Assembly: GCA_021162805.1 (NCBI GenBank)
Contig: JAGGXZ010000083.1
Coordinates: forward strand, 1 to 35,240
Reading direction: 5' to 3'
Source: Candidatus Poribacteria bacterium
GTDB lineage: Bacteria > Poribacteria > WGA-4E > B28-G17
DNA length: 35,240 nt
The notes below the pieces were generated by a model. It had not been told where the DNA came from. It saw only the letters and a program-made list of their open reading frames with translations, and ran no database searches. Within the stretch, counting starts at the first letter, position 1; every line of letters begins with the position of its first letter. Shown piece by piece: positions 1 to 35,240 of this stretch. The translations under genes were made by a program, and so were the position numbers.

Positions 1-1
1 A

Positions 2-148
2 TCCTTTCTGCTCGCCTTGCGAGAAGGGATTTCGCTTCGTCCATTGCTTGAGCAGGTGCAGGAGTTGATAGAGCAAACATGTCGCATGAACAAACGTCGT
101 GCTCATCCGGCAACTTTTCAGATCTTATTTGCTCTTGGCGATTCTTAA
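2..148 (+). CDS. 3' end of an unidentified gene, cut by window edge
   Basis: An open frame runs in from the left edge and ends at a TAA after 48 codons. The tail is hydrophilic, with a Glu/Gln-rich helix followed by a basic stretch (MNKRRAHP) and ending in ALGDS. I do not recognise the family; a transposase C-terminus is possible but this rests only on the general look and on the edge position. Its stop codon overlaps, tail to tail, the stop of the minus-strand gene that follows, and a GC-rich palindrome lies 13 bases further on and could end transcription. It could also be a chance open frame, since only 48 codons are visible. Confidence 0.4.
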   Translation, partial: SFLLALREGISLRPLLEQVQELIEQTCRMNKRRAHPATFQILFALGDS

Positions 149-1260
149 CTTGATGCGAATGGGGCACGAAACCTTGTGCCCCTACGCGATTTTCCCTCAA
201 GCGTTTTCCTGAACTCCTCGTATATCTCGTCCGATATGTCCCCGGAGCTTTTCAACTCGTCTAGCTTGGAGATCAGAACTGATAAAACCCTTTCACGCTG
301 AGCTGATCGGATCGCTCTTGATTCCTCTGAGATACGGTATCTCCTTCTTAGAATCGAGGCGAAGAAAGCTCCGAAGCCGAGGAGAAAGGCGATCGAGGCG
401 ATGATCCAGGGAAGATCGCTTCGAGGTTTAACCCCCGTCCTGAGCACGATCTCCACCTTCTTACCGCCTTTCACATTCTCCATCGGGAACGTGTAAAAGC
501 TCTTGTCCTCAACGGTCTCCACCCTCTTCGGCTGAAATCCCGGGGAGGAGACATCGATGGTATCGAGCCGCGTGATGATGGAGAGATGTTTCACGTCGAA
601 GGGGAAGGTTCTGGATAGATCCAGCCTCTCCGATCTTTTCATGCTATATCTCAGGCTGAAGACATAGCCTCCGGGCTTTAAGGCCATAGAGTGAATTACT
701 TTGTTGCCCGTAATCTGCGTGCAGCACTCCATGAATCCCTGAATGAGCTTCAGGTTTTCGATACCTTTGGGAAGTTCCAGCGTGAGGTTAGGGAAAGCGG
801 TTTTACCGGTGTTCATGAGTGAAAATGTCTCCAGCACCTCAAAACCTCCTTCCCCCTCGCTCAAGACGATATGACAAAACGGGATGGATATCTTTGACTT
901 ATCTTCCGAGAGGTCATAGACTTCAAGGGTGATCTCTGCTTCCTTTTTGTCCTTCGTGAGGGCGAAAGCATCGGAGGAATACTCCACGCCCTGATGCTGG
1001 GTTGAGACCTCGTATGATAATCCTTCGTCTATTTTAAGTCCTGAAAACTCGAAACGCCCTTCTCCATCCGTCTTCGCTTTTTTCTCCAGGGCGATCGAAT
1101 TCCCCCTCCATCCCTTCAGGACAACCTCCTGAGAGGGGAGCGGCTTTTTAATCGTGAGGTTTACGACCTTTCCGGTTATCCTTCCCTCATCTGCGGCGCG
1201 GAGGACAAAAGGCTGTAAGGTGAGGAAGATGGCGAGCACGAAAAGGCTTAACCTTCTCAT
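145..1260 (-). CDS. secreted/membrane-anchored protein with carboxypeptidase-regulatory-like domain
   Basis: The 371-residue protein starts with a clear signal peptide (about residues 1-22, ending in a LRAADE cleavage region). Residues 27-115 look like a beta-sandwich carboxypeptidase-regulatory/CNA-B type domain (GKVVN...DGEGRFEFSGL). A second beta-rich region follows, and residues 285-306 form one membrane segment, then a basic cytoplasmic tail with a SHOCT-like helix (about 325-352). It is the last gene of the cytochrome-maturation group, so a role in cytochrome assembly or periplasmic anchoring is possible but only by neighbourhood. The last residues (about 358-371) are encoded by a GTAGGGGC-type palindrome, so the natural C-terminus was probably changed by that repeat. 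Function otherwise unknown. Confidence 0.75.
   Translation of the reverse strand: MRRLSLFVLAIFLTLQPFVLRAADEGRITGKVVNLTIKKPLPSQEVVLKGWRGNSIALEKKAKTDGEGRFEFSGLKIDEGLSYEVSTQHQGVEYSSDAFALTKDKKEAEITLEVYDLSEDKSKISIPFCHIVLSEGEGGFEVLETFSLMNTGKTAFPNLTLELPKGIENLKLIQGFMECCTQITGNKVIHSMALKPGGYVFSLRYSMKRSERLDLSRTFPFDVKHLSIITRLDTIDVSSPGFQPKRVETVEDKSFYTFPMENVKGGKKVEIVLRTGVKPRSDLPWIIASIAFLLGFGAFFASILRRRYRISEESRAIRSAQRERVLSVLISKLDELKSSGDISDEIYEEFRKTLEGKSRRGTRFRAPFASS
161..182. repeat. GC-rich palindrome, GTAGGGGC type
   Basis: GGGGCAC at 161-167 pairs with GTGCCCC at 176-182 across an 8-base loop. On the minus strand it is preceded by GTA, giving the same GTAGGGGC opening as the palindrome at 1312-1339, so the two look like members of one small dispersed palindromic family. 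It lies inside the last codons of the minus-strand gene 145-1260 and may also act as a transcription stop between the two convergent genes. Confidence 0.55.
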
Positions 1261-1286
1261 TCATTTTCCCCCTTGATCTATCTGTT

Positions 1287-1311
1287 TCGCTCTTATTTCC
1301 CTTGAGTGTAG
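1287..1311. repeat. 25-base direct repeat, copy 1
   Basis: A 25-base string is identical here and at 3933-3957 (it contains TCTTATTTCCCTTGAGTG). Read on the minus strand it ends 27 bases upstream of the start codon of gene 145-1260, almost the same position as copy 2 relative to ccmE. It may be a shared upstream element or simply a dispersed repeat. Confidence 0.6.
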
Positions 1312-1339
1312 GTAGGGGCGAAAGATTTTTCGCCCGTAC
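1312..1339. repeat. near-perfect 12-base-arm palindrome
   Basis: The arms GTAGGGGCGAAA (1312-1323) and TTTCGCCCGTAC (1328-1339) pair at 11 of 12 positions around a 4-base loop. It follows directly on the 25-base repeat. The GTAGGGGC opening is shared with the palindrome at 161-182. There is no run of T on either side, so it is a REP-like intergenic palindrome rather than a typical intrinsic terminator. Confidence 0.65.
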
Positions 1340-1353
1340 GGTGTCCTTAAAAG

Positions 1354-1450
1354 GTCGAGAGACAAGAGTCTAGAGTCCAGAGTCTTTTTTTGTCTCTCGT
1401 CTCTTGACTCTCGACTCTAGACCATCTTAACCTCAACCTAAACCTTAACC
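1354..1450. repeat. short-period repeat block: heptads then hexads
   Basis: Bases 1354-1422 form two inverted arms separated by seven T, each built of degenerate 7-base units (GAGTCNA on one strand, TTGACTC/TCGACTC/TAGACC on the other). Bases 1426-1450 continue with 6-base units of the form AACCTN. Similar words recur at 6858-6882 (hexads) and at about 20753-20770 (CTCTTGACTCTCGAC). The gap between genes here (1261-1471) is filled entirely by repeats; I see no promoter. Confidence 0.6.
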
Positions 1451-1471
1451 TGTTTTTGCATCCCACTACAC

Positions 1472-1576
1472 TCAGCGATAATATGAGCGTCCAGATTTGA
1501 AGGCCGGATCGAACAGGGGGAAAAGCGTGTATCCAAGAAGCGGCAGCGATATGACCAAACCCAGAAAGATGAACAT
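1472..1576 (-). CDS. 34-residue single-span membrane peptide after ccmF
   Basis: The frame ATG (1576) to TGA (1472) encodes 34 residues: a hydrophobic helix from residue 2 to about 22 (MFIFLGLVISLPLLGYTLF) followed by a short polar tail. A perfect Shine-Dalgarno sequence, GGGAGGTG, sits 5 bases upstream. It begins 44 bases after the ccmF stop on the same strand, so it is almost certainly co-transcribed with ccmF. The pattern of one N-terminal helix and nothing else resembles the first helix of CcmI-type or CcmD-type cytochrome maturation subunits, but the resemblance is only in build. The gene is seen directly; its function is inferred from position. Confidence 0.6.
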   Translation of the reverse strand: MFIFLGLVISLPLLGYTLFPLFDPAFKSGRSYYR

Positions 1577-1619
1577 GAAAACACCTCCCATCCTTTATAA
1601 GGACGTGCCTATGGATAGC

Positions 1620-3515
1620 TCATAGCAATCTCCCCTGAAGAAGGGCGAAAAGTGAACCTGCAAGCATCACCCAGCATCCCATCCATATCCAGCTCACAAG
1701 CGGGGTTATGTAAACCCTGAAGCTCGCCTTATCCTCCGACGCATCGAGCAAAATGGCGTATATATCGCTGAGAAATCCCGATCTTATGTCCACCTCCGCC
1801 GTGATCTCCCCTGTTCTCGGATAGAAGGCATTGGCAGGGGAGAGCCTCCCAACCGTTTTCCCCTCTCTCATCACCCTCAGTCTGCCTGAGACCATCTCGA
1901 AGTTCCTACCTCTGTTCAAGGATATCCCCTCGAACTTAAAGGTATATTCCCCTAGTCTGAAGCTATCGCCGGGTTTTATATCCCTCGCCGTCCTTTCTAT
2001 TTTGAGCGGGGATGAGACCAGCCCCACGAACATGATCGCAACGCCGATATGGACTATGTATCCCCCGTATCTTCTTCTGTTCCTCAAAAAGGACCTCAGT
2101 GGATTGGAGCTCCTCCTCAACGGACGATAGAACTCCGAGATCATGCTCACCAGAACGAAGGTGCCGAGGAAGATGCCGAGTATGGGATACAGGCTTTTAA
2201 GCTTAAGTCCGAGAGGAATAGCGATGATGGCCGAAAGGGAGATCGGGATGAGAAAGTTACGGAGAAAGTTCGAGATGGAAGCTCTCCTCCATGAAATGAG
2301 CGGACATATCCCGGTGAGGAGCAACAGCAGAACCGCTAGAGGGGTGTTCACCCTGTTGAAGAAGGCGGGGCCGACGACCACTTTCTTCCCGGTGAGGAGC
2401 TCCGAAAAAAGCGGGAGCATCGTCCCGAGGAAGGTGGCGAAACAGAGGGCACAAAGCACGAGGTTATTGAGCAGGAAGACACCTTCCCTTGAAAAGACGG
2501 TGTCTATGCCCTTTTGACTTTGAAGCAGCTCCCTCCTGAGGTAGATGATCACGATGGTCGATACGCTCGATAGGGCGATGAAGGCGAGGAAGTAATATCC
2601 GATGGAGGATTCGACGAAGCTGTGAACCGATCCGATCACGCCGCTTCTGGTCAGGAAGGTACCGAAGATGGAAAGCTCGAAAGTGATGGCGATAAGCAGG
2701 ATGTTCCAGAATTTCAGCAGATCGCGCCTCTCCTGCATCATGATGGAATGCAGGAAGGCGGTAGCCGTCAGCCATGGCATCAGTGAGGCGTTCTCAACGG
2801 GGTCCCAGGCCCAATATCCACCCCATCCGAGCTCCACATAGGACCATTTCATACCGAGGATTATACCGATGGTCAGAAAGATCCACGAGATCATCGTCCA
2901 AACCCTGCATCTCTTCAGCCACTCCGTATCCCTTCTATCGGCAAGCATGGCGCCGATCCCCAGCGCAAATGGGATAGTAAACCCGACGTATCCCACATAG
3001 AGGGCGGGGGGATGAAAGATCATGTTGGGGTTTTGAAGCAGGGGGTTTAAACCCCTGCCCTCCTCAGGGATGAAGGGGAACCTCTCAAAGGGACGGCTGG
3101 GAAGGATGAGCAATAAGGAGAAGAAGAGTTGGGTGAAGGCGAGGACGGGAAGCGAACGGTCCACGATATCGTCCCCTCTCCTCCATCTCAGTATCAGCAC
3201 TGCTGAAAGCAACGTCAAGAGCCAAAACCAGAATAGAAGCGATCCCTCCTGACCGGCCCATAGGGCTGTGATCTTATAAAGCGTTGGAAGATCCGAGCTG
3301 GAATGTGAGGCCACGTATTTGATCGAAAACTCGTCCCTCAAAAAGGCATAGGCGAGCCTGAAACAGGCTATGGTTGAGAGGATAAAGGTCGAAAGAAGCG
3401 CTCGCCTGCCGCTTTCAAGCAGCCGTTCCTCCTTGAGCTTCAACGCCAGAACCGTCGTTACCGAGGCGAACAGCGAGAAGAAGAAGCTCAGGTTCAGGAC
3501 GAAGCTACCTATCAT
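1620..3515 (-). CDS. ccmF: cytochrome c heme lyase subunit CcmF
   Basis: CcmF receives heme from holo-CcmE in the cytoplasmic membrane and attaches it to CXXCH cysteines of apocytochromes on the outer face. The protein is about 631 residues, the usual length, with roughly 14 hydrophobic segments. The tryptophan-rich WWD signature (GWGGYWAWDPVENAS) lies about residues 230-245, the conserved HPPALYVGY loop lies just before it, and the large periplasmic region lies near the C-terminus. I place the start at the ATG at 3515, which has a purine-rich ribosome site (AGGGGGAAAAGG) and overlaps the ccmE end by 11 bases; an ATG at 3536 would add seven basic residues. It lies directly after ccmE, and a small membrane peptide follows. 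CcmA, B, C and H are not in the window. Confidence 0.95.
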   Translation of the reverse strand: MIGSFVLNLSFFFSLFASVTTVLALKLKEERLLESGRRALLSTFILSTIACFRLAYAFLRDEFSIKYVASHSSSDLPTLYKITALWAGQEGSLLFWFWLLTLLSAVLILRWRRGDDIVDRSLPVLAFTQLFFSLLLILPSRPFERFPFIPEEGRGLNPLLQNPNMIFHPPALYVGYVGFTIPFALGIGAMLADRRDTEWLKRCRVWTMISWIFLTIGIILGMKWSYVELGWGGYWAWDPVENASLMPWLTATAFLHSIMMQERRDLLKFWNILLIAITFELSIFGTFLTRSGVIGSVHSFVESSIGYYFLAFIALSSVSTIVIIYLRRELLQSQKGIDTVFSREGVFLLNNLVLCALCFATFLGTMLPLFSELLTGKKVVVGPAFFNRVNTPLAVLLLLLTGICPLISWRRASISNFLRNFLIPISLSAIIAIPLGLKLKSLYPILGIFLGTFVLVSMISEFYRPLRRSSNPLRSFLRNRRRYGGYIVHIGVAIMFVGLVSSPLKIERTARDIKPGDSFRLGEYTFKFEGISLNRGRNFEMVSGRLRVMREGKTVGRLSPANAFYPRTGEITAEVDIRSGFLSDIYAILLDASEDKASFRVYITPLVSWIWMGCWVMLAGSLFALLQGRLL

Positions 3516-3903
3516 CCTTTTCCCCCTTCGCCTCATACTTCGATGGGCATTTCGTGATGATCCTTTTCGCCTCGAAGAATTTTCCTTCAGGCCAGTATCT
3601 CCCCTCGACGATAACCGGCGCCCCTTCCCTGAAGGTCGGAGGTACCTCCTCGCCTCCGTAGACCACTCTTATCCTGTTCCGCCCGTCGGTTATCTCAAAC
3701 TCGACTATCTTCTCCCTCTTCAGGCTGCCCTGAACTACCTTCCCCTCGACCTTTATCCTCTTTGAGTAAACCTGGGGTGACCTCAACAGCTCCCCTACCT
3801 TCATATAATAGATTCCCGATTCTTTAAGCCCGCTTACGATGAGGTATGAAAGGCCTGAAAGGGCGATAAACGAGGCCGCGAGAACCTTCACCCTTCTGTT
3901 CAT
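3505..3903 (-). CDS. ccmE: heme chaperone CcmE, cysteine (CXXXY) type
   Basis: CcmE carries heme through a covalent bond and passes it to CcmF. The 132-residue protein has one N-terminal membrane anchor (about residues 7-24) and an OB-fold body (about 33-118) with the family motifs KVEGKVV and EGRYWPEGKFFEA. In most bacteria the heme-binding residue is His in a HXXXY motif; here the motif reads KCPSKY with Cys119 and Tyr123, the CXXXY form known from Desulfovibrio and archaea and linked there to the system I* variant. The start has a good ribosome site (AAGGAGGTC). It overlaps ccmF and shares the operon with the heme genes. Confidence 0.93.
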   Translation of the reverse strand: MNRRVKVLAASFIALSGLSYLIVSGLKESGIYYMKVGELLRSPQVYSKRIKVEGKVVQGSLKREKIVEFEITDGRNRIRVVYGGEEVPPTFREGAPVIVEGRYWPEGKFFEAKRIITKCPSKYEAKGEKDDR

Positions 3904-3932
3904 CCGTAAAGACCTCCTTACTTCAATCCTGC

Positions 3933-3957
3933 TCGCTCTTATTTCCCTTGAGTGTAG
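3933..3957. repeat. 25-base direct repeat, copy 2
   Basis: Identical over 25 bases to 1287-1311. On the minus strand it ends 30 bases upstream of the ccmE start codon. No -10/-35 pair is obvious within it. Confidence 0.6.
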
Positions 3958-3972
3958 CGGTTATCCATTAGG

Positions 3973-4050
3973 AGGAACGAGGAGAAGGGAAATCCGCTGC
4001 ACGTTCAACGTTTAACGTTGTAACGTTTTCCGTCCTGGTTCCTCGTTCCT
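3973..4050. repeat. inverted arms enclosing AACGTT-type tandem words
   Basis: An 11-base arm AGGAACGAGGA (3973-3983) is perfectly inverted at 4040-4050. Between them, 4001-4027 carries four AACGTT/ACGTT words with a period of 6-8 bases. The right arm reaches the stop codon of the octaheme cytochrome gene (4050-4052). The same AACGTT words recur at 10060-10089. Confidence 0.6.
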
Positions 4051-5312
4051 TATTCACGCCTTTTCCCTTTATCTCTCCTGAGCTCCTCGGCCATCTCCTT
4101 GATCTCCGCTAGATCCCGTTTCATCTCGCTCCAGCCATACCAAAGGGCGTAATCAGGATTGGCGTGAAATACCCCCTGGAAGGTCCTCATCCTGTACTTC
4201 AGGAACATCACGAAAAGCTTCTGTTCGATCACCGTGGGCGCGTCGTGAAATGTGAGGAGATCGGGATAGGCATAGGCGTAGCTTTCAGGCTTTTTGAGAA
4301 TTCCATCCTTGTAGAGCGATGCCACGATGCGGATCGCCTCGGCCATAAGGTGATCCGCCTTCTTTATCATCTCATCTCCCTTTTCCAGCTCGGCCTTAGC
4401 GAAGTTGGCGGAATGGCATCGGTTGCACACCTTCAGCATTTTATCCCTTTCCTTCTGCCAATCCTCCTGAGTGAGTCGAACCACATCAGCGGCTTTCACG
4501 ACGTCGAGCCTCGCTGTGGGATTTCCATCGGGATCAAGCACGCCGAGAGCTTTGAGTATCGTAACCCGATCGTTCGCCCATTCCTTATCCTCAGGTAGAG
4601 GTAACCTGACGGCCAGGAAACCCCATGCCGTTTTGACGTCGTGATCCCCATAGGGCATGTGACATGTCTGACATGTCGGAGCGGCGACCTCATGGGAGAG
4701 CACCCCCTTTTGTTTCAAAAGATACCTGACCCCGTGCTTTGACGATGAGTACACCTCCCATTGGGGATGGTCGAAACCCATGTGACATGTCTGGCATGCC
4801 TGGGGCTGTCTCGCTTCCATGGCGGAGAAGAGATGTCGGGTATGGCATGAGTCACACGAGACTATTCCGAATTTCACACCTTTTCCTTTCAGCTCCTTTA
4901 TCTCCTCCTCGCTTTTAAGTCCGATCTTATGGCATCCGCCGCATCCCTTCATCCCCTCGGCTAAGGCCATAGGTTGCCGGTGGAAGGTCGGCATGGCCTT
5001 CATCGCGGCCCATGCCTTAGCGTGTTTCCCGTTCTTGAACTGTTTCACCTGCTTTCCGTGACATATCTTACACGTTTCGGGGGTGGGTATTTTCACCTTA
5101 TCGACATCCTCAGCCGATTTGTGTCCTTCGCCATGACAGGTTGTACAGCCCACCCCGTTTTTCCCGTGTTGGCTCAACCTCCAATCCGAGACGATCTCAG
5201 GCGTGATCTTAAAATGGCAGCTGATGCACTCTGCCTCCTCCTGGGCCCAAAGGGGGAGAAACAGGAGGATCAAGAGGCAAAGTGACATATAAACATAGAT
5301 AAACTTCCCCAT
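4050..5312 (-). CDS. octaheme hydroxylamine-oxidoreductase-like cytochrome c
   Basis: The 420-residue protein has a signal peptide (about 1-23) and eight CXXCH heme sites at Cys29, 56, 81, 124, 153, 173, 214 and 296, then a helical heme-free C-terminus. This layout, with ITPEIVSDW after heme 1 and FHANPDYALWYGWSEMK near the end, fits the hydroxylamine oxidoreductase (HAO) family of periplasmic octaheme enzymes. Members either oxidise hydroxylamine or hydrazine, using a heme P460 cross-linked to a tyrosine, or reduce nitrite when that tyrosine is absent. Tyr388 and Tyr392 are candidates, but I cannot align them without a reference, so the direction of catalysis is open. The start is well supported by GGAGGCG upstream. 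It follows the DUF2283 gene and precedes ccmE; a NapC-like partner lies at 16692-17510. Confidence 0.85.
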   Translation of the reverse strand: MGKFIYVYMSLCLLILLFLPLWAQEEAECISCHFKITPEIVSDWRLSQHGKNGVGCTTCHGEGHKSAEDVDKVKIPTPETCKICHGKQVKQFKNGKHAKAWAAMKAMPTFHRQPMALAEGMKGCGGCHKIGLKSEEEIKELKGKGVKFGIVSCDSCHTRHLFSAMEARQPQACQTCHMGFDHPQWEVYSSSKHGVRYLLKQKGVLSHEVAAPTCQTCHMPYGDHDVKTAWGFLAVRLPLPEDKEWANDRVTILKALGVLDPDGNPTARLDVVKAADVVRLTQEDWQKERDKMLKVCNRCHSANFAKAELEKGDEMIKKADHLMAEAIRIVASLYKDGILKKPESYAYAYPDLLTFHDAPTVIEQKLFVMFLKYRMRTFQGVFHANPDYALWYGWSEMKRDLAEIKEMAEELRRDKGKRRE

Positions 5313-5325
5313 CTTACGCCTCCAG

Positions 5326-5342
5326 CTTTAGTTAATCTAAAG
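5326..5342 (-). promoter_or_regulatory. small hairpin before the octaheme cytochrome start
   Basis: On the minus strand CTTTAG and CTAAAG pair around a 5-base loop, ending just before the GGAGG ribosome site of the gene starting at 5312. It could modulate translation or mark an mRNA processing point; no function is shown. Confidence 0.3.
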
Positions 5343-5355
5343 GGCGGATCTACAC

Positions 5356-5634
5356 TCAGGTATCCCTGTCCACGGCTTTAGATCCTACAGCAGCGGTATT
5401 GCCTGTTCCGGGCATCTCGGTGGTATCTGGAATCGGAGCGGAAGCAATTTGGTATTCGATGCGAGTAGGTAAAGCGACGCGGCGGGAAGCATCTAGGATT
5501 TCAAGAGATACCAAATTGCCCGCTGCATCATAGTCCAGGATCACCCCAGGCTTATCTTCATCGCTTTCTTCGACAGGTGTTTCGGCGAAAATAACCGTCA
5601 AAGTATCCGTTTTAGGATCATAGATAACTTTCAT
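5356..5634 (-). CDS. DUF2283 family protein
   Basis: The 92-residue protein begins MKVIYDPKTDTLTVIF and contains ESDEDKPGVILDYDAAGNLVSLEILDAS, the typical DUF2283 body (about residues 1-55); a variable proline/threonine-rich tail follows. I chose the ATG at 5634 because GGAGGAGCTC lies directly upstream; a start at 5655 would add seven residues unlike the family. DUF2283 proteins are small, of unknown function, and often found beside toxin-antitoxin type genes. The start lies within the 3' end of ahbD, so translation is probably coupled to it. No role in heme synthesis is evident. Confidence 0.85.
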   Translation of the reverse strand: MKVIYDPKTDTLTVIFAETPVEESDEDKPGVILDYDAAGNLVSLEILDASRRVALPTRIEYQIASAPIPDTTEMPGTGNTAAVGSKAVDRDT

Positions 5635-6673
5635 GAGCTCCTCCAATACTTCCAAACCTTACTTCATTTTCGTCAAGCGGTTTCTCGCTTTGATATATAC
5701 ATTGCGGCTCCTCGGCGAGGAAGTCCCCCGTCCTTCCATAGGCCCTAGCTCGACAGCCGCCGCAGACATATTTGAACTCACATATCCCACATTTCCCCTT
5801 GAGCTGTTCAGGGTCTCTCAGGAGCTTAAAGAGCTCGGCCCCTTCCCATATCTCCCTTATCCCTTTCTCCCTTATGTTCCCGGCGTCCAGGGGCAGATAT
5901 CCGCACGGCTGAACGTATCCCAGGCTCGATATGAAGCAGACGTTTATCCCGGCGAGGCAGCCGAGCCTCTTCGTGCCCCTCGACCCGGCTATGCGGAAAT
6001 AATGGGGAGCGCAGGTGGCCTTTAGCTCCAGATCCACCTCCTTCGAGCGTCTGTGGAGCCAGTTCAAAACCCTCTCGTATTGAACGGGCGAAAGCTGAGA
6101 TCTCTCCTCTATCTCGAGACCACAGCCGACGGGAACCAGCAGAAATAGATGTAATGCTTTGAGATGAAGTCTAAGGCAGAGATCCATAATGGCGGTGAGG
6201 TCATCGACGTTCTGCTTCGTGACGGTCGTGTTTATCTGGACCTCCACGCCGTGGGATCTCAAGTTCTCGATCCCCCGCATCGCCCTTTCAAACGCCCCTT
6301 TAACCCCTCTTATCCCGTCGTGAACTTCGGGATTTGAACCGTCAAGGCTCACGCTCACCCTTTTTATCCCCGACCTCTTTATCTCACCCGCCGTTTCACG
6401 GTCTATCAGCGTTCCGTTGGTGGCAAGGGCCACCTTGAGCCCGTTTTCCGCCGCATAAGCAGCTATATCGAATACGTCCTCCCTCATGAGTGGCTCCCCG
6501 CCCGTCAGGATAAGGAGGGGATTTGAAAAGGCAAGCAGGGAGTCGATCAGGTCGAAGATCTCCCGTCTTTCAAGCTCATTCGGCGGAGACTCTCCCGCCC
6601 CGGCCTTACAGTGTATGCAGCTCAGGTTACAGACCTTCGTGAGCTCAAGGAAGAGTATCCTGAGATCGTTCAT
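5618..6673 (-). CDS. ahbD: radical SAM heme synthase AhbD (Fe-coproporphyrin III decarboxylase)
   Basis: AhbD performs the last step of the siroheme-dependent route, oxidatively decarboxylating two propionates of Fe-coproporphyrin III to the vinyl groups of heme b. The 351-residue protein has the radical SAM motif CNLSCIHC (Cys15, 19, 22), the GGEP motif, and a SPASM-type C-terminus that holds a second iron-sulfur cluster (GCLAGINVC, PCGYLP, CGICEFKYVCGGCRARA, EEPQC). The presence of the full CGGCRARA segment separates it from the AhbC/NirJ-type protein at 10460-11581. The ribosome site AAAGGTGACG precedes the ATG. It overlaps a possible 21-codon upstream peptide and the DUF2283 gene downstream. 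Confidence 0.88.
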   Translation of the reverse strand: MNDLRILFLELTKVCNLSCIHCKAGAGESPPNELERREIFDLIDSLLAFSNPLLILTGGEPLMREDVFDIAAYAAENGLKVALATNGTLIDRETAGEIKRSGIKRVSVSLDGSNPEVHDGIRGVKGAFERAMRGIENLRSHGVEVQINTTVTKQNVDDLTAIMDLCLRLHLKALHLFLLVPVGCGLEIEERSQLSPVQYERVLNWLHRRSKEVDLELKATCAPHYFRIAGSRGTKRLGCLAGINVCFISSLGYVQPCGYLPLDAGNIREKGIREIWEGAELFKLLRDPEQLKGKCGICEFKYVCGGCRARAYGRTGDFLAEEPQCIYQSEKPLDENEVRFGSIGGAHESYL

Positions 6674-6735
6674 CTTGCGTCACCTTTCGGAGTATCCACA
6701 TGACCGATGACCCAGTAGGGTGATACACCATTCAT
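6670..6735 (-). CDS. possible 21-residue upstream peptide coupled to ahbD
   Basis: An ATG at 6735 preceded by AAGGAAAAGGGGAG opens a 21-codon frame (MNGVSPYWVIGHVDTPKGDA...) whose TGA overlaps the ATG of ahbD. An in-frame TAA lies just upstream, so it is not the tail of a longer gene. The overlap would allow translational coupling. No known peptide is recognised, and a chance frame is possible. The rest of the 6736-6875 gap holds a 6-base-stem hairpin (CCTTTC/GAAAGG near 6820) but no clear promoter. Confidence 0.35.
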   Translation of the reverse strand: MNGVSPYWVIGHVDTPKGDAR

Positions 6736-6857
6736 CTCCCCTTTTCCTTACTTTTTGGGGAGCGGATGGTCTATCTCCAACCCCGGATCGGCAGAACCCT
6801 CTTAAGCGTCTCCCTTTTCCTCCTTTCTGAGAAAGGTTAAAGTTTAGAAGAAGGTCC

Positions 6858-6882
6858 TCAACCTTAACCTCAACCTTAACCT
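6858..6882. repeat. hexad repeat overlapping the hemL stop codon
   Basis: On the minus strand four GGTT(A/G)A units run in tandem from the end of hemL; the hemL TAA (6876-6878) is part of the first unit. The same hexad occurs at 1426-1450. Confidence 0.6.
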
Positions 6883-8165
6883 ATCCTTGAAGCGGCCCTT
6901 TCAAACGCGGTTATGGTTTCATCTAAAACCCTCTCATCGTGGGCCGTTGAGAGAAAGATGGCCTCATACGGGGATGGGGCGAGCATGACCCCCTCCTCCA
7001 GAAGGGCATGAAAGAGCCTCGAGTAGAGCTTACCGTCCGAGCTTTGAACGTCCTCCAGGTTTTCAACCCTCTCCTTTTCGGTGAAGAAGATGGAGAACAT
7101 GGCGGTCTCCACATTGAGGACTGCCGGTATCCCTTTTTCCTCGAAGATCCTCCTCAGCTCCCCGGCAAGTCTCTCCGTTCTCTCCTTCAGGACGGGATAC
7201 GGATTTTCCGCCTTCAGGGTTTTAAGTGCGGCTATACCGGCGCTCATAGCGAGGGGGTTTCCCGAAAGGGTCCCCGCCTGATATACGTTTCCCTCAGGTG
7301 CCAGGAGCTCCATTATCTCCTTTCTCCCACAGAAGGCTCCCACCGGAAGCCCTCCTCCGATGATCTTGCCAAGGGTGAGGATGTCCGGCTCGATGTTCAG
7401 CGTCGTTGAGACGCCTCCGAAGCCTACCCTGAACCCCGTTATAACCTCATCGAATATCAGGAGTGCCCCGTGGCTTTTGGTCAACTCCCTTAACCCCTCG
7501 AGGAACCCCTCTTTGGGAGGGATAACGCCCATGTTTCCTGCTATCGGCTCGACTATGACCGCTGCTATCTCCTCCCCTCTCTCCCTGAAGATCTCCCTTA
7601 CGGCCTCGATGTCGTTATAGGGCGCGAGGAGCGTATATGAGGTCACTCCTTCCGGCACTCCGGGGGATGAGGGGATGTTGAAGGTCAGACCTCCGGAGCC
7701 TGCCTTCACGAGGAAAAAATCGGAATGGCCGTGATAACATCCCTCGAACTTTAAGATGTAATCCCGCTTCGTCTTCGCCCTCGCCAATCTCACCGCGCTC
7801 ATCGTCGCCTCGGTGCCGGAATTGACGAACCTGACGAGATCGACGAACGGGAAAGCCTCCTTGATCAGTTCGGCCAGCTCGATCTCCAGATCGGTCGGCG
7901 CCCCGAAGCTCGTGCCTCTGGTGAGAGCCTCCCTGATCGCCCCTACGATCGCAGGATGAAGATGTCCTAGGATCAGGGGGCCATAGGACATGACGTAATC
8001 TATGTATCTATTTCCATCCACATCGAAGATGTACGCACCATCTCCCATGCTTATAAAACGCGGGACTCCGCCGACAGCCCTATAAGCCCTGACGGGGCTT
8101 GAAACCCCTCCCGGCATGCATTCCTTCGCCCTGTCGAAAAAAGCTTTAGATCGTTCCATCTCCAT
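6876..8165 (-). CDS. hemL: glutamate-1-semialdehyde 2,1-aminomutase
   Basis: HemL is the PLP enzyme that converts glutamate-1-semialdehyde into 5-aminolevulinate, the second step of the C5 pathway, in the cytoplasm. The protein (about 429 residues, usual length) shows GGVSSPVRAYRAVGG near the start, the cofactor-contact sequence FDEVITGFRVGFGG, the PLP lysine in LTLGKIIGGGLPVGAFCG, and YQAGTLSGNPLAM. I chose the ATG at 8165 (MEMERSKAF), with GAGGTG seven bases upstream; an in-frame TTG at 8180 would add five residues. It overlaps the end of ahbB by no bases at this start and lies in the same operon. Confidence 0.97.
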   Translation of the reverse strand: MEMERSKAFFDRAKECMPGGVSSPVRAYRAVGGVPRFISMGDGAYIFDVDGNRYIDYVMSYGPLILGHLHPAIVGAIREALTRGTSFGAPTDLEIELAELIKEAFPFVDLVRFVNSGTEATMSAVRLARAKTKRDYILKFEGCYHGHSDFFLVKAGSGGLTFNIPSSPGVPEGVTSYTLLAPYNDIEAVREIFRERGEEIAAVIVEPIAGNMGVIPPKEGFLEGLRELTKSHGALLIFDEVITGFRVGFGGVSTTLNIEPDILTLGKIIGGGLPVGAFCGRKEIMELLAPEGNVYQAGTLSGNPLAMSAGIAALKTLKAENPYPVLKERTERLAGELRRIFEEKGIPAVLNVETAMFSIFFTEKERVENLEDVQSSDGKLYSRLFHALLEEGVMLAPSPYEAIFLSTAHDERVLDETITAFERAASRIG

Positions 8166-8169
8166 TTTA

Positions 8170-8619
8170 TCACACCTCAAAGGAGCTTTTTTTGAAACAC
8201 CTCCTGGTGAGGAGCACGAGCGGCTCGCTCCCGGCCATCTCCCTCATCCTCTCTATCCTCTCAAGGAGCTCCTCCCTCGTTCTAGCGTGAACCATCGTGT
8301 AAAGCTGATAATCAAGCTGGGAATAGGATCTTCTCCTGTAGCAGTGGGAGACCCATGGGAGGGCTGCAAATCTCATCCCCAGTTCTCCGGGAGCCTCCGT
8401 TCTCCAAAGCAGCAGGGCGTTTTCGGAGAAACCGGCTCTGAAATGGTTCAATACGACGCCGAACCTCCTTATCGCCCCGGAGCCCATCAGCTCCTCTATC
8501 TTTCTCAGAACCCATTCCTCGCTTACGCGGAGCTTTTCGGCTATCTCCCTGAAAGGCCTTTTGACGATCGGTATGTCGGAAAGCTCCCTTAAAAGCTCTC
8601 TCTCCTTTTCGAGCATCAT
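8170..8619 (-). CDS. ahbB: siroheme decarboxylase subunit AhbB-like
   Basis: AhbA and AhbB form a heterodimer of Lrp/AsnC-like fold that removes two acetate carboxyls from siroheme to give 12,18-didecarboxysiroheme. The 149-residue protein has an N-terminal winged-helix (about 1-58, VSEEWVLRKIEELMGSGAI) and the family signature IRRFGVVLNHFRAGF, followed by WVSHCYRRRS and YQLYTMVHA. The LNH..AGF version is characteristic of AhbB, whereas the preceding gene has the AhbA-like version. It starts with ATGATG overlapping the ahbA stop, so the two are translationally coupled. The names A and B could be interchanged; the function as a pair is firm. Confidence 0.88.
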   Translation of the reverse strand: MMLEKERELLRELSDIPIVKRPFREIAEKLRVSEEWVLRKIEELMGSGAIRRFGVVLNHFRAGFSENALLLWRTEAPGELGMRFAALPWVSHCYRRRSYSQLDYQLYTMVHARTREELLERIERMREMAGSEPLVLLTRRCFKKSSFEV

Positions 8620-9065
8620 CGGAACACCGCCCTGAGCTTGTATACCTCCTCGCTTTCCAGAACCAGCAGATCTTTAACGCCTTCAAGCGCCTTAAACCTC
8701 TCCATCAGCTCTCTCCTTCTCTCCTTCTCGGCCGTGAGCACGAGCCACAGGTTATAGGGGCAGGCTTGGGAGCCGTCCATAGGCTCTCTTTCGTAGCAGT
8801 GGGTGACCTCTCTATATCGCGCCGTCTCCCTTCCGACCTCTTCCACCTTTTCCCCATCAACCTCGAGGGCGAGCAGGACCGGCTCTGCGCCGAGTCTTCT
8901 GGGCTCAAGCACTGCCCCTATCCGTCTTATAACCCCCTCGTCCTTAAGCCTTCGCAGGGTTTTGATTAATTCTCCCTCATCCTTCTTGAACTCCTCCGCC
9001 AGCTTCGAGAAGGGTCTCGGATGAATCGGGAAGAAGATCTGAGCCTTTTCAAGCCATCTCTCCAA
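8616..9065 (-). CDS. ahbA: siroheme decarboxylase subunit AhbA-like
   Basis: This is the partner of AhbB in siroheme decarboxylation. The 149-residue protein has a winged-helix N-terminus (about 1-50), then [26 protein letters not shown] and [10 protein letters not shown], the pattern of AhbA proteins. The frame starts at a TTG (9065) that overlaps the end of hemB by 17 bases; GGAGG lies about 12 bases upstream, and the first Met codon in frame is far inside, so the TTG start is likely. It resembles AsnC/Lrp regulators in fold, but the paired arrangement with ahbB between hemB and hemL argues for the enzyme. Confidence 0.87.
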
Positions 9066-10026
9066 GCTTCTCTGCCACCTCCTTTGCGAAATATGTCAGG
9101 ATCAGGTCCGCCCCCGCCCGTTTGATGCTCGTCAGGACCTCTATCATTGCCCTTTCCTCATCCAGCCATCCCAGCCTCCCTGCCGCTTTTATCATAGCGT
9201 ACTCCCCGGAGACGTTATATGCGGCGATGGGCCTGAGGAACCTTTCTCTGACTGCCCTTATCACATCGAGGTATGGAAGGGCGGGCTTCACCATGACGAT
9301 ATCCGCCCCCTCTTCGATATCGAGCTCTATCTCCAGGATCGCCTCCCTCAAATTGGGCGGGTCCATCTGATAGCTTCTCCTGTCGCCGAAGGCAGGGGCC
9401 GATTCGGCGGCGTCTCTGAACGGTCCGTAGAAGCAGGAGGCGTATTTGGCCGAATAGGCCATGATGATCGTCCCCTTGAACCCCTCCTCGTCCAGAACTT
9501 CCCTTATCGCCTTCACCTGGCCGTCCATCATCCCAGAAGGCGCCACCACGTCGGCACCGGATCTGGCGAGCGAGAGGGCGGTTTTACCTATCAGCTCCAA
9601 CGTCTCATCGTTATCCACATCTCCCTCCCTGATAACCCCGCAATGGCCGTGAGACGTGTATTCGCAGAGACAGACGTCCGCTATGACGACCAGTTCGGGT
9701 ATGGCGTCCTTGAGCGCCCTTATGGCTTGCTGGACTATCCCCTCATCCGAGTAGGCCTCGCTCCCAAGTTCATCTTTGGTCTTTGGGATGCCGAAGAGCA
9801 TCACGGCCTTCACCCCGAGGCCGTAAGCCTCCTTCACCTCCCTTAAAAGCTCGTCCACTGTGAGCCTGAACTGGCCAGGCATCGAACTTATCGGCTCCCT
9901 CTTTCCCCTGCCGTGGATGACGAAGAGGGGATAGATCAGATCGTCAACGGAGAGCTTCGCCTCCCTGACAAGGGCCCTGATGTTCTCGTTTCCCCTCAAT
10001 CTTCTCATCCTGATCTTAGGAAACAC
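9049..10026 (-). CDS. hemB: delta-aminolevulinic acid dehydratase (porphobilinogen synthase)
   Basis: HemB condenses two 5-aminolevulinate molecules to porphobilinogen. The 325-residue protein has the zinc-site sequence [14 protein letters not shown] (Cys119, 121 and 129), so it is a zinc-type enzyme, and both active-site lysines are visible in [15 protein letters not shown] and [10 protein letters not shown]. The start is a GTG at 10026 with GGGAGG eight bases upstream. It overlaps ahbA downstream and follows the retropepsin-like gene after 56 bases that contain AACGTT-type repeats. Confidence 0.97.
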
Positions 10027-10059
10027 CTTAAATCCCTCCCCATACCCTGAGGAAATAGC

Positions 10060-10089
10060 GTGAACGTTGGAACGTTAAACGTTCAACGT
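10060..10089. repeat. AACGTT-type repeat overlapping a stop codon
   Basis: Four AACGTT/AACGTG words with a period of 7-8 bases. The TGA of the retropepsin-like gene (10083-10085) lies inside the repeat. The same words occur at 4001-4027. Confidence 0.6.
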
Positions 10090-10460
10090 GCGAGCTCATA
10101 GAAATATGCCAGGCCCTTAGGCCTTGTGAACTCCAGTTCGCCGGTCGTAGGGTCCAATTTTAACCCTAGCGATTCCAGCGTCTCCACCCCGATAACGGTT
10201 TGGGCTCCCTCAAAGGCGATCCCTATTGCGGGCGCCTCCACATCCCCGATCCCGACCACTATCCCGTAGGCTTTAGCTTTGACCCTTCTTCCATCTCCTA
10301 GGTGCAGATCAATCTCCCGTATGGGTCCCCACGCCCCTACCTCCTCAAGGACCTCCTCCGGCAAAACGGTATAGGTTGCACCCGTGTCTATAAGCACGTT
10401 TTTCAGCTTCACGCTTGCTTTGCTTCCCTTTATCGTGACATCTGCGTATATATGTCCCAT
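10083..10460 (-). CDS. retropepsin-like (clan AA) aspartic protease family protein
   Basis: The 125-residue protein has the single-domain retropepsin layout: the active-site motif VLIDTGATYTVLP (about residues 23-35), a flap-like strand region (IDLHLGDGRRVKAKAYG), and the second conserved block TVIGVETLESLGLKLDPTTGEL. Such proteins act as homodimers, each giving one Asp of the catalytic pair. The start ATG overlaps the end of ahbC by one base, so it belongs to the heme operon. Its substrate is unknown. Small proteins of this kind often travel with DUF433- or DUF2283-type genes, and that may be the reason it is here rather than a role in heme synthesis. Confidence 0.82.
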   Translation of the reverse strand: MGHIYADVTIKGSKASVKLKNVLIDTGATYTVLPEEVLEEVGAWGPIREIDLHLGDGRRVKAKAYGIVVGIGDVEAPAIGIAFEGAQTVIGVETLESLGLKLDPTTGELEFTRPKGLAYFYELAR

Positions 10461-11581
10461 TATGCTTCCCTCCCTATCTCTTCAAGGGAGAGATAACATG
10501 CGGGATCTTCGCCGAACGGATCGTTGAAGACCTGATCGGCCCTCGCCCTGAAACCACCGCATATATCCTTGAAAACACATATCCCGCATCTTCCCGAAAG
10601 CCTACGCGGGCGCTCCCTTAAGGCGGCAAGCAGCGGATCGCTGGATATGATCTCCAACAGGCTCCTCTCCTTTATGTTCCCCAATCTCTTTTCCCAGAAC
10701 TGGTTCGGGTAGACCCATCCCGATTGATCGACGCGCAGCAGTTTCGATCCTGAGCTTTCGCCACCCTGAATCCTCAGATATCGCAGAATCTTTTCGGCCT
10801 TCTCTGGCTCCCTCTCCTTCAGTCGAAGGTATAAGAAGATCCCGTCAAACGGGGCCGTAACGGTCAGGATCTGCATCCTCGATCCCCTCTCAAGCATCTC
10901 CCTAGCCTTGAGGATGAGCCTCTCCACGAGCTTTCGCTTTTCCTCCCTCTTCAGATCATGCTCCGGCTTGGCTCGGCCGGAGTAGACCAGGTGATAGATG
11001 CAGAACCTCTTTATTCCGATACTTTCGGCCAGATCTATCAGATCGAAGAGCTCACCGGCGTTGAATCTGGTTATGGTGAACCTGATTCCCACCTTCATCC
11101 CTTCGTTCAGGGCGTTCTCCATGCCTTTGAGCGCCTCCTTGAAGGCGCCCTTTTTGCCTCTGACGAGGTCGTTGGTACTTTCGAGCCCATCGAGGCTCAC
11201 GCCGACGTATGAGAAGCCTGATCTTTTGATCTCTTTGACGAACTCCCTCGTTATGAGCGTTCCGTTTGTGGAGAGGGCCGGGGAGATGCCGAGCGAGGAG
11301 GTGAATCGGCCGAGTTCGAGTATGTCCTCCCTCAAAAGGGGTTCCCCGCCGGAAAACAGTATGGTCTTAACCCCCGCTTCCTTGAACTTCATCAGCGCCT
11401 GGAGGGCCTGTTCGTGGGAGAGCTCTCCGTCGGAGCTCGAGGCGGAATAACAGTGGATGCATCTCAAGTTGCACTTCGACGTCACGTTCCACACCAGAAC
11501 TGATGGGGAACTGTCCCTCGAATACCTGATTCTATCCGTTTTGGATGGCTCCTCCGAGAGAAGAGCCGTCAGATTTATCAT
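10460..11581 (-). CDS. ahbC: radical SAM 12,18-didecarboxysiroheme deacetylase AhbC
   Basis: AhbC removes the acetate side chains of 12,18-didecarboxysiroheme to give Fe-coproporphyrin III, the substrate of AhbD. The protein (373 residues from the chosen ATG) begins MINLTALL, as AhbC/NirJ proteins do, has WNVTSKCNLRCIHC, FSGGEPLLRED, YHLVYSGR and FDGIFLYLR, and ends with CGICVFKDICGG and DPACYLSLEEIG. The ATG at 11581 has GAGGT six bases upstream; a GTG at 11593 would add four residues. The related heme d1 enzyme NirJ is the alternative, but the accompanying ahbA, ahbB and ahbD and the lack of nirS/nirF genes favour AhbC. Confidence 0.87.
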   Translation of the reverse strand: MINLTALLSEEPSKTDRIRYSRDSSPSVLVWNVTSKCNLRCIHCYSASSSDGELSHEQALQALMKFKEAGVKTILFSGGEPLLREDILELGRFTSSLGISPALSTNGTLITREFVKEIKRSGFSYVGVSLDGLESTNDLVRGKKGAFKEALKGMENALNEGMKVGIRFTITRFNAGELFDLIDLAESIGIKRFCIYHLVYSGRAKPEHDLKREEKRKLVERLILKAREMLERGSRMQILTVTAPFDGIFLYLRLKEREPEKAEKILRYLRIQGGESSGSKLLRVDQSGWVYPNQFWEKRLGNIKERSLLEIISSDPLLAALRERPRRLSGRCGICVFKDICGGFRARADQVFNDPFGEDPACYLSLEEIGREA

Positions 11582-11616
11582 CTCAGACCTCACTTTATCT
11601 CAGGCTAAGATATCCC

Positions 11617-12003
11617 TCACGGTCGGCGATCTTCTTGCCTAGTAATGGGCAATTCTCTGATGCGGATGCCCGCATCTTCCAGTACTACAATAGCTCCTTC
11701 GAGTAGAGGCTTTTCGATCTTGGGCCATGCACCTATAATTTGAGCAAATAGATTATTCGGATGAGTGTTACGGAGGCGGAAGATGATAACAGAAGGCGTT
11801 GTCTCGCCGGAAAAGGCCAGCAGATGACCGTAATCGAGATCATGAGTTATGATAACTTCTCCTCTTGCTCTGGCCTCCTCGATAATCATCATATCGCTTG
11901 ATCGAGACAGCCCGATATCCCCTGCGTGACGGCATTCATGACCTGCTGAAGACAATAGCCGAACAAGAGTTCGCGGGAGATTCATGTTCAACAGGAATTT
12001 CAT
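11617..12003 (-). CDS. DUF5615 PIN-like protein (toxin-type), first Asp replaced
   Basis: The 128-residue protein matches the DUF5615/Mut7-C-like PIN family: [17 protein letters not shown], then [42 protein letters not shown]-like proteins are metal-dependent RNases and often the toxin of a type II pair. In the family the N-terminus usually reads F(L)xDxNLP with a metal-binding Asp; here that position is Asn6, while Asp53 and the THDLD aspartates remain. The start overlaps the stop of the DUF433 gene, the usual order for such a pair. The substitution suggests weakened or lost nuclease activity, but no assay data are visible. Confidence 0.88.
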
Positions 12004-12251
12004 TTAACGACGACCTCCTCCATTGGTATGACTCTTTCCTCCATAACCCAAGCCGCATATCCCAAAGCTTGATAGATATCCTCTTGTTCCAGTTCGGGCC
12101 ACTCCTTCAAAATCTCCTCTATCGTCATCCCCGAGCTCAGATAGCTGAGGATGGAGGAAACTGGGATTCTCAGGCCACGAATACAAGGTTTCCCGAAACA
12201 TTTGTTCGGGTCCAGGGTTATTCTCTTGAACTTATAATGTCGAATCTCCAA
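12000..12251 (-). CDS. DUF433 family antitoxin-like protein
   Basis: DUF433 proteins have a helix-turn-helix fold and are paired with DUF5615 PIN-like proteins as probable antitoxins. The sequence [22 protein letters not shown] and [18 protein letters not shown] is the typical body (about residues 10-70). I chose a TTG at 12251, because AAGGAGGTG lies nine bases upstream; a GTG at 12263 overlaps that ribosome site and would add four residues. The gene begins within 12 bases of the cobA-hemD stop and ends over the start of the PIN-like gene, so it is co-transcribed with the heme genes. Confidence 0.88.
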
Positions 12252-12259
12252 GCTTATTT

Positions 12260-13750
12260 TCACCTCCTTATCGCCTCGACTATCCCTTCACCTGTGTAAA
12301 GGTCAGGCATTATATCCACCGTGAATCCTCTCTCCTCAAGGCTTTTTCCCGTGACCGGACCTATGGCGACGATGAGTCCCTTTCTCAGAGCCGATCTCCC
12401 CTCCTCGCCGAACGTCTCGAGGAAGGAGGAGACGCAGGACGGACTTGTGAATATGAAAGTATCCATCTGCGAAAGCAGCAGCCTTAAGATCTTGGCCTCC
12501 CTCCTACCTGAGGGCACGGTCTGATAAAGCTCCACCTCGCTCACTTCCGCGCCGAGCTCCTTCAGCCCGTTCCTCAGGGTTGCATTTCCACCTCTGCAGC
12601 GCAGAAGCGATATCCTCTTCCCGGAAACCCCTATCCTCGCGAAACTCCTCAAGAGTCCCTTCGACGAATATTCGTCGGGAAGAAGGTCGGCGAGGATCCC
12701 CACTTTCCTCAGCTCCTCGGCGGTAACTGCGCCGATCGCAGCGACCCTCGATCTCACCCTTCTGACGTCGAGCCCCGCCTTTTGAAGCGCTTGTAGGAAA
12801 AACCTTACGCCTCTCTTGCTCGTGAAGACCATCCAATCGGAGTCCAGGCTCTCCCTCAGGAGCCCAACCTCGAGATCGAGGGGCAGGAACTTTATGGCCG
12901 GAAAGATAAGGGCTCTGGCCCCGTATTCTCTGAGACGTTCGGCAAGCTCAAGCGCCTCTTCTTTAGGCCTTATCACAAGTATGTTCCTCCCAAAAAGGGG
13001 TTTCCTCTCGAACCAGGATAGCTTCTCCCTGAGCTCCACCACGTCGCCGATGACCGTGAGGGAGGGCGGTTCAAGCCGTTCCTCTCCCAGCTCCTTGAGC
13101 TTCCCGGCCGTAACCCTCTGCATCGAGGTGGTCCCCCAGGTTATGCTCGCAAACGGCAGGTTTCCGTTCATTCCGGAGGAGGTGAGCTTCTCCTTTACCT
13201 CCCTGGCGTTTTTAGCTCCCATGAAAAGCACGAGCGTTCCGTTGAGCTCCGCGACGGATCTCCAGTTCAGCTCTTCCTCCTTACTCGGGTCCTCGTGACA
13301 GGTCACGGCGCAGATGGATGAGGATAACCTCCTGTGCGTCAGCGGAATGCCGGCGTAGGCCGGCCCGGCCGAAAGGGCGCTGATCCCGGGGACGAGCTCA
13401 AACTCTATCCCTCTCTCGTTCAGATATTCCGTTTCCTCACCCCCTCTTCCGAATATGAAGGGATCTCCCCCTTTGAGGCGAACGACGAGTTTCCCCTCCT
13501 TTGCCTTCACCTCCATCAACCTGTTGATCTCATTCTGTGTTGTGCCCCATTTCTTTCCGACGGGCACGAGCTCAGCCTCCTCCTTTGCGTAGAAGAGGAG
13601 CTCCACCGGGGCAAGTGCATCGTAAAGTATACAATCAGCTCTCCTTATAAGATCGAGCCCTCTTTTCGTGATGAGGGAGGGGTCGCCTGGACCTGCCCCT
13701 ACGATATAGACCTTCCTCCGGTTTTCCTCAGTATCTTCTCTGCGACCCAT
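12260..13750 (-). CDS. cobA-hemD: uroporphyrinogen-III C-methyltransferase / uroporphyrinogen-III synthase fusion
   Basis: Residues about 12-248 are the SAM-dependent methyltransferase that makes precorrin-2 ([59 protein letters not shown]). Residues about 255-496 are uroporphyrinogen-III synthase, which closes and inverts ring D of hydroxymethylbilane ([10 protein letters not shown]..., [28 protein letters not shown]). The fusion is known in many bacteria and channels HemC product to precorrin-2. The ATG at 13750 overlaps the end of hemC by 52 bases and no better start is visible. The position between hemC and the DUF433 gene fits one operon. Confidence 0.96.
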
Positions 13751-14580
13751 CTTCCCAGCTCCTCCGGATCTTCGCCTTCACCCTCCGCCTCGAACCTCCT
13801 CCCATCGAGATAAAGGACGCCTTTGAGGTGGATCCCATCCTTCGTAAACCTCCCATAAGCCCCGATCGCCTTCCTGCAACCTCCCCCCAGAGCTTTGAGG
13901 AAGGCTTTTTCGGCCTCGACCTCAACCCTCGTCGGGAGATGATCTATGGATTTGAGGAGGGATGTTATTTTATCCCCGGCCCTCGTCTCAAGGGCTAAAG
14001 CTCCCTGGCCGGGCGATGGAAGGAAATTTCGAGGATCGAAGATCTCAACGGCCAGCGACTCCATACCGAGCCTCAATAGGCCCGAGTAGGCCACAACCAG
14101 CGCATCGCAGACTCCATCGCGGAGCTTCCTGAGCCTGGTATCCAGGTTGCCTCTTATAGGGAGGATCTCCAGGTCCATCCTCAGATCCAGAAGCTGAAAG
14201 GCCCTCCTTAGGCTTGAAGTTCCAATCCTCGCCCCCTCCTCGAGCTCATGAAGTTTCCTGCCATCACGTGTCACGAGACAGTCGGACGGGTTCTCTCTCC
14301 TCAGATACGCTGCCACCTTAAGCCCTTCGGGAAGCTCCGAAAGCATATCCTTTGAGCTATGAACGGCTATGTCTATGTTTCCCTCCAGGAGCTCCCTCTC
14401 TATCTCCTTGACGAAAATGCCTTTGCCGAGGTTCTCGACGGGGGTTTCCCTGTGGATGTCGCCCTTTGTCCTTATAATAATCAGCTCCACATCGAAGCCG
14501 AGCCTTTCAAGCTTCAGCTTAGCCTCCTTCGCCTGAGCCAAAGCTAGTTTGCTTCCCCTGGTTCCAACTTTTATTCTCAT
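13699..14580 (-). CDS. hemC: hydroxymethylbilane synthase (porphobilinogen deaminase)
   Basis: HemC polymerises four porphobilinogen units into hydroxymethylbilane using a covalent dipyrromethane cofactor. The protein (293 residues from the ATG at 14580, MRIKVGTRGSKLALAQ) contains IAVHSSKDML, RIGTSSLRRAFQL, LPIRGNLDTRL, LPSPGQGALALE and the cofactor-binding cysteine in LGGGCRKAIGAYG. An upstream ATG at 14619 would add 13 residues that do not match the family, so I use the internal start. It follows the HicB-like gene after 44 bases and overlaps cobA-hemD downstream. Confidence 0.97.
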   Translation of the reverse strand: MRIKVGTRGSKLALAQAKEAKLKLERLGFDVELIIIRTKGDIHRETPVENLGKGIFVKEIERELLEGNIDIAVHSSKDMLSELPEGLKVAAYLRRENPSDCLVTRDGRKLHELEEGARIGTSSLRRAFQLLDLRMDLEILPIRGNLDTRLRKLRDGVCDALVVAYSGLLRLGMESLAVEIFDPRNFLPSPGQGALALETRAGDKITSLLKSIDHLPTRVEVEAEKAFLKALGGGCRKAIGAYGRFTKDGIHLKGVLYLDGRRFEAEGEGEDPEELGRWVAEKILRKTGGRSIS

Positions 14581-14624
14581 ATCCCTAAAGATCTCCTCAA
14601 GAGGGCATGGGAATACCAAGTTGC

Positions 14625-14888
14625 TTACAGATTCGCCTTGCGGTGTAATTCGAGCAACAGGTAAATCGGTTCCTCTAAATCTGCTTCAGGATCCGTACAA
14701 TCCGGATTTGGTTGGGGAAGCGGTTCACCCTTAAGCAGGTTGGTCTCCGCCATGTCTACTAAAGCGCTTGCCAGCAGACGTCGCGCCTCCTCCAGATTCG
14801 GACCCCAGGTGATGACTCCCGGAAAATCCAGAACTTCGGCGTGTACGCCATCATCAAGAAACTTGTACATGGCCTTGTAAATCAACAT
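14625..14888 (-). CDS. HicB-like protein without a HicA partner
   Basis: The 87-residue protein has the HicB half-RNase-H fold pattern: two strands (MLIYKAMYKFLDDGVHAEVLDFPGV), GVITWGPNLEEARRLLASAL, then a proline-rich tail. HicB proteins are antitoxins of HicA mRNA interferases, but no HicA-like frame (about 60-80 residues with a double-stranded-RNA-binding fold) is adjacent; the flanking genes are hemA and hemC. Many such orphans exist and their role is unknown. The start has GAGGTGAGGCT upstream and lies 29 bases after the hemA-fusion stop, so it is transcribed with the heme genes. Confidence 0.82.
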   Translation of the reverse strand: MLIYKAMYKFLDDGVHAEVLDFPGVITWGPNLEEARRLLASALVDMAETNLLKGEPLPQPNPDCTDPEADLEEPIYLLLELHRKANL

Positions 14889-14916
14889 AGCCTCACCTCG
14901 CTGCTTTTTGTAAGGG

Positions 14917-16578
14917 TCACAACCCGAAGATTTCCCTGAACGCCAGCGCCAGTTTCCTATCCCTTTTTATCCTCTTAATCGCGTCCCGGAACAGTTTTTC
15001 GGCCGGGACCCCCTCCAGCTTTCTGAATAACGAAAGTATGATTTCCTCTACCTCCAGGTTCTCATACCACTTTCTGAACTTCTCGGCCTCGATCTGGGCT
15101 ACCCTCTCCGCCTCTTTAAGCCTCTCCTCCTTCCTCCTGAGGTTCTCCGAAGCGATCTCCCTGAGCTCGTCCACGAAGAGACATTCCACATTCTCAATCT
15201 CCCTTACATCCTCCTCCACATTCCTGGGGACGCTCAGGTCTATTATCAGGATCTTCCCTCCTCTTAAGGCCCTTTCAACCTGTGCCCTTCTGAGAAGGGG
15301 AACGTGAGAGGATGTGGCGACGAAGAGCAGATCCAGTTCACCTAAAACCCTCTCAAGCTCGCTCAGATGGACAGGCTTGGCGGGATGTTCCTCGCAAAGG
15401 AGGGCGAGTTTCTCCCTGTTCCGACCGATAAGATAGAGGTCTTCGAGCTTCAGGTGTCTGAGCAGTATCTCGGCCACCTCCCCTGTCCCCAGTATCCCCA
15501 CCTTTTTGCCCGAAAGATCTGAGAGCTTCTTCTCGGCGAGTTTAACGGCAAGCGATGGGACGGAGATGGAGGATTCCTGGATTCCCGTTTTGACCCTTAT
15601 CTCCTTGGAAGCCTTAAGGGCTCTTTCAAACAACCTGTTCAGAACCTTGCCCGTTCTACCCTTATCCCTCGCCTCCTCATACGCCCTCTTGACCTGACCC
15701 GCTATCTGGGTTTCGCCCAGAGCTAACGAGTCACATCCGGAGGCGACGAGGGCCAGGTGTTTGAAAACCCCCTCCCCCCTCCTGAAGTAGAGATAATCCT
15801 TGAGCTCATCAGGGATTCCTTCCAAAGCCCGTTCAACCCCCTCGTCACAGAAATAAAGCTCCACCCTATTACAGGTGGAAAGCAGCACTGATTCCTCCAG
15901 CCCACCTTCAAGTGAGCTTAAAACCTCAAGTGCCTTCTCCCTGATATGGATGGGGGAGGTTTTATAGTTGAATCCCAAAAGGTATATCCCCCTACGCGTG
16001 CCGTGGATTACACGGTTTACGTGGTCGGTCGAGATGGCGCGGATCAGATCCCTCCTGCCCTGAAACCCCTTCTCAATGAGCTCTCTTCTCATCTTCGAGA
16101 CGATCTGGAGCGCCTTTGAAAGGAACTCGATCGGGAGCTCTTCGCAGATCATCCTTTTAAGCTGGGCGGAGAAGGAGGGGGCAATACCTCCTGTGGAGAT
16201 GGCTATGCTCAGATCGCCCCTTTTTATTAAGGCAGGCATGTAGAAATCGCAGAGCTCAGGATCATCGGCGACGTTCACCAACGCCCCTTTCTCCCTCGCC
16301 TTTTCCGCTGCTCTTCTGTTAAGCTCGGCGTCATCGGTGGCGACGAAGACCAGATCAAACCCCGTAGGATCATCCTCACTGAAATCCCTCTCCAGAAGCT
16401 CTGTCCCATCGAAATCTTTCGCCTTCTCCTTTATATCCCGTGATATCTCCCTGGCGACCACCCTCAGGAGGGAGGGTTTGTGTTCCAGAATTTTAGCGAA
16501 CTTCCTCGCGGCAACCTCCCCGCCGCCGACTATCAGGACTCTCATTCCCTCGATTTTAAGCTCAACCGGAAGACCCAT
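14917..16578 (-). CDS. precorrin-2 dehydrogenase (CysG-N/SirC-like) fused to glutamyl-tRNA reductase
   Basis: Residues 1-190 form the NAD-dependent precorrin-2 dehydrogenase module (RVLIVGGGEVAARKFAKIL, FVATDDAELNRRAAEKAR, NVADDPELCDFYMPALIKRG, ISTGGIAPSFSAQLK), which oxidises precorrin-2 to sirohydrochlorin and in Met8/CysG proteins also inserts iron. Residues 197-553 are HemA, which reduces glutamyl-tRNA to glutamate-1-semialdehyde (LLGFNYKTSPIHIREKA, the nucleophilic Cys236 in LLSTCNRVELY, ALGETQIAGQVKRAY, LIIDLSVPRNVEEDV). The HemA part is somewhat shorter than usual at its C-terminal dimerisation region. The fusion joins the first step of tetrapyrrole synthesis to a siroheme branch step. 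It is the first heme gene, behind a candidate promoter at 16608-16636. Confidence 0.95.
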   Translation of the reverse strand: MGLPVELKIEGMRVLIVGGGEVAARKFAKILEHKPSLLRVVAREISRDIKEKAKDFDGTELLERDFSEDDPTGFDLVFVATDDAELNRRAAEKAREKGALVNVADDPELCDFYMPALIKRGDLSIAISTGGIAPSFSAQLKRMICEELPIEFLSKALQIVSKMRRELIEKGFQGRRDLIRAISTDHVNRVIHGTRRGIYLLGFNYKTSPIHIREKALEVLSSLEGGLEESVLLSTCNRVELYFCDEGVERALEGIPDELKDYLYFRRGEGVFKHLALVASGCDSLALGETQIAGQVKRAYEEARDKGRTGKVLNRLFERALKASKEIRVKTGIQESSISVPSLAVKLAEKKLSDLSGKKVGILGTGEVAEILLRHLKLEDLYLIGRNREKLALLCEEHPAKPVHLSELERVLGELDLLFVATSSHVPLLRRAQVERALRGGKILIIDLSVPRNVEEDVREIENVECLFVDELREIASENLRRKEERLKEAERVAQIEAEKFRKWYENLEVEEIILSLFRKLEGVPAEKLFRDAIKRIKRDRKLALAFREIFGL

Positions 16579-16607
16579 CAGGGACTTACCTCCCCATCTC
16601 TAATGAG

Positions 16608-16636
16608 ATTCTAACATCTCCTCCTCTCAAATGCAA
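16608..16636 (-). promoter_or_regulatory. candidate sigma70 promoter of the heme operon
   Basis: On the minus strand TTGCAT (16631-16636) and TAGAAT (16608-16613) are separated by 17 bases and precede the hemA-fusion start by about 30 bases. The -35 match is weak, the -10 match is good. No other candidate was seen in the 113-base gap. Confidence 0.4.
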
Positions 16637-16691
16637 ATTGACAAATAGCGTAGAAGCCGGAATTGTGACAGTTTTGGCAGGCGGGATGGAG

Positions 16692-17510
16692 CTATGGGAG
16701 CTCATGTCTGACTTCGAGATGACATCTGGAACACTCCACGCTGTGAGAGAGGTGATCCCTATGGATCAGATCCATCTCACCATACCTCCCGATCGTTTCG
16801 GGTTCGGAGTGACATGAGGCGCAGGTTTCACTCGGCACATCGCCGTTTCCCCTTACGATGGATGTATGGCATTGTGTGCAACTCGCCCCCGAACTCAGGA
16901 GATCCTCATGTCTGATCTCTTCATCTCCTATCTTCACGATCCCCTTCGGCTCACCGTGGCAGGAGGTGCAGGTTGAAACCGGCTCTTTAACCTCCCCTTT
17001 CGGGAAGTGGCAGAGAAAACATGTTCCCTCCTCAACCGAAAAGTGGGCCTCCTGCGCTGTGTGCGAGTGACAACTCGTGCAGCGGAGGCTCAGTCCCAAA
17101 TCCGATCGAGCAAGATGAGGTTGGTGGGTGAAGGTGACTCCTTTGAATTGAATCCGTTTTGTCTCTAAAGCCTTTCTCTCATGGCATCCCTCCCTGAGAC
17201 AGCTATCATCCCGTATCTCGGCGTGAGGTTTGCGCTTTTTGTATGTCCCTACGGCGTAATTGACCACATGAGTCAAGCCCGTGCTGACTTTCCCCTTGAC
17301 GTACGATGCAAAACCCGGCTCGAAGTGACACTTCAGACAGTTAACATCCTTATGCTTCGACTCCTTCCACGATTCATAGTAAGGCTTCATGTTGTGGCAG
17401 CTCTTACAGAAGCTTGGAGTCGAGGTATACTCGAAAAGCCCGAAGGAAATTCCGACTAAAGCGACGAGGGCGATTACGATTATCAGGTATAGCTTTCTCA
17501 CTCCTCCCAT
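16692..17510 (-). CDS. nine-heme NapC/NirT-type membrane-anchored cytochrome c
   Basis: The 272-residue protein has one N-terminal membrane helix (about residues 6-25) followed by heme sites at Cys35, 58, 144, 164, 181, 211, 230 and 260 (CXXCH) and one CX4CH site at Cys104 (CLREGCH), nine in all. The first half, with SFCKSCHNMKPYYESWKESKH, is the NapC/NirT/NrfH quinol-oxidising type that passes electrons from the quinone pool to periplasmic partners. The extended C-terminal half of regularly spaced hemes would act as a wire. It could feed the octaheme HAO-like protein of the same cluster, as HaoC does in other bacteria, though the genes are 11 kb apart. GAGGA precedes the ATG. Confidence 0.88.
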   Translation of the reverse strand: MGGVRKLYLIIVIALVALVGISFGLFEYTSTPSFCKSCHNMKPYYESWKESKHKDVNCLKCHFEPGFASYVKGKVSTGLTHVVNYAVGTYKKRKPHAEIRDDSCLREGCHERKALETKRIQFKGVTFTHQPHLARSDLGLSLRCTSCHSHTAQEAHFSVEEGTCFLCHFPKGEVKEPVSTCTSCHGEPKGIVKIGDEEIRHEDLLSSGASCTQCHTSIVRGNGDVPSETCASCHSEPETIGRYGEMDLIHRDHLSHSVECSRCHLEVRHELP

Positions 17511-17563
17511 CTTTTGTCCTCATGACATCCTACGGTTTTACATGTCTTGGACGGCTTATCATA

Positions 17564-17597
17564 TATTCTCCCATAACCTCTATTCTCCCATAACCTC
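17564..17597. repeat. 17-base exact tandem duplication
   Basis: TATTCTCCCATAACCTC occurs twice head to tail (17564-17580, 17581-17597). It lies at the original stop codon of the decayed cytochrome gene read on the minus strand. Confidence 0.75.
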
Positions 17598-18050
17598 GAA
17601 CTTAACTTCAACCTCCGGAGGGGTTTTCAACGCTTTTCGCCAGCGCTGTAGTGATAAGCCCCGTGCCTACCGGACTCGAGGGCACGCACGGGGCATGCCC
17701 TCTATCATGCCTGATTATACCAAATCATTGAAAAGCCCTGCAACCTCCGGGAAATCCTTCGGATTCATGGCGGCCTTGTAGGAGTGGGTATGGTCTTTAT
17801 GGCAGATGTTGCAGCCGAAGATCTTATGTGTCGTCCCGTGTCAGGAGGATATCCATGGCAGGATTTGCAGCCCCATTTCTTTTTATCGTGACATGCCGGC
17901 ATGCAGTTTCCGGTATCGGATCGTATTCCACCCCGCCTATATCGATCGTGCCGCTGTGGACATCCTCATCATGCTGTCTGCCCTTATGGCATGAGTCACA
18001 GTTCAGTTTTTCCTTTTCGACGTGGAACCTGTGTTTTCCGGTGTTGGAAG
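17580..18050 (-). pseudogene. decayed multiheme cytochrome c, 5' truncated, frameshifted and interrupted
   Basis: Read on the minus strand from about 18050, four heme sites appear in three different frames: NCDSCHKG, then CMPACH (CX3CH) and CKSCHGYPPDT after a first frameshift near 17908, then GCNICHKDHTHS after a second near 17837. The frame then runs MNPKDFPEV and is broken by a 121-base element at 17619-17739. Joining the two sides of that element restores KDFPEVEVKFEVMGE and a stop at about 17580, so this was the natural end of the protein. The 5' part is missing at the junction with the ModA-like fragment near 18050. Sequencing errors could explain the frameshifts but not the truncation or insertion. 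Confidence 0.75.
17619..17739. mobile_element. 121-base MITE-like inverted-repeat element
   Basis: The ends are AGGGGTTTTCAACG on the left and, inverted, AGGGCTTTTCAATG on the right. CAACCTCCGG lies directly before it (17609-17618) and one base after it (17741-17750), a 10-base target duplication. The inside is strongly structured: GCCCCGTGC (17658-17666) pairs with GCACGGGGC (17686-17694), and GGGCATGCCC is a palindrome. Removing the element and one duplicate restores the reading frame of the surrounding cytochrome remnant. The outer 36-37 bases on each side match the ends of the 1,027-base element at 20807-21833. It has no gene and would need a transposase in trans. Confidence 0.8.
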
Positions 18051-18591
18051 GCACGACCTCGCTATCACCGGGGCGGAGTATCTTCTCGACGACGGCGAGG
18101 TGAGGGGGATCGTCCGAAAGGGGGAGAGGAAAACTATTGCCTGCAGAAAATCGCCCATTCTCGTTCCCGCCAGCGATCCGGCCGATATCCGATCGCTTGA
18201 GGATATGGCGAGACCAGGAGTGTGCGTGGCCATCTCCATCATCGACTGTCTGAAAGGGATGTGGGAGGACATCTGCGGTCGGATGGGGCTTATAGATCCG
18301 ATAAGACGTAACATCACCTTTCACGCCAACGGATGTATCGCCATCGTCGAAGCCGTCGCTCAGGGAAAGGTGGACGCCGCTTTCGGCTGGACGGCGTTTG
18401 AACATCTGGCGCCCGGAAGGATCGAGGTGATACCGATGCCAGAGGATCAGTGCATCCTGCGAGGCACTTGTGTCGGATTGCTTGAATTCTCACGCAACGT
18501 GGAGGAGGCGAGACAGTTCATGGATTTCCTCACCACCGAGGAGGCGCAGGATTTCTATAGGGAATTCGGTTGGATCCCTCCGGTTTGCTAA
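18045..18591 (+). pseudogene. 5'-truncated ModA-like molybdate/tungstate-binding protein gene
   Basis: About 180 residues of a type II periplasmic binding protein remain: RHDLAITGAEYLLDDGEV, PILVPASDPADIRSLEDMARPGVCVAI, then VEAVAQGKVDAAFGWTAFEHL and the C-terminal VEEARQFMDFLTTEEAQ with FGW. ModA-type proteins bind oxyanions for an ABC importer. The N-terminal lobe start and signal peptide are absent; the upstream bases belong to the cytochrome remnant on the other strand, and the only upstream start (GTG 18022) falls in that remnant. The stop codon overlaps the stop of the glycosidase-like gene on the opposite strand. No modB or modC gene is nearby. Confidence 0.72.
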
Positions 18592-20738
18592 GGGTGGAAG
18601 GGATCGCGGGGTTCCCGTATCGCGAACCACGTCATACCGTTCGGCTTAACGCTCACTTCGATCCGAACCCTATAACGGCAATCGAGCTTATATGCCTTCG
18701 CTGGGCCGTCCTTCTCGCTGATCATGGCGGTGTCGGTCAGGCCGGTGTAATAAAGCGGGAGCTCAACCTCTTTCGTTATGCTTTGAGAGGTCGGATTGTA
18801 GAAGACGGCCAGCCCCTTTTCGGGCAGATCGGGATTGACGTGAAGGATTCCGTCTAGATCTCGGCCGTCCGCCCGACGAAGATGGATGATGTCTGACTCC
18901 AGAATTGCACGGTGCTTCTTGAAGAAATCAACCCACCTTTTCACCAGCGCCTTTGTCTCCTCCGAATCGTAAAGTCTGAACCCCCTATAGCATGCTTGCA
19001 CTCCGAATCCGAAATTATTGGCGAGATGCAGCTCATAGTCCTCCAGGTGCTCGCTCAAAGGCTCGATCGTGGCAGCAGTTCCCCCGCCGTGGTATTCCAC
19101 CAGAGGGGTGAACATCCAGCCCATTGTGGGCGTCTTCTCCCACGTTCCGTCATACATGTTCTGGCGTGCGTGGATGTGCTGCCGCTCCCGCGGCAGCGAC
19201 CAGTTGGTCTCCCGATATCCCATGCCCGTCTTGTTCGAGCCGACCAGGAAATACCAGTCCGGCACGTTGAGGTAGATTCCTCTGGCGCGACACCACCGAT
19301 AAAACTCCGCTATCCGCTGATACTGTCTCCATTGCGAGTCCTCTAACCCCCTGTGCCCGGGGTGTTTCGTGGAGGCGCAAACATCCCCCGGGTAGCTACC
19401 ATCATGCTCCAACAGGTTAAATCCGGTCTTCTCCAAAAAGGTCCTTATCCTCCGGAAATATTCGATCCCCCATCTGCTGCACAGGCAGGGGGAATTGCCG
19501 GAGATAGCTCCGCCCGGCCTGCCGGTTTTGGGGTTGATGACATCGTCCTCTTCGCCGACGCTGCGGCTGGCGAGCAGGTTATAGCCGCCCAGCTCGATCC
19601 CCTTGCTATGTGCGTAATCGGCGAGTTCCTTAAATTTGGCTATGTTATCCGGCGATAGATCCTCCATGTTCAGGCCGCTTCCGAAGCTGAGGATGACCAT
19701 CTCAAAGCCCACCTCAGCACATTGATCTATGGCCTTCCTGACCACATCGGGGTCCGTGGAGGTCACGTGCATCATTATCGGGTTCTCGGTCACCCATGGC
19801 GCCAGCGTGCGGTACATGCGGCGAATCGCCAGTCCCTTACGTTCGCGGTCGGTGCTGTCATGTACCAGCTCGAAGAGGCGAAAGGTCTCCAGCGACTCCC
19901 CCGGCGGGATATCGACATCCGGCCCCAGCGGAGGGCGTACCTCTAGCACACACGGCGTTTTCAATCTGTAGTTCACCTGGGTCGTATACTCCGGGTCTTC
20001 CACCCAGTAGACCGTGCGGTTATTCTCGTTCTGTTCCTCGCCGCCAAAGGCATAATCGGTGATCACCGTGATGTTGGGCAGTTCCCATCGGTCCGGATCG
20101 CCCACATGCGATTCGGCCTCCACTACGCCCAGCACCTCGACGATGAAACGGTTGAGTCGAACGGGTTCATCGGAGCCGTTGTGGATGACCAGCCATTTCG
20201 ACAGTAAGGGTATGCCGTCGTATAGCTCATAATGTACTTCCACCCGAACGCCAGGAAGCTTTCCATCCGGCGGTCGGAAGTGCAGGATAAGGGATATCCC
20301 CGGAGGAGGCCAAGGCAAATTTGTGCTGTGGCGGACCCGCTTCCACGGGAACCTCTCCTTTGTCTCCCCCCGCTCAAATCCGACGAATTGGAAGGAGTTA
20401 GGAGGGCTCTCCATAGTTTCCAGCCACTCCGGCTTCAGATAGGCGAGATCGGGTTGCCCGATCAGACCTCCCACCGGATACCGCACGCCGTTCAACTCCA
20501 GCACCGCCTCGGGCTTCACCGCTCTCAGAAGCGACTCATCACTCATCAGGTTATCGAATGCGACCGTAGCGGCGTTCGGTTCGATCCGAAATGACCGGCT
20601 GATAAGACCGTTGGAGAGCACTATCTCCCTGCCGCTCTCATCCCGGTAAAGCCCCGACCGCGATTCGGGGGCGTTCAACAGCCAGTCGTCACTTTTCATC
20701 TCCTCCGATCTGAAAACCGGGAGGCTCATCACATCCAT
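18588..20738 (-). CDS. GH36/clan D-like glycoside hydrolase, possible alpha-galactosidase
   Basis: The 716-residue protein has an N-terminal beta-sandwich region (about 1-290), a central TIM-barrel-like part (about 310-600; MVILSFGSGLNMED, GIELGGYNLLAS, NLLEHDGSYPGDVCAS) and a C-terminal beta domain with VFYNPTSQ. This layout and the HDGSYPGD segment resemble uncharacterised proteins annotated as alpha-galactosidases of the GH27/GH36 clan; the acidic residues in that segment are candidates for catalysis, but I cannot name the pair. No signal peptide is seen. I chose the ATG at 20738, which has AAGGAGG seven bases upstream. Arginine codons are richer in CGN than in the heme genes, suggesting a different origin. 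A sigma70-type promoter lies upstream. Confidence 0.6.
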   Translation of the reverse strand: MDVMSLPVFRSEEMKSDDWLLNAPESRSGLYRDESGREIVLSNGLISRSFRIEPNAATVAFDNLMSDESLLRAVKPEAVLELNGVRYPVGGLIGQPDLAYLKPEWLETMESPPNSFQFVGFERGETKERFPWKRVRHSTNLPWPPPGISLILHFRPPDGKLPGVRVEVHYELYDGIPLLSKWLVIHNGSDEPVRLNRFIVEVLGVVEAESHVGDPDRWELPNITVITDYAFGGEEQNENNRTVYWVEDPEYTTQVNYRLKTPCVLEVRPPLGPDVDIPPGESLETFRLFELVHDSTDRERKGLAIRRMYRTLAPWVTENPIMMHVTSTDPDVVRKAIDQCAEVGFEMVILSFGSGLNMEDLSPDNIAKFKELADYAHSKGIELGGYNLLASRSVGEEDDVINPKTGRPGGAISGNSPCLCSRWGIEYFRRIRTFLEKTGFNLLEHDGSYPGDVCASTKHPGHRGLEDSQWRQYQRIAEFYRWCRARGIYLNVPDWYFLVGSNKTGMGYRETNWSLPRERQHIHARQNMYDGTWEKTPTMGWMFTPLVEYHGGGTAATIEPLSEHLEDYELHLANNFGFGVQACYRGFRLYDSEETKALVKRWVDFFKKHRAILESDIIHLRRADGRDLDGILHVNPDLPEKGLAVFYNPTSQSITKEVELPLYYTGLTDTAMISEKDGPAKAYKLDCRYRVRIEVSVKPNGMTWFAIREPRDPFHP

Positions 20739-20773
20739 GTCTTCCTCCTTTTCACCTCTTGACTCTCGACCAT

Positions 20774-20802
20774 ATAATGCCATGGAGGAGGAGTTCTGTC
20801 AA
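20774..20802 (-). promoter_or_regulatory. candidate sigma70 promoter of the glycosidase-like gene
   Basis: On the minus strand TTGACA (20797-20802) and CATTAT (20774-20779) are spaced by 17 bases, with the start codon 36 bases downstream of the -10. The -35 is perfect, and it lies only a few bases from the end of the 1,027-base element. Confidence 0.55.
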
Positions 20803-20891
20803 GTTTAGGGCTTTTCAACGCTTTTCGCCATCGCTGTGGTGGTAGGCTATCTCCATGCCATCAACGCTTGTGAATACTACCCGCCCTGCGT

Positions 20892-20920
20892 TTGACATCG
20901 CTATGCCGATCTGATATAAT
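20892..20920 (+). promoter_or_regulatory. consensus sigma70 promoter inside the element
   Basis: TTGACA (20892-20897) and TATAAT (20915-20920) are both perfect and separated by 17 bases. The start codon of the only gene in the element lies 56 bases downstream of the -10. Confidence 0.85.
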
Positions 20921-20976
20921 CTGAAAGAAGGCCACCCTGCTGAAGAGTAGCCGGTCAGCTCAAGGAGGGAGAAAGG

Positions 20977-21738
20977 ATGCGCTTCACGGTGGAGGAGTTC
21001 AGGGATCTGGTGAGGGTCTTGGAGGAACATCCCGAGTGGCGCTCCGAGCTGAGAAGGGTGCTCCTTACCGACGAGCTTCTGAAGCTGCCCCAGGTGGTGA
21101 GTCGGCTCGCCGAGGAGCAGCATGCTCTGGCAGCTCAGGTTCGACAGCTAGCAGAGGAACAACGTGCCTTAGCGGCCCAGGTTCGTCAATTAGCAGAGGA
21201 CCAGCGTGCTCTGACGGCCCAAGTTCGACGGCTAACCCAGAAGGTGGACGACCTCGTCACCTGGCAGAGGGGAGAGGCTGGGAGGAGAGAGGGTGAGAGA
21301 TATGAGAGGATGACCGTCAGGAGGGGACCTGTGCTCTTCAGCGGGGGGATGGGCGGATCAACCGACAACCCCGTCGTTCAAAGGCGGCTCGTCAGATGGC
21401 TTAAGCCGATATTCGAGAGCGATAGGTTCTTGGAGACCGAGGAGGACCCGACGCTTGCGGATCTGATCTGGTGGAAGGGGGACAGGGTTGCCGTCGTGGA
21501 GATATCGTTGAAGGTCAACGGGAGGGATGTGCTGAGGGCTTCCAGGAGAGCGGAGGTTTTAAGCTCGATTGGGGTGAACGCCTTCCCCGTGGTGATAGGT
21601 GAGGATTGGGCCGGTTCGGCGGCGAAGGCTATGGCCGAGGAAAGAGGGGTTGAGTGGATGATCGCCGGCATGTCATCTGAGGGGCTGATCTCCTTCCGAC
21701 GTTTATCTCATTCCTCCCGTAGCACTTCAGGCGGATAG
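20977..21738 (+). CDS. coiled-coil protein with PD-(D/E)XK-like C-terminal domain
   Basis: The 253-residue protein has an N-terminal helical region (1-43), a coiled coil made of three 14-residue repeats (residues 44-85, [14 protein letters not shown] type; 42-base units at about 21106-21231), and a C-terminal alpha/beta domain (about 130-240) with Asp162, Glu175 and VVEISLKV. This is the layout of the DUF3782-like coiled-coil proteins thought to contain a nuclease fold, but the expected Lys after E-X is Ser177, so catalysis is uncertain. GGAGGGAGAAAGG precedes the ATG. It is enclosed by the inverted repeats of the element at 20807-21833. A related gene with intact catalytic residues lies at 24057. 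Confidence 0.75.
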
Positions 21739-21849
21739 GCGGATACATACTCCCTGGCACTCCTCATCCGGATTTAAGGACACAGGGAAGCACCCATACC
21801 ACGCCTGATTACACCAAATCATTGAGAAGCCCTATATCAAGCTCGGCGC

Positions 21850-21878
21850 TTGCAAATCCCCATTGGGCAAGCTATAAT
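21850..21878 (+). promoter_or_regulatory. sigma70 promoter of the pdxJ operon
   Basis: TTGCAA (21850-21855) and a perfect TATAAT (21873-21878) with a 17-base spacer. Transcription would start near 21885, giving an mRNA leader of about 90 bases before the pdxJ ATG. Confidence 0.7.
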
Positions 21879-21884
21879 AGATTG

Positions 21885-21974
21885 AGCGGGCTTAGCATGA
21901 AGGCAAGTTCAGCCCTGGCTGGGGGCGGTCAAACTCAGCCGTCCGGGGATGCTCCGGACTGGTGGGGATGGAAG
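21885..21974 (+). promoter_or_regulatory. structured 5' leader of pdxJ with competing stems
   Basis: The leader can form CAGC/GCTG (21910-21921), then either GGGCGG (21923-21928) with CCGTCC (21939-21944) or GTCCGG (21941-21946) with CCGGAC (21954-21959). The last two share the bases 21941-21944 and exclude each other, as expected of a regulatory switch. The ribosome site follows directly. I do not recognise it as a known riboswitch class. An in-frame ATG at 21898 would alternatively make this a 25-residue N-terminal extension of PdxJ. Confidence 0.4.
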
Positions 21975-22694
21975 ATGCCCAGACTTGGAGTTAACGTGGA
22001 TCACGTCGCCACGTTAAGGGAGGCGAGAAAGATCGAAGAGCCCGACCCGGTCGCCGCTGCCGTCATCGTCGAGCTGGCCGGCGCACACGGGATCGTGTGT
22101 CACCTGAGAGAGGATAGAAGACATATCAAGGAGAGGGATCTGTACCTGCTGAGGCAGATAGTCAAGACGAAACTCAACCTGGAGATGGCGGCCAACGATG
22201 AGATCATAAAGATCGCCCTCGACGTCAAGCCGGATAAGATCACCCTCGTCCCCGAAAGAAGGGAGGAGCTCACAACCGAAGGCGGGTTGGACGTGGCCGG
22301 CAACATGAGGAAACTCCGTAAGGTGGTCAAGAAGTTCAGCGATGCCGGCTTACCTGTCAGCATGTTCATCGAGGCTGACCCGAGACAGATCGAGGCCTCC
22401 AAGGAGGTGGGCGCTCAGGAGATAGAGATACATACAGGCAGATACTCGGAGGCGAAAAGCGAGGAGGAGGCGAAGGCCGAGCTGGAGAAAATAACCGAAG
22501 GGGTGAAGATCGGACTGGATATGGGCCTCGTCGTTCACGCCGGACACGGGCTTAACTATCGAAACGTCCAGCCGATAGCCCGGATACCCGGGATAGATGA
22601 ACTGAACATCGGGCATTCCATCATCGGAAGGGCCGTCTTCGTCGGATTGGAGAGGGCGGTCAGGGAGATGCTGGAGCTCATAAGAACGGCATGA
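21975..22694 (+). CDS. pdxJ: pyridoxine 5'-phosphate synthase
   Basis: PdxJ condenses 1-deoxyxylulose-5-phosphate with aminoacetone-3-phosphate to pyridoxine phosphate in the DXP-dependent vitamin B6 route. The 239-residue protein starts [19 protein letters not shown], followed by [34 protein letters not shown]-type [40 protein letters not shown] and [12 protein letters not shown]. The ATG at 21975, with GGGGATGGAAG upstream, matches the usual family start. The stop overlaps the acpS start, the same pdxJ-acpS order as in many bacteria. Vitamin B6 phosphate is the cofactor of HemL and the DegT protein of this window, though no regulatory link is visible. Confidence 0.97.
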
Positions 22695-23068
22695 TACTCG
22701 GGGTGGGCGTAGATCTCGTCGAGATAAATAGGATCAAGGCAGCCTTCGATCGCTGGGGCGATAGGTTCAGGCGGAGGATCTTCACCCGAAGGGAGATAGA
22801 GTATTGCTGTAGGAAGGGGATCCCGCACATGGCCTACGCCGCCAGGTTCGCCGCCAAGGAGGCCTTCTTTAAAGCCCTGGGAACCGGATGGAGTAACTCG
22901 ATGAGCTGGAAGGAAATCGAGATCATAAACACTCCCGATGGTAAACCCGAGATAAGCCTCTCAGGCGTGGCGGCGAAAGTGGCGGGGGAAAAAGGCATTA
23001 AGGAGATTCATCTTTCCATCTCGCACGATCACGATCATGCGATCGCGGTCGTCATGGTAGAGGGATGA
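22691..23068 (+). CDS. acpS: holo-[acyl-carrier-protein] synthase
   Basis: AcpS transfers phosphopantetheine from CoA to acyl carrier protein. The 125-residue protein has the family motifs [39 protein letters not shown] with the magnesium-binding residues, and [15 protein letters not shown]. The ATG overlaps the pdxJ stop by four bases, and the next gene overlaps its stop, so expression is coupled. Length is normal. Confidence 0.96.
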
Positions 23069-23070
23069 TA

Positions 23071-24039
23071 ATGCGAAATCCGAGCCTCGTTTTCCTTCTT
23101 TCCCTCTTGATCCTTTCCGGGGCGGTTCAGGCAAAGGAATATGCCGGATATACCATTGAGGATGGCGGCCTGGCGGATGGGCCTTTGATCACACCGCTGA
23201 GGGGGAAGGTTCTTCGTTTGCTGGTGTATAGACAGGATGAATATAAATCAGTTATAAGTCGGATGAACGTCGAGGATAGATTTGAGGATTGGAAGGAGTT
23301 CAGATATGAATCCCTCGGAGTCGAAAGGGCGGAATTCATCCTACCAAGAGGGCATCTCATCTTCCACCTCGGCGGGGCGTTCGCACATAGAGGTAAATTC
23401 GTCCGGGTCAACGGGGAAAGTGAAGGGGTCAATACCTTCCCTGAGACCGACCTTAAAATATGGCTGGGATTCGCCCTGCAGCCTCACAGGCATACGACGA
23501 TCGGATATCGAATTTCCTTCCTGAGGATTAAAAAACCGATAGAGGATGGATGCGATTACGGACGCGGGTTCGCCCACGATCTGGGCGTTTATCACCGGAT
23601 GGGGCTGACGGATATGAGCTTTAAAGTGATCAATATGAGCAACGGGCTGTCCTTTAAGGAGTCCGATCTGCCGGATGAATTGAGGAGGATATATGAGCTT
23701 CAGATCGTTAGACCCCTTCAGCCGCTCGGCTTTCCCTTCACACTGGACCTGAATCTAAGGGCACCGTGGCGATTCGGGCCGAGATATGAGCTTATCCTCT
23801 ACGCCGACTGGGGCGAGAGATGGAGGTTCGGCCTGGGGTACATGCGTGAGACGCGCAGGGTAGGGGATAGATTCTGGATGATGAAGGGAGTGAAGGCCGT
23901 CGCACATCTTAGGACGAAAGACGTGGATTTCATCGGGCAGATCTACCCTCAATGGCGCCCGGCCCCGTCCTCGTTCGAGAGGGTAAGGGTAGAGGGATTT
24001 TCGCCGAAGATATCGTTGGAACTGCTCAGGAGGTTATAA
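23071..24039 (+). CDS. secreted protein of unknown function, possible outer-membrane beta-barrel
   Basis: The 322-residue protein has a signal peptide (MRNPSLVFLLSLLILSGAV then QAKEYA, cleavage after about residue 22). The rest alternates short hydrophobic and polar strands rich in aromatic residues and ends with a strand-like SPKISLELLRRL, as in proteins that form small outer-membrane barrels, but no family was recognised. I chose the ATG at 23071 with GAGGG six bases upstream; an ATG at 23065 overlapping the acpS stop would add two residues. It sits in the middle of the pdxJ-acpS run and its neighbours give no clue to function. Confidence 0.7.
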   Translation: MRNPSLVFLLSLLILSGAVQAKEYAGYTIEDGGLADGPLITPLRGKVLRLLVYRQDEYKSVISRMNVEDRFEDWKEFRYESLGVERAEFILPRGHLIFHLGGAFAHRGKFVRVNGESEGVNTFPETDLKIWLGFALQPHRHTTIGYRISFLRIKKPIEDGCDYGRGFAHDLGVYHRMGLTDMSFKVINMSNGLSFKESDLPDELRRIYELQIVRPLQPLGFPFTLDLNLRAPWRFGPRYELILYADWGERWRFGLGYMRETRRVGDRFWMMKGVKAVAHLRTKDVDFIGQIYPQWRPAPSSFERVRVEGFSPKISLELLRRL

Positions 24040-24056
24040 CACGCGAGGTGAGATTA

Positions 24057-24746
24057 ATGCTTGAATACATTGAGATCCTGGAGAGCTTTCCTGAGGAACT
24101 GAGAGAACCTATGCTTAAGCTCATCGGGAGCGTCGAAGACCGGATACTCTCCCGTCTGGAGGTGACAAGGGGGGACTTTCTCTCGCTCAGAGATGCCATT
24201 AAGGAGCTGGCTGAGGCGCAGAGGAAATCCGAGGAGAGGATAACCAAGCTGGAGGCCGCCGTTGAGAGATTGGAAGAAGCTATCGAGAAGCTGGCGGAAG
24301 CGCAGAGGAGAACGGAGGAAAGGGTCGATAAACTCGCGGAAATCGATAGATCGATTGAGATCAAGATAGGTGCCCTGGGAGCTAGATGGGGAATCGGTTC
24401 TGAAACGGCCTTTAGAAACGCGATAAGGGGCATCCTGGAAGAGGTGGGATTCCATGTGGAGAGGTATCTGAAGTTCGATGAGGAGGGGATGGTCTTCGGA
24501 AGACCGGATCAGGTTGAACTCGATATCGTGATGAGGGATAAAAAGGTGTTCCTGATTGAGATCAAATCCTCCGTAAGCAGGGGTGATGTCTCCATCTTCG
24601 AGAGGAAGGCGAGATTTTACCAGGAAAGGGAGGATAAAACGGTCGATCGTAAGATCATCATCTCGCCCTTTTTAGATCCCGGCGCTGAGGATATGGCCAG
24701 AGGATTCGGAATAGAGGTTTTCACCGATGCCAACCAGGTGAGATAG
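24057..24746 (+). CDS. coiled-coil PD-(D/E)XK nuclease-like protein (DUF3782-like)
   Basis: The 229-residue protein has a short helical head, a coiled coil of about 75 residues (30-105, KLAEAQRRTEERVDKLAE type heptads) and a C-terminal domain (about 115-229) with Asp156, Glu168 and Lys170 in VELDIVMRD...FLIEIKSSV, a complete PD-(D/E)XK signature. Such proteins are common in thermophilic bacteria and archaea and their role is not established. I chose the ATG at 24057 with GAGGTG six bases upstream; a longer frame from 23952 overlaps the previous gene heavily. It is a paralogue in layout of the gene at 20977, but lacks flanking inverted repeats. Confidence 0.8.
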   Translation: MLEYIEILESFPEELREPMLKLIGSVEDRILSRLEVTRGDFLSLRDAIKELAEAQRKSEERITKLEAAVERLEEAIEKLAEAQRRTEERVDKLAEIDRSIEIKIGALGARWGIGSETAFRNAIRGILEEVGFHVERYLKFDEEGMVFGRPDQVELDIVMRDKKVFLIEIKSSVSRGDVSIFERKARFYQEREDKTVDRKIIISPFLDPGAEDMARGFGIEVFTDANQVR

Positions 24747-24754
24747 GGTCGAAG

Positions 24755-25354
24755 ATGGATGAATATAGAACGGTATCCGGCCTGAGCGTCTCCAAGTTAA
24801 CCGTCAAGAACTCCAGATTCATAGGGCTGGCGAAGTGTGTTACATCTAAAGATGAGATGGATGGGTTTTTAAGATACGCGATGCGCGAATATCCCAGGGC
24901 AACTCACTACTGTTACGCCTACAGCATCGGTCTGGGGGAGGAGAAGACCGAATACTGCACGGATGCGGGCGAGCCGACCAATTCAGCCGGCCCGCCGATA
25001 CTCAGCGCCATCCGCGGATCAGGTTTGGAAAACGTCGGATGTATCGTCGTGAGGTATTTCGGGGGAGTGAAGCTCGGAGTGGGTGGGCTGATAAGGGCCT
25101 ATGGGCAATGCGCAAGGGAGTGCCTGTCCAAGGCGGAGGTCGAGACGAGGGTCTTATGTCGGACGTTGCGGATAAAGTCGCCATATGATAAAATCAGCCC
25201 CGTGATCAACCTCGTCAAGAAGTTAAGGGGAGAGGTGAAGGGGATAGAGTATGGTGAGATCGCCGTCATCCAGGTCGAGCTCAGGCGGGGGGACATACCG
25301 AGGTTGCTCGAACGGCTCAGAGCCATCGAAGGTATATCGGTCGAGGAGGCGTGA
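24755..25354 (+). CDS. yigZ: YigZ/IMPACT family protein (UPF0029)
   Basis: The 199-residue protein has the N-terminal UPF0029/IMPACT domain (about 1-125; NSRFIGLAKCVTS, THYCYAYSIG, DAGEPTNSAGPPIL, GCIVVRYFGGVKLGVGGLIRAYG) and a C-terminal ferredoxin-like DUF1949 domain (about 135-199). The family is widespread; the eukaryotic member IMPACT modulates GCN2 signalling, and the bacterial role is undefined, with nucleic acid or translation links proposed. It follows the nuclease-like gene by eight bases and overlaps the start of the next gene, so it is in the same run. Confidence 0.93.
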   Translation: MDEYRTVSGLSVSKLTVKNSRFIGLAKCVTSKDEMDGFLRYAMREYPRATHYCYAYSIGLGEEKTEYCTDAGEPTNSAGPPILSAIRGSGLENVGCIVVRYFGGVKLGVGGLIRAYGQCARECLSKAEVETRVLCRTLRIKSPYDKISPVINLVKKLRGEVKGIEYGEIAVIQVELRRGDIPRLLERLRAIEGISVEEA

Positions 25355-25356
25355 AG

Positions 25357-25680
25357 ATGAAAGTGATCGACGTAAGAGAGACATGGATCCACACCCATTA
25401 TATCCTCGATAGCTTCGAGCTGACTCAGAAGGAAAGGGACAAAATCAAGTTGAGAATTGAACCTGAATTGAAGCGGATGGGGATACAGTACGGCATACAT
25501 TTTGAGCGAAAGCCCCACGAGGATCACATGAAGGTAGTTCTGGAGTGCATCCCGTTCGATCACATCAAAGATAGGGTTAGGGAGATCCTAAACGAGACTA
25601 TTGAGGATTTCCCGACGCGAACGAAGGATGAAAGACGGGATACCGTCACCAGGATAACCGTCAAGGAAGAGGAGGGGTGA
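25357..25680 (+). CDS. small hypothetical protein
   Basis: The 107-residue protein (MKVIDVRETWIHTHYILDSF...) is charged, without a signal peptide or membrane segment, and is predicted from its alternating pattern to be an alpha/beta domain. No family was recognised. The ATG at 25357 has GAGGAGG seven to eight bases upstream; a GTG at 25351 would add two residues. It is placed between yigZ and a Gfo/Idh gene with almost no gap, so it is likely translated from the same mRNA. Confidence 0.75.
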   Translation: MKVIDVRETWIHTHYILDSFELTQKERDKIKLRIEPELKRMGIQYGIHFERKPHEDHMKVVLECIPFDHIKDRVREILNETIEDFPTRTKDERRDTVTRITVKEEEG

Positions 25681-25681
25681 T

Positions 25682-26680
25682 ATGGGCGAAAGGTTCAGGG
25701 TTGGAATGATAGGTTGTGGCGGGATAGCCAATCGCCACGCCAAGGTGTTATCCGGGATAGAGGAGGTTGAGCTGGTGTCCTTCTGTGATATCGTCGAGGA
25801 GAAGGCCGCCGAGTTCAACCAGAGATACAGAGAAGGCAAGGGGAAGGTATATACGGATTTCGCCAGGATGTTCGACTCAGAGGATCTAGATGTAGTGTGG
25901 ATCTGTCTTCCGCCCTTCGCCCACACGAACGAGGTCGAGCTGGCGGCAGAACATGGCGTGCACGTTTTCATAGAGAAGCCGATAGCGCTCGATATGGAGA
26001 CAGCCGGAAGGATGGTCGAGGCGGTCGATAAATACGGAGTCAAGTCGCAGGTGGGATTCATGTCCAGGTTCGGCGAGGCGATCGAGAGGGTGAAAGGGAT
26101 GCTGGAGGAAGGCGATGCCGGCAAGCCGGGATTGATGATAGGCAAATACATGTGCAACTCGCTTCACTCGCCTTGGTGGCGGGATAAATCCAAAAGCGGG
26201 GGACAGATCGTCGAACAGATCATCCATACGTATGATATAATCAGATACTTTCTGGGAGAGCCGGAATCGGTCTTTTGCCAGGCCGACAACATCTTCCATA
26301 AAAATGTGGAAAATTACACATCGGAGGACGTCAGCGCCACCGTCATACGCTTCCGCAACGGAGCCATAGCTACCGTGGCGGGCACGAACGGGGCGATACC
26401 TGGAAGGTGGATAAGCCAATATGAGCTGGTCGCCAGGAACATAACGGTCAGTTTCGCCGATCCCAATAACGCTCTGCTCTACAGGACGAACGTTCAGCCC
26501 CCTCAGGAGATGAAGCTGACCGGCAGTAAGGACCTGTTCCTGGCGGAGGCCATGGATCTTTTAAACGCCATAAAGGAGGACGGCAGCACACGTACCCCGA
26601 TAATCGAGGGAGCCAAAACCCTGGAGCTCGTCCTCGGTGCTAGCAGGTCGGCTGAGACCAGGAAGATCGTAGAGTTTTAA
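25682..26680 (+). CDS. Gfo/Idh/MocA family oxidoreductase
   Basis: The 332-residue protein has an N-terminal Rossmann domain (VGMIGCGGIANRHAKVL, then FCDIV and IEKPIALDMETA with the EKP nucleotide-contact motif) and a C-terminal alpha/beta domain with GGQIVEQIIHTYDIIRYFLG, matching the family's G-G-x6-H-x3-D active site (catalytic His in the IIHTYD segment). Members oxidise or epimerise sugars and inositols using NAD(P). The substrate cannot be read from sequence. It starts two bases after the previous gene and is followed by a 47-base gap before the RsbW-like gene. Confidence 0.92.
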   Translation: MGERFRVGMIGCGGIANRHAKVLSGIEEVELVSFCDIVEEKAAEFNQRYREGKGKVYTDFARMFDSEDLDVVWICLPPFAHTNEVELAAEHGVHVFIEKPIALDMETAGRMVEAVDKYGVKSQVGFMSRFGEAIERVKGMLEEGDAGKPGLMIGKYMCNSLHSPWWRDKSKSGGQIVEQIIHTYDIIRYFLGEPESVFCQADNIFHKNVENYTSEDVSATVIRFRNGAIATVAGTNGAIPGRWISQYELVARNITVSFADPNNALLYRTNVQPPQEMKLTGSKDLFLAEAMDLLNAIKEDGSTRTPIIEGAKTLELVLGASRSAETRKIVEF

Positions 26681-26727
26681 TCCCTCAGTTTGGGTCAAAT
26701 CCACAGGGGAATTAAGAGGCGTTTCAG

Positions 26728-27153
26728 TTGACATCCCGTTGCCTTGAAAAGGTGATAGAGCTCACAATACCGATGGAGCCGAACTTGGAGCTTGTCGCCG
26801 CCGAGGCTGCCTCGACCATCGCTCAGCTCATGTGCTTCGATGAGGATGAGATCGATGAGATAAGGATGGCGACGATCGAGGCATGCCTCAACGCCTTCGA
26901 ACACAGCAAAAGCCCTGATAGAAGGGTATATATAGCCTTTCGCATCTGTAAGGACAAGCTCGAGTTGAGGGTGACCGATCACGGCAGGGGGTTTAACCCG
27001 GCCGATGTAAAACCGCCCGACATAAGGAACGCCGTTAAGGGGGGCAAAAAACGGGGCTGGGGGCTCAAATTGATCGAGAACCTCATGGATGAGGTGAGAA
27101 TTGAGACAGGCAGTTTGGGCACAACTGTAATCATGATCAAGATGAAGGGTTAA
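26728..27153 (+). CDS. RsbW-like anti-sigma factor serine kinase
   Basis: The 141-residue protein is a GHKL ATPase: an N-box EACLNAFEHS (about residues 51-60), a G1-box DHGRGF and a G2-box KRGWGLKLIENLMDEV. Proteins of this size are RsbW/SpoIIAB-type kinases that bind a sigma factor and phosphorylate a STAS antagonist. The RsbV-like protein encoded 12 bases downstream is the expected partner. The start is uncertain: the TTG at 26728 fits the frame but has no strong ribosome site, and a later GTG (VIELTI) is possible. No sigma factor gene is in the window. Confidence 0.86.
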   Translation: MTSRCLEKVIELTIPMEPNLELVAAEAASTIAQLMCFDEDEIDEIRMATIEACLNAFEHSKSPDRRVYIAFRICKDKLELRVTDHGRGFNPADVKPPDIRNAVKGGKKRGWGLKLIENLMDEVRIETGSLGTTVIMIKMKG

Positions 27154-27165
27154 TCGGAGGAGATT

Positions 27166-27522
27166 ATGCCCGGAAAGTTCACCGTCAACGTCAGACGGGG
27201 AGATGGATACGCCGTCCTGGAGACAGGGTCCTATCTGAATCAGACGGCAGGCGAGGAGCTCTTCAACAGATTCAACGATCTGTTGGGAGAGGGATATACC
27301 GACTTTATAATCGATATGAGTAAAACCAAGATCGTCAACAGCATAGGGATATCGATACTGATAGAGATGCTGGAAAAGCTGCGTGAGAGGGAGGGCAGGC
27401 TTATCTTCTGCAATCTCAGCAACGTCATATCCAAGACGTTTAAGATAATGGGGCTAACGCAATATGCTGAGGTCTATCCTAATGAGAAAGAGGCGATCAC
27501 GGCCCTGAGGAGGGAAAGTTAG
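27166..27522 (+). CDS. STAS domain anti-anti-sigma factor, RsbV-like
   Basis: The 118-residue protein is a single STAS domain with VNSIGISILIEMLEKL, in which Ser59 is at the position phosphorylated by the RsbW-type kinase, and FCNLSNVISKTFKIMGL near the end. When unphosphorylated such proteins free the sigma factor from the kinase. GGAGG precedes the ATG by six bases. It lies directly after the RsbW-like gene and four bases before murA, so partner-switch proteins and the peptidoglycan enzyme are likely on one mRNA. Confidence 0.88.
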   Translation: MPGKFTVNVRRGDGYAVLETGSYLNQTAGEELFNRFNDLLGEGYTDFIIDMSKTKIVNSIGISILIEMLEKLREREGRLIFCNLSNVISKTFKIMGLTQYAEVYPNEKEAITALRRES

Positions 27523-27525
27523 GGC

Positions 27526-28794
27526 ATGGATATCTTCGTCATCAGAGGTGGCAACAGATTGAAGGGGGAGGTGAGGCTGTCCGGCTCCAAAAACGCCACG
27601 CTGCCCATAGAGGTCGCCGCCGCCATCCTGGCCGATTCGCCCAGCATCATCCGAAATGCTCCCGATCTCAGGGATGTCCGTTTCATGGGAAATCTCCTGG
27701 AGCATCTGGGCGTTAAGGTCGAATATGAGAGCTCGACCCTTCGCGTCGATCCACGGACCTTAAGCGGATATGAGGCTCCATACGAGTTTGTCAGTCAGAT
27801 GAGGGCTTCGATCTACGTGCTGGGGCCTCTTCTGGCTCGATTCGGCAGGGCTAAGGTCTCCTTCCCAGGCGGATGTGCCTTCGGACCGAGGCCGGTCGAT
27901 CTACACATTAAAGGTATGGAAGCCCTGGGAGCTCAGATGAGGATCGAGCACGGATATATAATCGCCGAGGCGGAGAAACTCAAGGGCAGGGAGATGGATC
28001 TGCTCGGCCCTCACGGCTCAAGCGTAGGAGCGACGGGCAACGTCATGATGGCTGCCACGCTGGCCGAAGGGGTAACGGTGATCAGGGGGGCAGCGCGGGA
28101 GCCGGAGATAGTAGACCTCGCTCGGTTTCTCAACGCCATGGGAGCTCGAATAGAGGGGGCCGGAACGCCTGTGATCACCATCCATGGTGTCAGGGAGCTT
28201 CATGGCGTCGAACATACCGTTATACCCGATAGGATCGAAGCGGGAACCTTCATGGTGGCGACGGTCATCACGGGAGGAGAGGTGAGGATCAAAGGGGCCG
28301 TGCCCCACCATATGGAGGCCGTCTCGGAAAAACTTTCAGAGATCGGAGCTCTCGTTGAATGGGACGAGGGGGGCGTGAGGGTGGACGGGGATGAGGAACT
28401 AAGGGCCGTTGACGTCAGAACGAGCCCATTTCCAGGTTTCCCCACCGATATGCAGCCAATAATCACGTCTCTGCTGGCGGTCATCCCCGGGATAAGCGTC
28501 GTGACGGAAACGGTCTACTACGAGAGGTTCAAACATGCCAGCGAGTTGAACAGAATGGGAGCGGACATACGGATAGAGTCGAACACGGCGATCATACACG
28601 GCGTTGAAAGGCTTAGCGGCGCCCCCGTGATGGCCTCCGACCTGAGATCCGGAGCGGCTCTGGTCGTAGCGGGACTGGCCGCCGAGGGTGAGACGACCGT
28701 CTCGAGGGTCTACCATATAGATAGGGGGTATGAGCATCTTGAGCGCAAATTGACCACTCTCGGCGCGGATATCTCAAGGCGGAGTAGCGATTAG
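27526..28794 (+). CDS. murA: UDP-N-acetylglucosamine 1-carboxyvinyltransferase
   Basis: MurA transfers enolpyruvate to UDP-GlcNAc, the first committed step of peptidoglycan synthesis, in the cytoplasm. The 422-residue protein has the repeated inside-out barrel, the loop lysine (Lys22 in LSGSKNATLP), the PEP-binding cysteine (Cys117 in FPGGCAFGPRPVDLH; the fosfomycin target), and FPTDMQPIITSL, and DLRSGAALVVAGLAAEG near the end. Length and motifs are complete. It closes the plus-strand run; 142 bases separate it from the convergent DegT-type gene. Confidence 0.97.
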   Translation: MDIFVIRGGNRLKGEVRLSGSKNATLPIEVAAAILADSPSIIRNAPDLRDVRFMGNLLEHLGVKVEYESSTLRVDPRTLSGYEAPYEFVSQMRASIYVLGPLLARFGRAKVSFPGGCAFGPRPVDLHIKGMEALGAQMRIEHGYIIAEAEKLKGREMDLLGPHGSSVGATGNVMMAATLAEGVTVIRGAAREPEIVDLARFLNAMGARIEGAGTPVITIHGVRELHGVEHTVIPDRIEAGTFMVATVITGGEVRIKGAVPHHMEAVSEKLSEIGALVEWDEGGVRVDGDEELRAVDVRTSPFPGFPTDMQPIITSLLAVIPGISVVTETVYYERFKHASELNRMGADIRIESNTAIIHGVERLSGAPVMASDLRSGAALVVAGLAAEGETTVSRVYHIDRGYEHLERKLTTLGADISRRSSD

Positions 28795-28936
28795 GCTGTT
28801 CCCTATCCCCTATGAGATTACAGGCGGCGGCTAGACAATCCTTCCGGCTGAGACATCCCCAATATCATGGCCGATATCATGATGATCCATATCGACGGGT
28901 AGATCAGCCTGATCCTGATATAGCGCCCTAATCGCT

Positions 28937-30241
28937 TTATTCTATATCACGCAGACATCGTGGATCGGCGGTTACCTTTCGGAACGCCTCGGCGATCTGA
29001 TCTATCAGCGAGGAGACGTCCTTCCACCATGATCCACCGCCCAAGATAAGGTCTTGTTCGGCACAGCGGCGTTCGGCCACGGGACAGTCGCCTCTGCGGT
29101 AGGCTATCTCTTCACCTCGCGGGTTGGCCTTCCACGGATAACCCTTGCCTAGCCACCACTCTTTACGCTGGAAGGTAGGTCTTAGGTGGATAGGTGTACC
29201 GACATAGCTGCCTCCGATAGGCACTCCTTCAGCTCTCAGCGCTTTGATAAATTGCTCCCGGCTTACGCCGGGCAGTTCTTCAGGAATGAAGGTCCAATGG
29301 ATCATATGCCATGCGGGATCGCTATCTTCCGACAGATCGAGCGGTCGAATACCTGGCACATCGGCTAACGCTTCCTTCAATCGTGCGGCGTTACGGCGTC
29401 GCCATTTGTTCATCTCCTCTAATCGATCTAACTGCTTCAAAGCCAAAGCGGCGGAGAACGCGTTGATGCGATATGTATAGATCAGGCTGTCAATGCGCTC
29501 ACGATAGGCATCGATGGTGATCTCCTTATAAAGTCTCGCGGGATGCATCCCAGCCAGAAGCGCCCTTTCGAAGAGATCCCTGTCATCCGTAACCAACATC
29601 CCTCCATCCCCGGCAGCGATGTTTTTGCCGGAACCGATGGAAAAGCATCCGAAATGCCCAAACGTGCCTACCTGCTGCCCTTTGTAAAGCGAACCTTGCG
29701 CCTGAGCACAATCCTCGATAACGATCAGATCGTGTCGACGGGCGATATCCATAATACCATCCATGTCAGCGGGGACACCGCCGATATGCACCACCACGAT
29801 CGCCTTCGTGTATTCAGTGATAAGCGGCTCAATCCTGGCCGGGTCTAATGTGAGGGTGCGGGGATCGATATCGGCGAAGATCGGAATGCCGCCCGCCTGG
29901 AGGATACATGATACCGTCTGCCCCCAACTGAAAGGCGAGGTGATAACCTCATCTCCCAGCTCGATTCCCGCCGCCATGCAGGCGATGTGGAGCGCCGGTC
30001 CACCTCCGGATGTGCTCACAGCGAACCTGCGTCCTATGACTTCGGCGAAGCGCTTCTCCAATTGGTCGGTTAGCTCTCCCCCGGCGGCGGTACATGCCCA
30101 GGTCCAATCCTCGCGGCTGCGCAACATCCCCTGACGAACGGCCTCGATCTCCTCATCGGTAAAGTATGGCCAGGACGGGGATTTCTCTGTGACGACCGGC
30201 TCACCGCCGAATATCGCCAATTGGGATTTCTTAATCGACAT
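28937..30241 (-). CDS. DegT/DnrJ/EryC1/StrS family PLP aminotransferase
   Basis: The 434-residue protein has the family features: ISTSGGGPALHIAC-type VSTSGGGPALHIACMAAG, DEVITSPFSWGQTVSC, DIDPRTLTLDPARIE, VIEDCAQAQGSLYKG and the PLP lysine in SIGSGKNIAAGDGGMLVT. Members aminate keto-sugars for antibiotics, glycans or cyclitols; the substrate is not known here. It may be recent to the region: arginine codons are more CGN-rich than in the heme cluster. The ATG is only about 3 bases from the predicted transcription start of its own promoter at 30251-30279, so its mRNA would be nearly leaderless. It is divergent from the radical SAM gene. Confidence 0.92.
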   Translation of the reverse strand: MSIKKSQLAIFGGEPVVTEKSPSWPYFTDEEIEAVRQGMLRSREDWTWACTAAGGELTDQLEKRFAEVIGRRFAVSTSGGGPALHIACMAAGIELGDEVITSPFSWGQTVSCILQAGGIPIFADIDPRTLTLDPARIEPLITEYTKAIVVVHIGGVPADMDGIMDIARRHDLIVIEDCAQAQGSLYKGQQVGTFGHFGCFSIGSGKNIAAGDGGMLVTDDRDLFERALLAGMHPARLYKEITIDAYRERIDSLIYTYRINAFSAALALKQLDRLEEMNKWRRRNAARLKEALADVPGIRPLDLSEDSDPAWHMIHWTFIPEELPGVSREQFIKALRAEGVPIGGSYVGTPIHLRPTFQRKEWWLGKGYPWKANPRGEEIAYRRGDCPVAERRCAEQDLILGGGSWWKDVSSLIDQIAEAFRKVTADPRCLRDIE

Positions 30242-30250
30242 GGTCTATTT

Positions 30251-30279
30251 ATTCTAGCACCCGTTTTTCCTGCCGTCAA
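30251..30279 (-). promoter_or_regulatory. promoter of the DegT-type gene, nearly leaderless
   Basis: On the minus strand TTGACG (30274-30279) and TAGAAT (30251-30256) are separated by 17 bases; the ATG is 10 bases downstream of the -10. Both boxes match the consensus at 5 of 6 positions. Confidence 0.7.
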
Positions 30280-30326
30280 GCGTAACATCTAGCTTACAAG
30301 TTAGCGGGATACTTTACGGATTTTCC

Positions 30327-30355
30327 TTGACGGAGAGACAAACCTGTGTTAGAAT
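30327..30355 (+). promoter_or_regulatory. promoter of the radical SAM-EamA unit
   Basis: TTGACG (30327-30332) and TAGAAT (30350-30355) are separated by 17 bases, an exact copy of the boxes of the opposite promoter 48 bases away. Transcription would begin near 30362, which excludes the GTG at 30346 as the start of the next gene. Confidence 0.7.
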
Positions 30356-30396
30356 CGCTACCGGATATATTCAGGAACGGGAAGGACTTGTATTCC

Positions 30397-31662
30397 ATGA
30401 GACCTAAGATGATCTTCGCAGACGAGAGTGGGAACATTTACGACCATCCGGAGCTGGAGATGGCGGGTCGATCCGGCACCAAACTTATCGCCCCTGACGA
30501 GGTGGAGATAATCCCCGCGCCGCCTCATACCCTGTTCTTCACTATGCCTGGTAGAATGCCCGTGGGATGGGATCGTAGGAGGCGGAGGTATGAAGCCATG
30601 GATGAGATGTCCGATATGGTGTGTTATCCTGTAGCTGCCTTCCCACCTCCCGGATACACTCGAACCCTTCTTCCCGCGACGATGCTTTGTGACATAGATT
30701 GTGTTTTACCCCTCTGGGCGTATACGGCGGCCGGTTGGATGGAAGATCAATTCTGGATAGCGGCGGTTAAGGTGGACGATTTCGACAGATGGAATCCCGA
30801 TTATTATGACGTTGAGGAACTTTCACCGAAGATCGAGACCCTACTGGGGAGGTATCCTGAAAACAGACTTATAAGACATCTTTCCAAGTGCGTTACACGG
30901 TATCACTGTTTCAACGCTATGAACCTCTTCTACCGCAGGTGGGAGTGCGGAATTCCCACCTCTCCGGCCTGCAACGCCAGCTGCATCGGATGTCTATCTT
31001 GGCAACCATCGGAGAGGTGCCCCGCCTCACAGGAGCGGATAGACTTCGTGCCGACGGTCGAGGAGATCGTCCAGATCGCCTTGCCGCATCTGGAGGAAGC
31101 TGAGGGCGCGATAGTGAGCTTCGGACAGGGATGTGAGGGCGAGCCCTTGCTTCAAGCCGATTTGATCGCAGAAGCGATCAAGAGGCTCAGATCACAGACC
31201 GATAAGGGAACGATTCACCTTAACACTAACGGCAGTATCCCTTCCAGCGTGGGAAAGCTCTGTGATGTGGGGCTCGATAGCATCCGGATCAGCCTCAACT
31301 CGGCGAGGCCTATCTTTTACCATAGATATTACAAACCCAAAGGTTATTCCTTCGATGACGTCATAGAATCCATGAAAATCGCTAAGTCCCACGGCCTCTT
31401 CCTCTCGATCAATCTGTTGGTTTATCCCGGATTCACCGATGGTGGAGATGAGCTTTGGGCGTTGATGGATCTGATCGATGAGGTGAGACCGGATATGATC
31501 CAGTTGCGAAATTTGAACATAGATCCGGAGCTATATCTCAGGAGCATCAGCTATAGAGGGGGACCGGGGATAGGTATAACGAGGTTTATGAAGGCGATAA
31601 GCGATGAATTTCCGGAGGTTAAATTCGGATATTTCAACAGGCCGAAGGAGATGTTCCGTTGA
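30397..31662 (+). CDS. radical SAM protein with a ~175-residue N-terminal extension
   Basis: The protein (421 residues from the ATG at 30397) contains the radical SAM cluster motif CNASCIGC (CX3CX2C) in its middle, preceded by about 175 residues with PGYTRTLLPATMLCDIDCVLPLWAY and KCVTRYHCFNAMNLFYRRWECG, so at least four extra cysteines are available. FGQGCEGEPLLQADL follows as the GGEP-like segment (GEP with QGCE), and ISLNSARPIFYHRYYKPKGYSFDD continues the barrel. The family is seen in uncultivated bacteria but its reaction is unknown. The EamA exporter gene overlaps its stop. The promoter at 30327 supports the start at 30397 rather than the GTG at 30346. Confidence 0.82.
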   Translation: MRPKMIFADESGNIYDHPELEMAGRSGTKLIAPDEVEIIPAPPHTLFFTMPGRMPVGWDRRRRRYEAMDEMSDMVCYPVAAFPPPGYTRTLLPATMLCDIDCVLPLWAYTAAGWMEDQFWIAAVKVDDFDRWNPDYYDVEELSPKIETLLGRYPENRLIRHLSKCVTRYHCFNAMNLFYRRWECGIPTSPACNASCIGCLSWQPSERCPASQERIDFVPTVEEIVQIALPHLEEAEGAIVSFGQGCEGEPLLQADLIAEAIKRLRSQTDKGTIHLNTNGSIPSSVGKLCDVGLDSIRISLNSARPIFYHRYYKPKGYSFDDVIESMKIAKSHGLFLSINLLVYPGFTDGGDELWALMDLIDEVRPDMIQLRNLNIDPELYLRSISYRGGPGIGITRFMKAISDEFPEVKFGYFNRPKEMFR

Positions 31663-32555
31663 AAAAGGAGATACCAAGTGAGAGCTTGGACCTGAAGGCG
31701 ATATCGCTTATAATGCTTCTATCGCTCTTCTGGGGCGGCAACTCACCTGCCATGAAGATCGCCCTCCGCGACATGCAACCTTTCATATTAGCCGGGCTTC
31801 GCTTCACGCTGGCAGCGGCAGCCGTCTGGGGATGGGCGATTTACAGGGGAATATCGCTTTCACTCAGGCCTTCTGAGCTTCCGCCGCTTATCATCCTGGC
31901 TCTATGTTTTGCCGCTCAGATCTCAACCTTCAACCTAGGCACGCATCTTTCGCTTGCGAGCAGAGCTTCGCTTTTGATAAACACTCATCCCTTCTTCGTG
32001 GCCCTTATGGCCCATTTCTTTATCCCTTCTGACAGGCTTAATTTCAGAAAGGTTATGGGATTGCTGGTGGCTTTCTCAGGAGTAGCATTGATCTTCCGGG
32101 ATAGCATCGTATCAAGCGGCAGATCTCATCTTCTGGGAGATCTGACCCTCGTGCTCAGCGCTTTTATCCTAGGTGTGCAGACGGTCTACACCAAGCGGGT
32201 GGTGCAGGACATGCCGCCGATAAAACTTCTGGCCTGGCAGATGAGCTTTGCCCTGATCCCGTTTTACCTGATGAGCTTTCTTTTTGAGGATCCGACAAGG
32301 TGGAAGGTGAGCGAAAGTGTGGTGGGGATGCTGATCTATCAGGGGATACTCGTTGGTTTTTTCTGTTTCATCACCTGGACGACGCTTTTAAGGAGATATA
32401 GCGCCAGTAAAATAGCCGCCTTTCTGTTCGCCACTCCCATCTTTGGAGTCGCTTTGAGCTGGCTTATCCTGGGAGATAAACTAACAATATGGCTCGGAGC
32501 GGGAACCGCACTTGTAGCGGCGGGGATATACATCGTCAATAGCATCGAAGGTTAG
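31659..32555 (+). CDS. EamA/DMT superfamily transporter
   Basis: The 298-residue protein has ten hydrophobic segments in two EamA repeats; SLFWGGNSPAMKIAL and LAGLRFTLAAAAVWGWA mark the first and VFWGVQTVYTKRV-type ILGVQTVYTKRVV the second. DMT proteins export amino acids, nucleotide sugars or drugs; the substrate is unknown. It starts at a TTG (31659) whose TTGA overlaps the TGA of the radical SAM gene, so translation is coupled and it may export that enzyme's product. Its 3' end overlaps the QueC gene on the other strand by four bases. Confidence 0.9.
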   Translation: MKKEIPSESLDLKAISLIMLLSLFWGGNSPAMKIALRDMQPFILAGLRFTLAAAAVWGWAIYRGISLSLRPSELPPLIILALCFAAQISTFNLGTHLSLASRASLLINTHPFFVALMAHFFIPSDRLNFRKVMGLLVAFSGVALIFRDSIVSSGRSHLLGDLTLVLSAFILGVQTVYTKRVVQDMPPIKLLAWQMSFALIPFYLMSFLFEDPTRWKVSESVVGMLIYQGILVGFFCFITWTTLLRRYSASKIAAFLFATPIFGVALSWLILGDKLTIWLGAGTALVAAGIYIVNSIEG

Positions 32556-33241
32556 CTGCTTTTCCTCCTTTCTAGGAACCACCCCCAGCTCCCAGCTTCC
32601 ACAAGCGCACGTTTGAGCCTTAGGCACGATTCACATCGCCAGCAATGTTCCTCTCCTCCCTCATAGCAGCTCCATACCATTTCCAATGGCGCTCCGATCT
32701 TCCTGCCCATACGGACGATCTCCACCTTGGTCAGATCCTGAGTAGGACTGATGACCCTTACGCCTGTGAGGGTAGAGAAGCTCAAGCTTCGGTTGACCGC
32801 CTTGACGAATTGAGGGGTGTTATCTGGGAAGGTTCGCATCTCCTCAGCGTTAAACCCGACGACGATCAGGTCACATTCTAGACTCTCGGCGAAGGAGGCA
32901 GCGACGTTGATGAACACCCCATTCCTGTTCGGCACCCAGACTGCCCTTGCGGAACGCTCCGTGATATCTCGATCGTCGAGCTGTGAGGGGAGGAGCTGGG
33001 GTAGCTCCTCCTTCCTCCGTACGAGAGCGGTGCGCGTGATCTCGGCAAGCCATTCGAGTTTCACGACCTTATGTTCCACACCATGTTTCCTGCAGATGCA
33101 TCCGGCAGCCTCTACCTCCTTTCGGACCGATCTCTGCCCGTAGTCGAAGGTCAGAGCAAGTGCCAGTTCCGTCTCCAGATAGGCCCATCTGAAGCTGACG
33201 GTTGAGTCCAATCCGCCCGAAAGGAGAACGACTGATCTCAT
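32552..33241 (-). CDS. queC: 7-cyano-7-deazaguanine synthase QueC
   Basis: QueC converts 7-carboxy-7-deazaguanine to preQ0, on the way to queuosine in tRNA, using ATP and ammonia. The 229-residue protein has the PP-loop SGGLDSTVS (about residues 8-16), FDYGQRSVRKEVEAAG, VPNRNGVFINVAASFAE, FPDNTPQFVKAVNR and a C-terminal zinc site CYEGGEEHCWRCESC. No other queuosine genes are nearby. The start overlaps the stop of the Gfo/Idh gene by four bases (ATGA), so the two are co-translated even though their functions appear unrelated. Confidence 0.95.
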   Translation of the reverse strand: MRSVVLLSGGLDSTVSFRWAYLETELALALTFDYGQRSVRKEVEAAGCICRKHGVEHKVVKLEWLAEITRTALVRRKEELPQLLPSQLDDRDITERSARAVWVPNRNGVFINVAASFAESLECDLIVVGFNAEEMRTFPDNTPQFVKAVNRSLSFSTLTGVRVISPTQDLTKVEIVRMGRKIGAPLEMVWSCYEGGEEHCWRCESCLRLKRALVEAGSWGWFLERRKSS

Positions 33242-34368
33242 AACCTGCCTCTCCCCTCCCAGTCGGCGATCATCTCCTTAACGAACTGGGTGCTGAATCC
33301 CTCTTTTCGCAGAACCTCATCGCAATCTACGCTTTTCCTGTCTCTGGGTCCTTTTCCCGTTTGGAGGATGGAGTTGGTCAGCCATGATGTTCGAATCCCA
33401 TTTATCGCCGACGTGTAGTTGATCTGGTATTGCCCCTTGATCAACCCTATGAGGTTATCGATGTTGCTATGGGGATATCCCTCCGGTTTTTCCGGGGTTA
33501 TTTCTTTCGGCTCACCGGATTTGGGAGTTAAGGTGAGCTTTCCGCTTTTGATTTCGATCTTCCCCTCATCGCCTTCCAGTACCACCCATTCCTGAAATCC
33601 GACTTTGGTGTTACCGAGGATGGTTATCGTGCCGGTAGCGCCGTTTTCCATCTCGACGTCCACGACGGCATCTATCTCGATCGGTCGTTCGATCTTTCGG
33701 CCGTCCTGTTCAAAAATATTGCTGGTGTACCCGGTGACGGTTTTGGGGAGCAAGCCTGTTATCCAGAGGAAGATATCCTGCAGGTGGCTTCCCGAATCGT
33801 TCGGCTGGCCACCGCCTGAAAACCTGGGATCCCCTCGCCATCCGCCGCCGCTCCATCTCTGGGCCAGATACACCTCGAACTTTCTGAGTTCGCCTATCAT
33901 TCCATCCCGATAGATCTTCCGGGCGGTCACGTAGAAGGGGCTATAGTGGCGCTGATAGTGGATGAGGAGATGTCTATCGTGCCCGTCGGCTATTTTGGCC
34001 ATCAGGATGGCATCGCCTACTACGTTCGCCATGGGTTTTTCGACGATCACATGTATATCGCTGCGCAGGGCATATTTGGCGTGGATATCGTGCAGGGAAT
34101 GCGGAGAGAAAACCCCAACGATGTCCAGATCCTCTTTGTTTATCATCTCGATGAATTCGTACTCACCGACATATCTTTTTATGCTTCCGGGCTTGAACCC
34201 TTCGACTTGTTCGGCCAGGAAGGATTCAAGCCTATCGAGGACGGCCTCGGAGACATCGGCGGCCGCGACGACCTCGACGTCCGGCCTTCTAGCGAACTCC
34301 CTTGTCCTTCCTCTTCCGGCACCTCCGGGGCCTATGATCCCGACCCGAAGTTTGTCCAAGCTGCTCAT
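33238..34368 (-). CDS. Gfo/Idh/MocA family oxidoreductase
   Basis: The 376-residue protein has the Rossmann start VGIIGPGGAGRGRTREFARRPDVEVVAAADV, the EKP motif in VIVEKPMANV and a C-terminal domain with QRWSGGGWRGDPRFSGGGQPNDSGSHLQDIF, where His of GSHLQD is the candidate catalytic residue. It is not closely similar to the protein at 25682-26680. Substrate unknown. GGAAGGGAAG precedes the ATG, and a good promoter lies 45 bases upstream of the start. It is followed by queC with a four-base overlap. Confidence 0.92.
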   Translation of the reverse strand: MSSLDKLRVGIIGPGGAGRGRTREFARRPDVEVVAAADVSEAVLDRLESFLAEQVEGFKPGSIKRYVGEYEFIEMINKEDLDIVGVFSPHSLHDIHAKYALRSDIHVIVEKPMANVVGDAILMAKIADGHDRHLLIHYQRHYSPFYVTARKIYRDGMIGELRKFEVYLAQRWSGGGWRGDPRFSGGGQPNDSGSHLQDIFLWITGLLPKTVTGYTSNIFEQDGRKIERPIEIDAVVDVEMENGATGTITILGNTKVGFQEWVVLEGDEGKIEIKSGKLTLTPKSGEPKEITPEKPEGYPHSNIDNLIGLIKGQYQINYTSAINGIRTSWLTNSILQTGKGPRDRKSVDCDEVLRKEGFSTQFVKEMIADWEGRGRL

Positions 34369-34412
34369 CTTCCTTCCCTTCCGATCTTCATCTGGTATTT
34401 TAAACGCCCTTT

Positions 34413-34441
34413 ATTTTAACATCGTCACATCGTTATCTCAA
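34413..34441 (-). promoter_or_regulatory. sigma70 promoter of the Gfo/Idh-queC unit
   Basis: On the minus strand TTGAGA (34436-34441) and TAAAAT (34413-34418) are separated by 17 bases, with the ATG about 45 bases downstream. Confidence 0.7.
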
Positions 34442-34489
34442 GCATATTCTGCTTGCAACAATTATCAAAAGCGATGCTCACGGTTCGAT

Positions 34490-34945
34490 CTAATCAAGGC
34501 CGATCACCACAAGTTCCCATCTTCCCCTTTCCGGGTCGCTCTCCTCAACCCTCAGAAACTCCAGAGCCATACATGAATCCAGATATGCCTCGACCAGCTT
34601 AGGACCATTCGCCTCCTGTCGAACGAGCGTTATGGCCTTCAGCGCCTGTCTCCGTGATAGCTGACGTCTGAACAGGGCTCCAACGAACGGTATCGGGATG
34701 GGGATGCGGATGTTCACCCTTTCATCTTTCCCACTATTGAAATCGAGCTCACGGACGTAGATTCGAAACCAGAAGAAGGCTGTCCTGCGGAGAAATTCGG
34801 TAAAGGGACATCTTGTCACCTTCTGAATGCGCCGGATATCAGCCTGGAGCATCTCCGAGTTTAGCGTCCGAGGCACGTCCGGTGTGGTTTCGGCGATCCG
34901 GACGATATCTGCTGCTCGTCGGACGAGTTTTTCTAATCTCTCCAT
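34490..34945 (-). CDS. small protein of unknown function
   Basis: The 151-residue protein has a helical N-terminus (about 1-45) and a middle region with VNIRIPIPIPFVGALFRRQLSRRQALKAI, which resembles the strand-rich motif of SHOCT-like domain proteins in Chloroflexi and Firmicutes. It has no signal peptide or membrane segment. The ATG has GAGGTGAAGAT upstream, so it is probably a real gene. It ends 121 bases before the Gfo/Idh gene start and shares no overlap, and its promoter was not identified. No function can be assigned. Confidence 0.65.
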   Translation of the reverse strand: MERLEKLVRRAADIVRIAETTPDVPRTLNSEMLQADIRRIQKVTRCPFTEFLRRTAFFWFRIYVRELDFNSGKDERVNIRIPIPIPFVGALFRRQLSRRQALKAITLVRQEANGPKLVEAYLDSCMALEFLRVEESDPERGRWELVVIGLD

Positions 34946-35061
34946 ATCTTCACCTCACATCAGGGCTAAGAAACCGACGGTCCTCTTTCGATTCTCAAGC
35001 CATAAGCCTTGAGCCTGTTAAAATGCCTGATTGGGGATGGACCTTGAGAAACTCTATCATA

Positions 35062-35240
35062 ACCCAAGTTGCTATTTGACTTGCATCGAGAGATCCTGCT
35101 TGAAACTACCCAAAAGCAGGAGGAGAAAAATGATAAACAAAGCGATAGCATTATACACCATAATAGACGATCTCCTCAAGGCAATAGGCCATGAACAAGA
35201 TCCCAGAGCCAAGATGAGCGATGCGGAGGTGATAACAACG
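35062..35240 (+). mobile_element. left part of an IS982-like insertion sequence
   Basis: The segment begins at an ACCC string (35062-35065), the type of terminus common in IS982 elements, and continues through a ribosome site into the transposase start. The exact left end cannot be set without the right end, which is outside the window. Confidence 0.5.
35130..35240 (+). CDS. IS982-family transposase, N-terminal 37 residues
   Basis: The frame MINKAIALYTIIDDLLKAIG, then HEQDPRAKMSDAEVITT, is the typical N-terminus of IS982-type DDE transposases (IIDDLLK and KMSDAEVITT). AGGAGGAGAAAA precedes the ATG. It runs off the right edge, so neither the catalytic residues nor intactness can be judged. 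It marks a mobile element at the contig end. Confidence 0.85.
   Translation, partial: MINKAIALYTIIDDLLKAIGHEQDPRAKMSDAEVITT

Follow-up and report, generated by a model that had tools for sequence, protein, structure and literature searches.

The window analysed here is a 35,240-bp stretch of a Candidatus Poribacteria genome (contig JAGGXZ010000083.1 of assembly GCA_021162805.1), and it holds a small MITE together with a larger unit that belongs to the same family of ends. The large unit is 1,029 bp long (20806-21834), with IS-type ends on both sides of roughly 920 bp carrying one passenger gene and no transposase gene (Table 1). Its left and right terminal inverted repeats are identical at 15 of 18 positions, and BLAST finds it as a single copy in the genome. 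A preliminary description of this DNA had placed an inverted-repeat element at 20807-21833; the ends are indeed present, and the span is better drawn one base wider on each side. We moved both boundaries outward because the MITE copies with perfect 9-bp duplications read N-AGGG...CCCT-N. Its counts of the matches between these ends and those of the 121-base element, 33/37 on the left and 32/36 on the right, are exact on recount.

Table 1. Coordinates of the large unit, its parts and the small MITE within the window
Feature	Position	Strand	Remarks
Small MITE, same family as the large unit	17618..17740	+	perfect 9-bp duplication CAACCTCCG, 17609-17617 and 17741-17749
Left copy of the decayed 9-bp target duplication, TGTCAAGTT	20797..20805	.	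7/9 vs right flank
Left end TAGGGCTTTTCAACGCTTTTCGCC...	20806..20847	+	matches first 41 bp of MITE
Insert of ~920 bp in place of ~12 bp of MITE middle	20848..21767	+	boundaries approximate
Sigma70-like promoter, TTGACA-17-TATAAT	20892..20920	+	12/12, consensus match only; within insert
Cargo gene, 253 aa	20977..21738	+	N-terminus helical, followed by a long coiled coil; C-terminal domain PD-(D/E)XK-like
Right end AGGGCTTCTCAATGATTTGG... (minus strand)	21768..21834	-	last ~66 bp of MITE
Right copy of the decayed 9-bp target duplication, TATCAAGCT	21835..21843	.	7/9 vs left flank

Other features of the window include a frame-shifted CxxCH (heme c) gene fragment on the minus strand, abutted by the small MITE (17740-18591) and overlapping an SBP_bac_11 solute-binding-protein gene that appears to be N-terminally truncated (18022-18591). 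A perfect 25-bp direct repeat, TCGCTCTTATTTCCCTTGAGTGTAG (1287-1311 and 3933-3957), resembles sequence inside element L054 and probably represents a further dispersed repeat family. A 29-nt inverted repeat, AACGTT-rich and in intergenic DNA, occupies 3999-4027 and 10063-10091.

The 121-base element belongs to a MITE family that numbers about 18 near-full copies in the genome, besides many partial ones, and no member was found in 84 other genomes of the phylum. Across the 4.35-Mb genome there are 91 occurrences of the 14-mer AGGGSTTTTCAAYG, the end motif, and none of a reversed-pattern control; solo ends are present as well. The ends of the large unit come from one MITE subfamily, a left half on one side and a right half on the other, correctly oriented, with similarity over about 41 bp at the left and 66 bp at the right as judged by alignment and BLAST limits; the limits of the insert come from alignment to 15 MITE copies and, again, from BLAST limits. 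Because the large unit retains the right part of the MITE interior and has lost the partner of that part, it probably derives from a MITE rather than the MITE from it. That the small element arose from the large one by deletion, as proposed earlier, is unlikely, since only part of the MITE interior is retained in the large unit, which is a single copy set against some 18 near-full copies of the small one. A second MITE subfamily of 167-188 bp (L018, L019, L021, L022, L023, L025, L028) carries an extra palindrome, GTAGCGAGTAGCGAGTGG..., in its interior, approximately where the large unit holds its gene.

Several MITE copies are flanked by perfect 9-bp target duplications in a fixed register, with the element taking the form given above, and two further copies have near-perfect duplications with a one-base shift. 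When a single fixed register is applied throughout, the 9-bp flanks match at 7 or more of 9 positions in 8 of 26 elements, as against 2 of 650 mismatched pairings. In the register set by the MITE copies, the flanks of the large unit (TGTCAAGTT and TATCAAGCT) agree at 7 of 9 positions, both differences being transitions; among 9-mers of the window spaced equally far apart, the background rate of such a match is 0.0019 (0.19%). We count these flanks as a target duplication, though a decayed one at 7/9 rather than 9/9. For an empty site, a pdxJ match was sought in the only genome of the same family, and none was found. ISAs1 elements commonly make duplications of 8-10 bp.

Traces of the transposase family behind these ends are found at contig edges. 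Many end motifs lie 60-270 bp from an edge, the pattern that a high-copy IS leaves when its copies are collapsed. Left-end contigs begin with a ribosome-binding site followed by the ORF MLVAGRYVHPNSLFARLSKITDYRFSRWRIYPLNKISSLLILASVCGERSLRGMWLWAVNRWEEVR, which matches PF13808 (DDE_Tnp_1_assoc; E 1.3e-6, 28.8 bits, below the curated cut-off of 32.3) and shares 33-36% identity with ISAs1 transposases of a relative from the same class. A right IS end (L105, contig C151) adjoins an ORF matching positions 266-314, the last 49, of the ISAs1 model NF033564 (E 1.2e-4, below the model's curated cut-off). Since the N-terminal and C-terminal pieces of the transposase agree on ISAs1, a known transposase family appears to own these ends, and we assign them to an ISAs1-family IS on the sequence of two termini, each scoring under its model's cut-off. 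The ISAs1 transposase next to such ends is seen as termini only, in broken or contig-edge copies. A search of this genome with NF033564 recovered no complete ISAs1 transposase, the middle of the IS being missing from the assembly, and the ISAs1 loci of relatives that we compared do not share these exact ends. The large unit had been described as having no known transposase, a statement that the ISAs1 assignment does not bear out, while the accompanying idea of one transposase common to both elements is supported by their shared ends; one IS family accounts for both repeats in the window.

The cargo gene is intact and, as first described, is a single gene of the coiled-coil/PD-(D/E)XK-like type that follows a consensus promoter. 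In an AlphaFold2 model with a mean pLDDT of 92, its product has a C-terminal domain that Foldseek matches to NucS/EndoMS, R.BspD6I and AF1548 with probabilities of 0.98-1.00, though with E > 0.01; other PD-(D/E)XK proteins also resemble this domain, and the protein as modelled has the fold of that superfamily. D162, K167, E175, D184 and R187 are invariant in an alignment of 21 family proteins. The D...E-x-K active site is not preserved, position 177 being Ser or Gly in the family; with these residues in place of the lysine two positions past the Glu, catalysis predicted from the fold is uncertain, and K167 (invariant) and K179 (common) could serve as substitutes for the usual catalytic lysine. 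Weak PADLOC and Pfam matches were rejected as coiled-coil noise, and solved structures related by sequence were limited to coiled coils. The gene had been likened to DUF3782, and it matches neither that model (PF12644, at the Pfam cut-off) nor PDDEXK_10; a true DUF3782 plus PDDEXK_10 coiled-coil gene does lie 2 kb away (23952-24746), and no IS ends were found flanking that gene. The cargo family (L184-L209) has no Pfam model above cut-off, an invariant DLIWWK, an E-x-S/G motif and a coiled coil with a very variable number of repeats. Without a Pfam model of its own and with an altered nuclease motif, it may merit a name.

Homologues of the cargo gene are scattered, mostly among MAGs of Armatimonadota/Fimbriimonadales and Acidobacteriota, and are rare in the gene's own phylum, which suggests that the family has spread horizontally by some route; none was found on plasmids or phages. 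The preliminary description had held that a lack of linked ends around other copies of the gene, or a separate transposase family with these ends that never carries it, would speak against its proposal. No bracketing ends were found at about ten paralogues in the same genome or at 26 homologue loci in other genomes, and the cargo gene is hardly ever found in the IS family that has these ends; both results count against that proposal. A truncated copy of 92% identity (C130) and an intact 60% paralogue (C119) likewise have no ends around the gene, and the fetched loci yielded no second gene-bearing pair of ends. With ends absent around all other homologues examined, the linkage of gene and ends is a single event.

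We consider it likely that the large unit is non-autonomous and of the mobile insertion cassette (MIC) type, an ISAs1-end-derived MITE whose middle has been replaced by a promoter and one gene. An ISAs1 transposase acting in trans would bind both ends, cut the unit out and insert it at cuts staggered by 9 bp. A MITE would have captured the gene, the resulting unit would be old, and the cargo protein, predicted to have a nuclease fold set on a coiled-coil stalk, would have no part in transposition. Against this reading stand the incomplete match of the flanks, the missing complete transposase and the 92%-identical fragment at C130 that lacks ends; being a single copy, the unit may or may not have transposed since it took up the gene. 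A serious contender, to which we give somewhat less than an even chance, is that the MITE inserted first and the gene entered later by an unrelated route, the gene-bearing unit never having transposed. The anatomy is the same in both accounts and the order of events alone differs, so that the confidence placed in each overlaps. Later entry fits the single copy, the ~12 bp missing from the MITE middle (an insertion with a small deletion) and a cargo family that lacks ends everywhere else examined; it predicts the same flanks, and nothing speaks directly against it. Two unrelated solo ends flanking a resident gene by chance would draw on the solo ends that do occur in the genome, but this is very unlikely given properly oriented halves of one MITE subfamily and flanks matching at 7/9 over so low a background. 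A dedicated mobile unit, in which recognition of the ends and movement are both the work of the coiled-coil nuclease-like protein, would draw on the cargo being the sole gene between the ends and on its nuclease-like fold, but is scarcely credible against dozens of elements with the same ends and no cargo gene, paralogues and outside loci without ends, ISAs1 transposase pieces adjoining the ends, and Ser or Gly at the usual catalytic lysine position. Returning to the MIC-type reading, a broader extension, in which ISAs1-end MITEs of this lineage are gene-capture shuttles spreading coiled-coil nuclease-like genes as single-gene cassettes, is speculative and improbable.

The name mobile insertion cassette has been given to units that lack a transposase and hold a passenger gene between IS ends (PMC3129680; PMC5444012), among them the qnrS2 MIC of Aeromonas (PMC5444012) and, as cited in PMC2266710, MIC231 of Bacillus cereus. 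A new type of mobile unit, as first proposed, is therefore not called for, as the MIC class already covers such units. Coiled-coil PD-(D/E)XK proteins have also been described (PMC4786415). The cargo resembles those DUF3782/PDDEXK_10 proteins in its coiled-coil stalk and PD-(D/E)XK-like domain, but differs in missing both Pfam models and in having E-x-S where E-x-K is usual. With ISAs1-family IS the large unit shares the terminal sequences of the genome's IS copies bearing ISAs1 transposase pieces; unlike them, it has no transposase gene. Like MIC231 and the qnrS2 MIC, it combines IS-type ends, no transposase and one passenger gene with a target duplication and related MITEs in the same genome, whereas its ISAs1-type ends and its cargo are different, and it is known here from one copy. 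The large unit thus matches the known MIC class, and it illustrates in a modest way how ordinary genes are acquired by transposase-less repeats in an uncultured bacterium.
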